This document shows, in pieces, positions 1 through 57,200 of a stretch of 57,200 bases of DNA. The notes under the pieces are model-generated. The model was given only the letters and a program-made list of their open reading frames with translations, was not told the origin of the DNA and made no database searches. How positions within the stretch are numbered: position 1 is the stretch's first letter; the number at the start of each line of letters is the position of its first letter. The position numbers and the translations under genes are program-made. The DNA lies in the NCBI GenBank assembly GCA_019192545.1, contig JAHCMI010000062.1, positions 1-57,200 on the forward strand, given 5' to 3'. Origin of the DNA: Rivularia sp. MS3 (lineage in GTDB: Bacteria > Cyanobacteriota > Cyanobacteriia > Cyanobacteriales > Nostocaceae).

Positions 1-100
1 TGAACGGTTGTTCACCCGGAGGGTGTGGATCATCAGTGAACAGTGAACAGTGAACGGTTGTTCACCCGGAGGGTGTGGATCATCAGTGAACAGTGAACAG
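1..100. repeat. 50-bp exact tandem duplication
   Basis: Bases 1-50 and 51-100 are identical. Each unit holds two small hairpins (TGAAC/GTTCA and CACCC/GGGTG), a GTGGATCATCAG linker and TGAACAG heptamers. The left window edge cuts the array, so the copy number may be higher. Confidence 0.95.
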
Positions 101-155
101 TGAACAGTTATAACTCCTAACTCCTAACTCCTAACTTTTAACTTTTAAAAATCGT
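101..155. repeat. heptamer repeat tail (ACTCCTA / ACTTTTA)
   Basis: Tandem heptamers TGAACAG, then CTCCTAA and CTTTTAA, typical of the short tandemly repeated repetitive sequences of heterocystous cyanobacteria. The array runs into the 3' end of the next gene and provides its stop codon and last codons. Confidence 0.85.
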
Positions 156-2003
156 AGTCGGCGCAACTGGTGCGATCGTATCGTCATATCCTCCGACTTG
201 ATTGGTTCTTAATACCCATGCCGTAGCTTTTTGCTTGAGAAATATTTTTGTGATTTCGTTTTGCGCTCTTTTCGGTAATACAGTTCGCCAGCTTTGCAAC
301 ATTTTGATGGCAGTTGTAAAAATATTGTCATTTTTACTGTTAGTTCCGAATAAATCTTTGGCATTTTGCTGCCAGTCTCGACGTACCACACCCAAAGGGA
401 TCAACTGTTTTTCTAAAATATTTCCTAAAGATATTAACTCGTTAAAATACTGAGTTTGCTTATCATCGGGATGCTTTTGTAACCATTGGTTAATTGCCGG
501 ATTTGATTTAACTAAATTCTGTAAATCGTGAATTGTGGCATAAAGTGCTTGATTGGAATCTTGAACGCAGGAAGCTGTTGGGCTGATTAACGATGCACCT
601 GTACCATCTCCGACGCGGTAGCGGGCTGTAATTTCTCTAAGTTCTTCGATAAATTCTGCAAGGGGAGATATTTTAATTCCACCAAAATCATAATCGGTAG
701 TCATCGGCTCGTATTTAATCAAAATATCGCTTACCGGACGAGTTCCCAACCAACCCCTCCACAAAGAACCCATATAAGCAGCCCAAGTTACACTACCAGA
801 AATAATGGCTTCTGGGTTATGACAATAAACTTGATGGTAAATTATATCGAAGCGTAATTCCGAAGTAATCTTATCTTTTACTACCTCTGCAATCCCGTAG
901 GAAAAATGACCTGGAACCGGAAGCCAAGCTAAAGCTTCGGCTTTTTTACCACCAATACCACCGAATAAATGAATTAATAAAGCTTTATCTCCGAGTTGCC
1001 ATTCGGATACGGCACTTTTTATATTTGTCCGCTCTGGTGCTAATAAAACTGTATCAAAATTTCCTTTTTGTAATTTCGTTTTTGCCCAAATTTTTTGATT
1101 CAGATAATCAAATATTTTTGCAGATTTTGTAATTACCTTTTGCGGTTTTATCTTGAGTAAAGCACGGGGTTGAATCGCTTGTACCACAAATGTACCTTCG
1201 GCATTGGGTGCGCCGTAAATATACCAGCCCTCGATATTAGCAGGGGATTTTTCAATATCTCGATTGCTCGAACGAGTCACACCCTTTATATCCTGCGGTA
1301 CTTGCGGTATACATATAATTTCTTCAATGCCCTTGCGAAAACTTTTAGTTGCATTATTGTAATGACAAACCTGAAATAGATTATTTTCCGATTCTATCCT
1401 TGCTTGAATCTGAACCAAAGCAACGAAACGTCCGGCAATTTCTATGGGTTCGCAATTAATGATTAATTGCGTCTCTCCCTTAGCATCAGCCTGCACTTGT
1501 GGATTCAATAGCATAACGCAGACATCATTCATAGGTCTTGCACCTGCTAAAGATTCCAAAGAATCAACACCAGTAAGCCCATCCAACCTTACGGGATGAA
1601 CTAAACCTTTCTGATGACTTTTTTTTGCTTGCTTGGTAAATTGAACGTCAAAACTCATCCGTTTGACATATTCTTGTACCTTGGTATCGTCACTCCACTT
1701 TAATTTCACAACTTTACCAACTAAATGCCTGTAAGAATTAGGAGTATTTTGGATTTCCAACTCCACAAAACGCTCGTTTTTATGTTCGTTAATAAAAATT
1801 AAACGACCAATCCATTCCGCTACAGGTTGATAAAGCTTAAAATCAACTGTTTGATTGACCGGATAATATTCTGGAGCAAATAAAGGCGACTCGCTGCTAA
1901 TTTTATAATTCGACGATTTAGTTTCTAGGGACTTTTTATTGATAAACCAATAAATAATCAAGCCTACTGCGATACAGACTACAAATACTATGATGTTATT
2001 CAT
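138..2003 (-). CDS. membrane-anchored conserved hypothetical protein
   Basis: A 621-residue protein that I do not recognise. Residues 2-21 form one hydrophobic segment followed by Asn/Lys/Lys, which suggests an N-terminal membrane anchor. The rest is soluble, with mixed alpha/beta composition and no visible catalytic motif; residues around 255-280 (WYIYGAPNAEGTFVVQAIQP) look like a compact beta domain. The C-terminal third is helical and ends in a Pro/Thr stretch. The ATG start has only a weak ribosome site. The stop codon and last residues lie in a heptamer array. It stands alone. Its long uninterrupted frame and normal codon use make it a real gene; its function is unknown. Confidence 0.75.
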   Translation of the reverse strand: MNNIIVFVVCIAVGLIIYWFINKKSLETKSSNYKISSESPLFAPEYYPVNQTVDFKLYQPVAEWIGRLIFINEHKNERFVELEIQNTPNSYRHLVGKVVKLKWSDDTKVQEYVKRMSFDVQFTKQAKKSHQKGLVHPVRLDGLTGVDSLESLAGARPMNDVCVMLLNPQVQADAKGETQLIINCEPIEIAGRFVALVQIQARIESENNLFQVCHYNNATKSFRKGIEEIICIPQVPQDIKGVTRSSNRDIEKSPANIEGWYIYGAPNAEGTFVVQAIQPRALLKIKPQKVITKSAKIFDYLNQKIWAKTKLQKGNFDTVLLAPERTNIKSAVSEWQLGDKALLIHLFGGIGGKKAEALAWLPVPGHFSYGIAEVVKDKITSELRFDIIYHQVYCHNPEAIISGSVTWAAYMGSLWRGWLGTRPVSDILIKYEPMTTDYDFGGIKISPLAEFIEELREITARYRVGDGTGASLISPTASCVQDSNQALYATIHDLQNLVKSNPAINQWLQKHPDDKQTQYFNELISLGNILEKQLIPLGVVRRDWQQNAKDLFGTNSKNDNIFTTAIKMLQSWRTVLPKRAQNEITKIFLKQKATAWVLRTNQVGGYDDTIAPVAPTTIFKS

Positions 2004-2160
2004 AAATTTTTTAATTAACTAAAATGCCCAATTTACTGTATTTAATCAAGTAAAAATATAAAAAAATGTGACTTGTATCATCTTCACTTGTAATCTTACA
2101 GGGGAATTACTGTATTTTGTAACTTACAAAGAAATTTCAAGGTCAACCTTGGTGGGTGAG

Positions 2161-2166
2161 AAGGAG
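2161..2166 (+). promoter_or_regulatory. Shine-Dalgarno deciding the start of the solute-binding protein
   Basis: AAGGAG lies 5 bases before the ATG at 2172. This favours that ATG over the in-frame GTG two codons upstream, which overlaps the ribosome site itself. Confidence 0.7.
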
Positions 2167-2171
2167 TGAGT

Positions 2172-3068
2172 ATGTCTAAAAAAATTGCCATCGCAGCCTT
2201 AAGTTTGCTATTGACAGCAGCATTACCTGGTGTTGCTCGTGCTGAAACCGTAATCCAAAAGGTGAAACGCACGGGTATACTTACAGCAGGAACCAGTAAA
2301 GATGCTTTCCCTTTTGCATACAAAAATAAACAAGGTGAATTAACTGGTTACTCTGTGGATATGCTCAAACTTATCCAACAGCAATTAGAAAAAGAACTCG
2401 GTAAAAAAATTCAACTTCAATTAGTCACGCTTCCCCCAGCCGGACGTATTCCCAATATAGTTAATAGAAAAGTTGATATTGTTTGCGACGCGAGTAGCTT
2501 TACTTGGGAACGAAATAAAAATGTCGATTTTTCCTTTAGCTATGGTGCCACCGGTACTAATTTATTAGTTAAGAAAGCCAGTAAATTAGGTTCTGCGAAA
2601 AGTTTAATTGGCAAGAAAATTGGAGTATTAGCAAAAACCACAAACGAAAAAGCTATCAAACAAGCACAGCCACAAGCAAAACTGGTATATCTCAAAGATA
2701 GATGGCAAGGTTATACAGCTTTGCGACAAGGTAAAATAGATGCTTTTGCTGACGATGGTATTCTTTTAGAAGCCTGGTTGGGTAGAAGTAAAAATTATAA
2801 TCAATTCAAAGTTGTACCCGATAGACCATTATCTAGAGAAGGTATTGCCTGCATGGTTCCGGAAAATAATTCCGATTTTCTCGATACCGTAAACTATACC
2901 TTCTACGGATTTATGCAAGGGTTTGTCAATAATGAAAGTAAATATGTAACTATATTCGATCGCTGGTTTGGTCCTAGGGGAGCAATCCCCTTGAATCGCG
3001 ATTTACGGGAACTTGCAGTAGAAACCATGCGAATAGTTATAGATTCCCATCAAGATGTTCGTCAATAG
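2172..3068 (+). CDS. amino-acid ABC transporter substrate-binding protein (SBP family 3), orphan
   Basis: A periplasmic solute-binding protein of the polar amino-acid/GltI-like class, 298 residues. It has a signal peptide (MSKKIAIAALSLLLTAALPG, cleavage near ARA-ET). A family-3 bilobed core follows, with the usual GILTAGTSKDAFPFAY entry strand, a GYSVDMLKLI helix and the RIPNIVNRKVDIVCDASS stretch that precedes ligand-binding residues. Expected role: capture of an amino acid outside the inner membrane. No permease or ATPase gene is next to it, so it either serves a transporter encoded elsewhere or acts as a sensor partner. The family is clear; the ligand is not. Confidence 0.88.
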   Translation: MSKKIAIAALSLLLTAALPGVARAETVIQKVKRTGILTAGTSKDAFPFAYKNKQGELTGYSVDMLKLIQQQLEKELGKKIQLQLVTLPPAGRIPNIVNRKVDIVCDASSFTWERNKNVDFSFSYGATGTNLLVKKASKLGSAKSLIGKKIGVLAKTTNEKAIKQAQPQAKLVYLKDRWQGYTALRQGKIDAFADDGILLEAWLGRSKNYNQFKVVPDRPLSREGIACMVPENNSDFLDTVNYTFYGFMQGFVNNESKYVTIFDRWFGPRGAIPLNRDLRELAVETMRIVIDSHQDVRQ

Positions 3069-3142
3069 CCGCTTATCTATTCCTAACGAGGTATTGAATG
3101 TAATTTCAGTTAAACTGTAATATACATTCATGCAAATAAATA

Positions 3143-3171
3143 CCGCCTGATTACTTGAAGTAGTCTGGCGG
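3143..3171 (+). terminator. hairpin after the solute-binding protein gene
   Basis: CCGCC/GGCGG closes an inner GATTACTT/AAGTAGTC near-palindrome. There is no T-run, so it may be a processing or stability hairpin and not a classic terminator. Confidence 0.4.
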
Positions 3172-3198
3172 CATGTAAGGAACACACTTAACACATTT

Positions 3199-3223
3199 AT
3201 AGTTTTCTAGGGAAGAAAACTAT
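3199..3223. terminator. 10-bp perfect hairpin
   Basis: ATAGTTTTCT and AGAAAACTAT pair perfectly around a 5-base loop. It lies about 130 bp after the solute-binding protein stop. The stem carries A/T runs on both strands, so it could act in either direction. Confidence 0.4.
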
Positions 3224-3557
3224 TCGGTTTGCTAGTAAATTGGGTATTTGATTGAGTTTTTATTTTGGCATATGCTAATGTCTCTCTTCAATAGCAGTTA
3301 AGCCATTTAAGAACTCATTTAAGATATTTACTATATTCATTCTGAATAATTATATTTATAGTAAGTTTGGATGTTTTGCTAAGCATGTTTAATACATATT
3401 TAGGATTACCTTGTATCGCAATTTTTATTCATCAGAAGAAATATATTCCTATTTAATATTATTCAGTAAATTAATATTTCGAGATGATTGGCTTCTGTCT
3501 AAATAGATTATTATTTTTGATGAAACTAAATAGGTGTCGATGTAGGTGTTGATTAAT

Positions 3558-4868
3558 ATGGAGGCAGCTAAGCAAAGGCGAAAGCGAGGAGTAGTATTAA
3601 CTGCAACGGGTTTAAAACGTCTGCAAACGGCAATACAGTCAGCCCAACAGCAAGAAAACGATGGTAGACGCTTTACGCAGGAAGAATTAAGCAACCGCAT
3701 TGGAGTGTCAACAAATACATTGTCACGATTGTGGTCGTTAAAAACTGGAGTAGATTCGCGCTCGGTAAAACTATGCTTTAGCACTTTTAATTTAGAGTTA
3801 ACTGATTATGACTACACAGTTTGGGAAGAAGTAGAACAATTTACAGGTATTGAATATCCAAATCGACCTCTATCGTTATATTCCAAATTATATATTTGCC
3901 GTCCCCCTATCGAGCAATTAGTTAATCAAGAAATTTCGCGTCTAGGATGTTTAATTCGCATCAAAGCTTCTAAAGGAATGGGAAAAACTTCTTTGATATT
4001 TAGATTGCTCGATTATGCCAAATCGTTGAGTTACTATACCGTACATCTAGATTTAAATTTAGTAGACACCGATAAGTTTGAGAACATAGATGTATTTTTA
4101 CGCTGGATGTGCTGCATGGTTAGCAGAAGTTTAAACATGGAAGCGCAGATAGATGAATATTGGGATGAAGAAATTGGCAGCAAATTAAGCTGTACTCTTT
4201 TTTTCCAAGCTTGTATATTAGAATCTTTAAAAAATCCCTTAGTTTTATCATTTAACGAACTTAATCGCGTATTTGAATATCCGCAATTAGCTCAAGAATT
4301 TTTACCATTGCTACGTTCTTGGCATGAAAACTCGCAGTACAATCAAGTTTGGCAGAAATTGCGTTTAGTTGTGGATTATTCAACTGATATTTATGTACCC
4401 TTAAATGTAAACCATTCACCATTTAATATTGGTTTACCCATTCAACTGCCAGAATTCACCATCGAGCAAGTAGAAGAATTAGCAACACGTTATAAACTCG
4501 ATTGGCAAGCGGGCAACCAAGCTCAGAAGTTAATGGCAGTAATAGGGGGACAACCCAGTTTAGTTAATATTGCACTTTACCATTTAAGTCAAGAAGAATT
4601 GACTTTAGAGCAATTATTAGAAGAAGCAAGTACGGAAAGAGGAATTTATCGACATCATTTACGGGAAAAACTGGATTATTTACAAAAAAATTCCGATTTA
4701 GCAGCAGTATTTTCTGAAATATTGACAGCCCAAACCCCTAAAATTCTTTCACCCACAGTTGCTTATAAATTAGAAAGTCTTGGATTAGTTAAATTAACTC
4801 CTGATGGTGCAATTGTTACTAGAGAACTGTATCGTTCCTATTTTTCCCAATATTTGAACCTTGAATAG
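3558..4868 (+). CDS. AAA-like (AAA_35-type) ATPase with N-terminal helix-turn-helix region
   Basis: 436 residues from the ATG. A GTG four codons upstream is also possible; neither has a strong ribosome site. Residues 8-90 are the HTH-like N-terminal region common in cyanobacterial signalling ATPases (RFTQEELSNRIGVSTNTLSR). Residues 100-390 match the AAA-like domain: P-loop SKGMGKTS at 138-145 and sensor-like region NVNHSPFNIGLPIQLPEFT. A winged-helix-like C-terminus follows. The Walker B Asp-Glu expected in this family reads Asn232-Glu233 (LSFNELNRVF), so hydrolysis may be impaired. In the family such modules are switch domains, usually fused to sensors or WD40 repeats; here nothing is fused and no partner gene is adjacent. 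Confidence 0.82.
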   Translation: MEAAKQRRKRGVVLTATGLKRLQTAIQSAQQQENDGRRFTQEELSNRIGVSTNTLSRLWSLKTGVDSRSVKLCFSTFNLELTDYDYTVWEEVEQFTGIEYPNRPLSLYSKLYICRPPIEQLVNQEISRLGCLIRIKASKGMGKTSLIFRLLDYAKSLSYYTVHLDLNLVDTDKFENIDVFLRWMCCMVSRSLNMEAQIDEYWDEEIGSKLSCTLFFQACILESLKNPLVLSFNELNRVFEYPQLAQEFLPLLRSWHENSQYNQVWQKLRLVVDYSTDIYVPLNVNHSPFNIGLPIQLPEFTIEQVEELATRYKLDWQAGNQAQKLMAVIGGQPSLVNIALYHLSQEELTLEQLLEEASTERGIYRHHLREKLDYLQKNSDLAAVFSEILTAQTPKILSPTVAYKLESLGLVKLTPDGAIVTRELYRSYFSQYLNLE

Positions 4869-4946
4869 TTAGGGATGAAGAAAGTAAATATTACCGATTA
4901 TTCGTTTACTGTTATAAAAATATAATTAATTGATAAAATATGCTAC

Positions 4947-4980
4947 ATAGCGTTTACCTCAGTTGCTTAGCGAACGCTAT
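4947..4980 (+). terminator. hairpin after the AAA-like gene
   Basis: ATAGCGTT and AACGCTAT pair perfectly across an 18-base loop. It lies in the convergent gap between the AAA gene and the next kinase, about 80 bp past the stop. No long T-run is present. Confidence 0.35.
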
Positions 4981-5050
4981 AAATGATTAATCAAAATTAA
5001 TAATTAAATACAAATAGTTAAATATAAATAATTAAAATAAACAGCATTCA

Positions 5051-6337
5051 TCAAATTGGGATTGAAATTAGAAACTCAGTTCCTTTCCCAAGTTCTGAAT
5101 TTACTTGCAAATTACCATTGTGTTTTTCAACAATAATTTGACGAGCTATAGATAATCCCAAGCCCGTACCTTTTCCAACAGCCTTCGTAGTAAATAAATG
5201 GTCAAATATTTTGCATTTTACTTCTTCTGACATTCCTTTGCCATTATCAGCAATACTAATTTTGATAAAATTTTCTTCTAAAAAAGTTTTGACAATGATT
5301 TTATTCGGATTCGCTTCTATTTCTTTATAGCTTAGTTGCTTATTAGACTCTTCTATTGCATCAATAGCATTTGCCAATAGATTCATAAATACTTGATTCA
5401 ATTGTCCGGGAAAACATTCAGCTTTAGGTAAGTCGCCATAATGAGTTATTACTTCAATTGCTGGACGTTTGTCATTAGCTTTAAGGCGGTATTTCAAAAT
5501 TAATATCGTGCTGTCAATACCTTCGCGTACATCAGCTTTTACCTTAGATTGAGTATCGCCTCTAGAGAAAGTTCGCAGACTATTGCTAATACTTTCAATG
5601 CGATTTGTGGCTTTTTGCATCGCCTCAAAAATTTGTGGTAAATCTTGAATCAGGTATTCTAACTCAATATCTTCAGCATGTTCGGTAACTGTATCCGTAG
5701 GGTTTGAACATTCTTGTTGATATAGCTGTATATGTTCAAATAAATCTTGTACATTATCTATAGCATTACGAATGCTACCATTGAGGAAACCTAAAGGATT
5801 ATTGATTTCATGAGCAACCCCTGCAACTAAATTTCCTAAAGCTGACATTTTTTCGCTTTGGACTAATTGTGTTTGCATCTGTTGCATTGATGCCAGAGCT
5901 TGTCTAAGTTCAATTTCTGTTTGCTTGCGTTCGATTGCTTCTTGCTGAACTTGAATTTGAGCATTGCGTAAATTTAAATGCACGTTTACCCTTGCTAATA
6001 CTTCTTCTACTTGAATCGGTTTAGTAATATAGTCAATTGCCCCTAACTGCAAGCCACTGACTTTATGTTCGGTATCGGCAAGTGCTGTCATGAAAATGAT
6101 TGGTATATCCTGCGTTTCGGCGTTGGACTTAATACGACGACAGGTTTCAAAACCATCGATTCCCGGCATCATCACGTCAAGCAAAATTAAATCTGGTTGA
6201 ATATGGTGCAATTTTTCTAAAGCAGTTTCTCCATTCCTAACAACAGAAATATCAAATCCAGCATTATCTAAAACATCGAACAACAGGCGAATATTATTAG
6301 GTGTGTCGTCAACAATTAAAATTGAATTTGAAGGCAT
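5051..6337 (-). CDS. response-regulator/histidine kinase fusion (REC-HisKA-HATPase)
   Basis: A cytosolic two-component protein of 428 residues with no membrane segment. Residues 5-120 are a receiver domain: acidic pair DD at 10-11, phospho-acceptor Asp54 in LLDVMMPGIDG, Lys106 in TKPI. A coiled-coil linker runs to about 165, then the HisKA region with phospho-His176 in GVAHEINNPLG. The C-terminal ATPase has an N box at LLANAIDAI, a G1 box at DNGKGM and a G2 box at GTGLGLSIA. The arrangement suggests a receiver that controls a kinase, typical of cyanobacterial phosphorelays. The next upstream gene is a hybrid kinase on the same strand, about 180 bp away, so the two may act in one relay. The input signal is unknown. 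Confidence 0.93.
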   Translation of the reverse strand: MPSNSILIVDDTPNNIRLLFDVLDNAGFDISVVRNGETALEKLHHIQPDLILLDVMMPGIDGFETCRRIKSNAETQDIPIIFMTALADTEHKVSGLQLGAIDYITKPIQVEEVLARVNVHLNLRNAQIQVQQEAIERKQTEIELRQALASMQQMQTQLVQSEKMSALGNLVAGVAHEINNPLGFLNGSIRNAIDNVQDLFEHIQLYQQECSNPTDTVTEHAEDIELEYLIQDLPQIFEAMQKATNRIESISNSLRTFSRGDTQSKVKADVREGIDSTILILKYRLKANDKRPAIEVITHYGDLPKAECFPGQLNQVFMNLLANAIDAIEESNKQLSYKEIEANPNKIIVKTFLEENFIKISIADNGKGMSEEVKCKIFDHLFTTKAVGKGTGLGLSIARQIIVEKHNGNLQVNSELGKGTEFLISIPI

Positions 6338-6381
6338 ATTTAGATTTTAGATTTTAGATTTTAATATGAATGCTTGCAAAA

Positions 6382-6449
6382 CCTCACCCTAACCCTCTCC
6401 TTAATAAGGAGAGGGAAAGATTTACCGTCATAGTAAAGTGAGGGTGAGG
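6382..6449. repeat. dispersed palindromic element, copy A
   Basis: CCTCACCCT at one end and AGGGTGAGG at the other frame an inner CCCTCTCCTT/AAGGAGAGGG hairpin. The same design recurs near 24108 and 36526. It sits in the gap between the two histidine kinase genes. Confidence 0.8.
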
Positions 6450-6519
6450 TTCTTTTGGAGATAATCAGAAATAGGCATCATGGTGGTAAACAAATTTAAA
6501 TGTGTTGAAAAAAACTAAA

Positions 6520-8943
6520 TCACATATAAGATTCAATTAAATTTCCAATGGCATCAATATCAAATTCATCTACAAGGGTAAGAATTTTCTCGGAAAAAGC
6601 GCTGTATCCCGAATCAATTTCTTTTAATTTTTTCGCTTCGGCTTCGATTTCGCTAACTCTACAGCGTTGAACTGCTTTATAAATTGCTTGGAGTTGTTCA
6701 GATTCGGGAACAACCCAACCATCAGTATCGGAACTAGAAATTACTTCAGTTTCCGATTCGCTTACTGTGGATTCTTCATAAATCCACTTTAATTTCAAAT
6801 ATTGCTGTAATTGATGTAATAACTCTTCAGCCTGTACGGGTTTGGGGAGAAAATCGTCGCAGCCTGCGGCTCTAGCTTCTTGGCGGTGAAATTCAAATAC
6901 GCTGGCAGAGGATGCAATAATAATTGAATTTCTAAGTTCGGGAGAACATCGTATCTGTTTAACCATTTCAAAACCGTCCATTACTGGCATTGCTAAATCT
7001 GTAATTATCGCATCGGGTTTTCTACTATAAGCTTTTTCTAATCCTTCCTTACCATTAACCGCTTCAATAATTTCAAATCCAATCGGTTCGAGTAAATTAT
7101 TCATCACAGAACGGTTTTCCCATCTATCATCGACAAACAGAATTTTACGAGGAGTACCTTTATAACCCATCACCGTACCCATCGCAGTAGCTCGGGAAGT
7201 AATAATCCATTCTCGAGCTTCGGGAATTTCAACTTCAAACGAAAAGCAACTACCTTCCCCCAAACTACTTTCCACCTGAATTTCACCACCCATCATTTTG
7301 ACAATGGTTTGACTGATAGTTAAACCCAACCCCGTACCTTCGGTTTGTTTTTCGACTTTACCAACTTGTTCAAACGGTAAAAATATTCCTTCTAATTGCT
7401 CTTGGGACATTCCCACCCCTGTATCTTTGACTTCAAAGCGAAATTTCCAGATAGGAACATCAGCAAGACTTTTATTTACAATTGCACTAACCTTGAAAGT
7501 AACTGCACCGTTATCAGTAAATTTAATCGCGTTACCTAAAAGATTAATTAAAACCTGCCTCAACCGCTTTTCATCTATTTGTACCCCAGCAGGTAAATCC
7601 CGATCTACGGTATAAATAAAATCAATATCCTTTTGTTCGGCTCGAATCCGAGAAATTTCCACCACGCTTTGCAAAAATGAAGGTAGATGAGCATCTTTAG
7701 GATGAATTTCCATCTTACGAGCTTCAATTTTGGCTAAATCTAATACGTCATTAATCAACATTAATAAATGCTCGCCGCACTGATGAATAATACTGACGCT
7801 CTTTTGATTTTTATCATTCAAAGTCCGAGAGCGCTGCAAAACTTGAGCGTATCCCAAAATACCGTTTAGAGGAGTGCGTAATTCATGGCTCATATTTGCC
7901 AAAAACTCGCTTTTGGCGTTGTTTGCTTGTTCTGCTAAAACCTTAGCCCTACTTAACTCTGTAGTACGTTCCTCCACTCGCTGTTCTAACTCATTATTAG
8001 CTTTTAAAAGATTTAACTCAGCTTGTTTATTTTCATTTACCATTGCCAAAGTAGCAAAAGTAATTACTGCTGCTACCCCCATAAATGACTGTAATAACAG
8101 TGCTGATTCATACACGGAAACATTGTCAGCAAAGGAACCCATATGAAATTTAGCAGCTATCAAAACCGTAATTTCAACTAGCAACAACAGTCCGGTTGCT
8201 ATCCTTGCTCCCATACGAAAAGCTGACCATAGCAAAGGTAATAGTAATAAATATTCCAGGGGAGATTTAGTTACAAATATAATTTGACAAATTAAAACTA
8301 AAACTAAAACAGTTAATCCTAACTCCGGTAATTGTTTCTTTTCAAATCGCGATAAACGTTTTGTCTGCGGTGCCCAAGCAAGTAGAATCGGGGTTAATGT
8401 CAGGATAGTTGTTACTGCCATTAAATACCATGTTTGCCAGTAATCCCAATAATATTCCCAAGATGCAGCACCCGACCAAAAAGTAAGCGTAACCCCAATT
8501 GTGGTATTTATTAATGGAGTTGGTAAAATAATCAGTACGTATTTAAAAATATTATTTACTCGTAAGAAAAACTGATTTTGGGGAATCCAAAGTTGATATA
8601 GAAAAGGAATGATTAGGATATCTGAAAACACACAAAATGACATTAATACCAGAACTGCTATGGTATTTTGAGGATAAAGCTCTCGAAATAAAGTAAAGTT
8701 TACTACTACTTCGCTGACGAGAATTGCTGGAATAATTTGATAGCCAAATAATAGAACTGCTGCTAAATAGACACCAGTAGTTGGCCATATAGGTGTTATA
8801 CCTCCCTCCAGAGCCATAGAAGTAGCTAGCAGACACAAGCAGTAATGAATGATTGGCAGCACAACCATTGCAATTAACAGCGTGCGGTCAAATTTAAATT
8901 TAAATTTAAATGGTATGTTAAGATTTTTTTTTGACAGTGGCAT
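6520..8943 (-). CDS. MASE1-type hybrid sensor histidine kinase
   Basis: An 807-residue membrane sensor kinase. Residues 20-300 form about eight hydrophobic segments with the MASE1 signature ([20 protein letters not shown]). A coiled coil follows at 302-340. The HisKA region has phospho-His353 in [11 protein letters not shown], and the ATPase has N box LLGNAIKF, G1 DTGVGM and G2 [11 protein letters not shown]-terminal receiver has phospho-acceptor Asp649 ([11 protein letters not shown]) and Lys701. The last 80 residues form a helical tail without a His, resembling a degenerate phosphotransfer module. Near the start the DNA carries four AAATTT units that encode an FKFKFKF stretch. The stimulus is unknown; MASE1 domains are membrane sensory modules. 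It probably signals together with the downstream kinase. Confidence 0.93.
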
Positions 8944-9061
8944 GAAAAGTTAAAGCAAGGGCAAGCTATTAGATGAAGGTTTAATTAAGTTACAGATATT
9001 GTTCCCATTTTCATATTTTTAATAACATTTTCATCAAAAATATAGAGACGGCACGCCGTAT

Positions 9062-9091
9062 TAGTACTCGTTTTCATTCAATATCATGGGT
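9062..9091 (+). repeat. 30-bp repeat, left copy of a pair flanking ftsH
   Basis: This 30-mer (starting TAGTACTCGTTTTCATT) is matched by the reverse complement of 11507-11536 with two differences. The pair encloses the ftsH gene. Confidence 0.8.
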
Positions 9092-9193
9092 TAGGGCAAG
9101 CAGAGGGAGCAGAGGGAGAAAATCATAAAACTCTTCTAGAGCGCACAGAGCGCTGGAGAAGGGGAAAAGATAATTAAATTAAAATCCTTATAC

Positions 9194-9227
9194 AAAAAAG
9201 GGACGCGGTATTATCGCATCCCTTTTT
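9194..9227 (-). terminator. rho-independent terminator of ftsH
   Basis: On the minus strand AAAAAGGGATGCG pairs with CGCGTCCCTTTTT (one G-U) around a short loop and is followed by a T-run. It lies about 55 bp after the ftsH stop. Confidence 0.85.
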
Positions 9228-9280
9228 ATATACAAACTTCTACAAACTTCTCAATTTCGAGAAATTATGATTGCGAAATA

Positions 9281-11167
9281 TTACAAAGATGGAACGTATT
9301 GTGGCTTTTCTGGTACTTCTGCATACTCAGCTACTATTTGACGGAACTCATCACCATCAATGGTTTCTTTTTCAATTAGTAAGTCAACTAACCTATCCAT
9401 CAAGCTGCGATGATCGCGCATCATCTGTAAAGTTGCTTGATATTGCTCTTCAACAATTTCACGAACTTGAGAATCAATACGAGATGCAATAGATTCAGAA
9501 TATTCGGAGCGTGTTGTCCAGTCACGTCCTAAGAATACTTCTCCCTGCTGACTTTCTAATGATAATGGACCTAAATCGGACATCCCGAATCGAGTTACCA
9601 TTTGACGAGCCATGCCAGTTACCTGCTGCAAGTCATTTCCAGCACCAGTAGTAATTTCATCTCTACCAAAAATTACTTCTTCAGCAGCACGTCCGCCCAA
9701 AGCCCCGGAAATTCTCGCTTTCAACTGAGAACGGCTGATTAAACCTTGGTCTTCACTCGGAGTAAACCAGGTCAAACCCTGAGCCTGCCCGCGAGGAATC
9801 AAGGTAACTTTTTGTACCGGGTCGTGGTCTTTAACCAAAGTTCCCACCAAAGCGTGACCAACTTCATGGTAAGCAATCAAACGCTTGCTCTTGCTATCTA
9901 CCAAAGGCGTGCCTTCCATACCAGCAACAACCCGATCTACAGCATCGTCAATTTCCGCGAGCGTAATACCTTCTTTACGTCTTCTGGCAGTCAGAATTGC
10001 CGCTTCATTAAGTAAGTTAGCTAAATCGGCACCGGTAAAACCAGGAGTACGGCGAGCAATTGCTTCTAAAGATACGCCTTTATCTAATTTCTTGTTGCGT
10101 GCGTGGACTTCTAAAATTTCTAAACGTCCCTTGATATCTGGTGCATCAACAATCACCTGTCTATCAAAACGTCCGGGACGTAACAGCGCTGCATCTAATA
10201 CATCGGGACGGTTGGTAGCAGCAATAATAATAATGCCGGTATTACCTTCAAAACCGTCCATCTCAGTCAGCAACTGGTTTAGGGTTTGTTCGCGCTCGTC
10301 GTTACCGCCGCCGATACCCGCACCACGCTGTCTTCCCACAGCATCAATTTCATCAATAAAGATGATACAAGGAGCGTTATCTTTAGCTTTCTTGAATAAA
10401 TCGCGAACGCGGGAAGCACCCACACCCACAAACATCTCCACGAACTCGGAACCTGAAATACTAAAGAAAGGTACGCCAGCTTCTCCAGCAATTGCTTTTG
10501 CTAATAAAGTTTTACCAGTTCCTGGAGGTCCTACTAACAATACACCTTTAGGAATGCGTGCGCCTACAGCGGTAAACTTCTCAGGCTGCTTAAGGAAAGT
10601 AACAACTTCACCGAGTTCTTCTTTCGCTTCTTCAATCCCAGCTACATCGTCGAACATGACTCCGGTTTTTGCTTCCATTTGGAAACGTGCCCGAGATTTA
10701 CCAAAATTCATGGCTTGTCCGGGGCCACCAGGAAGATTGCTAGAACGACGGAACAAAAGGAACAATCCGGTTATCAATAAGATTGGAAAAACTAGATTAC
10801 CTAATAAACCCCAGATAGCTCCATCATTTCTAACTGGATGAGCGTCAAAACTGACATTTTTTTCTTTAAGCTTAGTAATTAATTCCGGAGCATTAGCAGG
10901 TAAATCAACGCGGACGCGCTGAACTCGATTATCAAGGTCTGGATCTACAGCTTCAACGATCGCCGTTCTACCACCTTCATATAAATCGACCATCGCTACG
11001 CGATCGTTATCTAAATATTCGAGAAAACGACCGTAGGTCATGCGAGTGCTAGCTGCATTTTTACCCATATCAGCAGGAGTATTCGCAAATGCTCCCTGCC
11101 AAAAGAAAAAGCCTATCACTAAAGCAGGCAAGGTCCAAAGAACCAGGACTCTCCAAGAGAATTTCAT
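9281..11167 (-). CDS. ftsH: ATP-dependent zinc metalloprotease FtsH (FtsH2-like)
   Basis: A membrane-anchored AAA protease that extracts and degrades membrane proteins; FtsH2-type members repair photosystem II by removing damaged D1. 628 residues, the usual length. Membrane segments lie at about 8-26 and 118-140 with a lumenal/periplasmic domain between. Walker A is GPPGTGKT at 213-220 and Walker B IIFIDEID at 268-275. A second region of homology has RPGRFDR near 330. The zinc site is HEVGH at 434-438 with Asp512 in GAGNDLQQ. The N-terminus MKFSWR and overall length resemble the cyanobacterial FtsH2 type (Synechocystis slr0228). AGAGG lies 9 bases before the ATG. Monocistronic, with its own terminator. 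The antisense strand carries long open frames that are shadows. Confidence 0.97.
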
Positions 11168-11380
11168 TTTATTTCGCCTCTAGATACCACTGGGATGCAT
11201 CACCCCGTTAACATAATTAATGTGAAACGGATGTATTTAAATCCCGATTTGTTTAATTTGCATCTTTATGTATGACTTGTCATATTTTCTCGTTTGAGCT
11301 ATACGACATTTGCCACGACATTCTTATTATTCTTAATCAAATGTAACTTAATTTTAAGACTTTTTACCATATAAGGGAAT

Positions 11381-11433
11381 AGTTAGCAGCGAACAGTTAG
11401 CAGCGAGCAGTTAGCAGTTAGCAGTGAACAGTA
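11381..11433. repeat. heptamer array (AGTTAGCAG / AGCGAACAG type)
   Basis: Tandem degenerate units built on GTTAGCA and GAACAGT. Same class as the other short tandem repeats in the window. Confidence 0.8.
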
Positions 11434-11506
11434 AATAATTTAAATATGCTACTAGTGGTTTGTCCCATAAGTTTTGATGACTCCAAAACCCCCACTCCCA
11501 ACCCTC

Positions 11507-11536
11507 ACCCATCATATTTAATGAAAACGAGTACTA
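11507..11536 (-). repeat. 30-bp repeat, right copy of a pair flanking ftsH
   Basis: Reverse complement of 9062-9091 with two mismatches in 30. Confidence 0.8.
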
Positions 11537-11667
11537 CTCCCTTCCCGGTAAAAGATTTCCGATAAAAAACCGCAGAGAGTGTAAAGAGCGCAGAGGAAAG
11601 AGCTAAAACCAGATAGGCGATCGCCTCATAAAACTGTCTCACGATTTTCATTTCCTCAAAACATAAA

Positions 11668-11694
11668 AGCCTTTCTCCTACCAGGAGAGAGGCT
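11668..11694 (-). terminator. terminator-like hairpin after the small secreted protein gene
   Basis: A 12-bp stem (AGCCTCTCTCCT with AGGAGAAAGGCT on the minus strand, one G-U) with a 3-base loop, followed by TTTTATGTTTT. It lies about 90 bp after the stop of the 165-residue gene. Confidence 0.6.
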
Positions 11695-11753
11695 AGAAAA
11701 TCATAATCTGGTTTACTTACTGATACGGAGCTAAACTATTCTTCACTACTTGC

Positions 11754-11777
11754 CGTTCACTGTTCACTGTTCACTGC
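11754..11777. repeat. heptamer array (TTCACTG)
   Basis: Three TTCACTG units directly before the stop of the next minus-strand gene. Confidence 0.8.
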
Positions 11778-11783
11778 TAAGTG

Positions 11784-12281
11784 TTACTTAGCTTCTGTTA
11801 TTTTCAAGGTATAGGGGAAATAATGTTCTTTTTTGTAAGAACCTATCCATACTTGATAGTCTCCTTGGAGCCATTCACCGACGATACCGGGGTTTTTACC
11901 TTCAAATTCGTCATTACACCAAGTTCCACCAGGACCTTTAATTATTAAAGTGGTATCTTCAGGACTTTCTATTACCAGCTTCATGTAATCAAATTTATTT
12001 TTTAACTTTAGGGTATGATCTGGTTCTCTATCCATATAACCGGTACATGCTCCTGTGGGAGTGTCATTTCTTCCAGAAATTTTTTTCCCCGATATCGTAC
12101 CGCCGCTCATTCCCCTAACTGTCAGCGGATCTTTTGATAAAGGACGCTTTATGCTTATATCTCCGAATATCGGTGGAGGAGTTTCTTGGGCTTTTACTGC
12201 CGTGTTTATTCCGGATGCTGTAGTTAGCGATAAGAAAAAAATTGATAGCTTTATTGCTCTACTTAATAATTTATTAGACAT
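11784..12281 (-). CDS. small secreted protein, PPC-like fold possible
   Basis: 165 residues. Residues 1-31 form a signal peptide (hydrophobic LSIFFLSLTTASGINTAV, cleavage near VKAQ-ET). The mature part of about 135 residues is beta-rich. Its C-terminal half has the pattern of bacterial pre-peptidase C-like domains: DTTLIIKGPGGTWCNDEF, then GEWLQGDYQVWIGSY. Cys79 and the Cys in TWCND could form a disulfide. Such proteins are exported; no activity can be assigned. It stands alone between ftsH and gltX. The family match is an inference from strand pattern only. Confidence 0.7.
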   Translation of the reverse strand: MSNKLLSRAIKLSIFFLSLTTASGINTAVKAQETPPPIFGDISIKRPLSKDPLTVRGMSGGTISGKKISGRNDTPTGACTGYMDREPDHTLKLKNKFDYMKLVIESPEDTTLIIKGPGGTWCNDEFEGKNPGIVGEWLQGDYQVWIGSYKKEHYFPYTLKITEAK

Positions 12282-12595
12282 TTTGATTATATTTTTCTAA
12301 GTGTTTGAGATGACATTAAGTTTACATATATTGTTCCCATAGCCTCAGAGTAATTAACTATTATTCGGAGAAATTAAAGCTGCATAAATTAACTAATATC
12401 TGGGTAACATCTAAGTAGAGAATATAAAATTTTGGTTTTGCTATGGCTGCTGCAATCGCAACAATTTTAAGTAGTCAATCTCCTATTTGCTTGGAACTAA
12501 AGCAGAATAAATAAGGGCACATAAAATGTGCCCCAAGGTAATTATTCAAGATTTTGACTTACTTGACGGGTAAAAATGCTTTTATTTATGCAAAT
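12282..12595. other. intergenic region between gltX and the small secreted protein gene
   Basis: 314 bp, containing the promoter side of the secreted protein gene and the gltX terminator. A 23-codon plus-strand frame at 12443-12514 ends exactly where the hairpin begins, but it has no ribosome site. Confidence 0.5.
12510..12534 (-). terminator. terminator of gltX
   Basis: GGGCACAT and ATGTGCCC form a perfect 8-bp stem with a 3-base loop. On the minus strand it is followed by TTATTTATT, about 60 bp after the gltX stop. Confidence 0.7.
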
Positions 12596-14038
12596 TTAAT
12601 CACCACTTTGAGCGATCGCCTTTTCTAAACGCAGTTTATCTAAACCACTGTTGTTAAGCAGTACCCAGGAGTCTACAACGTCGGGGCCGCTCATTTCTCC
12701 GGTTAAAGCAGCCCGCAAACTCCTCATCAACAAGCCTTTTTTGACGTTTTGCTCTTTAACTACCTGTTTAATGATGTCTTTGGCATTTGCACTATTAATT
12801 TCACTGTCTAAAGCGCCAAAAACTCCTTGAAGGGCACTTTTAACTCCTTCTTTTTGCAGTTGTTCTTGTGCCTCAGAATTAAACTCTACAGTTTCAGTAG
12901 CAAATATTTTAGCTACCTCTACAGCTTCAGTTAAACGAGATATACCGGGTTGAATTAAAGCAGTTAACTTTTCGAGCCAAGGACGTTCTTTGGTTTGCGT
13001 AAATTTATACCCTGCTTCTTCCCAGAAAGGCATTAGCATATCAGTAAGTTTATCTACCGGCATACTATGAATATACTGGCTGTTAATCCAATCTAATTTG
13101 TCCCAATCGAATTTTGCACCGGCTTTATTAACGCGCTCAAAAGTAAACTCTTTGGCTGCTTCTTGTAGAGTAAAAAGTTCCTGAGTAGAATCCGGGGGAG
13201 ACCATCCCAGCAAGGTCATATAGTTAACCAAGCCCTCGGCAGTAAAACCCATTTTCTGAAAGTCAGAAATTGAGGTAACGTTGTCTCGCTTAGAAAGTTT
13301 CTGTCCTTTCTCATTCAAAATTAACGGTGTATGAGCAAATTCTGGAAGTTTTGCGTCGAATGCCTCATACAGTAAAATTTGTTTGGCAGTATTGGCAATA
13401 TGGTCTTCTCCACGAATTACATGGGTAATTTGCATATCCATGTCATCCACCACCACGGCAAAATTATACAGCGGTTGACCGATACCATCATCAGCAGCAC
13501 GAGCGATAACCATATCACCACCCAAATCGCTACCTTGCCAACTCATTTCTCCTCTTACCAAGTCATTCCATTTAATCTCGCGACTATCATCAATTTTAAA
13601 ACGAATCACGAAGCTGCGTCCTTCGGCTTTAAATTCCGCTTCTTGCTCCGGTGTTAAATCGCGGTGACGATTATCGTAACGAGGTGCTTGGTTTCTAGCT
13701 TTTTGAGATTCCCGTAAAGCTTCTAACTCCTCTGAGGTGGTGTAACAGCGATAAGCCAATCCCTTATCTAAAAGACTTTGCACTGCTTGCTTATACATTT
13801 CCAAGCGCTTGGTTTGAAAAAATGGGCCTTCATCCCAATCCATTCCCAGCCAGCGCAATCCCTCAAGGATATTATCGGTATATTCGGGGCGCGAACGTTC
13901 TGTATCGGTATCTTCGATTCGTAAAACAAATTTTCCGCCATGATGGCGAGCAAACAACCAGTTAAATACAGCAGTTCTCGCCGTACCAATATGTAAATTC
14001 CCAGTTGGACTGGGAGCTATACGTACTCTGAAAGTCAT
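12596..14038 (-). CDS. gltX: glutamyl-tRNA synthetase
   Basis: Charges tRNA with glutamate in the cytosol. 480 residues, the normal class Ic length. The Rossmann catalytic domain has the HIGH-type motif HIGT at 16-19 within [11 protein letters not shown], and the KMSKS-type motif KLSKR at 247-251. The C-terminal anticodon-binding helical region follows. Cyanobacteria typically have a non-discriminating enzyme that also charges tRNA-Gln, later amidated by GatCAB; that is family knowledge and not visible here. The product also feeds tetrapyrrole synthesis through glutamyl-tRNA. A terminator follows the gene. A tRNA-Asp gene lies upstream on the same strand. Confidence 0.97.
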
Positions 14039-14311
14039 ATATTCCGTAATATTTTGAATTTGATCGCATCACCACAAGCAATTCCAAGAAAACTGTCCGT
14101 TGAGACTGACTCGATAATTCAAATGGCGCGATTTTTGATTTTGATTTATCTGCTTCACAATTGCAATAGCTAAAGCGAATTTTAGCCTTCACCATTTTAA
14201 AAAACCTTCGAGGTTAGCTATCAAGTATGAAATTCTACTGCTTGCATAAAAGCCATAGAATTCAAAAACCCAACTCTCAAGGTTAACTTATAATATATTC
14301 CGCTTCTTGAA

Positions 14312-14385
14312 CGGGACCGACGGGATTCGAACCCGCAACTTCCGCCGTGACAGGGCGGTGCTCTAACCAGTTGAACTACGGTCCC
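14312..14385 (-). tRNA. trnD: tRNA-Asp (anticodon GTC)
   Basis: 74 nt folding as a cloverleaf. The acceptor stem pairs GGGACCG with CGGTCCC, with discriminator G. The D arm is GTTCAACTGGTTAGAGC, the anticodon loop CTGTCAC and the T arm GCGGGTTCGAATCCCGT. CCA is not encoded, as is usual in cyanobacteria. Confidence 0.96.
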
Positions 14386-14641
14386 TTGTTTTTTCGACTT
14401 TCTAAGTATGTCTTTTATTTCGCAATTTGTCAAGGGGTAATTTGAATTATTTTGCTTGTCTTTTCTAAACTATTGGCATCGCTTAATCCCGAAGGTATTA
14501 CAGACGATTCGCGATCGCAGCGCTGGTTGATTTTTTAGTCTTTACTCATAATCATATTTTCTTAATCTTAAAAAAGCGGAATCACTTATTAAGAAAGTGA
14601 TTTTAATAACAGTAATATTACGGAAATGTATTTTGACAATT

Positions 14642-15427
14642 ATGAAACGCCGTTCAATATTAGTTACTTTAGGACTTTTTGCGATTGTTGTTTGTTTTGT
14701 CGTCTTATTCTCACAGACATTTCAAATAACAGAAACACTAATGAGTTCGGAACAACCAGCAGATAGCAGACCAAATAGAAGCAGAGTTCCCGATTATGGT
14801 ATTCCATCTAGAAAAGAATTTCCCAATGGTACACCAAAGAGTGGGGTAATTCCTAAACTTCCATCTAGTGACACCGCAGCTGACTTAAGAAAGGTGTTTA
14901 CAGAACTTAGAGTAGGGCAAATTGGATTTAAAACACCGACTCAAATGAAGGTTGATGAAGCTGAATTAGTTGAGGTACACCTCAGCGATGATTTGCAACG
15001 GGATTTGAAGTTAGAATTGGGCGATAAGGCTGAAGTTGCTCAAACTAAAGTCAGTGATTTTGTCAAAGCACGACTTGATGGAATTAACTTTGATATAGAG
15101 TCTCTTAATGAAGAAAATCGAGTTATATTCGACGGTAACTTGGTTAAGTGGCGCTGGAGTGTGACACCAAGAAAATCTGGCGAGCAAAAATTATTTTTAA
15201 CAGTTTATGCCAGAGTAAAGCTTTCGGATGAATCAGAAGAATTAGTGGATTTAAAGACATTTCAACGTAAAATCAAAGTTACAGTTAGTAAAAGTAGTTG
15301 GTTTAAACAAAATTGGATATCAGTGATAGAAATTGCGATTGCACTTGGGGGTGCTGGATTTTTCGCTTTTATTATCGCTAAATGGAAAGCTGTTAAAAGC
15401 ATAGTTAGAAAAAGTCTGAAGCGTTGA
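14642..15427 (+). CDS. bitopic/double-anchored exported hypothetical protein
   Basis: 261 residues from the ATG (an upstream in-frame GTG at 14597 would add 15 residues; ATG preferred because MKRR then leads straight into a hydrophobic segment). Residues 5-26 are a signal anchor, 30-75 a Pro/Ser-rich linker, and 85-215 a charged alpha/beta region ending in beta strands (KWRWSVTPRKSGEQKLFLTV) typical of an Ig-like sandwich. Residues about 225-245 are a second membrane segment, followed by a basic tail (KWKAVKSIVRKSLKR). The topology implies an extracytoplasmic domain with both ends inside. I do not recognise the family. The next gene converges on it and encodes a Ser/Thr kinase. Confidence 0.72.
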   Translation: MKRRSILVTLGLFAIVVCFVVLFSQTFQITETLMSSEQPADSRPNRSRVPDYGIPSRKEFPNGTPKSGVIPKLPSSDTAADLRKVFTELRVGQIGFKTPTQMKVDEAELVEVHLSDDLQRDLKLELGDKAEVAQTKVSDFVKARLDGINFDIESLNEENRVIFDGNLVKWRWSVTPRKSGEQKLFLTVYARVKLSDESEELVDLKTFQRKIKVTVSKSSWFKQNWISVIEIAIALGGAGFFAFIIAKWKAVKSIVRKSLKR

Positions 15428-15677
15428 CTATTTCGTTTACTGCCGTCACGATGGTAGCGATTGCCTAAAAATTCTCAGATGGGTTAAAAGTCGTAACATC
15501 GCTAGGGGTGCCCAAACCGTAGCAACGCTGAACGGTACAACCCAAGGTTACTTTAGGTGTCACTAGTTTTACAAATATCCAATTTTGAACAGATATACTG
15601 CGATTTCCTTTGGTAGGGTACCTACGACGGGAAATTTGATTATCTGTAAGTGCCTATAGCTACTAATTAAGATGCAA

Positions 15678-17297
15678 CTAAAATTGAAAAAATTTATTTA
15701 AATGATTCAAAAATTTGCATAACAAAGCTTTAATATCTGATTTTCCATCTCGATTGTCTGCTATTTTTTGTAAAATTTTAGGTTTAATTTTTTCATATTG
15801 AGCTTTAAGAATAGTTTGACTTTGATTGGGTGAGATAAAGCTTTTAGAATTACGGCTGATTTCCAACCAGCTAAATAGTTGCTCGCGTTGATGTGGAGTG
15901 ATAGTAATTGTGATGACATGAGCGCATTTTTCTGGTTTTTCTAGCGCAAACAAAAGTAAATGATAGTAGCCTTTTTCCGCTAAATATTTTACCATTCTTT
16001 CGCCTTTTTTATCTGTAATATCTAAGAAGCAAGATAGCCAGCGAGTTAAAGAATAATTAGTATCGTGCAAAACTGCTACCCACATAATCATTGGGTAAAT
16101 ATTGATTTTTTGAACAAATTCTGTGGTGTTCTTTTGTTCTAAGAATTGAGCAATTTCTGCCTGGGGTAACATTGCCCAAAAAGTGGGTATTTTACCTTCC
16201 ACAGCATAAAGAAGATGAGGAAAAACAACCGGCGCAATTGGCTTATTGTCAGGCCATTTCTTTTGTAAACAGATATGTTTAGAAATTAATGTTGCTGGTG
16301 TCAAATTTGTTTCATATTCATGATTAAAAGCAATATCATTTTTTTCTTGATATTTATTACACTTGTTTTGAACTAATTGTAATGTTTCTAATATTTGTGT
16401 AATATTTTGAGGTCGATTTTTGATATCTTTAGATAAACAACTAATTATCAGAGCTTCTAAGTCCAGAGGAATTTTTGCTTCTGGTATAACCTCGCTGAAT
16501 AAAGATGGTGTTTCAAAACGATGGGCTTGATACCACTCACCAAAAGAATCGCTTTTTAATTGAAAAGGATGCTTACCATAAAGCATCTGATACATGATAA
16601 TTCCTAAACTATAAATATCAGAGCGTATATCTAGTAGTTTACGCCCTTCCATATGCTCTGGGGAACAATAGGGTAAGCTACTAAAAAAAGATTTTGAAAG
16701 TGTTGCTCCCGCCCTTTCTTTTAAAAACTTTGCGATTCCAAAGTCTAATATTTTGGCTATTTCTCCTTTTTTAACATCTTGAGTAATAAATATATTTTGC
16801 GGTTTTATATCTCGATGAATAACTGGATGATTTTTACCTTTAACACTGATACCTTCATGGGCGCATTGTAAACCTTGGCAAATTTGATAGGTAATATCAA
16901 AAAATTTTTCTAAAGATAAAGGCTGGTTGTTGATTACTTCTAGCAAATTCTTACCTTGAAGATATTCCATCACATAAAATGGAATTTTATCATCAGTAAT
17001 ACCGTAGCCTAAAACTCTGACAATATGCTTGCTTTTACGCCCTAACTGAGTACTAATAAAAATTTCTCTAGCAAAGCGTTGAGATATTGTTTGATTATCT
17101 AATTTTAAAGATAATATTTTTACCGCAACTGGCATTCCTCCATTAGTACAATCTTCTGCTAAATATACTTTCCCTCCTCCTCCTTTACCAATTAAATCTC
17201 TAATCAAATAGCGGTGATTGACAAATTTACCAATATATTGGTCTAATTCTGTTTTATATTTTTGATGTAACATCTTATCGATTTCTTGCTTCAACAT
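15678..17297 (-). CDS. serine/threonine protein kinase with unknown C-terminal domain
   Basis: 539 residues. Hanks-type kinase domain at about 28-300: glycine loop GKGGGGKV at 37-44, catalytic Lys60 (VAVK), HRD Asp163 (HRDIKPQN), DFG Asp185, and an SPEHMEG motif in the activation segment. All catalytic residues are present, so it should be active. No membrane segment follows; residues 330-539 are a Trp/Leu-rich helical domain (ICLQKKWPDNKPIAPVVFP onward) that I cannot assign. It ends in a polybasic helix. It is a single gene with AT-rich flanks. Possible role: phosphorylating regulatory partners in response to an input read by the C-terminal domain (inference). Confidence 0.9.
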   Translation of the reverse strand: MLKQEIDKMLHQKYKTELDQYIGKFVNHRYLIRDLIGKGGGGKVYLAEDCTNGGMPVAVKILSLKLDNQTISQRFAREIFISTQLGRKSKHIVRVLGYGITDDKIPFYVMEYLQGKNLLEVINNQPLSLEKFFDITYQICQGLQCAHEGISVKGKNHPVIHRDIKPQNIFITQDVKKGEIAKILDFGIAKFLKERAGATLSKSFFSSLPYCSPEHMEGRKLLDIRSDIYSLGIIMYQMLYGKHPFQLKSDSFGEWYQAHRFETPSLFSEVIPEAKIPLDLEALIISCLSKDIKNRPQNITQILETLQLVQNKCNKYQEKNDIAFNHEYETNLTPATLISKHICLQKKWPDNKPIAPVVFPHLLYAVEGKIPTFWAMLPQAEIAQFLEQKNTTEFVQKINIYPMIMWVAVLHDTNYSLTRWLSCFLDITDKKGERMVKYLAEKGYYHLLLFALEKPEKCAHVITITITPHQREQLFSWLEISRNSKSFISPNQSQTILKAQYEKIKPKILQKIADNRDGKSDIKALLCKFLNHLNKFFQF

Positions 17298-17748
17298 AAA
17301 TCAATAAATTTATAAAGTTTTAATTGAGAAAGAGGTTGGCATTTACTAGTAAAAGTCAGTTTTGTGCTTTTCTTTGTAAAGTATGGGCAGCATTCCGAGA
17401 TTTCTAGCAGAGACACTAAACATTATGTAACACAAGCAACTAGGGATGCCTATGAGGAATTTCACTGAAACGTTTCTGAACGTTACGTGGAATTCAAGAA
17501 TTATTATCAGTGAATATACTGCGACAGCGCCCAAGTTAAATAGTCTGTATAAGCTGAGAAGCATATATAGCAATACATATAGCTAATTAGATATTTTCTC
17601 TAATTTTAAATAAATATTTGAAGATAGAAATGTTTTTTTGAAGATATCAAAGCAAATATACGCAAACAGACACCAGATTCAACATCACATTTGATTAAGT
17701 ATTTATGATGAGTGATGACAAGAACAGGGAAAGATGGGGTTGAATAAA

Positions 17749-17775
17749 GGTTCGTAGTTGCGCTTACAGCGCCAA
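17749..17775 (+). repeat. dispersed repeat, short form
   Basis: 27 bases (starting GGTTCGTAGTTGCGCT) that recur in reverse orientation at 22644-22691 with a 21-base insertion in the middle. Confidence 0.8.
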
Positions 17776-17797
17776 TATGTGACATACAGAGTTATGA

Positions 17798-17831
17798 GGG
17801 GTGTGCATCCAACCCGTCAGGGGTTGAAAAC
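17798..17831 (+). repeat. dispersed repeat with hairpin, diverged copy at 41340
   Basis: 34 bases starting GGGGTGTGCATCCAA, with a related sequence at 41340-41373 (about seven differences). This copy includes the left arm of a CAGGGGTT/AACCCCTG hairpin that extends to 17836. Confidence 0.6.
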
Positions 17832-17962
17832 CCCTGTCTTATAGCAAAAGTCCTTTTCAGAAAACTAAGTTATTACCCCGCAAATGCTACATGTTTGGCG
17901 CAAAGACACGCAACTACGGGCTTCAATGGGACAGACTATTCACTAGCAATTGATTGTCAAGA

Positions 17963-17989
17963 TGCGCTAAATTAACCTGATTTAGCGCA
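17963..17989 (-). terminator. hairpin after the esterase-like phytase gene
   Basis: TGCGCTAAAT and ATTTAGCGCA pair perfectly over 10 bp with a 7-base loop, 35 bp past the stop. No T-run, so termination strength is uncertain. Confidence 0.5.
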
Positions 17990-18024
17990 AATGCATCGCT
18001 TTGAGGTAAATCATGAATTTACAT

Positions 18025-19200
18025 TTAAGAAATACGCTCGCGAATTAAACGTAAAATTCTTTCTAAACGAGATTCTATCTTGAGTTTAAATGCTAGAAAT
18101 TGAGTGCGCTGCAAATTATTAAAATTATTATCGCTAACTAAAATTAGCGAAGGTTGTCCATTGGGTAAAACTGCACCAATTGTTAATCCTTCGGTATTGT
18201 CTAATGCAACATCTAATTTTCCTAAGTCCATTAGTAATTCTTTTTTAACCGGTTTAATAGTTTGGGTATCAACTTGTTTGAGGCTATCAATATTTTTAAT
18301 ATCGTCAGCATTAGACAAAGATATTTTAAATAATGAATTTACAAAGCCAAAACCAGTAAAAGTTCTTTCTATACTTAAAAAGTGTCCTTGATTATCCAGT
18401 GCAATTAAATCAGTCAAACCGCTAGCGAATTTTCCATTAAGCTTGAAAAAGGGCTTAACTTTTGTAGTTGGATAAAGAAATTCTTTTTCTACTTTTTTAG
18501 TAAGCAAATTGTATTGCAATATTCTAGATAAAGTACCTTGATTTGGTTTAGCTTTATCGCCATCTTGCATCAATGCGTTTTCGGTTGCTGTAAATAAATG
18601 CTTTCTATCGGGTGTTATCGTCAAGCTTTCAAATGCTAAATTATTGCGAATGCCCTGCTTTTTGTCTTGAGATGGTAAATATTTTTGGGGAATTGCTAAA
18701 CTAGAAATTTCTTTTCCCGAATCTAAAGCAAATTCTTTAATAAATGGATTTATTCCTCTGCTGACATCCCCTTCAGAAGATACAAATATAGATGAATTAT
18801 TAAGGGCAATTCCTTCTGGATCTATAGTACCAGTAGTAAAAGTTTTACCGCTTTCATCCTTTAAGGTTGCGACTCTAACAACTTCAATATCGCTTTTTTG
18901 AAAAGAATCTTCTTTAAGATTAATTTTAAAAGTATAGAATCTTGCCGGTGACTTTGCCGAGCGGTCGTCAGATATAGCATAATAAAGCTGGTTTGGATTA
19001 TCGTAAGTTATTCCCGACAAGCCACCTAATTCAGTATTTTCAAACTCTGTACCTGTAGGTAAAGTTGCGTTGCCGATAAAATTTATATCCGTAACTTCAA
19101 CAACAGTAGGAGTCAATTTCGTGAAGGCAAGTGTAACAATTGCAACTGTAAGCAAAAATAAAATAATTAGCGGTAATTTAAATATATTTCTAAGTCCCAC
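18025..19200 (-). CDS. esterase-like activity of phytase family protein
   Basis: 391 residues, GTG start. Residues 8-28 are a signal peptide or anchor. The rest is a beta-propeller-like domain of the phytase-like (esterase-like activity of phytase) family. Supporting stretches are GGLSGITYDNPNQLYYAISD near the start, TGTIDPEGIALNNSSIFVSSEGD in the middle and NNLAFESLTITPDRKHLFTA further on. Members are exported and have been linked to phosphoester hydrolysis, but the substrate is not established. The last 15 residues are basic. It stands alone, just downstream of the RecB-like nuclease gene (74 bp, same strand), so the two could share a transcript although the functions differ. Confidence 0.85.
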   Translation of the reverse strand: MGLRNIFKLPLIILFLLTVAIVTLAFTKLTPTVVEVTDINFIGNATLPTGTEFENTELGGLSGITYDNPNQLYYAISDDRSAKSPARFYTFKINLKEDSFQKSDIEVVRVATLKDESGKTFTTGTIDPEGIALNNSSIFVSSEGDVSRGINPFIKEFALDSGKEISSLAIPQKYLPSQDKKQGIRNNLAFESLTITPDRKHLFTATENALMQDGDKAKPNQGTLSRILQYNLLTKKVEKEFLYPTTKVKPFFKLNGKFASGLTDLIALDNQGHFLSIERTFTGFGFVNSLFKISLSNADDIKNIDSLKQVDTQTIKPVKKELLMDLGKLDVALDNTEGLTIGAVLPNGQPSLILVSDNNFNNLQRTQFLAFKLKIESRLERILRLIRERIS

Positions 19201-19274
19201 GGCACATATTACTCATCGCTAGAAGCCACAAATACGATATCACAACAGCAGAGCTATAGGGAGACAAAGACTTT

Positions 19275-20858
19275 CTAACTCTTAATTGTTTCGTTTTCGT
19301 ATTGACTTATCATATATTTGACAAGCCAATCTTTCACAGCGTAAGTTGCACGACAGTCGTCTTCGTTATAGCGTCTGATAATTTCTAATAAGGTGCGATC
19401 GCCATTTTTCAACCATCTATCATACCAGTAAATACACTTAGCCCCTGTAGCTTCTTTATCTCGCCATTCAAATCCTAACCACCGAGCAATAGATTTTAAA
19501 GCATAGCTTTCTAATGGTAATACTAATGTTTGAGTAATTTGTTCGTAGATATCAACAAAACGATCTAAAACTGGCAGTACTTTTTTGGAAGGAGTACGGT
19601 AAAGCTTTGCTAGCCTTTGCACTGTATCGAACTCATAAACGCAAAAGTGATAAATTGGTGCATCAGGGTATTGCCAAACTAATTCTAGAAACTGCTGCCA
19701 AATTAAACCTTCCTCATCTGGTTTTTCCGCCAGAAAAGAATAAAAATTCTCGGTGTTACTTTCCCTGTCAACAACCAACACTCCTAACAAATAATTTAAA
19801 TTTAAATCTGGCTGGGCTTCTATATCAAAATAAATTTCGATAGGGGCACTGTAAGTGATAGTTTCATACACTACTGGATCTATTTCTACGGAAACAGGGT
19901 ATTGAGCGATAGTATTTTCGTTATTTGGTAAACCGAGCAAAAATTCTTGATATGAAAAATGTTGATTTTCGCTAATTGTTGATTCACCTAAAGTTTGGGG
20001 TAAAAACAGCGGACGATTTACAAGTAAAGATGTTGCTTGTAAAACAATTTTAGTTGCGACTTCAGCGTCAAAACCAGGTAAATCTTCTAATAGCGAAGGT
20101 ACCGTTTGAGCCAAGGTTTCTAAAGTAGTAATATCAAGAATTTTCAGCTGATTGTAACGCCCTGGTGTTACCCCAGGTACCAGCGAAAGATGTTTTTGCT
20201 CGACAGCAGTTTGATGACAGCTACTATACCAGTTACAGAGACTGCATTTCTGACGCGAGATAAATACTTCCGGAGCCGTAGGTAAATGAAGCATTTGGAT
20301 GCATTCGTCTAGAATCTCCTGCATCCGAGGCATCCATTTCAGCAAATCAACACTATACCTAGTTTCTTTTCCCCGCAGCATTAACCAAGCTGTTTCCGAT
20401 TCAACTTGCTGTACTGCTGCTAAGACAAAAGCGTAAAAAGCGGCAATAACTTGGTATTCTTGTTTGGGACGCTTACCTAATTCAACCCTCGCGGGAACGT
20501 ATTTCCAATCTCCGAAACAAGATTTTCCTGGCTGCTTAATCAGTAAATCCGGACGTGCTGATAAAGTATTATCGTTTGCGTACTCAATTGTAAGCAATCC
20601 TTGATAAATACATTCAACACCCTGCTGCATCAATTCTAAAGTTGCTGCTTCACCGGTTTTAGCTTCCCCCCTGGAAAATCTTGGACGTTGATAATCCAAC
20701 TTTGCCAAAACCTTTTTTTTATGAGCAAATTTATCTTGATAAAGCTTTAAAAGCAAGTCACTAGGAGCATCCTGCTCGGCTTTGTCGCCGCGAACGTTCA
20801 AAAAAGGGCGGCGTTTACACTTTAGATATTGCAGCAGCAGTTCGGCATTAATTAACAT
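19275..20858 (-). CDS. TM0106-family RecB-like putative nuclease
   Basis: 527 residues. The N-terminal half is a RecB-type PD-(D/E)XK region: ARPDLLIK with an acidic GDWKYVPAR active-site stretch, then QEYQVIAAFYAF. A cysteine cluster for an Fe-S site closes it (CSLCNWYSSC; the first ligand is probably the Cys in the N-terminal KCKRRPFL motif). The C-terminal half is an RNase H-like exonuclease fold: YFDIEAQPDLN, then a terminal YNEDDCRATY. The combined layout is the TM0106 family, which accompanies helicases in some genomes; its biological role is unproven. No helicase lies beside it here. The ATG is preceded by a weak ribosome site. Confidence 0.88.
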   Translation of the reverse strand: MLINAELLLQYLKCKRRPFLNVRGDKAEQDAPSDLLLKLYQDKFAHKKKVLAKLDYQRPRFSRGEAKTGEAATLELMQQGVECIYQGLLTIEYANDNTLSARPDLLIKQPGKSCFGDWKYVPARVELGKRPKQEYQVIAAFYAFVLAAVQQVESETAWLMLRGKETRYSVDLLKWMPRMQEILDECIQMLHLPTAPEVFISRQKCSLCNWYSSCHQTAVEQKHLSLVPGVTPGRYNQLKILDITTLETLAQTVPSLLEDLPGFDAEVATKIVLQATSLLVNRPLFLPQTLGESTISENQHFSYQEFLLGLPNNENTIAQYPVSVEIDPVVYETITYSAPIEIYFDIEAQPDLNLNYLLGVLVVDRESNTENFYSFLAEKPDEEGLIWQQFLELVWQYPDAPIYHFCVYEFDTVQRLAKLYRTPSKKVLPVLDRFVDIYEQITQTLVLPLESYALKSIARWLGFEWRDKEATGAKCIYWYDRWLKNGDRTLLEIIRRYNEDDCRATYAVKDWLVKYMISQYENETIKS

Positions 20859-21341
20859 TCTTTTAAACTAACAATAATTAGCGTTTTGCGGGGAGCAATC
20901 GAGATAAATTTCAGTGATAGCTATACAAAATACCTCGGTTGAAGAAGCAATAAACATGTCGTAATCTGACTCAAAATTTAATTTTCTTGTACGAACCGAA
21001 TCAAAAATTCAATCGGAAATGCGTGCATAATTCTCACAAATACTTGATTGATACGCCACACTGCAAACTTTATAATTACGTTCGGGATTTTACTAAATGT
21101 CGCACAACGGCAATAATGCGGGAAAAACATCTACGCCCTTCGGGTTGAAGTTTTATTCAAAATCAAAACTTCCTACATCAATTGAAAATATTCAATTTGC
21201 AAGCATTTGGGCTAAAATCAAAAAAATTTTCGTTTGAGGAATAATAGACAAAATCTTTAATAAAGCTATTTTATAAAGCTTTACAAAGTAAAAAATCCCT
21301 AACATGAAAACTTGTTTCCTAATCCAAAATCTAAAATCTGT
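20859..21341. other. divergent intergenic region
   Basis: 483 bp between the divergent nuclease and cysteine lyase genes. AT-rich; must hold both promoters. A CGCCCTTCGGGTTGAAG stretch near 21133 resembles dispersed repeat sequence. No small gene seen. Confidence 0.5.
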
Positions 21342-22529
21342 ATGACGAGTATATCTGCTACGCAAACAACCTTACATCAGTATCGCCAAGAATTTCGAGC
21401 TTTAGCCAATAAAGCTTATTTTAACTTCGGAGGTCAAGGACCAATGCCTGCTTCGGCTATGAATGCTGTAATTCAAGCCCAAGATGAGATTCAACGACTA
21501 GGTCCTTTTGGAAATGAAGTTAATAGCTGGCTCACACAACAGACTAAAGCAACAAGAGTAGCAATTGCAACCGAACTGAATGTACCATCGGAAACCATTA
21601 CCCTTACAGAAGATGTCACCGTTGGTTGCAATATTGCCATGTGGGGTATTGAGTGGCAAGCAGGAGACCATATACTTCTTACAGACTGCGAGCATCCAGG
21701 GATTATTGCCATAGCGAGGGAAATTGCCCGGAGATTTTCTGTTGAAGTTAGTACCTGCCCAATTATGGCGACTTTAAATGATGGCGATTCAGTCGCAGTA
21801 ATCGCTCAACATTTGCGTCCGTCTACCCGTATGGTGGTATTAAGTCACGTACTTTGGAACACCGGACAAGTTTTACCTTTGGACAAAATATCCGCAGTTT
21901 GTAGAAACAACGATACAAAATTAATGGTGGATGCAGCCCAATCTGTAGGATTATTACCATTAAATTTGACAGAATTGGGTGTAGATTTTTACGCTTTTAC
22001 AGGTCACAAATGGTTGTGCGGACCTCCTGGTGTTGGCGGTTTGTACGTGCGTCCTCAAATTAGAGAAAGCCTTTATCCTACCTTTATAGGCTGGCGTAGC
22101 GTAGTTGTTGACGGTCAAGCTCGACCCCGAGAATGGCAAGACAGTGGCGAAAGATATGAAATTGCAACCTCCGCTTATCCTTTCTACGCTGGTTTAACCG
22201 AAGCCATTTCATTACATCAAAAATGGGGAACACCGCAAGAACGTTACGAGCAAATTTGTCACAATAGCGAGTATCTGTGGCAAAAATTGATGAAAGTATC
22301 GGGTATAAAATGTTTGCGGAGTTCTCCCCCCGAATCTGGTTTAGTTTCCTTTCAAATAGAAAGCAGTCAATCTCAGAGAAGCGTAGACTTAGTTAAGTAT
22401 CTGGAATCAAAAGCAATATTAACACGTACAATTGCTGACCCCGATTGTGTCCGTGCTTGCGTTCATTACTTTACTTTAGAATCGGAAATTGACCAGTTAG
22501 TTGAGGAGATTCAGAAGTTTTGTAATTAG
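21342..22529 (+). CDS. L-cysteine/cystine C-S lyase (C-DES type), PLP-dependent
   Basis: 395 residues from the ATG; an in-frame TTG ten codons upstream is unlikely. It is a fold-type I aminotransferase class V enzyme. The PLP lysine is Lys223 in AFTGHKWLCGPPGVGG, and other fold-type I marks are TEDVTVGCNIAMWG and CEHPGIIAI. The sequence strongly resembles the Synechocystis C-DES lyase as I recall it (NFGGQGP near the start, LSHVLWNTGQVLPL, RTIADPDCVRACVHYF near the end). That enzyme breaks cystine or cysteine to a persulfide, pyruvate and ammonia, and can deliver sulfur for Fe-S assembly. No Fe-S genes are adjacent. Confidence 0.93.
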   Translation: MTSISATQTTLHQYRQEFRALANKAYFNFGGQGPMPASAMNAVIQAQDEIQRLGPFGNEVNSWLTQQTKATRVAIATELNVPSETITLTEDVTVGCNIAMWGIEWQAGDHILLTDCEHPGIIAIAREIARRFSVEVSTCPIMATLNDGDSVAVIAQHLRPSTRMVVLSHVLWNTGQVLPLDKISAVCRNNDTKLMVDAAQSVGLLPLNLTELGVDFYAFTGHKWLCGPPGVGGLYVRPQIRESLYPTFIGWRSVVVDGQARPREWQDSGERYEIATSAYPFYAGLTEAISLHQKWGTPQERYEQICHNSEYLWQKLMKVSGIKCLRSSPPESGLVSFQIESSQSQRSVDLVKYLESKAILTRTIADPDCVRACVHYFTLESEIDQLVEEIQKFCN

Positions 22530-22565
22530 GGAATTGGTAATTGGGCATGGGGCATTGGGCATAGG
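22528..22565. repeat. heptamer array (GGTAATT / GGGCATT)
   Basis: Tandem heptamers starting right at the cysteine lyase stop codon. Confidence 0.8.
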
Positions 22566-22568
22566 TTA

Positions 22569-22598
22569 CTAATACTCCACCACATTAATTTTAATGGG
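22569..22598 (-). repeat. 30-bp dispersed repeat, copy 1
   Basis: The reverse complement, starting CCCATTAAAATTAATGTGG, matches 31333-31362 with two differences. Confidence 0.75.
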
Positions 22599-22643
22599 TA
22601 AAAGATTTGTAGTTGGACCGTCTTCGTCTCCGGATAAAGTATT

Positions 22644-22691
22644 TTGGCGCTGTAAGCGGAGCTTTCTCGCAGAGTAGCGCAACTACGAACC
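22644..22691 (-). repeat. dispersed repeat, long form
   Basis: 48 bases whose reverse complement equals the 27-base unit at 17749 plus a 21-base internal insertion bounded by CGCT. Confidence 0.8.
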
Positions 22692-22797
22692 TATTAGCAA
22701 TGTGTCACACAAGCTGAGATGCTAATTATACATTCTTCATATAAAGTGTTAGGTGTTAAGCGGTAGAGGGGATAGATCAAATAACAAATTTATTACT

Positions 22798-22826
22798 ATG
22801 CCCAATGCCCAATGCCCTATTCCCAA
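22798..22826. repeat. heptamer array (CCCAATG) overlapping an apparent start
   Basis: CCCAATG units produce several chance ATGs directly before the glycosyltransferase. The first in-frame ATG (22805) lies inside the array, so the next ATG (22829) is the more likely start. Confidence 0.75.
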
Positions 22827-22828
22827 AT

Positions 22829-23902
22829 ATGCAACGTCCTATTATATATTTTGCAATTACAAGTCATGGTTTCGGACATGCTACTCGTAGTGCTGCGGTA
22901 GCGGCGACTATTCAAAAACTATGTCCGGAAGCCTTGCTAATTATGGTGACAGCCGCACCCCGTTGGTTATTGGAATGTTATATCAAAGGTGATTTTATCC
23001 ATCGTCCCCGTGCTTATGATGTGGGAGTTATCCAAGCTGATAGTTTCAGCATGGATAAGCAAGCTACCTTAGAAAAATTATTAGAAATTAAGAAAAAGCA
23101 ATCTTCTATCATCGCTTCTGAAGTTGATTTTATTCATCAGAATCGCGTTAATTTAATTTTGACAGATATTCCTTTCTTAGCCGCAGAAATTGGCAAAGCT
23201 GCCAACGTCCCCTGTTGGGCAATTAGTAACTTTGGCTGGGATTTTATTTACCGAGATTGGGGTGGTGATTTTATTGATATAGCCGACTGGATTGGCGAAT
23301 GTTATCAAAAGTGCGATCGCCTGTTTCGTCTTCCTTTTCACGAACCGATGCAAGCATTTAATAACATAACTGATATCGGTTTAATTGGTGGTTCTCCTTT
23401 TATTGATGCAGAGGAAATAAAATCTAAGTGGCAGATAACCGCACCCCGCGAAAAGACTATATTGCTTACTTTTGGCGGCTTAGGTTTACAGCAGATACCT
23501 TATCAAAATTTAGTTAATTTTCCAGACTGGCAATTCATCACCTTCGATAAATCGGCACCAGATTTACCAAACTTAATCAAAGTAAATGATATAAATATTC
23601 GTCCCGTTGATTTTATGCCAGTTTGCGGGAAAGTAGTTTCAAAACCTGGATTCGGTACTTTTGCGGAAGCAACTAAATTAGGAGTGCCGATTATTTCAGT
23701 TACTAGAGATAATTTTGCAGAAGCAACTTTTCTTTTAGAAGGAATCAAAAATTACAACTATCATCAAATACTAACTCCCGCCGAATTATTTGAAAGTTCT
23801 TGGGAATTTTTGAAACAGCCATTGAAAGAACCTTGTTGTAAAGAAAAGATTGGGATTGATGGGAATGAAGTGATTGCTAAAGCAGTGAACAGTGAGCAGT
23901 GA
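22829..23902 (+). CDS. MurG-like (GT28/GT-B) glycosyltransferase
   Basis: 357 residues from the ATG just after a heptamer array. The N-terminus YFAITSHGFGHATRSAAVA is the GT-B nucleotide-sugar transferase pattern with a Gly-rich loop. The C-terminal half carries the donor-site pattern FMPVCGKVVSKPGFGTFAEA and a GVPIISVTRDNFAEA helix. The product probably moves a hexose or amino sugar onto a lipid, glycan or small molecule; the acceptor is unknown. No sugar-biosynthesis genes adjoin it. The last codons and the stop fall inside another heptamer array (GTGAACAGTGAGCAGTGA), so the C-terminal tail may vary between strains. Confidence 0.82.
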   Translation: MQRPIIYFAITSHGFGHATRSAAVAATIQKLCPEALLIMVTAAPRWLLECYIKGDFIHRPRAYDVGVIQADSFSMDKQATLEKLLEIKKKQSSIIASEVDFIHQNRVNLILTDIPFLAAEIGKAANVPCWAISNFGWDFIYRDWGGDFIDIADWIGECYQKCDRLFRLPFHEPMQAFNNITDIGLIGGSPFIDAEEIKSKWQITAPREKTILLTFGGLGLQQIPYQNLVNFPDWQFITFDKSAPDLPNLIKVNDINIRPVDFMPVCGKVVSKPGFGTFAEATKLGVPIISVTRDNFAEATFLLEGIKNYNYHQILTPAELFESSWEFLKQPLKEPCCKEKIGIDGNEVIAKAVNSEQ

Positions 23903-23915
23903 GCAGTTATCAGTT
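23881..23915. repeat. heptamer array (AGCAGTG) at a gene end
   Basis: AGCAGTGA/ACAGTGAG units encode the last residues and stop codon of the glycosyltransferase. Confidence 0.8.
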
Positions 23916-23963
23916 CAAATCAAATTTGTATCTTTACTTCTATTGCACCATATTAATTTTTGT

Positions 23964-24072
23964 AGGGTGCTGTGACGGCTAAAACAATTTATCTCAATTA
24001 ATTAACAATTATCATAATGCCGTCACGCACCAACTGGATGACAATGATGCACTGACGACTAAAACAATTTAT
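23964..24072. repeat. MITE-like remnant with inverted ends
   Basis: GGTGCTGTGACGGC at 23966 faces GCCGTCACGCACC at 24019. A third, direct partial copy of the left end with its GACGACTAAAACAATTTAT tail lies at 24047-24072. Resembles non-autonomous element ends common in cyanobacteria. Confidence 0.6.
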
Positions 24073-24107
24073 AGCCCTTTTTGGTTGAGTGTAATACATT
24101 CGGCAAA

Positions 24108-24160
24108 CCTCACCCCGCCGTATTGCTCCCCTCTCCTTGATAAGGGAGAGGGGAAGAGGG
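24108..24160. repeat. dispersed palindromic element, copy B
   Basis: CCTCACCCC, then CCCCTCTCCTT/AAGGGAGAGGGG; the right end is partly lost compared with copies A and C. Confidence 0.75.
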
Positions 24161-24288
24161 TAGTTTCGTGTATTGCATCCAACGGCCAAACCGCTATATT
24201 TCCTAGAGCCTCAGTAAAATATCTAGATTGACATTCGGGTAAATTAGCTTTAAACCCTTACCCCTACAGCAAATCTGCCCACTGCTAC

Positions 24289-24334
24289 GGGTTCCCTTAA
24301 AAGTTTTTAGAAGAAAAAACTTTTAAGGGTTCCC
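24289..24334. repeat. 15-bp perfect palindrome bounded by 8-bp direct repeats
   Basis: CCCTTAAAAGTTTTT (24294-24308) and AAAAACTTTTAAGGG (24315-24329) pair perfectly with a 6-base loop. GGGTTCCC occurs at both boundaries (24289-24296 and 24327-24334). It could be a tiny insertion with target duplication, and could also end glgB transcription from the minus strand. Confidence 0.75.
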
Positions 24335-24469
24335 TGCCTACTGCCTTGTCCTAATTACAATTTTCAACGCCAACCTACTTACCAGTTCTAAATTAAATCC
24401 CAAATTCCAAACCAAAAACTTAGAGACGCAGCAATGCTACGTCTCCCCTCAATCAAACCAGTCTACCTT

Positions 24470-26767
24470 TTACTCTTCTTCCATCACCTCACCAGTTTTA
24501 TTTCTATCCAATTTCAAAACTAATACTCCTAAAGGTGGTAGACATAAATCCAAAGAGTGTTCTTGATTGTGCATTGACCAGCTATCAGTCCACTTACCGC
24601 CTAAATTACCCATGTTACTTCCACCGTATTCCCGCGCATCGCTGTTGAATAATTCAGTGTAGAATCCAGGCTCGGGTACGCCGATACGGTAGTGGGAATG
24701 GGGTTGCGGAGTGAAATTACAAATAGCCACAACGAAGTCATCCGAATCTTTATCGCGACGGATAAATGAAACTACACTATGGCGGTTGTCGCTACAGTCA
24801 ATCCACTGAAACCCTGCTTCCTCAAAGTCCTGGGTATATAAAGCCGGTTCGTTGCGGTAAAGTTTATTTAAATCTTGGAAGAATATTTTCAGCTGCTGAT
24901 GTGGCTCAAACTGCATTAAGCTCCATTCCAAATCTGCCCAAACATTCCATTCGCTCCATTGCCCAAATTCCATGCTCATAAACATGGTTTTCTTACCGGG
25001 GTGAGCAAACATATAGGCAAACAAACAACGCACATTAGCGAATTTTTGCCATCTGTCTCCAGGCATTTTACCAATAATATTACTTTTACCATGCACCACT
25101 TCGTCATGAGACAGCGCTAACATAAAGTTTTCGCTGTGGTGATACCACATACTAAAAGTAAGATTATTTTGATGGAATTGACGGAACCAGGGGTCCATGC
25201 TGAAGTAATCGAGCATGTCATGCATCCAACCCATGTTCCACTTCAAGTTAAAACCCAAACCTCCGGTGTATGTAGGCCAAGATACCATAGGCCATGATGT
25301 TGATTCTTCGGCAATCGACAGCGAACCGGGGAAATAACTAAAGATAAGATGGTTAAAACTGCGGATAAATTCTACCGCTTCTAGATTTTCTCTACCGCCA
25401 TATTCGTTTGCAACCCATGTACCAGGTTCGCGACAATAATCAAGATAAAGCATTGAAGCTACTGCATCAACCCGAATTCCATCAATATGATATTTATCAA
25501 ACCAAAATAAAGCGTTGGCCGTGAGAAAATTGCGTACTTCATGACGCGAATAATTAAATACTAGAGTTCCCCACTCTTTATGTTCGCCTTTACGAGGATC
25601 TGCATGTTCGTAAAGATGGGTACCGTCAAAGAAGGCTAAACCATGCCCATCTTTAGGAAAATGACCGGGAACCCAATCTACAAGCACGCCAATGCCGTTT
25701 TTATGACATTCATCCACAAAGTACATAAAGTCTTCAGGAGAACCAAAACGAGATGTAGGAGCGTAATAACCAGTTACTTGATATCCCCAAGAGCCATCAA
25801 ATGGATGTTCGGCTATTGGTAGCATTTCAATATGGGTATAGCCTAATTCTTTAACATAAGGAATCAGTTTTGCCGCTAGTTCCCGATAAGTTAGAAAACG
25901 CGCACCAGTTTTGAGTTCGGAAACCTGGACTACAGGCTCAGACGAACCATCTGCTCGTTTAGATGGTTCGTCAGTACCGGCATGCAGCCACGAACCTAAA
26001 TGTACTTCATAAACCGAAATTGGTTCGGAAAGTGGATCGCTATGACGACGTTTTTCCATCCATTCGCTGTCATTCCACTTATAAGTGTCTAAGTCAGTAA
26101 CAATAGAAGCGGTTTTAGGACGAACTTCCTGAGCGAAACCGTAGGGGTCAGATTTTTCGTAAATGTGTCCTGCGGTATTTTTGATTTCGTATTTGTAGTG
26201 TTCTCCTACTGTTAATGCGGGAATAAATAGCTCCCACACTCCAGTAGGTCCTTTACGCATCTGATGATTGCGTCCGTCCCATTTATTAAAATCTCCCAGA
26301 ACCGAAACATTACGCGCATTCGGTGCCCAAACCGCAAAATAAACGCCTTTTACACCTTTAATTTCAGTGAAATGCGCTCCTAATTTCTCATAAATTCGGT
26401 GGTGATTTCCTTCATTAAACAAGTGCAGGTCGAATTCTGTTAGTTTGGGAGAATTGAAAGCATAAGCGTCATAGAATACTCGTTCTTGGTCTTTTTCTTT
26501 AATCTTAAGTTGATAGTTGGCTAATTCTTCAGCATCTACCGTGCATTCAAAGAAATGAGGGTCATGCACGCTTTGCATCGGTTCTTCCTTACGCTCTTCT
26601 GGAAGAACAACCCACGCAGCACTTGCGGTAGGCAAATAAGCTCGCACAACCCAGACCATGCGGCCATCCTTCTCTATTTTATGGGAACCAAGTATTTCAA
26701 AAGGGTCGCTATGCTGGTTCTTGATGATGCTGTTAACCTGTTCTGGGGCAATAGTGGTCATAGTCAT
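24470..26767 (-). CDS. glgB: 1,4-alpha-glucan branching enzyme
   Basis: Makes alpha-1,6 branches in glycogen; GH13 family. 765 residues. N-terminal carbohydrate-binding region at about 20-115, then a CBM48-like domain ([20 protein letters not shown] at about 144-163). The TIM-barrel catalytic core has nucleophile Asp434 ([13 protein letters not shown]), acid/base Glu487 (SIAEEST) and Asp555 ([10 protein letters not shown]). A C-terminal beta domain closes it. Length and motifs are complete. No other glycogen gene is adjacent. A downstream gene on the opposite strand converges on it. The start has two nearby ATGs (MTMTT), and the ribosome site is weak. Confidence 0.97.
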
Positions 26768-26963
26768 GGAGCTAATTACGTTGGATATTATGAATTAATG
26801 AATTTACTTTTTGTATATCTACATATATTCTTTACATTTATTTGCAATTTTCGCCCGCCTCTTGAGGAAGAAAGATGGGGAAATGGCGAAAGGAATAAGG
26901 AAAATTTATGCAAGACTTGCTACTTAGCACGAGCAACTCCTAACTCTATATTTCATTATCTAA

Positions 26964-27299
26964 TTAAAAATCCACAAAGGGAAAAAGTGTTTTTAGTATT
27001 TTGCGTAAACGTAGCAAGAAAACTGTTTCCCGGACTTTAGGACTGAGCTTGGGAGGATAGGGGCGTGTTTTTAATTGCGCTTGCAACTGAGCATATTCTG
27101 CGGCACTTAGAGGTTTACCGTCAATCGGCGATCGCGCTTCGATAATAATCTCCGTTCGCAATACTTCTTCTGGAATATCTTCCTTTGGGGGTAATGCACT
27201 TACAGACATTTTATGATATGAAAGTAAATGGAAAAATATCGGTAATGCAGCAGCTATAAATATCAATAAAACTGCTTGATAAGTTAGTGTTCTTTTCAT
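26964..27299 (-). CDS. small membrane-anchored conserved hypothetical protein
   Basis: 111 residues. Residues 7-27 form one membrane segment after a basic start (MKRTLTYQ); the remainder is Pro/Glu-rich and then basic. The pattern IIIEARSPIDGKPLSAAEYA near the middle resembles a conserved cyanobacterial motif, but I cannot name the family. The gene lies upstream of glgB on the same strand with a 196-bp gap, and might be a neighbour by conservation. The frame, codon use and membrane segment suggest a genuine gene. No function assigned. Confidence 0.65.
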   Translation of the reverse strand: MKRTLTYQAVLLIFIAAALPIFFHLLSYHKMSVSALPPKEDIPEEVLRTEIIIEARSPIDGKPLSAAEYAQLQAQLKTRPYPPKLSPKVRETVFLLRLRKILKTLFPFVDF

Positions 27300-27516
27300 T
27301 TCTCACTTTGTCATATGTAGTTCAACAATACTAAAAAACTTTGAAGGGATGAATATTTAAGTTTAATTTAACTATTGAGAGTTTTGATAATATAAGTTTG
27401 AATCAATAAGCATTCTAGAGGTGCATTTCCTATTATCTTTTTGAGAAAATAATTATCGATTTTTAGGCTTCTACAATAGATACTATAAAAAACTCTATTA
27501 CCAAAAATATAAACAT

Positions 27517-27550
27517 AAAAACCTGGCAATCTCGATAATCATCACCAGGT
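27517..27550 (-). terminator. terminator-like hairpin
   Basis: ACCTGG and CCAGGT close a loop and on the minus strand are followed by TTTTATG. Could end the lipoprotein transcript about 190 bp past its stop. Confidence 0.4.
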
Positions 27551-27551
27551 C

Positions 27552-27592
27552 TATCTTTAGTTACCGAAGCTATAAAAGGGAAACTAAAGATA
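27552..27592. repeat. 11-bp inverted repeat
   Basis: TATCTTTAGTT and AACTAAAGATA match perfectly across a 19-base loop. Lies in the 3' region of the lipoprotein transcript; its role is unknown. Confidence 0.7.
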
Positions 27593-27738
27593 TTAGTCCC
27601 AAAGCACGATACCCTATTCTTAAATTGTTCAGTTAGTAACAGTTTACTCGGGTAAAACTGCCTCTGGATAATTAATCAAAAGCAAGTGAGAAGCGAACCT
27701 CAAAACAAAGTGACAGTAGTTTAAATCATTACTGCTTA

Positions 27739-27894
27739 CTACGGAGTAGCAGTCGGTTCGGGGGTTGCAGCAGGAGCATCTGTAGGCTCTCCAGCTGGGG
27801 TTTCTGTAGTTGCTGGTTCATCTGTATTTTCGCAAGCTCCGAGAGCAGCAGCTAAACCTAAGAGTAAAGCAAAACCAAAGACTTTTATTTTCAT
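27739..27894 (-). CDS. 51-residue Pro/Thr-rich lipoprotein
   Basis: Short gene read directly from the sequence: MKIKVFGFALLLGLAAALGA is a signal peptide, followed by the lipobox Cys21 (LGAC). The mature part is Glu/Pro/Thr/Ala-rich (CENTDEPATTETPAGEPTDA and on), without structure, so it is likely a flexible surface-tethered peptide. AGAGGAG stands 2 bases before the ATG, a strong but close ribosome site. Similar tiny lipoproteins exist in cyanobacteria; their role is unknown. It is divergent from the FtsL-like gene. Confidence 0.75.
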   Translation of the reverse strand: MKIKVFGFALLLGLAAALGACENTDEPATTETPAGEPTDAPAATPEPTATP

Positions 27895-28382
27895 AACTCC
27901 TCTTTCACCAATTTAGTCAAGAACTATTCATAGCCTGTTGAATAAGATACCTTAAAAGTTGATTTTTTTAAATATTGTAGTTTTAATTAGCTTTTATAAA
28001 CAAAATTATTCATTTTTATACTGACCATTACTTAGGAAAGTTGTTTTTGTAATTAATGCAAAGGCTAATTTTTTGTCAATTTATTACTTAATTGACTTTT
28101 TTAGTTATTTTGATTACAAAAAAGGCTATCATACCAGAAATTATGATATTACGGAAGTATTATGTCTACGAGCTATGGATATTCTTATACTTTAGATGCT
28201 ATGATGCGGCGACATAATTATAAAATCATAGCTTTCGTTACATTCGAGTTAATTAGTGTCATTTCTTTAAGCAACTAAAGAAGAGAGTAAGATACTAAGG
28301 TAATAGTTTGTAACAAAAAGAACTAAGGTGACGCTAACCTTTTAACTCTATCTAAAGTACAGTATTTCTAAAATAAAAACTT
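27895..28382. other. AT-rich divergent promoter region of the ftsL/ftsI unit
   Basis: 488 bp, strongly AT-rich. Must contain promoters for the lipoprotein and the division genes. One possible 38-codon frame (28162-28278) is listed separately; otherwise nothing recognisable. Confidence 0.5.
28162..28278 (+). CDS. candidate 38-residue small protein
   Basis: Frame beginning MSTSYGYSYTLDAMMRRHNY with a hydrophobic second half (IIAFVTFELISVISL). GGAAG precedes the ATG by 4 bases. I do not recognise it. It lies in the leader region of the division genes, so it could be a leader peptide, a small membrane protein or chance. Low confidence. Confidence 0.25.
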   Translation: MSTSYGYSYTLDAMMRRHNYKIIAFVTFELISVISLSN

Positions 28383-29051
28383 ATGGCTGCTATTCGCAAA
28401 TCAAATCTAAGAGGCAAAAAGCGTTGGTTGGGACGAGATTCTCATAGCAGAGAAAACAATTTCAGAAGTTATAGAGCGAATGAACGTACCAATCTTCCAC
28501 CTTTACCAAAGTCGTCTTCAGGACTTGTAAACAGAAAAAAACGCCCCACTCCATCTTTCTGGTCAAAAACTGGTTCGAGTGTAGTTCAAAGTCGGGCATC
28601 GACAAAAGCCAAACCCCAGCACAGTAAAAATAATAGAAATTCTGTAAATCGAGATCGTAGAGCTATACCTGTAATGCCGGATGGCTCTAAAGTTCCAGTA
28701 TGGTTAATGCGTTGGAATTCACTTCACCGTCACAGTGCGGTTATAACTTTTTTATTAGTCAGCGCAACCTTAGTGGTTTATGGTTGGACGGTATACTCCC
28801 AACATCTTTGGAGCCGCTCTTACAAACAACTACAAGAATTACAGCGAGATGAGCGCCAGCTGACAAAACATGACGAAATACTTAAAAATAGAATGGCAGT
28901 AGAAGCCGAACAGCCACATTCTGGATTTGTGTCACCAACTCCAGCAAATACCATTTTCTTGGAAGAAGAAACTACATCATCGAGTTCTCAACCAGTTGAC
29001 AAAGATTTGAAGGAAACAGTGGAACAACCTTCAAATGCAATGGGATATTGA
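28383..29051 (+). CDS. FtsL-like division protein candidate
   Basis: 222 residues, ATG start. Topology fits FtsL: a long basic, disordered cytoplasmic region (1-115, many Lys/Arg/Ser), one membrane segment (about 119-138, AVITFLLVSATLVVYGWTVY), a periplasmic coiled coil (about 143-173, SYKQLQELQRDERQLTKHDE), and a short hydrophobic PTPANTIFLEE region. FtsL genes usually lie just before ftsI, as here (315 bp gap, same strand). FtsL is poorly conserved, so identification rests on position and topology, not on sequence motifs. The role would be to link FtsQ/FtsB to septal peptidoglycan synthesis. Confidence 0.6.
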   Translation: MAAIRKSNLRGKKRWLGRDSHSRENNFRSYRANERTNLPPLPKSSSGLVNRKKRPTPSFWSKTGSSVVQSRASTKAKPQHSKNNRNSVNRDRRAIPVMPDGSKVPVWLMRWNSLHRHSAVITFLLVSATLVVYGWTVYSQHLWSRSYKQLQELQRDERQLTKHDEILKNRMAVEAEQPHSGFVSPTPANTIFLEEETTSSSSQPVDKDLKETVEQPSNAMGY

Positions 29052-29366
29052 AACTATTAATTCAATAGGCTAATGCTATTCCCATTCTTAATTTAGTTTT
29101 TAGTAGTTTAGTTTTGAGTAATAAGAAACGCAACTAGCGCATTTTGATTGTAGAGAGTCTGAGGCTATGAAGAAAATTGAACGCAATCATAAAGCTTGTA
29201 GCATCAACCATCAATGAGAAACTGTGACAACAATCTAAGTCCTGTTTAGCAAAGATGCAGTTCTCCTGTTTGAATGTTAAAACAGAATACCTTTGGATGA
29301 GTGAAGAAAATCTGAAGGATTATTAGTGCTTTGTTTGCCCCAAAAACCTCATGAAGGAGCAGCTTT
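29052..29366. other. spacer between ftsL-like gene and ftsI
   Basis: 315 bp without a gene; AAGGAG stands 8 bases before the ftsI ATG. Long enough to hold a separate ftsI promoter, so the two genes may not share a single transcript. Confidence 0.5.
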
Positions 29367-31196
29367 ATGCAAAAATTTTCAGGTAAAAACAGCAGAATTT
29401 CCAGAAGAAATTACAAACAAGCCCCTCTAAATGGTAATAATACTCCCAAAGTTAGAAATCAGCGGAAATTCATCGCCAAATCCCCAAAAGTTGCACCAAA
29501 CCCGAAAAGAAGATTGTTTATGGTTTGGGGTGTATTAATAGCTGCTTGCTTGGGTTTGGGAATAAACTTATATCGTTTACAGATTGTTGACGGTGCAAAA
29601 CTAACTAAAAAAGCGCGCAATCAGCAGATGTTTAGTATGCGTCCTTTTATTCCTCGCCGTCAAATTGTAGATCGGAATAAAAGAGTTGTGGCTATAGACC
29701 TTCCTATTTATACTTTGTACGTGCATCCGAAGATGTTTGACAAAAATAAATCTGCATCTAGTATTGCACGAAAGCTCGCAACAATTTTAAATAAAGACGC
29801 TGATGAATTAGAGGCAAAATTTAACAAAAACAAAAGCGGAATTTTTATTTCTTCTAATTTACAAGAAGAAGTCGCAGACCAAATTAGTAGTTTGAAACTT
29901 AACGGTATAGATTTAAGAAAAAAATTTAACCGCTACTATCCTCCTGACGATTTAGTTGCCGATATAGTTGGATTTGTCAATTCAGATCGTCGTGGTAAAG
30001 CAGGAATAGAATATTCTCAAGAAAAGTTCTTAGAGCGTTCCATGAAAACGGTACGTTTGTCAAGAGCAGGAAACGGTGCATTAATGCCGGATCATGCTCC
30101 GGATGGATTCCTTAATTTCGACAAACTGCGAATGCAGCTAACTATTGACAGCCGCTTGCAACGAGATTCAAGATTGGCACTCAAAGAACAAATAAAAAAA
30201 TTTAAAGCCAAACGCGGGGCAGTAATTGTTATGGATTCATGGGATGGTTCCATCCTAGCCCTTGCCTGTTCCCCGACTTACAACCCCAATCGAAAATTTA
30301 CTAAAGAAGATTATTCTCTATTTAGAAATTGGGCTGTAGCCGATTTGTACGAACCCGGTTCTACTTTTAAACCTTTAAATGTAGCTATAGCTTTAGAAAC
30401 TGGTCGAATTCGACCAGGTGAAGTATTTAATGATACAGGAAAGATTCAAGTTGCAGATCGCGAGATTCAAAATGCAGAAAAAAATGCCAATGGAAGAATC
30501 AATGTTGCTCAAATTTTACAAACTTCCAGCAACATTGGTATGGTCAAAATTATCCAGCGGTTGCAGCCAAGTATTTACTACGGTTGGTTAGAAAGATTGG
30601 GATTGAGACAGAAATCCGAAACAGATTTACCCTTTGAAACCACCAGTCGGCTTAAGCCTCAAGAAGAATTTATTAATTCACCGATTGAACCAGCAGCAGC
30701 TTCTTTTGGACAAGGTTTTTCGCTAACACCGTTGCAGTTAGTTCAAATGCATGGAGCATTAGCTAACGGTGGTAGATTGGTGACTCCCCACGTTGTAAAA
30801 GGTTTGATTGACGATAAAGATCAAATTCACAAAGAGAAAAATCTACCACCATCGCGTCAAATATTTTCTCCTACAACAACTCAAACAGTATTGCGAATGA
30901 TGGAAAGTGTGGTTAACAAAGGTTCCGGTGAAGCTGCAAAAATTCCGGGATATCGCATTGCAGGTAAAACCGGTACTGCTGAGAAAGCTGGAGCTAGTGG
31001 GGGCTATATTGAAGGTTCAAAGATTACTAGCTTTGTGAGTATCTTGCCGGTAGAAACACCTCGTTATGTAGTTTTAACATTAGTAGATGAACCGCAAGGA
31101 GAACATACCTACGGTAGTAATGTTGCAGCACCAATTGCAAAAAAGGTGATGGAATCTTTAATTAGTATTGAAAAAATTCCACCTTCCAATCGTTGA
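29367..31196 (+). CDS. ftsI: septal peptidoglycan transpeptidase FtsI/PBP
   Basis: Class B penicillin-binding protein that crosslinks septal peptidoglycan. 609 residues. Basic cytoplasmic tail 1-50, membrane segment about 51-68, then a dimerisation domain with the RNRG-like start RRQIVDRNK. Transpeptidase motifs: STFK with nucleophile Ser332, SSN at 387-389, KTGT at 534-537. No PASTA domains at the C-terminus, as expected for a cyanobacterial FtsI. AAGGAG upstream supports the ATG. It follows the FtsL-like gene. Heptamer repeats start directly after the stop. Confidence 0.96.
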   Translation: MQKFSGKNSRISRRNYKQAPLNGNNTPKVRNQRKFIAKSPKVAPNPKRRLFMVWGVLIAACLGLGINLYRLQIVDGAKLTKKARNQQMFSMRPFIPRRQIVDRNKRVVAIDLPIYTLYVHPKMFDKNKSASSIARKLATILNKDADELEAKFNKNKSGIFISSNLQEEVADQISSLKLNGIDLRKKFNRYYPPDDLVADIVGFVNSDRRGKAGIEYSQEKFLERSMKTVRLSRAGNGALMPDHAPDGFLNFDKLRMQLTIDSRLQRDSRLALKEQIKKFKAKRGAVIVMDSWDGSILALACSPTYNPNRKFTKEDYSLFRNWAVADLYEPGSTFKPLNVAIALETGRIRPGEVFNDTGKIQVADREIQNAEKNANGRINVAQILQTSSNIGMVKIIQRLQPSIYYGWLERLGLRQKSETDLPFETTSRLKPQEEFINSPIEPAAASFGQGFSLTPLQLVQMHGALANGGRLVTPHVVKGLIDDKDQIHKEKNLPPSRQIFSPTTTQTVLRMMESVVNKGSGEAAKIPGYRIAGKTGTAEKAGASGGYIEGSKITSFVSILPVETPRYVVLTLVDEPQGEHTYGSNVAAPIAKKVMESLISIEKIPPSNR

Positions 31197-31270
31197 GTAG
31201 CGAGTAGCAAGTAGCAAGTAGCAAGTAGCAAGTAGCGAGTGGCAAGTAGCGAGTGGCAAGTGGCAAGTAA
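31197..31270. repeat. heptamer array (GTAGCAA / GTGGCAA)
   Basis: About ten units of AGTAGCA/AGTGGCA following the ftsI stop codon without a gap. Confidence 0.9.
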
Positions 31271-31332
31271 ACACTTTATTCAAAAGTAAGAAGTTAGGTT
31301 CGCTTAACCCAACCGGAGCGAGCAAGTCTTAA

Positions 31333-31362
31333 CCCATTAAAATTAATGTGGCGGAGTACTAG
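31333..31362 (+). repeat. 30-bp dispersed repeat, copy 2
   Basis: Inverted match to 22569-22598 with two differences. Confidence 0.75.
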
Positions 31363-31393
31363 CTTTTTCGATCGTGAAAATGGTTATATAACT

Positions 31394-31951
31394 TTAAGTG
31401 ACATTCGGTTTTGACCAGATATTTTTGCTAAATTGCTTGTCTAAAGGAGTATGGGCAATATGATTAGTGTAATTATGCATAACTTTTATAGCGATACCTA
31501 AAATTACTTCTAATACCTGCTGTTTTTCATATCCAGCAGCCATAAACGCTTTAATATCATTGTCTTCAACCCAGCCACGTTGCTTTACCATTTGCTGTGT
31601 AAAGTGACGCAGGGCTTGTAATTTACTGTCTGATATAGGCGTGCCATTCCTCAGTGCTTCGATATTCTCGTCAGACATGCCAACCATTTTCGCTAATCCC
31701 GAATGTGCTGCCATGCAGTAGTTACAAGAGTTTTCATAATTTGCAGTTAAATAAATAATTTGTTGCTCGATCGCAGTAAAACTTGTGGTTTCAAACAAAT
31801 CCCACAGCGTCATCGAACCTTTTAACAATGCTGGAGCTTCTGCAAAAATTCCTTCTAAGTTAGGAATGAAACCAAAAGTTTCTTTTGCATGAGCTAATGA
31901 TTCTTTAGAGTCATTTGGCGCTGTTTCTAATGTATGAATTGTAAATTCCAT
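31394..31951 (-). CDS. AhpD-like carboxymuconolactone decarboxylase family protein
   Basis: 185 residues. The AhpD motif CNYCMAAH (Cys-x2-Cys-x3-His) is intact in an all-alpha setting, pointing to a peroxidase-related, disulfide-reducing alkylhydroperoxidase activity or a related decarboxylase. Cytosolic, with no signal peptide. GAGGAG lies 9 bases before the ATG. It is divergent from a TetR regulator, and the shared 69-bp gap holds two copies of an operator-like palindrome. The arrangement suggests that TetR represses this gene until an oxidant or ligand arrives (inference). The substrate is unknown. Confidence 0.87.
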   Translation of the reverse strand: MEFTIHTLETAPNDSKESLAHAKETFGFIPNLEGIFAEAPALLKGSMTLWDLFETTSFTAIEQQIIYLTANYENSCNYCMAAHSGLAKMVGMSDENIEALRNGTPISDSKLQALRHFTQQMVKQRGWVEDNDIKAFMAAGYEKQQVLEVILGIAIKVMHNYTNHIAHTPLDKQFSKNIWSKPNVT

Positions 31952-31978
31952 TATTTAAATCTCCTCGTTGACAAACTA

Positions 31979-31996
31979 GGAGACAACTTTGTCTCC
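31979..31996. promoter_or_regulatory. putative TetR operator 1
   Basis: Perfect inverted repeat GGAGACAA-CT-TTGTCTCC between the divergent AhpD-like and TetR genes. TetR proteins bind such short palindromes. Confidence 0.65.
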
Positions 31997-32020
31997 CAGA
32001 TTTGGTGATAGTATATCTTT

Positions 32021-32620
32021 ATGGAGACAAGTCTGTCTACTCCGAGAAGAATGAAGTCAAATATTAATCCTCATCAAAAAATTTTAGAAACAGCTTCCGA
32101 ACTCTTTTATCAAAAGGGAATTCAAAACGTAGGTATTAACGAGATTATTGCTACTAGCGGCGTAGCGAAAAAGACTCTATATCGGTATTTTGCTTCTAAA
32201 AAACAGCTAATTGAAGAAGTAATGAAACATCGAGCCTTAGAATGGCTGCAATGGTTTGAAGTTGCCGTACAAGACAGCGGCAATACGCCCAAAGAAAGAT
32301 TGCTAGCTACCTTTGATGTGATGCGGGATTGGTACGCTAGTCCTAATTTTCGCGGTTGTCCTTTTATTAATGCTGTATTAGAAATATCTGATGCTTCCCA
32401 TCCGGCTCATGCTGTTTCTGTAGGAGTCAGAGAATCAATTCGTCTGCATATTAAGCAGCTAGCAGAAGAAGCCGGAGTCAAAGATTCAGAATCATTTTCT
32501 CAGCAATATTTATTGTTAATTGGAGGAGCTAGTTTAATGGCTACCATTGAAGGAGTTCCTGGAAGTGCAAATTATGCTCAAAAAGTTTTGTCAACTTTAA
32601 TTGATAGTTCTCTAGGATAA
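32021..32620 (+). CDS. TetR family transcriptional regulator
   Basis: 199 residues, ATG start. N-terminal DNA-binding domain at about 15-65, with helix-turn-helix IQNVGINEIIATSGVAKKTL followed by YRYFASKKQLIEEV. The C-terminal ligand-binding domain has a Cys in FRGCPFINA, a pattern seen in regulators of reactive compounds. It lies divergent to the AhpD-like gene and probably represses it and itself. Operator 2 overlaps its own start codon, so autoregulation at the first codons is likely. Ligand unknown. It converges with the next gene with only 11 bp between stops. Confidence 0.93.
   Translation: METSLSTPRRMKSNINPHQKILETASELFYQKGIQNVGINEIIATSGVAKKTLYRYFASKKQLIEEVMKHRALEWLQWFEVAVQDSGNTPKERLLATFDVMRDWYASPNFRGCPFINAVLEISDASHPAHAVSVGVRESIRLHIKQLAEEAGVKDSESFSQQYLLLIGGASLMATIEGVPGSANYAQKVLSTLIDSSLG
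32023..32040 (+). promoter_or_regulatory. putative TetR operator 2, overlapping the start codon
   Basis: GGAGACAA-GT-CTGTCTAC, a second copy with two differences in one arm. It covers the start codon of the TetR gene, so bound protein could block its own translation-start region or elongation. Confidence 0.55.
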
Positions 32621-32631
32621 TTTTAATTAGT

Positions 32632-33015
32632 TTATTCTTCTTCAGATAATTCAGGTGGATTCATCTTAGACGGGTTACCAAAGTAGTAATCTAAGATAAC
32701 AGGAATAGCATCATCAATTAATGCAAATTCTTCCTCAAAATCACCAGGACCAGGTCCTGGCATATATTCCCAAATTCTAAAAATCCATTTATAATTTTTT
32801 GGGAAAAGGTGAGAAATTGGAGCATCAGATGGAATCTCCTTTACTGTATCTCCAACCTTGATATCGATGAAACTTTCACAATCTTCCCTTGTATTACCAG
32901 GAGTTTCTTTCAATTTTGCAATAAAATAGCCATTTGCAAAGGGACCTATTTCTCCTACTGGTTCTACAAACAAACCTGCATTTTTTAGTTGATCTATAGC
33001 TTCAATTTCGGACAT
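32632..33015 (-). CDS. conserved hypothetical protein
   Basis: 127 residues, acidic, no signal peptide or membrane segment. I do not recognise it. Composition is mixed alpha/beta with several Gly/Pro turns (EYMPGPGPGDFEEEFA). It resembles a single-domain cytosolic protein. The exonuclease lies upstream on the same strand after 136 bp with heptamer repeats between. Nearest function unknown. The frame is intact and the ATG is plausible, although the ribosome site is weak. Confidence 0.6.
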   Translation of the reverse strand: MSEIEAIDQLKNAGLFVEPVGEIGPFANGYFIAKLKETPGNTREDCESFIDIKVGDTVKEIPSDAPISHLFPKNYKWIFRIWEYMPGPGPGDFEEEFALIDDAIPVILDYYFGNPSKMNPPELSEEE

Positions 33016-33120
33016 ACTAACATTTAAAAAACTTTAACCGGTATCTTTAGTTTTAATTAAACAGCATTAGTAACAGTTAGCGAGCAATAGAAGCATTGCC
33101 ACAGAAGTTTTAACTACAAC

Positions 33121-33157
33121 TCGCTACTTACTACTCGCTACTTACTACTTACTACTC
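33121..33157. repeat. heptamer array (TACTTAC / TACTCGC)
   Basis: Units TACTTAC and TACTCGC overlap the exonuclease 3' end and provide its stop codon. Confidence 0.85.
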
Positions 33158-33961
33158 CCCATCAGAATTAATCGATTCCCAAATTTTAGTTACTGCTTTT
33201 TTTGTAAACACAGAAAACTCCTTTTCCATCATCCACTTATAATAATTTGGTTCTTTCTTAAATGATTCAGCTACGGATTTACCTTTATATTTACCAAAGT
33301 TAAATATTACCTGATTGTTTTCGTCGTAAACAACTCTTTTTGTGGGGTCAAGAAAATCAAAAGGTACGAATTCTTGTAGCTCGTCCATGTTATTTTTTAC
33401 AGGATAAGATATATTCCCATCTCTATCCTCATACTCTTCATTTTCGTAACGTTCTAATTGTGCTTTAAATACTTCATAGGTAGCGCGGATATCATTTGCT
33501 GCATCGTGAGCGCCTTCCAATTTTTCTCCACAATAATATCTATAAGCTGCTTTTAAAGTCCGAGGTTCCATTTTATGGAAAATAGTTTGTACGTCGATAA
33601 TTCTTCTGCCTTCAAGTTTAAAATCGATATCAACGCGAGAAAATTCTGCTACTAATACGGGAATATCAAATCTATTCGAGTTATACCCGGCTAAATCGCT
33701 ATCATTAATATAGTTTGCCAAACTATCGGCTATTTTTGCAAAAGTCGGTTTATCTTTTACATCTTCGTCATAAATTCCATGTATTTCTGATGATGCATTT
33801 GGAATCGGAATGGTAGGATTAATTATCCAAGTTTTCATTTCTTCGTTGCCATCAGGAAATACTTTTAATACGGCAATTTGTATAATTCTATCTTTGACAA
33901 TATCGATTCCAGTTGTTTCTAAGTCAATAAATGCCATCGGGCGTACTAAATTTAACTTCAT
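33152..33961 (-). CDS. 3'-5' exonuclease (DEDDh) with C-terminal DUF3820-like domain
   Basis: 269 residues from the ATG (AGGAAT 5 bases upstream); a longer TTG start is less likely. Residues about 9-185 are a DnaQ-like exonuclease: Exo I MAFIDLETTG, Exo II LAGYNSNRFDIPVLV, Exo III HDAANDIRAT with the catalytic His of the DEDDh class. The C-terminal 70 residues (FNFGKYKGKSVAESFKKEP) match the small domain called putative quorum-sensing-regulated virulence factor, seen after exonuclease domains in Bacteroidetes proteins. Possible role: proofreading or DNA/RNA repair trimming. The domain pair and codon texture suggest transfer from Bacteroidetes. The stop lies in repeats. Confidence 0.9.
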   Translation of the reverse strand: MKLNLVRPMAFIDLETTGIDIVKDRIIQIAVLKVFPDGNEEMKTWIINPTIPIPNASSEIHGIYDEDVKDKPTFAKIADSLANYINDSDLAGYNSNRFDIPVLVAEFSRVDIDFKLEGRRIIDVQTIFHKMEPRTLKAAYRYYCGEKLEGAHDAANDIRATYEVFKAQLERYENEEYEDRDGNISYPVKNNMDELQEFVPFDFLDPTKRVVYDENNQVIFNFGKYKGKSVAESFKKEPNYYKWMMEKEFSVFTKKAVTKIWESINSDGE

Positions 33962-34222
33962 AAGAGATTCCTGTAACAATTACGAATAGTTTGAAATAAA
34001 TATAGATGTATAAATATTTAACAGATTTATCCTTAAACATTTGTATTCTAAAACAATCACAATATCAAATTATCAAAACAATTAAAAAAATAGCGGAAAA
34101 TAGATGATTTAACCTATTGTAGCTACTGCTATAAAATCATAAAAATAGACCAAATAGTTAATTTGGCCGTTAATCAATTTTATATTTAGTACTTGAGTAT
34201 TAGTTCCGGCTAATATTTGCTT

Positions 34223-35011
34223 TTAAGCGGAAACTCCCGAAACCGTTCGCTTTTGCAAATCTAATAGAGTGCGCTCTCCACTTTTTGGTTCGAGTACTTG
34301 GGCTGATATATTATGCTGTTGCAGTAAGGAGCGAAACTCTTCGACAGTTCCTTCTGGTTTAATCAAGTTCATCAGCAACCCTTCAAACATGACATCACCA
34401 CCAGCAGCAGTTGGTAACATAACTTGAGGTTGCAGCCATTGAGCAACTTCTAGAGCTTTTTGTTTACCTTTGATAATTGACCCAATCAAGGGTAAGCCTA
34501 AATCTATCAATGGGGTGATGACAACATCGATAGGAGTATATTTTTTTAGCGATTCAGAATGATATCCGTGGGGTTCGTAATAAAGAGTGAAGCCAGTTTC
34601 TAATTCTTTGAGAAGATACCCGTTTTCTACTAAGGTTGGGCCAATGGGAGAGCCGGGAGTAGCTGTAATTTCGACGGTGCCGTTAAGAGTGAAAGTTTCA
34701 CCGTGGGCAAGGGAATTTACTTGCTGGTAATCGAATTGATTTACAACTTTAGCAGCATTTTCTGAAGCTACAACTGGGATATTGCGGTCGAGTTCCTTTA
34801 GAGTTGGTGGATGGGCGTGGTCTTCCAAACCTTGAGACAGTAAAATCAGGTCAATTTTTTCAGGGATAGGACGTTCTTGAGGACGCGAACCTTTGAAAAG
34901 CCAATCTAAATTAGCAAAAGTCAGGGAACCAATCAGCCAAGGGTCAATCAGTATACTTTGACCGCCCATTTCAATTAACCAGCTATTGCTGTCTAAATAA
35001 GTTAAATACAT
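34223..35011 (-). CDS. MBL-fold protein with a substituted metal motif
   Basis: 262 residues with the metallo-beta-lactamase fold pattern: a GGQSILIDPWL start, the loop after LILLSQ, and a repeated alpha-beta-beta layout. The metal motif that normally reads HxHxDH reads QGLEDH here, so two histidines are missing; only Asp and one His remain. I recall the same replacement in cyanobacterial and plant homologues, so this may be a subfamily feature. Without the His pair a binuclear hydrolase site is unlikely. No signal peptide. It stands alone, divergent from an MltA-like gene (155 bp). Function unknown. Confidence 0.8.
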   Translation of the reverse strand: MYLTYLDSNSWLIEMGGQSILIDPWLIGSLTFANLDWLFKGSRPQERPIPEKIDLILLSQGLEDHAHPPTLKELDRNIPVVASENAAKVVNQFDYQQVNSLAHGETFTLNGTVEITATPGSPIGPTLVENGYLLKELETGFTLYYEPHGYHSESLKKYTPIDVVITPLIDLGLPLIGSIIKGKQKALEVAQWLQPQVMLPTAAGGDVMFEGLLMNLIKPEGTVEEFRSLLQQHNISAQVLEPKSGERTLLDLQKRTVSGVSA

Positions 35012-35166
35012 TGTTCTTGTAAGAATCAGTCAATATTTTAATTATGAAGTATATTTACTCATCGGAGGAAAGAGAAAATTTTTGCTTTTAACCTCTAACC
35101 TCTAACCTTTGACCGATTTTATTTTTCCTGGTATATCAATTTAGTCAACCACAGAATGTGATCGAG

Positions 35167-36510
35167 ATGTTAATTTCCAAAATGCGTTTTGTAGTCGGTT
35201 TTGCTAGTTTGCTGTTAACTGGAAGTCTGAGCAGCTATGCTTATGCTCAGTCGCAGAATCAACAGTTAGCTCAAAATAATAATTTTCTCGCAAAGATAAA
35301 AAAAGTATCGCATAAACAGCAAAATTTCAAACAGCAAAGTTTAATAAATACAAGTCTTAGACTAACTCCAAACTTTTCATCCAAAACAGCATCCTGCATT
35401 CAGTTTTCTTCTGTTCCTTGTCAAACTATCCCATCAACAAATAATCTTTATCAACCTCAGCTACTATCCCAAGCTTATAAAGTTATTGACGAATTAAAGA
35501 AATTTCAATACACCATCAATGGTAATAAGCTTTTTAGTCCCGCGAAATTACCTAGCAGTAATAGAGTCAGTTTTAACCAAAAAGATTTATTGTCTACTTT
35601 GGTTAATACCAGACAATATTATCAAGACCATGCTGATGATGACCCTAATATTTTACGTCCGGGGGTACTCGGTACTCAAAATGTATCTGTAGAAGATGTT
35701 GTCAAGACTCTTGATTTTATGATTGCTGTATTACAAGAAGATATAGCTAATAATCGTCCAACTCGTTTACAAGATCCTAATTTTATCAACTCTAATTTTC
35801 GAGTAATTAGATGGTCTGCTTATAACCCCAAACAACCCCGACGCAAGAATCTACGAATTACCAAATACGCTGTCTTCGTTCATCCTGGCTCTCGTAAGAA
35901 AACTGCTAAATTTAATGTTCCTCTTTACAGCCTTACTGATACTGCCAAAACGGATAAATTCTACACTAAATACACCAAGCAAGATGTTTTATCGGGTATT
36001 TACGAACCAGGTGGCAAGGAATTTGGCAAAGTTAAACCCATAGTTTATATGACTCGGGAGGGTTTAGAAGAAGCATTAATGGAAGGAACGATACTTGTTG
36101 ATTTAGGTGGTGGTTCTTCTGCTTATTTCAATGTTGATAGAAGTAATGAAATTCCTTATGTAAGAGGTATAAATAGACGTTTGCAAAAGCGCTATTGGTA
36201 TTTTAGAGAAGTTAAGGATATCAAAGGCTACGGCTATAAAATTGATGAGAAGATATCTATCAAATCGGGAGTCACTTTTGCTGGCGACGTACTCAATGTT
36301 GGTTTAGGTCGAATGATTGTGATCGAGTATATGAAAAATGGACGCAGGCATTTAAGAATGGGAGTAGTTGCTGATACCGGCGGCGCGTTTTTACCTAACT
36401 TCCACCAACTAGATTATCTAGCGGGTATTTTCAAGAGTAAAGCCAGTTTCAATCGATATATTAAGAAGTTGCCGACTTATGCTAAAGCATATATCTTAAT
36501 CAAAAAATAA
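35167..36510 (+). CDS. secreted protein with an MltA/3D-like C-terminal domain
   Basis: 447 residues from the ATG; an upstream GTG and a later ATG (35182) are also possible. A signal peptide ends near YAYAQ. A Gln/Asn-rich linker follows to about 120. The C-terminal part resembles lytic transglycosylase MltA: DVLSGIYEPGG, then GGGSSAYFNVD, then an end region GVVADTGGAFLPNFHQLD like the 3D domain, which carries catalytic Asp residues. If correct, it cleaves peptidoglycan in the periplasm. The match is by pattern only. Palindromic element copy C begins 16 bp after the stop. Confidence 0.65.
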   Translation: MLISKMRFVVGFASLLLTGSLSSYAYAQSQNQQLAQNNNFLAKIKKVSHKQQNFKQQSLINTSLRLTPNFSSKTASCIQFSSVPCQTIPSTNNLYQPQLLSQAYKVIDELKKFQYTINGNKLFSPAKLPSSNRVSFNQKDLLSTLVNTRQYYQDHADDDPNILRPGVLGTQNVSVEDVVKTLDFMIAVLQEDIANNRPTRLQDPNFINSNFRVIRWSAYNPKQPRRKNLRITKYAVFVHPGSRKKTAKFNVPLYSLTDTAKTDKFYTKYTKQDVLSGIYEPGGKEFGKVKPIVYMTREGLEEALMEGTILVDLGGGSSAYFNVDRSNEIPYVRGINRRLQKRYWYFREVKDIKGYGYKIDEKISIKSGVTFAGDVLNVGLGRMIVIEYMKNGRRHLRMGVVADTGGAFLPNFHQLDYLAGIFKSKASFNRYIKKLPTYAKAYILIKK

Positions 36511-36525
36511 TTTTTACTGACTTTT

Positions 36526-36572
36526 CCCTTCTCCTTCACAAGGAGAGGGGTGCCCAAAGGGCGGGGTGAGGT
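36526..36572. repeat. dispersed palindromic element, copy C
   Basis: CCCTTCTCCTT/AAGGAGAGGGG, then GGGCGGGGTGAGG. Same family as copies A and B. Confidence 0.8.
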
Positions 36573-36602
36573 GTAGTACATATTCTATTCAACTGAAATT
36601 AA

Positions 36603-36830
36603 CTACATTTGCGATTGTGTATTCGTGAATAGGCGCATCAAAGTTTCGGGTAAATTGGTAATTTGTTGAATTAAGTCTTCAGAACCGATACCAAAAATTC
36701 CTAAAAATACAACGATAATAAAAACAGCAACAGCAGTACTAAGAGTAGTTTTCAGAACTTTAATCAAAGCCTGAAATACTAACCAAGCAACAATTAATGC
36801 AGCAATTAAAACAATTAATTCAGTTGGCAT
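36603..36830 (-). CDS. small two-segment membrane protein
   Basis: 75 residues from ATG 36830; the longer TTG version adds only Met-Ile and is less likely. Residues 5-22 (LIVLIAALIVAWLVFQAL) and 27-47 (TLSTAVAVFIIVVFLGIFGI) are membrane segments, with a short polar C-terminal tail. Conserved-looking small membrane protein of unknown function; it stands alone behind the MltA-like gene, which converges on it. Confidence 0.65.
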   Translation of the reverse strand: MPTELIVLIAALIVAWLVFQALIKVLKTTLSTAVAVFIIVVFLGIFGIGSEDLIQQITNLPETLMRLFTNTQSQM

Positions 36831-37007
36831 AATCAATAAATTCGTTAATTTGGACTACGCAGAGAAACTATAATACCTATTCCACACCGGATATAATTCT
36901 CAAGCTTGATGATTTTCACAGAATGGAAAATCGATAACAAGTAAACTAAAATACAAATTTATAACGACCGATATTTCTTCTATAAGTATCACTTAATGCC
37001 TACAGCC

Positions 37008-37742
37008 TCAAGAATCCGAATTCAGGATATCTTGCAAATTTACTACCATTTCTGTACGCGAAGATACTTCTAATTTCCTAAACATCCGCTTCAAGGCTTG
37101 TTTGACAGAATTTTGTGTAATCCAAAGTTCTACACCTATTTGTTTATTAGTTAATCCTTTTGCTACAAGTTCGGCTATTTGAATTTCGCGGCATGTCAGG
37201 CGATCGCTCAATGATGAACTAAATATATGAGAACTTTGTCGAGCTTGCAAAGCCGCGATACTAGCTGAGAGATGAATACAGACACTGCTTAAATCGGCAA
37301 TATTTTGATAGTTAAATGCCGGAGTTTCCCCAATCCGAGCAAAATGAATCGCACCAATCAGTTTTCCTTCGCCAACTATAGGCCCGGTCATGATATGCTC
37401 GTGGTCGTAATAAGCACAACAATTTTGATAAAGTTGGGATTGCTTCCAACCACCTATAGGTAAAACCATTTCTTCATGGGCTGGTGCATGACGCTCGGTA
37501 ATATAACGAAGTACCGGGTCAACATTACGACCAACTTGAGCGTAAAGTTCGATAAAATTTTCTAAATTAGGCATACCGCGAACTTCAACTGCACTATAGG
37601 AATTATTTTCATTAAACATATAGATTCCCCAGCGCTGTACGCCAAAATGCTGGCTAATGTTATCCATAAACCGCATCCGTAGCTGATGCTCGTTTTTTGC
37701 TGTAGCTACAGCGTGAAATAAACTGTGTAAAGAATTAGTCAT
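37008..37742 (-). CDS. LuxR family regulator with GAF-like input domain
   Basis: 244 residues, ATG start. Residues about 15-165 look like a GAF domain (WGIYMFNENNSYSAVEVRGM, then GPIVGEGKLIGAIHFARIG). The C-terminal 60 residues are a LuxR helix-turn-helix: LTCREIQIAELVAKGLTNKQ and a NSVKQALKRMFRKL recognition helix. A small molecule probably binds the GAF part and controls DNA binding. Divergently placed to a DJ-1/PfpI gene (96 bp gap), which is the natural first target. The ligand is unknown. Confidence 0.9.
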   Translation of the reverse strand: MTNSLHSLFHAVATAKNEHQLRMRFMDNISQHFGVQRWGIYMFNENNSYSAVEVRGMPNLENFIELYAQVGRNVDPVLRYITERHAPAHEEMVLPIGGWKQSQLYQNCCAYYDHEHIMTGPIVGEGKLIGAIHFARIGETPAFNYQNIADLSSVCIHLSASIAALQARQSSHIFSSSLSDRLTCREIQIAELVAKGLTNKQIGVELWITQNSVKQALKRMFRKLEVSSRTEMVVNLQDILNSDS

Positions 37743-37838
37743 GCCATCAATTAATTAAAACTGTACCCAGTTGGGGACTATGCAAATTTTCAAGTCATTT
37801 TTAGCATAGTAAATATCGAAGTTGAGGCAAATAGAATC

Positions 37839-38537
37839 GTGACTAATCAACCTAAATATCACATTGGCTTAATTATTTACCCCGGTATGACTCAGCTTGA
37901 TATAACCGCACCGCATCAGGTATTTTCTTTTATTCCCGAAGCAAAGGTGCATATGTTATGGAAAAATTTAGAACCTGTAACTAGCACAGAAGGATTAACA
38001 ATTTTACCGACAACCACTTTCGATAAATGCCCCGAGCTAGATGTGATTTGCGTTCCCGGTGGTGGTATAGGAACCGTGGAAACAATGACAGATTCCCAAG
38101 TTTTGGAATTTTTGCAACAGCAAGCTAAAACCGCAAAATACATCACTTCTGTATGTACTGGTTCTCTGATTCTTGCTGCTGCTGGTTTGCTCAAAGGCTA
38201 TCGCGCCGGTTGTCATTGGCTATTTCGCGAATATCTAGCAATGCTCGGAGTTGAAGTTAAAAATCAAAGAGTTGTTATAGATAAGAATAGAATCACCGGT
38301 GGTGGTATAACTGCTGGGATTGATTTTGGGTTAGTGGTTGTTAGCCAACTTTGCACGGAGGAAACTGCAAAAAGAATTCAGCTTTTGTTGGAATATAACC
38401 CCGAACCTCCTTTCAATGCAGGCTCCCCGGATAATGCTGGAGATGTTTTAGTTGAGCAAATTAAACAATTTGGGCAGCCTTTACTAGAAGCGACTTTGGT
38501 ACAGACAAAAACGATAGTAGAGAATTTATCTCAATAA
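37839..38537 (+). CDS. DJ-1/PfpI family protein (isonitrile hydratase-like)
   Basis: 232 residues, GTG start. The class I glutamine amidotransferase-like fold has its nucleophile Cys in ITSVCTGSLILAAAGLL, preceded by a glycine-rich stretch (ICVPGGGIG). The GMTQLDITAPHQVF start and HWLFREYLAMLG region resemble isonitrile hydratase-type members, which have no AraC part. Possible role: detoxification of isonitriles or a chaperone/deglycase-like activity. Divergent from the LuxR gene. A terminator-like hairpin follows. Length matches isonitrile hydratases. Confidence 0.85.
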   Translation: MTNQPKYHIGLIIYPGMTQLDITAPHQVFSFIPEAKVHMLWKNLEPVTSTEGLTILPTTTFDKCPELDVICVPGGGIGTVETMTDSQVLEFLQQQAKTAKYITSVCTGSLILAAAGLLKGYRAGCHWLFREYLAMLGVEVKNQRVVIDKNRITGGGITAGIDFGLVVVSQLCTEETAKRIQLLLEYNPEPPFNAGSPDNAGDVLVEQIKQFGQPLLEATLVQTKTIVENLSQ

Positions 38538-38552
38538 TTTTTTTAACAAAAA

Positions 38553-38585
38553 ACGAAACCGGGCTTCGGGAAGACTCGGGTTCGT
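38553..38585 (+). terminator. terminator-like hairpin of the DJ-1/PfpI gene
   Basis: ACGAA...TTCGT closes an imperfect stem (inner ACCGGGCTTCGGG...CTCGGG). A TTTTT run follows at 38589-38593. Lies 15 bp after the stop. Confidence 0.55.
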
Positions 38586-38608
38586 TACTTTTTAGATTAA
38601 ATTAAACC

Positions 38609-38634
38609 AAAAAACTCAAGCATTTTTGCCTGAG
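38609..38634 (-). terminator. rho-independent terminator of rbp
   Basis: On the minus strand CTCAGGCA pairs with TGCTTGAG (one G-U) with an AAAA loop, then TTTTTT. It is about 80 bp past the rbp stop and faces the DJ-1 hairpin. Confidence 0.8.
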
Positions 38635-38712
38635 TAAGAATTAAATCAAATTTTTGGACTAAATTATTGACTAAGTTTAGGTAGTTTAGCTATTTAAGCT
38701 ATAAGATTAACC

Positions 38713-39012
38713 TTAGTAGCGGTTGCGGAAATTGTTATTTCTACGATTGCCTCCGAAGGAATTTCTTTCTTCTCTGGGTCTTGCCTTATTAACTTTAAGG
38801 TCGCGTCCCATCCATTCAGCACCATCAAGAGCTTCGATAGCTGCTGCTTCTTCCTCTTCTGAACTCATTTCTACAAAGCCAAACCCGCGCACTCTACCTG
38901 TTTCGCGGTCAGTAGGAATTTGAACCCGTCTTACAGAACCATATTCTGCAAAAACAGCATTCAAATTTTCCTCTGTAACGTCGTAAGAAAGGTTACCTAC
39001 GTAAATGGACAT
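38713..39012 (-). CDS. RNA-binding protein with a single RRM (cyanobacterial Rbp type)
   Basis: 99 residues. RRM fold: RNP2 IYVGNL at 3-8 and RNP1 RGFGFVEM at about 43-50, with the aromatic residues that stack on RNA. The tail is short and Arg/Asn/Gly-rich (NSFGGNRRNNNFRNRY), typical of cyanobacterial Rbp proteins, many of which are cold-induced and help mRNA folding or localisation near membranes. The 5' leader forms a strong hairpin that covers the Shine-Dalgarno sequence (listed separately), consistent with post-transcriptional control. A terminator follows. It is a single gene. Confidence 0.95.
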   Translation of the reverse strand: MSIYVGNLSYDVTEENLNAVFAEYGSVRRVQIPTDRETGRVRGFGFVEMSSEEEEAAAIEALDGAEWMGRDLKVNKARPREERNSFGGNRRNNNFRNRY

Positions 39013-39389
39013 GGATCGTCTCCGAAATCATTAGTGTGTAGAGATTTACATTTCGGAGATAAGTCTGTGGATACTTAAACAAACGCTGTCTACCGAATTC
39101 TATTCTCCTCGGTAAGTATAACATAAGGGTCAAGTTATGGGGAGATAATAAGAAAGTAAGTTTGTAACTATGAATATAAGCAGATAATATAAACAGATTT
39201 AGTATTATGGTTTCATTTTAGTAATTTTCCGAAAATAAAAAATGTTTATATTGATACTCATGCTTTTAAGTATGCAGTATTATCAAAAAACACATGAAAC
39301 CATTACCCGATTGTCAATCTGCTAACTTATTATCGCCACCATTTTGATGAATCTGATTTTTAATGAATCGAATTCGATCTAATTTAAAT
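39013..39389. other. rbp leader and promoter region
   Basis: 377 bp between rbp and the next minus-strand gene. Apart from the hairpin it is AT-rich with no gene. The rbp promoter should lie beyond the hairpin, and the leader is then probably long. Confidence 0.6.
39019..39059 (-). promoter_or_regulatory. 5'-leader hairpin that sequesters the rbp ribosome site
   Basis: On the minus strand TCTCCGAAAT (39059-39050) pairs perfectly with ATTTCGGAGA (39028-39019) around a 21-base loop. The 3' arm contains GGAGA, which lies 6 bases before the rbp ATG. Translation should be blocked unless the stem opens or re-pairs. Confidence 0.75.
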
Positions 39390-40250
39390 CTAAATAATCA
39401 AGTAATTATACTTAATACAACCTTGCACGTGCCCTCCTAGCCAAGCTAAATCCAACAACCATCTCACCAAAGTTTCTTTGTTGCGGACTTTGAATAGAAA
39501 TTTTAAAGGAAGAATTGCAGCATCTTTAGATAAATGTCTCCACCGGATTAATTTAGGCATTCCCATCTGTTGATGTTTCTGATGCAGCAAAATATCGTAA
39601 CAAGCTAATCTCCAACATCGACGGTACATACCTTTAACCGTATTACGAAAGCGAAAATAAATGACTGCATTTGATACAGATTCAAGCTTAATACCCGTCT
39701 TTTGCACTCTCCAGCAGTAATCTATATCTTGGAGTAACAGCATTTTCTCATCGAAACCACCGACTCGATTGTGAATCGAACGTTTAATACCAAGGTTATT
39801 TCCTGCTGCATAAGGAAAATATACATAATCCTTGACTCCGTTAGCTTCTCTGACTCCGCAACTTTTTACTATCCAAGGTTCATTTAATTTTGAATAATCG
39901 CTACAACCTGCAACGAAGTCATGTTTTGATAGCGCTTCGATCATGGCTGCTATCCATCCTGGAGTAACTTCATCGTCAGCATCGCAAAATGCTAAATTTT
40001 CTGATAAGGCTACACTTGCACCTGTATTACGAGCATGAGCAGAGCCTTTAACTGCTGATGCATCAACTATACGTAAGTTAGTAAAAATTTGCTGATACTG
40101 TTTTACAATGTTTAAAGTCTCATCAGTTGAACCGTTATCAGCGATAATAATTTCCCAAGGTTCAAGGCATTGCTGTTTAGTTAAAGCTTCTAATTGAGCG
40201 GCAATAGTATCAGCAGCATTAAAACATGGAACGATAACACTTAATTTCAT
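39390..40250 (-). CDS. family 2 glycosyltransferase (GT-A)
   Basis: 286 residues, ATG start. The N-terminus is the GT-A nucleotide-binding pattern VIVPCFNAADTI with ADNGSTDETL. DxD-like AFCDADDEVTPGW carries the metal site, with a family-typical RNTG motif (HARNTGASVAL). The C-terminal part is Trp/Leu-rich and may contact the membrane or acceptor. The product probably adds a sugar to a polysaccharide, glycolipid or protein. The neighbour is cobO, divergent, so no pathway is implied. The upstream gap has five TGACA/TGTCA boxes. Confidence 0.88.
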   Translation of the reverse strand: MKLSVIVPCFNAADTIAAQLEALTKQQCLEPWEIIIADNGSTDETLNIVKQYQQIFTNLRIVDASAVKGSAHARNTGASVALSENLAFCDADDEVTPGWIAAMIEALSKHDFVAGCSDYSKLNEPWIVKSCGVREANGVKDYVYFPYAAGNNLGIKRSIHNRVGGFDEKMLLLQDIDYCWRVQKTGIKLESVSNAVIYFRFRNTVKGMYRRCWRLACYDILLHQKHQQMGMPKLIRWRHLSKDAAILPLKFLFKVRNKETLVRWLLDLAWLGGHVQGCIKYNYLII

Positions 40251-40558
40251 AAAAAAACTATTTGCCTGAATTTAAATAACGCTTTATACATTGGTTTTGA
40301 CAAAAAACCTTTATATTTTTGACATCTATATTGTCATAAATGTCACATATTTTTGTCAAAAATAATGCAAATTGGTAATTGTTTTTAACTTACTTTAAAA
40401 CTTACGATAAAAACCAGTGAATAACCTTGAATTAATAGTATTTTTTTTGTAAAGATATTATTTAAAGGTGCTTTCTAAAAATAAGTTCTTTTACTTAAAC
40501 GACTGTGGTTATCAAAAAAAGGTTATAAAGCTCTTATCTGAAAATACAGGGTACTATA
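40251..40558. other. divergent promoter region of glycosyltransferase and cobO
   Basis: 308 bp. Contains five TGACA/TGTCA boxes (listed). I looked for a cobalamin riboswitch upstream of cobO and saw no convincing B12-box pattern. Confidence 0.5.
40298..40358. promoter_or_regulatory. cluster of TGACA/TGTCA boxes
   Basis: TGACA at 40298 and 40320; TGTCA at 40332, 40341 and 40354. The outer ones extend to TTTTTGACA/TGTCAAAAA. Such dyads are typical operator layouts; the first and last also read as -35 elements (TTGACA). Confidence 0.4.
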
Positions 40559-41221
40559 ATGGATAATCAGTCGTATCAAACCACATCCGATACAAGCGTT
40601 GCACAAAGTAAGTCGCTAACGCCCGAGCAGTATCGCAAAAAAATGCAGCGACGTAAACAAGTGCAAGACCAAAGAATCGCCGATGCTTCTCTTGAAAAAG
40701 GTTTAATTGTTGTTAATACCGGTAATGGCAAGGGAAAAACTACAGCATCTTTAGGAATGGTATTACGTTCCCTAGGACACGGGTACAAAGTAGCAATTAT
40801 TCAGTTTATTAAAGGTGCTTGGGAGCCTTCTGAAAAAAAAGCATTTAGTACTTGGAAGGAGAACGGGCAGCTACAATTTCATGCAATGGGTGAAGGATTT
40901 ACCTGGGAAACCCAAGATCGCGATCGCGATATTGAAAAAGCCTGTTCTGCTTGGAATAAAGGGTTAGAATATATCCGCAATCCTGAGTATAAGTTGGTAC
41001 TTCTGGATGAGATTAATATAGCGATGAAACTCGGTTATTTGAGAGTTGAAGAGGTTTTAGCTGGATTAGAAGAAAAGCCCCAAAGAAATCATGTCATACT
41101 CACAGGTAGGGGCGCACCCCAATCGCTAATCGAGAAAGCCGATTTAGTAACCGAAATGAGTCTAATTAAACATCCTTTCCGCGATCAATCCATAAAAGCC
41201 CAGCCAGGAATTGAGTATTAA
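40559..41221 (+). CDS. cobO: cob(I)yrinic acid a,c-diamide adenosyltransferase
   Basis: Adds the adenosyl group to corrinoids in cobalamin synthesis. 220 residues with an ATG start. After a basic N-terminal region of about 45 residues, the P-loop GNGKGKTT at 55-62 begins the CobO/BtuR-type core, followed by HGYKVAIIQFIKGAW and LVLLDEINIAM with its acidic pair. Conserved GRGAPQSLIEKADLVTEM near the end supports the family. No other cobalamin gene is adjacent. Typical length for CobO with an N-terminal extension. Confidence 0.94.
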   Translation: MDNQSYQTTSDTSVAQSKSLTPEQYRKKMQRRKQVQDQRIADASLEKGLIVVNTGNGKGKTTASLGMVLRSLGHGYKVAIIQFIKGAWEPSEKKAFSTWKENGQLQFHAMGEGFTWETQDRDRDIEKACSAWNKGLEYIRNPEYKLVLLDEINIAMKLGYLRVEEVLAGLEEKPQRNHVILTGRGAPQSLIEKADLVTEMSLIKHPFRDQSIKAQPGIEY

Positions 41222-41339
41222 TATTAGTCAGTGTTTGGTAGTTGGTGGTTAACGCAAGCGCAAATATTGAACAATTTTTACCAGAAAATTGCGGTTTATC
41301 AACCATCAACTATCTAATAGTTCTCCACATTAATTCTGG

Positions 41340-41373
41340 GGGGTGTGTATCCAATCTATCAGGGATTATAAAC
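41340..41373 (+). repeat. dispersed repeat, diverged partner of 17798
   Basis: Starts GGGGTGTGTATCCAATC; about seven differences in 34 from the 17798 copy. Confidence 0.55.
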
Positions 41374-41509
41374 TCTCTTAAAAAACCCTTCTAGGCTAGA
41401 GGGCGTAGAGGAAACAAGTCAGAGGATTAATCTTACTAACAGAATAACTGGTATTACCCATCAAAACTTATGTGGTTGAGTAATAGTATCTATCTAATAA
41501 CTCATTCCA

Positions 41510-42316
41510 TCAGAAATTAGCTTTGCAGGTTTCGAGGATACGTCTATCGTTGTCACCAACAGCTTCAAGTTGATAATAATCTTGCAAAGTTACTGAGTAA
41601 GGGTAATTTGCTGGTTCATTTTCGTTCAATCTAAACAGTACATTATTTGAAGCTACCTGAGTTGGGCTAATATCACCGACATAACCCTTAACTGTCATCG
41701 CAATTTCTCCAGAGCTATCAAGATTCCCTTGGAAACAATTGAACTCCGAAGAAGGCATATACATTCCACCTACAACTTTTCCGGCTCGTTTTTCAAAGAC
41801 TATATATCCATGCCCAAGTTGCCCCATTTGTCTGGAACTACCGTAAAGAAACACGCCATCACCATTAGGAAAATTAATCGCGGGGGCTACTCCTTTAATA
41901 GAAGCTTTGTCTTCAGAAATTTTTGCTTGAGTAGTTGATAGGTTTTCTAATTCTTGGGATACGTTTTCATAACTTGAAGAATTTTTTCGCTGTATCCAAG
42001 TATAGGTTTTCCCCGGAGATACAGCATTACCAGCAGATTGCGATTGAGAACTAGAATTATTTAGTACCCTCCGCAATCGGGCTGCTTTGGAAACGGATTC
42101 GGAATCTATATTATGAGTAGGATTCTTTTCTATCCAACTATTTTGTACTGCTTCTTCTTCCACAACTTTTGATGGAGATGCTGTTTGCAGTAAAGCAATT
42201 TGTTTGGAAAAAACAGGTTGAGCGCGTTGAGCTATTGCAGCAATAGCTACGACTATACCTAACAGAGGAACTGCAAAACGACGGGGTGGAACAATCTTTT
42301 GAATATTTTTTAACAC
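41510..42316 (-). CDS. membrane-anchored conserved hypothetical protein
   Basis: 268 residues. GTG start supported by AGGAG 7 bases upstream. Residues 12-32 (RFAVPLLGIVVAIAAIAQRA) are an N-terminal anchor; residues 45-140 are Ser/Gln-rich and low-complexity. The C-terminal 130 residues form a folded beta-rich domain with GDGVFLYGSSRQMGQLGHGY and a Cys pair (FNCFQG, TCKANF) that may form a disulfide. It probably sits on the outer face of the inner membrane. I do not recognise the family. It stands alone. Confidence 0.7.
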   Translation of the reverse strand: MLKNIQKIVPPRRFAVPLLGIVVAIAAIAQRAQPVFSKQIALLQTASPSKVVEEEAVQNSWIEKNPTHNIDSESVSKAARLRRVLNNSSSQSQSAGNAVSPGKTYTWIQRKNSSSYENVSQELENLSTTQAKISEDKASIKGVAPAINFPNGDGVFLYGSSRQMGQLGHGYIVFEKRAGKVVGGMYMPSSEFNCFQGNLDSSGEIAMTVKGYVGDISPTQVASNNVLFRLNENEPANYPYSVTLQDYYQLEAVGDNDRRILETCKANF

Positions 42317-43214
42317 CCTACTTCTCCTATAAATAATATGTTTTTATCAGTATTAAGTCTCAATTAAAACTAAGTGTTGGATGTAATCGCACTATTAAAA
42401 CTTTAGTTTATATTGTCCGGTAAAAAAACCGTAAGATATTCAAACTTTTGTTGAACTTTTGTGCATCGACTTTATATTAGCATCAGTGTAAGTGTTCGTA
42501 GGTCGTCCAAAAGGTCTACTCAAAAGGAATAAAATTTCAAATATAATCAAATCTAAAATAATTATAAAAATATTGTTTTCAAAATAAAGTTTTCAAAAAT
42601 TAAAATTTGTCATCCTTCGCTTTGCATATCTTTAATTACAAATATTTTTCATATTTATTCATGATTTCTCGGCTGTAAAGCTTATATATTTAGGCTTTGA
42701 ACAAAAATATGTATTTGAAATATTCATAAATTTTTGTTCGCCATTAACAAAGATTTTATTAATTATTAATCTTGAAGAATATAATTTTTTTTAATATTTA
42801 AAGCATCTTCATAAATTTATATTGAAGTTTTTTTATTTATATGTATATCTTTTTGCTAAGAATTTAAAAATATACATAGAAGTTTTATATTTTCTGACAA
42901 GTATTCTGTTATGAAATTTTAATAAGCGCGGTAATCAAGCTTTTTAAACTTCACAAATGATTTAAATAAATTAAAAGTTTGAATGTTATATGTAATGTTT
43001 AGAAGCCATAAATGGAAATTGGTCAAATTAGCAACAAGGCTTTGTCTCGCGTCTTTGGCTTGGCTACACCCCGCAGAGCTAAAGAATCGGAGAAAGGGAA
43101 GAAGAATGAAAATGCTTTTTTAGGCAAAGTAAAAAAAACGCCTCCTTACAGGAAGCGTCTTACTGTTTTTAACTTTTCAAGCTTGTGAACTATTTGCAAC
43201 GTATCTAACTATCG
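42317..43214. other. long AT-rich intergenic region
   Basis: 898 bp, the longest gap. Very AT-rich between 42540 and 42960. The right end holds a terminator for the sigma factor gene and a short repeat-like GCGTCTTTGGCTTGGCTACA. A 58-codon plus frame at 43012-43188 overlaps that terminator and is not accepted. Confidence 0.6.
43131..43158 (-). terminator. rho-independent terminator of the sigma factor gene
   Basis: On the minus strand ACGCTTCCT pairs with AGGAGGCGT (one G-U) around a 3-base loop and a run of eight T follows. It lies about 55 bp past the stop. Confidence 0.9.
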
Positions 43215-44198
43215 TTAGCTTGCAACATATTCCTTGACGTTGGCGCGACGACGACGCAAATGAGCAAGTGCTTGATGTTCTAATTGACGAACTCTTTCGC
43301 GACTAAGACTTAAACGTTCGCCGACTTTTGCCAAGGACATTTCATTTCCATCATTTAATCCGAAGCGTAAAGCCAAAACTTGCCTTTGCTGAGGAGTAAG
43401 TTCAGCTAATAAATTATTCAAATCTTGACGTAAAAATTCCTGAGTTGTGTAATACTCTGGTGATGGACCATCATCTTCAAGCATTTCTTGCAACTCTGTG
43501 TCCTGATTGTCACCAACTCTTACATCTAAAGAAACTGGCTGACGAGCCATGTTCAAATACTCGCGAATCTGTGCGGGTTCCAAAGCCAACTCTTTAGCAA
43601 TTTCTGTTGGAGTTGGAGAACGCCCTAATTTCTGAGCAAGTTCGCGCTGTACTTTTTTGATTTTGTTCAGCTTCTCAGTTATATGAATCGGTAAGCGAAT
43701 AGTTCTACCCTGCTGTGCAATGGCACGAGTAATCGCTTGACGAATCCACCAATAAGCATAGGTAGAGAACTTATAGCCACGAGTAGGGTCAAATTTTTCA
43801 ACACCCCTCTCCAAACCTAAAGCTCCTTCCTGAATTAAATCCAGAAACTCCATATTTCGCTTCTGGTACTTCTTGGCGATCGCTACAACCAAGCGTAAAT
43901 TAGCTTCAATCATCTTCTGCTTGGCTCGTTTACCCTCTAAAACTATCTTCTTGAGTTCAGTTTCAGTTAAGCCAACTTCTTGAGTCCATTCTTCTAAGCT
44001 AACCTCACGATCGAGCTTTTTAGCTAAAGCTTCTTTAGCTTCAACAAGTTTCATCATCTGTTGCACTTGCTTCCCGAAAATAATTTCTTGCTCGCGGGTA
44101 AGCAACGGTACTCTACCAATCTCGCGCAGATAGGTTCGCACCATATCAGCCGTAAACTTGGTATTGGTTTTTTCAGTTACAGTGTTTTCAATGGGCAT
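43215..44198 (-). CDS. group 2 RNA polymerase sigma factor (RpoD-like)
   Basis: 327 residues. Sigma-70 regions in order: 1.2 (FTADMVRTYLREIGRVPLLT), 2 (MIEANLRLVVAIAKKYQKRN, then KFSTYAYWWIRQAITRAIA), 3 (IHITEKLNKIKKVQRELAQK) and 4 (LALRFGLNDGNEMSLAKVGE, then LSRERVRQLEHQALAHLR). Region 1.1 is absent, which separates it from the primary SigA and places it with the stress and nutrient-responsive group 2 factors (SigB-SigE type). AGAGGA lies about 10 bases before the ATG. Downstream is a strong terminator. The exact subgroup is not resolved. Confidence 0.95.
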   Translation of the reverse strand: MPIENTVTEKTNTKFTADMVRTYLREIGRVPLLTREQEIIFGKQVQQMMKLVEAKEALAKKLDREVSLEEWTQEVGLTETELKKIVLEGKRAKQKMIEANLRLVVAIAKKYQKRNMEFLDLIQEGALGLERGVEKFDPTRGYKFSTYAYWWIRQAITRAIAQQGRTIRLPIHITEKLNKIKKVQRELAQKLGRSPTPTEIAKELALEPAQIREYLNMARQPVSLDVRVGDNQDTELQEMLEDDGPSPEYYTTQEFLRQDLNNLLAELTPQQRQVLALRFGLNDGNEMSLAKVGERLSLSRERVRQLEHQALAHLRRRRANVKEYVAS

Positions 44199-44220
44199 TG
44201 GTGCGTTTTCCTCTACTCCG

Positions 44221-44239
44221 TAAATACTATGAGTATTTA
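44221..44239 (-). promoter_or_regulatory. hairpin in the sigma factor 5' leader
   Basis: TAAATACT and AGTATTTA pair perfectly with a 3-base loop, ending about 22 bases before the start codon. It does not cover the AGAGGA ribosome site. Confidence 0.45.
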
Positions 44240-44483
44240 ATTACTCAGGGAGGGTATGGAAAATACTATCGATAGAACTGATGGAAATACCTTCTTTAAA
44301 TCCCTACTCATACAGAGATTTTGTAGACGGCGAAACTTCCCCATTAGTTCCTCTGCCTCCCCCTATTTATCAATCCCCTAGAAGTAAACTTTTATAGTTT
44401 CAACAATTTATTCGTTTTCGGCGAACCGCCAATGGCGATAGCAAAATATGAAGTCAGTATGAGTTTTACTTAATCTAATATTA

Positions 44484-44498
44484 CGACAAATTTTGTCG
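44484..44498. promoter_or_regulatory. 15-bp palindrome upstream of the sigma factor
   Basis: CGACAAA-T-TTTGTCG is a perfect dyad about 290 bp upstream of the sigma start. It looks like a dimeric regulator site; the regulator is unknown. Confidence 0.4.
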
Positions 44499-44953
44499 AT
44501 AGTAAAGAGCCATTATATAAATCTTTCCATTATAGTGTATTAAGGGTTCATTTGCCAAAAAACCGGAATCATGTCTATTCTTCGGCAGGTGATATATATA
44601 TAGTGACGCGAAAATCGCTAATCCGGTTCTCTTGAAATAGCCAGATAACCGAACTTAAGGGGATTTGTCATGGGTGGATGTTACTAAATTAATTTGTTGC
44701 GGAATCAATAATTGTGGATTTGTAGTTAATAAATTTAGCTGTTCTCAGTATTTTCGCGCTAATCAACTCTTAAGCTGCTCTATCTGAAGGTTAGTTTTGG
44801 ATTTAAGAAAAGCGATTAATTACAATGTATCGTTTGCTTCAATAAATTAACGAGTACCATGAATTAAATTTCAGTTTGGGAAAGAAATGAATTATATTAC
44901 CCTGCCACCATTCAGAAGCAAGGTCAAGTAAACTAGATTACATTTGGGGTAAG

Positions 44954-45030
44954 GAGGAGAGTTAGGAGTTATGAGTTATGAGTTGGGAGTTATAAATAGT
45001 AACTGTTAACTGTTCGCTGTTCACTGACTA
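44954..45030. repeat. heptamer array (GAGTTAT / TGTTCAC)
   Basis: Units GAGTTATGAGTTATGAGTTG then AACTGTTAACTGTTCGCTGT. It provides the stop codon of the HerA-type gene. Confidence 0.85.
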
Positions 45031-46764
45031 AAATCCCAAATCTGCTTTTGCTAATTCTGCTGCTGCAAAAACTTCTTCATCTGGTTTTCCTTCCCAATCT
45101 GGATCGCCAATTTCTTGATAAAAGGCGGTATCGTAGGGACGAGTACGCACTACTACAGGCATGGGGACAGCATGACCTAAAATTAATGCTTGCTGTTTGG
45201 AATCTAATTTCGCTAATACCGATTTCAAGCCACCAGCGCCGGAAACTCCTGTAAAAATTGCGTCGATGTCTTTCTCGTCATTGAGTAAAGCCGTGATACG
45301 GGTACCAACCTGGGACATAACTTCATTATCTATCCCTGAAGGTCTTTGGTCTACTACTAATAAAGTAACGAAATATTTCCGCATTTCACGAGCAATAGTA
45401 CCAAAAATTGTACTTTGGACGATTGCCGAATCGAGGAAACGGTGTGCTTCTTCGATAGTAATCATTAGTTGTAATGGTTTATCGACGGGATTTTTTGTTT
45501 GGAGGAATTTTTCAGCTTTACGAACATATTGCTGGTGAATGCGGCGAGTAATCATGTTTGTCACCAACATGTAGGAAAGCATATCAGATTGAGAACCAAA
45601 TTCTACTACAACATTTTTCCCAGCTTCGAGGGAACGCATAATTTGATTAATATAGTTGTGAGGACAAGCTGCACGCATGTACTTTAAATTGTCCATTCGC
45701 AGTAACTTGCGCTGTAGGGCAGTAATAGAACCTTGATGTCCTCGTTTTTCTTCGCAAAACATCTTGATTTCTTCGTTTGTCATGTTCAACAATTGAACAA
45801 TCCAAGATTTACCGAATTCAGCATACAAAATATTGGCATTATCGATACTGGCATCGGAAAGTCCTAAGTCACGAGAACATAACTTAATATCTTCAACTTC
45901 AATTTGATCGTAACTTAAATAAAGGTCTTGAGCGTGAGGAACTCCTCGGCGTTTTGTAGATTCTGGGTCAAGAGTGTAAACTTCTATTTTGTTGGGAAAT
46001 AACTGTTTTAAGCCTTTGACAGTACTCAGATTTTTACCTTCGGAAACTGCTTCCCAACCATATTCCGAGTGCATATCGAAAATTAAATTTACCGCTGCAT
46101 TCTTACGAATAGTTCCAGCTAAAAGTAAACGAGTTAAAAAAGATTTACCGGTTCCAGATTTACCAAAAACGCCATTACTTCTTTCAACAAACTTATTTAA
46201 ATCGATACAGACAGGTACATCCATATCTAAAGGTTTACCAATGGAAAAATTCTTTCTTTGTGGATCGTCTTCCCAACCAAATACTCGACGAAAATCATCT
46301 TGGGAAGCTTCGTACACCTGACTAAAATGAGTCGGAATTGTTTTAACTGGCATTAATTCCATCGTAGTGCTAGTTTGTGCCTGAAACGATGCCAAACTAG
46401 TATTTACAGCTTCTTTTAACTTTGCAGATTTACCATCTACATTGGAATTATCTTCATTTGATTCGGGGGTAAACATTAACATCGGCGCGAGATTGATGGT
46501 ACCGTAAGTACCGCTTCCTGCCAAAATGTCGCGCATAAAAGTATCTTCCCAACTCGGAGGATAAGCCACAATCCTCGGGTTAGCTATTCCCAAAGCTACA
46601 TCCGTTAGCATACAGAAGAAGCGCGATCGCATACCTTGGACAACCAGAAACTTACCCACTCGCATATCTTCAACTAAAATATCTGGGTGCAACCTAACTT
46701 CTAATCCCCCAGTTAAAGAACCTTGAGTAACCGAACCTAATGGCTGTCTGCTAAGAGAATTCAT
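45028..46764 (-). CDS. HerA-type ATPase / DNA-translocase-like protein
   Basis: 578 residues from ATG 46764 (a TTG three codons upstream is possible). An N-terminal beta-barrel region about 20-95 is typical of HerA/FtsK-like hexameric ATPases. Walker A GKSGTGKS at about 201-208 and Walker B LMITIEEAH near 440 are present, as is a sensor region VTLLVVDQRPSGIDNEVMSQ. HerA proteins pump DNA in repair, usually with NurA nuclease; no NurA gene is visible here. An alternative is a protein- or conjugation-related translocase. Heptamer repeats supply the stop codon. Confidence 0.88.
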   Translation of the reverse strand: MNSLSRQPLGSVTQGSLTGGLEVRLHPDILVEDMRVGKFLVVQGMRSRFFCMLTDVALGIANPRIVAYPPSWEDTFMRDILAGSGTYGTINLAPMLMFTPESNEDNSNVDGKSAKLKEAVNTSLASFQAQTSTTMELMPVKTIPTHFSQVYEASQDDFRRVFGWEDDPQRKNFSIGKPLDMDVPVCIDLNKFVERSNGVFGKSGTGKSFLTRLLLAGTIRKNAAVNLIFDMHSEYGWEAVSEGKNLSTVKGLKQLFPNKIEVYTLDPESTKRRGVPHAQDLYLSYDQIEVEDIKLCSRDLGLSDASIDNANILYAEFGKSWIVQLLNMTNEEIKMFCEEKRGHQGSITALQRKLLRMDNLKYMRAACPHNYINQIMRSLEAGKNVVVEFGSQSDMLSYMLVTNMITRRIHQQYVRKAEKFLQTKNPVDKPLQLMITIEEAHRFLDSAIVQSTIFGTIAREMRKYFVTLLVVDQRPSGIDNEVMSQVGTRITALLNDEKDIDAIFTGVSGAGGLKSVLAKLDSKQQALILGHAVPMPVVVRTRPYDTAFYQEIGDPDWEGKPDEEVFAAAELAKADLGF

Positions 46765-46860
46765 ACAAATCAACGCATAATTTTTTTCTTTGTTCTTTAA
46801 AGAATTTTAATTGCACTGTATTAATAATGCGAACAATTGTACGAACAAATTTTAATAAAG

Positions 46861-46908
46861 TTGGGAATTGAGAATGGGTAATTGGTAATAGGTAATTGGG
46901 AATTAGCT
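46861..46908. repeat. heptamer array (GGTAATT)
   Basis: Degenerate GGTAATT/GGGAATT units. Confidence 0.8.
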
Positions 46909-47140
46909 TGAAATATCTGAATTGATTACCCAAACATGTAAAAGTCAACCGGATAACAATTAATCTTTTTTGAAGACTGCAAAGCTGTAACCTTTAACCG
47001 TTCGCTTCTATCTCAACCTAATTATCAATTGTTGCTAGTTCTTTATTGATTGATAAGTGTGAATTACCCAATTACTCATAAAGGGTAAGGCTAACGCCAC
47101 CTCTCTCGTACTGCGGGAACCCGCCCAACGCAGTGGCTTA

Positions 47141-47172
47141 CCATACCCAATCCCCCATTCCCAATTCCCAAC
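47141..47172. repeat. heptamer array (CCCAATT) before a gene end
   Basis: CCCAATC/CCCATTC/CCAATTC units adjoin the 3' end of the GST gene. Confidence 0.8.
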
Positions 47173-47175
47173 TAC

Positions 47176-47970
47176 TTAATCAATTTGAATAGATGTTGGG
47201 GCACTGGGGCTATTGATTGTAGAACCAATTATAGGTTTGCGGAATTGAACGTAAAGTCTATCGCGCCAGTCAAAGAACGGTTGATAAATCGGATTGTCTG
47301 CTAAACCGGGTACTCCTTTACCTTTAATTGTGTCTGGTAAATCTAAATAATTACCATCTGGAAATTTCAATAAGACAGATAAACCAGCTACTGCAAAATC
47401 AGCCAAACAAGGTTCATCTCCTAATAAATAGGGGCTGCTTTCTAATATTAATGTCAAAGCTTCCAAATCTTGCTCTAAGTCTCTCATTGCCCCTTTTACT
47501 ACATCGGGACTATAACCTACGCCTACACCCAACACTTTTAAGATATCAGCAGGAACTCCTTCTACCAAGGTTTTCAGTACATCTGGTGTGGAGTTAGGTA
47601 ATAAAGATTTACGAAGATACTGGTCTTTACTGATGGCAGAAAATAAAGCTTTTCTACTTTTTGTACCGATAGATTCATCCGCCCATTCTTCCATCATTAA
47701 GCATAATCCCCGAGTTTTGGGGTCTTGAGGAATCAAAGGACGCTCGGGATGCTGTGCATCTATATACTTAGCTATTTCAGTAGAATCAGCTATATACTTG
47801 TTGCCATCTTTAAGTACCGGTACTTGACGTTGCCCTGTTTTTTGGAATAGCTCAACTTGACCGATTCCGGGTGTTACTTCTATTTTGCGATATTCCAGAC
47901 CTTTATAGTCTAGAATCAAACGTACTTTTTCTGAGTATTGAGAAAGTTCAAATTGGTACAACTCTAACAT
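47176..47970 (-). CDS. glutathione S-transferase family protein
   Basis: 264 residues. N-terminal thioredoxin-like domain at 1-80 with FELSQYSEKVRLILDYKGLE and the cis-Pro stretch QRQVPVLKDG, then TEIAKYI. The C-terminal all-alpha domain follows, about 90-250. It is longer than a classic GST (about 200 residues) by an extended C-terminal region with an unusual Pro/Ser tail. Expected role: glutathione-dependent conjugation or reduction in stress; the catalytic residue is uncertain. It stands alone and its ribosome site is weak. Confidence 0.9.
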   Translation of the reverse strand: MLELYQFELSQYSEKVRLILDYKGLEYRKIEVTPGIGQVELFQKTGQRQVPVLKDGNKYIADSTEIAKYIDAQHPERPLIPQDPKTRGLCLMMEEWADESIGTKSRKALFSAISKDQYLRKSLLPNSTPDVLKTLVEGVPADILKVLGVGVGYSPDVVKGAMRDLEQDLEALTLILESSPYLLGDEPCLADFAVAGLSVLLKFPDGNYLDLPDTIKGKGVPGLADNPIYQPFFDWRDRLYVQFRKPIIGSTINSPSAPTSIQID

Positions 47971-48439
47971 GGTTAGTTTATCGGTAATTTGTTGACCTAT
48001 AAATTCTACAACTTTATTTTTGTTAATAATATATTCGAGCTACAGGTGGAAAATTTATTACTTGCGGATTATGTCTGTAGAGCGATAAATTTCTGAATGC
48101 TTCAATACAAGGATTATTGAATTTTGAATATAATAAATTATAACCAGAGAATTAGGTTAAAACGCCCGAGAACGACTGCCTTTAATACAATCTTAGCAGC
48201 AGCAAAGTTAATTATTTCTTAATAACAGTCGCTTGACTACGAGTTTTGGCTTAAAAAGCGCAAATCCTTCTACAGCAGTAGGTACGACTATTATAGTCAA
48301 ATTTATAAGTTGAAAATTATAAATTAATCAGATATTTCCCAAAATAGAGAATAAATATTTGTACTTTTTTTTGATTCGCTCAAAGTCGGCTTCAGTTAAA
48401 GTCAAAAATATTTGCTTATAATATTATTGTGCTACAATC

Positions 48440-48606
48440 AATTACAAAAATACTCTACGTGAATAAAATACGAATTGAGGATGATGGCTGTTAAATTATG
48501 TTTATACCCAGATAAGTAAAGTTAATTGGACAATTTTTGCTTAGAGGCGATATCAACAGTATTGCCATAATAGGATAAAAATCTAACTTTGCGAGTTAGA
48601 TTTTTT
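48440..48606 (+). ncRNA. candidate small RNA or attenuated leader
   Basis: A strong terminator with no protein gene before it on this strand for several hundred bases. A TACAAT -10-like box at 48433-48438 with TTTGCT 16 bases upstream fits a promoter. It includes a 12-codon frame (48481-48519, MMAVKLCLYPDK). Either a free small RNA or the leader of the fasciclin gene 60 bp downstream. Confidence 0.35.
48577..48606 (+). terminator. terminator upstream of the fasciclin gene
   Basis: A 12-bp perfect stem (AAAAATCTAACT with AGTTAGATTTTT), 5-base loop TTGCG, T-run TTTTTT. No gene on the plus strand ends before it. Confidence 0.75.
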
Positions 48607-48668
48607 GCCTAAGAAAATGGTATAAGTTTTTTATGTAAAGTGTGGAATAAAAGCCAGATAAAATCGTT

Positions 48669-49574
48669 ATGAAGGTATACTACAGCAATTTGCTGACTAA
48701 ATTAACTGGCATTGTGGGAGTGACAAGCATCGGTTTACTGATGGGTTTGCCAGTTAAGGCGAACAGCGCGCTTAATCCTAACCCCAGTGTTTTTACAGAA
48801 GCTCCCTACAATCGCTCTCAAGCAGCAACCGTAAGTGCCGATAACACAGATTCATCGGTTATACGGACTTCTAAGAGTAACAAACCGAATAAAACTTTAT
48901 TAGCGCAAAGCGGTGGTGTACTAAATCCCAGACCAAGTATTTTGGATGAATGTCCTTATAACCGTGCGGCTTGTGGAAATAATACGCCTTCAACTTCACC
49001 CGCACCGCTACCACCATCAACAGTACCAGCACCAGTACCAGCACCAGTGCCTGGAACCGTGCCTCCATTACCAGGTACGGAAGTTCCCACTGTACCCCCC
49101 GCAACGATACCGGATTCGGGAACAGAGGAAACACCCCAGCCTTCAGCTGAGACAGAAAGTGAAGATATTATAGGTGTTGCACAGTCAAATCCTTCCTTTA
49201 CAATGCTCACCAAAGCTTTGGAAGCAGCAGGATTGGTAGATACTCTCAAAGGAGATGGCCCGTTTACGGTGTTTGCTCCTAGCGATGCAGCATTTGCGAA
49301 GTTACCGCAAGATGCCGTACAAGATTTATTAAAGCCAGAAAATAAAGAGGTACTGGTAAAAATTCTCACTTATCACGTAGTACCGGGGCAAGTGCTTTCC
49401 ACTGATTTAAAATCTGGCGAAGTTAAAAGTGTCGAAGGCGGACCAATTAGCGTTAAAGTTGACCCAGCAACTGGCGTACAGGTAAACGATGCTACCGTAG
49501 TTCAGCCTGACGTTAAAGCTAGCAACGGTGTAATTCACGTCATCGACAACGTTATTTTGCCTCCTGATTTGTAA
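48669..49574 (+). CDS. secreted fasciclin (FAS1) domain protein
   Basis: 301 residues. Signal peptide near residues 1-32 (LLMGLPVKANS). Two copies of a short motif follow, LNPNPSVFTEAPYNR and LNPRPSILDECPYNR, about 50 residues apart. A Pro/Ala/Thr-rich linker covers residues about 112-160. The FAS1 domain is at about 168-298: SFTMLTKALEAAGLVDTLKG, FTVFAPSDAAFAKLP, LVKILTYHVVPGQV and a C-terminal GVIHVIDNVILP. FAS1 proteins mediate cell adhesion or matrix contact; in cyanobacteria they are exported. Its upstream region includes a terminator, so expression may be attenuated. Confidence 0.9.
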   Translation: MKVYYSNLLTKLTGIVGVTSIGLLMGLPVKANSALNPNPSVFTEAPYNRSQAATVSADNTDSSVIRTSKSNKPNKTLLAQSGGVLNPRPSILDECPYNRAACGNNTPSTSPAPLPPSTVPAPVPAPVPGTVPPLPGTEVPTVPPATIPDSGTEETPQPSAETESEDIIGVAQSNPSFTMLTKALEAAGLVDTLKGDGPFTVFAPSDAAFAKLPQDAVQDLLKPENKEVLVKILTYHVVPGQVLSTDLKSGEVKSVEGGPISVKVDPATGVQVNDATVVQPDVKASNGVIHVIDNVILPPDL

Positions 49575-49576
49575 AA

Positions 49577-49663
49577 AGTTGGTAATTGGTAGTTGGTAAT
49601 TGGTGAGTGGGGACAAAGTTAAAATCTTTAACCTATTACCTATTACCCATTACCTATTTCCTC
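49577..49663. repeat. two inverted heptamer arrays in a convergent gap
   Basis: GGTAATT/GGTAGTT units after the fasciclin stop face TTACCTA/TTACCCA units before the ligase stop, so the gap can fold back on itself. Confidence 0.8.
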
Positions 49664-51200
49664 AATTGCGCGTATAGCGATGCTTTACGCCTTGAGGAAA
49701 ATAATTTGGTTCTCCCATTGGTAATAGTTGCACTTGCGGTGTTTGATAGTCTGGGGGTACGTAATTTGCAAATTCGCTGTTGAGTCTTTTGAGTTGAGTT
49801 AAAATTGAATCCGTTACAGCTTGTTTTTTCTCTTCACTTGCTTTAATTTCAGGTGCTAATTCTACAGCAATAAACAAGAAACGATTTTTATCGGCATCTT
49901 CTTGTATTTGCATTACAAATTTGCCTGTTACCCAATCTCTGATTACAGCTTGCTCTAAACCAACTTTGATATTTTCTGGATAGATATTTGCTCCAAAGTA
50001 GGAAATTGTGAAATTCGAGCGTCCGAAAACGAAAACGAAAGGTAGATTACGATTTCCTCTGTTATTTGATAGCGCTTCTACAGGATTAAATCCATATTCA
50101 GATAAAAACTCCATCATGGCATCATAAGTAATTATTCCGCCGTTATCTAAAATGTTGTAGCGTATCAAGGGAATGCCATTATCTCCAGAAAACAGCAGCG
50201 TACCTCTGGAAATGCCTTGAGGATCGGAATTAGAATCATTTGGAATTACTTCAAAAAACCGATTCAGGGGGTCATACTGAACTAAAGTTGGTAAACGGGA
50301 TTCTCCAAATAAATTGCGTGCAGCTTCAGGATTTTGTGCCAAAAATTGGCGGATACGAATACTTAAAGGTGTTTCATTGCCTAAAACCCCAGCATCAGCA
50401 GTGCCGTATAAAGATGCAAAATCGTAACATGGGTTTTGGGAGCCAACTCTTTCCCCGACTAAATTCCGCCATTCTTCACTAAATACTTCTCCAGCCATAA
50501 CAAATTTGAGCTTACGGGGTTTCAATTCCATACCCTTCGCAATCGCCGTATCAATTACATCTTTGAGAAAAGGCGGATATCCTAATAAAACAGTTTGCTC
50601 AAAATTTGGACTTAATTCTTCTACTACTCGTAAAATTTCAGCTTTATTTGTTCCCGGAGAGATTACAGTTACCGGATAACCTTTGCTAGCAAGATAGCGA
50701 CAGCAATTATAAGTAAACATTCCCCCTACCCAAGTTCCTAATGCAAAGCAGACTACAGCTAAAGTTGGTTTATCATCCGCAAAGAAACTATCGTAAAATA
50801 TTTGCTCGAATCGAGTCGCGATCGCCAACTCATCCGTAAAGAAGCGCAACCAGAAGGTAGGTTTACCTGTAGAGCCAGATGAAGCCGCTATGGTATCGCA
50901 GCTTGCGATTTTTCCTTGACGGCAAAAATCCGCTAAAGGATAACATCTGAGATAATTATCTTTGGTAAGTGGTGGTAATTTTTGAAAATCATCAAAAGTT
51001 TGAATTTTCTGGGGATTAATTTGCTGTTGCGTCAGAAAATCTTTATATGCCGGTACATTTGCAGCCACATCCTGGAATAAACTGATAATTTCACTAGCAG
51101 GGTTTTTATTAACATGCTCTTGTAATACATTTTCCAGAGGAGTATTTAAAAAGTTCTCAAACCCCTTAATTGCACGTTGAATTTGCTGTTGGTAGTTCAT
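49662..51200 (-). CDS. phenylacetate-CoA ligase-like AMP-binding enzyme
   Basis: 512 residues. Adenylate-forming family with the P-loop-like motif SSGSTGKPTFWLR at about 107-119, YGTADAGVLGNE in the middle and GRSNFTISYFGANIYPENIK near the C-terminal domain switch. Members activate an aryl or fatty acid as an acyl-AMP and pass it to CoA or a carrier. Closest in design to PaaK-type ligases. No acyl-carrier or CoA-pathway gene adjoins it, so the substrate is unknown. The ATG start is reasonable; its 3' end lies beside heptamer repeats. Confidence 0.85.
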   Translation of the reverse strand: MNYQQQIQRAIKGFENFLNTPLENVLQEHVNKNPASEIISLFQDVAANVPAYKDFLTQQQINPQKIQTFDDFQKLPPLTKDNYLRCYPLADFCRQGKIASCDTIAASSGSTGKPTFWLRFFTDELAIATRFEQIFYDSFFADDKPTLAVVCFALGTWVGGMFTYNCCRYLASKGYPVTVISPGTNKAEILRVVEELSPNFEQTVLLGYPPFLKDVIDTAIAKGMELKPRKLKFVMAGEVFSEEWRNLVGERVGSQNPCYDFASLYGTADAGVLGNETPLSIRIRQFLAQNPEAARNLFGESRLPTLVQYDPLNRFFEVIPNDSNSDPQGISRGTLLFSGDNGIPLIRYNILDNGGIITYDAMMEFLSEYGFNPVEALSNNRGNRNLPFVFVFGRSNFTISYFGANIYPENIKVGLEQAVIRDWVTGKFVMQIQEDADKNRFLFIAVELAPEIKASEEKKQAVTDSILTQLKRLNSEFANYVPPDYQTPQVQLLPMGEPNYFPQGVKHRYTRN

Positions 51201-51248
51201 AACGCTTGTTGAAGTCGAAAAAACGGATTATTATGACCAGTTATTGGA

Positions 51249-51384
51249 TGGGTAATTGGTAATTGGGAATAGGTATTGGAAAAGAATAATTAGTAATTTT
51301 CTACTTGCTACTCCTAACTCCTAACTCCTAACTCCTAACTCCTAACTAATTCCCATGCCCCATGCCCTATGCCCTATGCCCATT
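51249..51384. repeat. heptamer arrays before the first zinc-ribbon kinase
   Basis: GGTAATT, then ACTCCTA repeated five times, then CCCATGC/CCTATGC units. Three heptamer types placed in a row. Confidence 0.9.
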
Positions 51385-51463
51385 ATTAATTCTTAGAAAT
51401 TATACGTAAATTCTGTTCGCTATCTTGTAGTTATTAGCAAAAACCCTTTAAATTTTGGGCATT

Positions 51464-53173
51464 ATGCAGGTTTATTGCACTCGAAACCACGTTAACTCTT
51501 CAAATAACCGCTTTTGTACTATATGTGGCGAACCTTTGCCTCTTCCTTCTGAAGAGGTTATTATCGACCGCTATAAAATTGTACGTCAACTTGGTCAAGG
51601 AGGTTTCGGACGTACTTATTTAGCGGAAGATATGCACAATTCTAATCAAAAGTGCGTACTCAAAGAGTTTGCACCCCAAGTAGAAGCAGATAAAGATTTA
51701 ATTAAAGCCAAGGAATTATTTGAAAGAGAAGCCAACGTGCTTAAACAGCTTCAGCATCCACAAATTCCCCGCTTGCATTGTTCGCTACAGGTAAAGTTAC
51801 GCAACAAAGATTTTTTCTTTTTGATTCAAGATTATGTTGAAGGTGAGAACTATCAGGATTTATTAGAAAAGCGTGTTAATGAAAGACGATGTTTTAGCGA
51901 ACAAGAAGTATTTCATTTATTAACGAAAATTTTACCAGTATTAAGCTACATCCATTCCAAAGATGTTGTTCATCGCGATATTTCTCCAGATAATTTAATT
52001 TTACGTACATCTGATAATCTGCCAGTTTTAATTGATTTTGGCGGTGTTAAACAATTACCGGCTTCTCAAGGATTGTGGTTTACCCAACTTCCGGCAAATC
52101 GTACTTTATTAGGTAAAAAAGGTTACGCTCCCGAAGAACAGTTGCGTCAAGGCAAAGCCTTTCACAGCAGCGATTTATATTCTTTGGGAGTATCGGCTTT
52201 GGTGTTACTTACCGGGCAGGAGCCCCAGAAACTTTACGACAGCTATCAAGGTACATGGCGTTGGGGAGAAAGTATAAAAATTAGCGGTAATTTTGAAGCA
52301 GTATTAAAGAAGATGGTTGCTCATAAACCCAACGATAGATACCAAAGTGCCGAGCAGGTATTAAAAGATTTACAGTCTACTACCCCTGTTTCGTCTCCTG
52401 CTAAAACCGTAAATCCTAATATAAGTAAAATTCATACGGCTGTAGTAGCTCCTGGGCGCAAAGGTGCTGGTGCAGTTGCAACTCAATTTCACAACAAGAC
52501 TCAAGCTTTTGCTCAAGCAATTCACTTGCCTATTTGGCTACGTCCTTTTTTCGTGAGTTTGGTAAGTACTAGCGTTGTTGTTTTGGTTTTCGCTGGTACT
52601 TGGGCCTTGATTAGTGGAGTTATCAACGCGGTGACTTCCTTTTCTTTGCCAGAGCTTCCCAAAGTTGAATTACCTAGTTTGCCTGGTAACGATAATAATT
52701 CTGAAGGGGGATTAAGCCGTGAAGAAACAAATAATATTAGTAAAATTTTCAGTCAGCGTCAGCGGTTGAACATTTCGGAATCGTTTTTTAATAGCACAGT
52801 TAATGAAATTTTTTATACTCAAAATTCCCAAGCTCGCGGTCGAACTTTAACTGGAAGCCGAGAAGACGAAGCTTTAAGGAAGAAGTGGTACGATATTGCC
52901 CAAGAATTGCTCGACAAATTAGATCAAGATGATCTGAGTCAGCAAAGTAGAGAAAGATTAGGCAGCTATAGCGGCCGAGATTATGCAAATTGGGAGCGAC
53001 AGATAGAGGCGGGAGAGTTAGGTAATTATACGATTAAAGATTTAAATAGAGATACCAATCGTAAATTTGACAAATTGTTTCCTGGCAAACGACAAGGGAA
53101 CCTCAAGCAACAAACTTTTGGTCAAATTTGGTATGCATTAGCTTCGGAGGAAGTTAGCAAACGAGTAAACTAA
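51464..53173 (+). CDS. zinc-ribbon serine/threonine protein kinase, membrane-anchored (copy 1)
   Basis: 569 residues from ATG 51464; a TTG three codons earlier is less likely. Residues 5-21 are a small zinc site C-x3-H-x8-C-x2-C (Cys5, His9, Cys18, Cys21). The kinase domain about 36-305 has GQGGFGRT, Lys67, HRD Asp172 (HRDISPDNL) and DFG Asp191. A membrane segment spans about 361-385. The C-terminal 130 residues (RGRTLTGSREDEALRKKW and on) form an extracytoplasmic domain shared with the next kinase. Heptamer arrays precede it. The role is likely transmembrane signalling; ligand unknown. Confidence 0.93.
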   Translation: MQVYCTRNHVNSSNNRFCTICGEPLPLPSEEVIIDRYKIVRQLGQGGFGRTYLAEDMHNSNQKCVLKEFAPQVEADKDLIKAKELFEREANVLKQLQHPQIPRLHCSLQVKLRNKDFFFLIQDYVEGENYQDLLEKRVNERRCFSEQEVFHLLTKILPVLSYIHSKDVVHRDISPDNLILRTSDNLPVLIDFGGVKQLPASQGLWFTQLPANRTLLGKKGYAPEEQLRQGKAFHSSDLYSLGVSALVLLTGQEPQKLYDSYQGTWRWGESIKISGNFEAVLKKMVAHKPNDRYQSAEQVLKDLQSTTPVSSPAKTVNPNISKIHTAVVAPGRKGAGAVATQFHNKTQAFAQAIHLPIWLRPFFVSLVSTSVVVLVFAGTWALISGVINAVTSFSLPELPKVELPSLPGNDNNSEGGLSREETNNISKIFSQRQRLNISESFFNSTVNEIFYTQNSQARGRTLTGSREDEALRKKWYDIAQELLDKLDQDDLSQQSRERLGSYSGRDYANWERQIEAGELGNYTIKDLNRDTNRKFDKLFPGKRQGNLKQQTFGQIWYALASEEVSKRVN

Positions 53174-53592
53174 TTGTCAGTTACCAGTTACCAGTTTTAT
53201 TTTCGTCAATCAATTGTAATAACAATTTATGATTTTAACCGAGCAGGTTAAACGAAATTTTATGGCTGCGACTGTAGTTTTATGTATAAAGCTAAGAGTT
53301 TAAACTGTGCCATTTTATTTCCTAATCAGTAAGTCTTAAACTAATCTTCAAAACTAACTTAATTATTGAATAGTATATTTGTTTATACCATGCATAAATT
53401 ATTCTAAAAGATAAAAAGAATTGATATTCCCGATTGTGGTTGCAAATTCTTTGTCTTTCTTCTTATCTGGGGAAATTTTCGTTCCCCGCCTTTAAGCTAA
53501 AGTTCTCTCAAGAGGATTAAGGTTTGATTGCTATAAATTTTTGCTTTTAACTCATAACTTCTAACTTATAACTCTTAACTTAATACCCTCCC
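53174..53592. other. spacer between the tandem kinases
   Basis: 419 bp with short TCAGTTACCAGTTACCAG and CTTAACT heptamer-like units. The gap is long enough for a separate promoter. No gene seen. Confidence 0.55.
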
Positions 53593-55740
53593 ATGACATC
53601 CCTAAAATGCTCCAAAGGACATGAAAATCCTGCTGCTAGTCGCTTTTGTTTGCACTGCGGTGAAATGTTGGTTGATACTCCAGTTAATATTGGTATTCAA
53701 CCCGGATTAACTTTAGGCGAACGTTATTTAGTAGTACGTCAATTGGGACAAGGGGGATTCGGACGGACTTATTTAGCAGAAGACATCAACCGTTTTCGGG
53801 AACCTTGCGTTTTAAAAGAATTTTCTCCTCAAGTTCAAACCGAATACGTTTTACAAAAATCAGAAGAGCTTTTTGAAAGAGAAGCCAGCGTTCTTTATAA
53901 ATTACAGCATCCTCAAATCCCGCGTTTTCGCGAATTTCTGCGCCTCACCATTGATGATAAAGAGTATTTATTTTTGGTTCAAGATTATGTGGAAGGGGAA
54001 AACTATAGCTCCTTGTTAGCTAATCGCGTACAGCAAAGAATGAAATTTAGCGAAACCGAGGTAAAACAGTTATTAGAGCAAATATTACCGGTATTGGACT
54101 ACATTCATTCTATGGGTGTGATTCACCGCGATATTTCGCCCGATAACTTAATTCTTCGCAAAACTGACCAATTACCGGTATTAATAGACTTTGGCGGAGT
54201 TAAACAAGTAGTAGCAACCGTAGCTTCTCAATATTATGCACCTGGGAATCCTCCGGCAACCCCAATCCCAACTTTATTAGGGAAAGTCGGTTATGCTCCA
54301 GCAGAACAAATGCAAACCGGCTCAGTCGAACCCCACAGCGATTTATATGCTTTGGCTGCAACAGCATTAGTTTTACTTACAGGCAAACAGCCAGCCGAGC
54401 TAATTGATAACTACAATTTACAATGGCAGTGGCGAAGATTCACTCATGTTAGTCCCGAATTTGGCGTAATTTTAGATAAAATGCTGTCTGCCGTGCCGGG
54501 GGAACGCTATCAAAGTGCGAATCAAGTTTTACAAGCACTTAATCCCCCCGCACCTGCAAACAACCAGCCACAACCATCAGTACCATTACAGCTAACACAA
54601 AAAACTTTCGCCGCTGCACCTGCCGTAGAATCGTCTCCCCCTAGCCCTCAACCTAAAACCGTTTCTCCTGGGTTCTCGGAATCTCAACCTCAATCTACAG
54701 CTTGGTGGACACCTGCAAAAATTGGAATGCTATTTTTTGCAATGGTGATTTTAGGAGGTTTAGCTTACTTTGGTCTTTCTCAGCTAACATCAGATTCCGG
54801 TAATACACCTACACCTACTCCCACATCATCAGAACCACCAGTTCCCCCCAAATTTTCCGCACAGGAACGGCGACGTAAAGAACGACTCAAAGCACGCCGC
54901 GAGCAACTAGGTATAGACTATAACTTTTATGTCAAACTTGTTAATCAAAGATTTTGGGAGCAAAACCCCAGCTTAAACGGACGCACCTTGAGCGACGAAC
55001 CCCAAGACGAAGACTTGCGCCAAAAATGGGATGAAACAGCAAGCCAATTGCTCAACAAAATGTCACAACTGAGTTCCGACGCTCGTCGCAGACTTGGAAC
55101 CTTCACCACAGCAGACCGCGATCGCTGGAAAGTTCGAGTTAACAATATTAATGTCGGCAGCCGTTCGGTATACGATTTAGCCGATGTCCCATTTTACCGA
55201 GAATTCCCCGAGCAAAGAAATAAAAATTTTATCAATAAACCCGTAGGACAAGTTTGGCATGGATTGGTATTCGACAAAGTAAATGCCGTGTTTGCTCGCA
55301 GTGCTTTTGAAAGACTCAGATTTCAAACTGGCGATACAACAGTTACCAGAAGCGGTAATTTAAGAAACCTCCAAGGTAAAATTTTTATCGCTCAACTTGG
55401 TAAAGGGCAAGAAATGCGGGTTAATTTAACAGCTTCTCCGAAAGTATTATTTTCTATATATTCACCTTCTGGTAAAAGAGTATTGCTAGAAGATTCTACA
55501 AGACGCTCGTGGTCGGGTACTCTTAGAGAAAACGGGTATTATGAATTCGTTATCGTTTCCACATCATCAGAATCTCAAGATTATCGGATGCGCTTACAGG
55601 TAGAAAACCCCGCACCACCGCCAGAACCTACAACAACCCCAACACCAACCCCAACACCAACCCCAACCCCAAAAGTGACACCAACACCAACACCAACACC
55701 AACCCCAACGCCTACAGCAACGCCCACTGAGGAATCTTAA
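53593..55740 (+). CDS. zinc-ribbon serine/threonine protein kinase with PPC-like and Pro-Thr tail (copy 2)
   Basis: 715 residues, paralogue of the previous gene. The zinc site at Cys6-His10-Cys19-Cys22 has the same spacing. Kinase domain about 44-315: GQGGFGRT, Lys75, HRD Asp180, DFG Asp199. Membrane segment about 376-395. Residues about 430-565 repeat the C-terminal domain of copy 1 (NGRTLSDEPQDEDLRQKW). It then adds a PPC-like beta domain (590-672, QLGKGQEMRVNLTASPKVLF) and a PTPTP tail (680-712). Tandem duplication with domain gain is the simplest history. Confidence 0.94.
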   Translation: MTSLKCSKGHENPAASRFCLHCGEMLVDTPVNIGIQPGLTLGERYLVVRQLGQGGFGRTYLAEDINRFREPCVLKEFSPQVQTEYVLQKSEELFEREASVLYKLQHPQIPRFREFLRLTIDDKEYLFLVQDYVEGENYSSLLANRVQQRMKFSETEVKQLLEQILPVLDYIHSMGVIHRDISPDNLILRKTDQLPVLIDFGGVKQVVATVASQYYAPGNPPATPIPTLLGKVGYAPAEQMQTGSVEPHSDLYALAATALVLLTGKQPAELIDNYNLQWQWRRFTHVSPEFGVILDKMLSAVPGERYQSANQVLQALNPPAPANNQPQPSVPLQLTQKTFAAAPAVESSPPSPQPKTVSPGFSESQPQSTAWWTPAKIGMLFFAMVILGGLAYFGLSQLTSDSGNTPTPTPTSSEPPVPPKFSAQERRRKERLKARREQLGIDYNFYVKLVNQRFWEQNPSLNGRTLSDEPQDEDLRQKWDETASQLLNKMSQLSSDARRRLGTFTTADRDRWKVRVNNINVGSRSVYDLADVPFYREFPEQRNKNFINKPVGQVWHGLVFDKVNAVFARSAFERLRFQTGDTTVTRSGNLRNLQGKIFIAQLGKGQEMRVNLTASPKVLFSIYSPSGKRVLLEDSTRRSWSGTLRENGYYEFVIVSTSSESQDYRMRLQVENPAPPPEPTTTPTPTPTPTPTPKVTPTPTPTPTPTPTATPTEES
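55615..55725 (+). repeat. Pro-Thr microsatellite in the kinase tail
   Basis: CCAACACCAACC-type units encode PTPTP runs. Copy number may vary between strains. Confidence 0.85.
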
Positions 55741-55795
55741 AGGGAAAGTAGTAAGTTTATTTATTGGATAACGAGATAACAATCTTTTTACGAAT

Positions 55796-55813
55796 AGAAA
55801 CCGGGTTTCTTTT
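55796..55813 (+). terminator. terminator-like palindrome after kinase copy 2
   Basis: AGAAACC-G-GGTTTCT followed by TTTT. This palindrome type is common in cyanobacterial spacers, so it may be a dispersed element used as a terminator. Confidence 0.5.
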
Positions 55814-55910
55814 GGGTAATTGCGAATGCTGCAAGATATCAGTTACTTATTACTTCTTACTGGTCACCGGTCGCTGATAACTGATATAATGACAGGTTTG
55901 TTGTAAATCG

Positions 55911-56360
55911 GTGGGGAATATTTTGGCAAATCAATCATATTTAGAGAAAGACACTCCTTTGGTTCCGGTAGGCAGTCATTGTATTTTGGAACTGTATGAC
56001 TGTCCCAAAGATTTACTCAACGATGTTGATTTTATTAAAAAAACTTTGGAGGCAGGAGTCAAGGAAGCCGACTCAACTTTGCTTCGAGAATTGACTCATC
56101 AGTTTGAACCTTATGGAGTTACGGCTTTAGCATTGTTAGCAGAGTCTCATGTATCAGTGCATACTTGGCCCGAAATTGGTTATATTGCTGTTGATATGTT
56201 TACCTGTGGGGAACATGCAGAACCCGAAAAAGCCTGCAAATACTTAGTAAAAGCTTTTCAAGCAAAGAATCACGTACTTCTAAAAATTCCTAGAGGAAGA
56301 TTAACGCCTCAGTTGAAACAACTCGAAGAAAGTTTAATGTCTGCTGCTGCAAATAAGTAA
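55911..56360 (+). CDS. speD: S-adenosylmethionine decarboxylase proenzyme
   Basis: Makes decarboxylated SAM for spermidine synthesis. 149 residues from GTG; the TTG four codons later has GTGGGG spaced 6 bases before it and could be the real start. Bacterial SpeD core: GSHCILELYDCPKDLL, then the processing site AES-HVSVHTWPE, where Ser79 becomes the pyruvoyl group, and AVDMFTCGEH with its active-site Cys. Length is slightly above the 120-130 usual for this type because of the N-terminal extension. No spermidine synthase gene adjoins it. A bidirectional hairpin follows. Confidence 0.94.
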   Translation: MGNILANQSYLEKDTPLVPVGSHCILELYDCPKDLLNDVDFIKKTLEAGVKEADSTLLRELTHQFEPYGVTALALLAESHVSVHTWPEIGYIAVDMFTCGEHAEPEKACKYLVKAFQAKNHVLLKIPRGRLTPQLKQLEESLMSAAANK

Positions 56361-56370
56361 GAAACAATTA

Positions 56371-56411
56371 AGGGATAGGAGACGACGAAAAAATCAATTA
56401 CTCCTATCCCT
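56371..56411. terminator. bidirectional terminator-like hairpin
   Basis: AGGGATAGGAG and CTCCTATCCCT pair perfectly over 11 bp with a 19-base loop, lying between converging speD and the right-edge gene. T-runs are weak on either strand. Confidence 0.6.
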
Positions 56412-56466
56412 ATTAGATTACCGAAAAATTGTAGGCTGTTGTAGTATTTCAACCAATTCCCAATCT

Positions 56467-57200
56467 TTACATTTCATACAAAGAAATATTGCGGAATTGA
56501 CTGTGAGCATTCGCATTACTGACATCATGGTCGTTACCGAGAGTTAAGTAATTAAAATTACCGCTTATATCATAATCTCCGAGTCTAACTTCATAGGTTT
56601 GCCATTCGGAGCCGATAGTGTATTCATCTAGTTCTATTCCCCAATCTTGAGTCCCCGAGACTTGGAGAAAGTGGGCGCGATCGCCGCCGTTGATAATATT
56701 GTCGTTGTCAAAACCAATACCCTGAACTTCTCCTTGAGTATTACTTTGAAATTCAAATTTGAGAACTGTATTGTTGGTGATGTTGTAGTTAGTAATATCT
56801 AGCTTCTTCCAACTGTTACCTGTTAATTGCACTTCGGTTTTATCGTCAGAAATATCAAATGTTCCTTTATCTTGATTTTTACCACCGTAGGAGGAAAGAT
56901 TGTAATTGTTGATACTATCTTTCACGGTTAATAAGACATCGGAATTTAAGTCATTATTAGATTTAGCTAGATTGAATTTATTTACACTACCTTCATAAAT
57001 TTTGATGCTGCGAAATTGACTGTGGGCATTCTTGCTACCGTTATCATGATCGTTAGTGAATAGAAGATGGTTGATATTGCCGTTGAAGTAATCTCCAACA
57101 TTGATTTTATAAGTTTGCCAACCTTTACCGGTAACATCTTGCTTAAAGTCAGTAATACCGAAGTTATCTTTACCTTCTAATTGGAATATTCGCCCTTTAT
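56467..57200 (-). CDS. repeat-built protein with beta-sandwich-like modules, 5' end outside the window
   Basis: The frame stays open from the stop at 56467 to the right edge, so the visible part is the C-terminal 243 residues of a longer protein; the internal GTG at 56925 is not its start. Two modules repeat: the edge one (WQTYKINVGDYFNGNINHLL...NDHDNGSKNAHSQFRSIKIYE) and the last one (WQTYEVRLGDYDISGNFNYL...NDHDVSNANAHSQFRNISLYE). About half the aligned residues agree. The pattern suggests a secreted beta-sandwich, perhaps carbohydrate-binding and metal-assisted (NDHD). I cannot name the family. It converges with speD. Confidence 0.8.
   Translation of the reverse strand, partial: KGRIFQLEGKDNFGITDFKQDVTGKGWQTYKINVGDYFNGNINHLLFTNDHDNGSKNAHSQFRSIKIYEGSVNKFNLAKSNNDLNSDVLLTVKDSINNYNLSSYGGKNQDKGTFDISDDKTEVQLTGNSWKKLDITNYNITNNTVLKFEFQSNTQGEVQGIGFDNDNIINGGDRAHFLQVSGTQDWGIELDEYTIGSEWQTYEVRLGDYDISGNFNYLTLGNDHDVSNANAHSQFRNISLYEM

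Follow-up and report, generated by a model that had tools for sequence, protein, structure and literature searches.

A Shine-Dalgarno-hiding hairpin before a Rivularia rbp gene is ancient and may form half of a conserved three-box leader switch

Introduction

Among the cold-regulated genes of cyanobacteria, the rbp genes are classic examples. Cold induction is reported for rbp1/rbpA1, and the reference list of PMC6091082 names Sato and Nakamura 1998 and Ehira 2005 as studies of the rbpA1 5′ UTR; paper titles since 1998 link this 5′ UTR to regulation. Sequence conservation within rbp 5′ UTRs, in the form of cold boxes, was noted earlier as well (Maruyama 1999; Hamano et al. 2004, as cited in PMC9333190). 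Because both the conservation and a role of the rbp 5′ UTR are already present in this literature, as its titles and citations indicate, the existence of a conserved leader is not in itself a new finding.

Shine-Dalgarno (SD), anti-SD and anti-anti-SD segments make up translational riboswitches and the leaders of ribosomal-protein genes. The rbp leader described here shares the riboswitch-type three-segment logic, in which Box 3 would be the SD, Box 2 the anti-SD and Box 1 the anti-anti-SD, but unlike riboswitches it has no known ligand-binding core and no Rfam match. The cold boxes of Maruyama 1999, as they are cited, have the gene family and the 5′ UTR in common with this leader, and probably include parts of Boxes 1–3. 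The E. coli cspA mRNA is a cold thermosensor (PMC9947658). The cspA element is similar in that it lies in the leader of a small cold-related RNA-binding protein gene, involves structure around ribosome binding and may be acted on by the encoded protein; it differs in that the protein family is unrelated and in that the rbp leader has no predicted temperature dependence of its fold balance. The Synechocystis rne 5′ UTR (PMC10989929) likewise carries a U-rich stretch before a cyanobacterial RNA-metabolism gene and is subject to feedback control. That control, however, involves RNase E cleavage and premature termination, and an SD-hiding stem is absent from the passages of PMC10989929 that describe it.

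Results

We analyzed a stretch of 57,200 nucleotides from Rivularia sp. MS3 (the window), in which an rbp gene lies on the minus strand:

38713..39012, minus strand: rbp gene, 99 aa (MSIYVGNLSY...), from the open reading frame listing
39010..39012, minus strand: ATG start codon of rbp, read from the sequence
38614..38635, minus strand: stem resembling an intrinsic terminator, with a T run after it, downstream of rbp, from a terminator scan

The product contains one RRM (Pfam PF00076, RRM_1, E 9.7e-23), and the solved structures that match it best include poly(A)-binding protein, nucleolin and chloroplast 30S proteins. Its resemblance to the class description given in PMC9333190 suggests a class I-like protein. 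Beside rbp, a LuxR-type regulator gene (GerE; weak GAF) is divergent from a gene of the DJ-1/PfpI family (window 37008-37742 and 37839-38537).

Immediately upstream of the start codon, the leader can fold over its own SD:

39050..39059, minus strand: Box 2, the 5′ arm UCUCCGAAAU, an anti-SD arm that is complementary to Box 1 too, from the sequence and coevolution tests
39029..39049, minus strand: 21-nt loop with a conserved AAUCUCUACAC motif, from the sequence and alignment
39019..39028, minus strand: Box 3, the 3′ arm AUUUCGGAGA with an SD-like GGAGA, 6 nt before the ATG, from the sequence and coevolution with Box 2

On the minus strand the leader runs TCTCCGAAAT, 21 nt, ATTTCGGAGA, CGATCC, ATG, and UCUCCGAAAU (39059-39050) forms a perfect 10-bp stem with AUUUCGGAGA (39028-39019). 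This stem, with GGAGA in a 3′ arm that ends 6 nt before the ATG, had been described in an earlier note on this DNA, and direct reading bears the description out. The stem sequence occurs once in the window and in 0 of 100 shuffles. Perfect stems this long are not rare in themselves, since the window holds 15 of at least 10 bp with loops of 3–30 nt (0–8 in six Markov shuffles), but those that cover an SD are rare: among 20,000 random leaders with matching composition, only 3 had a perfect stem whose 3′ arm spans -11 to -7 of the start codon. The longest of the 15 has 15 bp and a 6-nt loop and lies at 24294-24329. Folded alone, the leader shows no exceptional stability (z -0.87, and +0.68 when a longer stretch is folded), so the support for its importance is comparative rather than energetic. 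Rfam 15 families at gathering score gave no match on the leader, a tRNA being the only match in the window; with E up to 5, the leader region has one sub-gathering match (E 0.67), on the opposite strand.

In all predicted folds of the window leader the SD is mostly paired, with a predicted accessibility of 0.12-0.17 from 10 to 45 °C; the corresponding values in four other leaders (L023, L024, L070 and L142) are 0.000-0.009. The earlier note had suggested that the stem could be a temperature or protein-binding switch. The hidden SD holds up, as do the conservation and coevolution of the stem presented below, whereas opening by warmth does not, given the flat predicted accessibility. For the same reason we rejected a heat-opened RNA thermometer of the zipper type, which the position of the SD within a stem would otherwise suit: predicted accessibility in the window does not rise between 10 and 45 °C, the cold induction reported for rbp1/rbpA1 runs in the opposite direction, and we give this explanation hardly any credence. 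A simple hairpin would in any case act in the wrong direction for a cold-induced gene, because it is tighter in the cold. Temperature, if it acts at all, must do so through an exchange with Box 1:Box 2, a helicase, RNA decay or a protein.

Homologues of rbp were present in 100 of the 100 related genomes searched. A leader model covering 66 positions of the 3′ leader, built from 31 leaders, matched at least 81 of 386 genomes of the phylum at E ≤0.01 in a search whose strict filters lose weak matches; these genomes belong to the window's order and to further families of its class. An RRM gene lies directly downstream in 58 of 60 matches fetched by place, which were drawn from the model matches listed, many of them weak. 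Because these 60 were chosen by the model, we restricted the main stem count to leaders found through the protein. With G-U counted as half, 149 of the 220 class I-like leaders found in this way had a stem score of at least 7 over the SD; among shuffled versions, 97 of 660 did. Other RRM leaders reached it in 21 of 69 cases and other ORFs at the same loci in 53 of 250 (a random draw from 259), the shuffles of those ORFs doing so in 30 of 250. The earlier note had named a lack of the stem in orthologous leaders as a ground for refutation; at 149 of 220, and with arms that coevolve, as a group they do not. By eye, the leader is absent from RRM genes outside Cyanobacteriia and from some inside too. 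Judged by these comparisons, the leader belongs to class I-like rbp genes across Cyanobacteriia.

Five RRM genes are present in the genome from which the window comes. Besides the window's gene, two of them have the leader, namely L003 (E 4e-5) and L002 (E 0.24), and the leaders of both belonged to the 31-sequence training set of the model. At the other two, L004 and L005, the leader model gave no match. Further model matches in this genome (L038-L040, E 1.1-3.9) are weak and were taken as chance.

Covariation between the two arms, which the earlier note had suggested looking for across orthologous leaders, is pronounced. We used a swap test across 114 leaders less than 85% identical: each Box 2 was paired in turn with the last 30 nt of the same leader and with those of other leaders, the duplex energies were compared, and relatedness was controlled for by running all 28 pairs of eight leader segments. 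Box 2 and the 3′ arm of the same leader formed the stronger duplex (-13.6 versus -12.0 kcal/mol swapped; z -8.5; 0 of 2000 permutations). This is the strongest of the 28 segment pairs, 18 of the 27 others having z above 0. Compared with the arm of the nearest protein relative, the own arm was better in 71 cases and worse in 43. The values for p1_3:Box 2 (z -2.9) and Box 2:loop (z -1.9) were set aside because the segments overlap.

The same pairing is evident position by position. The ten stem positions pair in 127 to 188 of 195 anchored leaders, fewest at the loop end, and 97.6% of stem cells are paired in the 31-leader alignment versus 29-75% when the arms are slid. Within that alignment, changes on both sides occur in only one of eight stem pairs, in two paralogues of the window's genome. 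Inspection by eye located a change from A-U to G-C inside the stem of L003, a change from C-G to U-A in L193/L194, and stems extended outward in L340 and L372 (ACAUCUCC/GGAGAUGU) and in L374 (CAUCUCC/GGAGAUG). The three extended stems, with ACAUCUCC/GGAGAUGU or one pair less, come from a Phormidium, a Leptolyngbyaceae MAG and a Nodosilinea. As far as aligned leaders can tell, compensating change maintains the SD stem in orthologues. The SD-hiding hairpin before rbp is real and ancient.

We then placed the leader relative to transcription, for which the window offers two candidate features:

39108, minus strand: expected transcription start, giving a 5′ UTR of ~96 nt, by homology to Nodularia start sites
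39115..39120, minus strand: TATACT, candidate -10 hexamer, read from the sequence

Table 2 of PMC3610870 gives Nodularia spumigena start sites for rbpA2 (1911567) and rbpA1 (5407423), which rank 2 and 3 of 50 by reads. Since these ranks were obtained under standard conditions, both transcripts are abundant without cold. Mapped onto genome G349, apparently N. spumigena, the start sites precede Box 1 by 11-12 nt, the 5′ UTRs measure 121 and 123 nt, and Box 1 begins at nucleotide 12 or 13. The whole leader, stem included, is thus within the mapped mRNA in Nodularia, and by homology it would be so in the window. A start downstream of 39059, which the earlier note had named as fatal to its proposal, is at odds with the position expected from Nodularia. 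The consensus promoter scan listed another site only, not the TATACT at 39115..39120.

A rival explanation is that the leader governs mRNA decay. RNase E would cut the U-rich linker, hairpins or ribosomes would protect it, and transcripts would accumulate in the cold. The title of Ehira et al. 2005 assigns the 5′ UTR a role in rbpA1 transcript accumulation at low temperature, and Synechocystis RNase E cleaves a U-rich stretch of its own 5′ UTR, according to the passages on it in PMC10989929. Decay alone, however, does not predict the observed coevolution of Box 2 with the SD arm, and we consider this explanation unlikely.

Close to the expected mRNA 5′ end, the leader carries a second potential partner for Box 2, along with a possible inner helix:

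39093..39097, minus strand: Box 1, UUCGG, which nearly repeats the SD arm, sits close to the mRNA 5′ end and can pair with CCGAA of Box 2, from conservation and correlated change
39079..39084, minus strand: GUUUGU, conserved, possible partner of ACAGAC, from alignments and the predicted fold
39063..39068, minus strand: ACAGAC, possible partner of GUUUGU in an inner helix compatible with both folds, from the predicted fold

A near-copy of one hairpin arm at the start of the message may compete with that arm for its partner, which makes the leader look like a switch. All 30 leaders of one alignment, mostly from close relatives, have UUCGG, and the Box 1 region, AAUUCGGYGA, resembles Box 3 (AUUUCGGAGA) and is complementary to Box 2. 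Between the Box 1 core (UCGG) and the Box 2 core (CCGA), the four positions pair in 186-188 of 195 leaders; beyond this 4-bp core, an outer fifth pair is present in 138 of 195 and a pair on the opposite side in 6 of 195.

To avoid circularity, we located both boxes in 208 leaders by their flanks, with the cores masked. Both cores were kept (UCGG and CCGR) in 184 leaders; only Box 2 was changed in 5, only Box 1 in 6 (at least one of them, L121, is misplaced and shows TTCGG), and both were changed in 13. The two cores therefore change together (Fisher 1.3e-12, uncorrected for the tree), with one clade supplying 3 of the 13 and one genome 2. By eye, the complement is restored as UUGG:CCAA in L101 (family f8) and L126 (f1) and as UUCAG:CUGAA in L109 (f36). 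L401 (f44) has UUG:CAA, 3 bp that lie a few nucleotides off the expected register, where its sisters L353/L365 have UCG:CGA, and L224 (f2) has UUCAG with a CUGAA partner displaced by an insertion. Complementarity is thereby restored in five families, and partly in L246. A restored complement is absent from seven of the 13 both-changed leaders by eye (L082, L083, L091, L191, L195, L215 and L244). The Box 2 change in L294 is uncompensated, leaving a C-A mismatch, and L344 has a G-U wobble.

One clade (L078, L082, L083 and L091, from genomes G238, G013, G435 and G197) has a Box 2 without its CCG, reading CUCAGAGAAA or CUGAGAGAAA, and retains the loop, the SD arm and the rbp gene. Box 1 differs among its members, which have UUCGG, UUUGG, UUCAG and UUGAG.

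Duplex energies gave a graded answer. With 11-nt windows, Box 1 against Box 2 scored z -3.6 (3 of 3000), with wider segments -2.0 or -1.8, and among the 19 leaders whose Box 2 core is other than CCGA, -1.8. Against the nearest relative's box the own pairing had no advantage, being better in 37 cases and worse in 53. Because this control was negative and z was weaker in wider segments, the Box 1:Box 2 pairing is, on these comparative data, likely but not proven. It is newly recognized here: the earlier note had neither Box 1 nor an alternative fold, and the literature searched, whose scope lay outside the key rbp leader papers, contains no structural account of the stem or of Box 1:Box 2 pairing.

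One competitor to a switch is a plain SD-sequestering hairpin, which would impose constant low translation or be opened by a helicase or the ribosome, with Box 1 conserved for mRNA 5′-end stability or as a promoter-proximal signal. Such a hairpin would explain why the support for Box 2:Box 3 far exceeds that for any other pairing and why Box 1:Box 2 fails the nearest-relative control, and the start site does adjoin Box 1. Yet the Box 1 and Box 2 cores covary, complementarity is restored in five families, and a promoter signal would not track changes in Box 2. We regard a hairpin of this kind as distinctly unlikely to be the whole explanation.

Other pairings were less convincing. The GUUUGU:ACARAC inner helix was not significant in a swap test on the surrounding segments (z -1.2). 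The window fold also made it attractive to pair the 5′ GAGA with UCUC of the loop, but this pairing proved worse in cis than swapped (z +2.8) and is not supported.

When either pairing was enforced on the window leader, the Box 1:Box 2 fold was favored by 0.3, 1.0, 1.0 and 0.6 kcal/mol at 10, 20, 30 and 38 °C, so that the predicted balance between Box 1:Box 2 and Box 2:Box 3 has no temperature trend from 10 to 38 °C. Across 186 leaders with intact cores, in which the last TCGG was taken as Box 1 without individual checking, the median preference was ~3 kcal/mol for Box 2:Box 3; in 52 of these leaders Box 1:Box 2 was equal or better at 20 °C.

The linker between Box 1 and Box 2 (window 39060-39092) contains a tandem GUAUUnACARRCUU-like repeat in many long-form leaders, for example L024 and L142. 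The window's genus has a single copy, and its 5′ UTR is ~25 nt shorter than that of Nodularia. A protein-operated leader would make use of such features: Rbp or another RRM protein, bound to the U-rich linker or the loop, would close or open the SD stem in an autoregulatory manner. The U-rich linker itself, the two repeat copies seen by eye in many relatives, the conserved AAUCUCUACAC of the loop, for which no partner is supported, and the RRM gene that follows 58 of the 60 place-fetched model matches all point this way. In vitro RNA capture is also reported for Rbp1 and Rbp2 (PMC9333190, in a section that does not mention their own leaders). The single motif copy in the window's genus argues against it. 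We consider protein operation possible, if somewhat doubtful, and compatible with a switch.

Discussion

We propose that class I-like rbp genes share a conserved cis-acting leader, probably a two-state, anti-anti-SD switch, whose OFF half is the hairpin. In the OFF state, Box 2 (UCUCCGAAAU) would pair with Box 3 (AUUUCGGAGA) and hide the SD. For these two arms the pairing potential, the placement over the SD, the conservation and the coevolution are all observed; with the SD hidden, translation would start poorly. In the ON state, Box 1, ~12 nt from the mRNA 5′ end and a weaker copy of Box 3, would take Box 2 away, perhaps assisted by the predicted inner GUUUGU:ACARAC helix, and with Box 2 captured by Box 1 the SD would be released from the hairpin. 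Correlated and compensating changes go part of the way toward this exchange, and in the cell the two folds would be expected to alternate. Since RNA polymerase completes Box 1 and Box 2 ahead of Box 3, the first of the two folds to appear on the nascent RNA would be Box 1:Box 2. Cold, Rbp on the U-rich linker, or early ribosomes could then slow refolding or hold the leader open, and so would favor translation.

More tentatively, such a bistable leader could be common to class I rbp genes across Cyanobacteriia, with a 5′-terminal decoy, Box 1, competing with Box 3 for Box 2, and with transcription speed, cold, or Rbp on the U-rich linker as the readout. It would then represent an undescribed class-wide switch of RRM proteins, which we find quite conceivable though short of probable. 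The three-box model makes definite predictions for one- and two-base changes, and these are open to reporter tests. If it is true, cyanobacteria would have a native translational switch present on more than one rbp gene of a genome (on three in that of the window), and these copies can be compared with one another.

Leader elements also occur in other arrangements. Two copies without an rbp gene after them, L153:2049-2114 (G033) and L154:2108-2176 (G055), adjoin related small ORFs of 62 and 69 aa (...YKQTGKYLPP...), lying downstream of one and directly upstream of the other; neither ORF has a Pfam match. In two other cases rbp genes lie in tandem, ~730 bp apart for L072/L073 and ~910 bp apart for L076/L077, each gene having a leader of its own.
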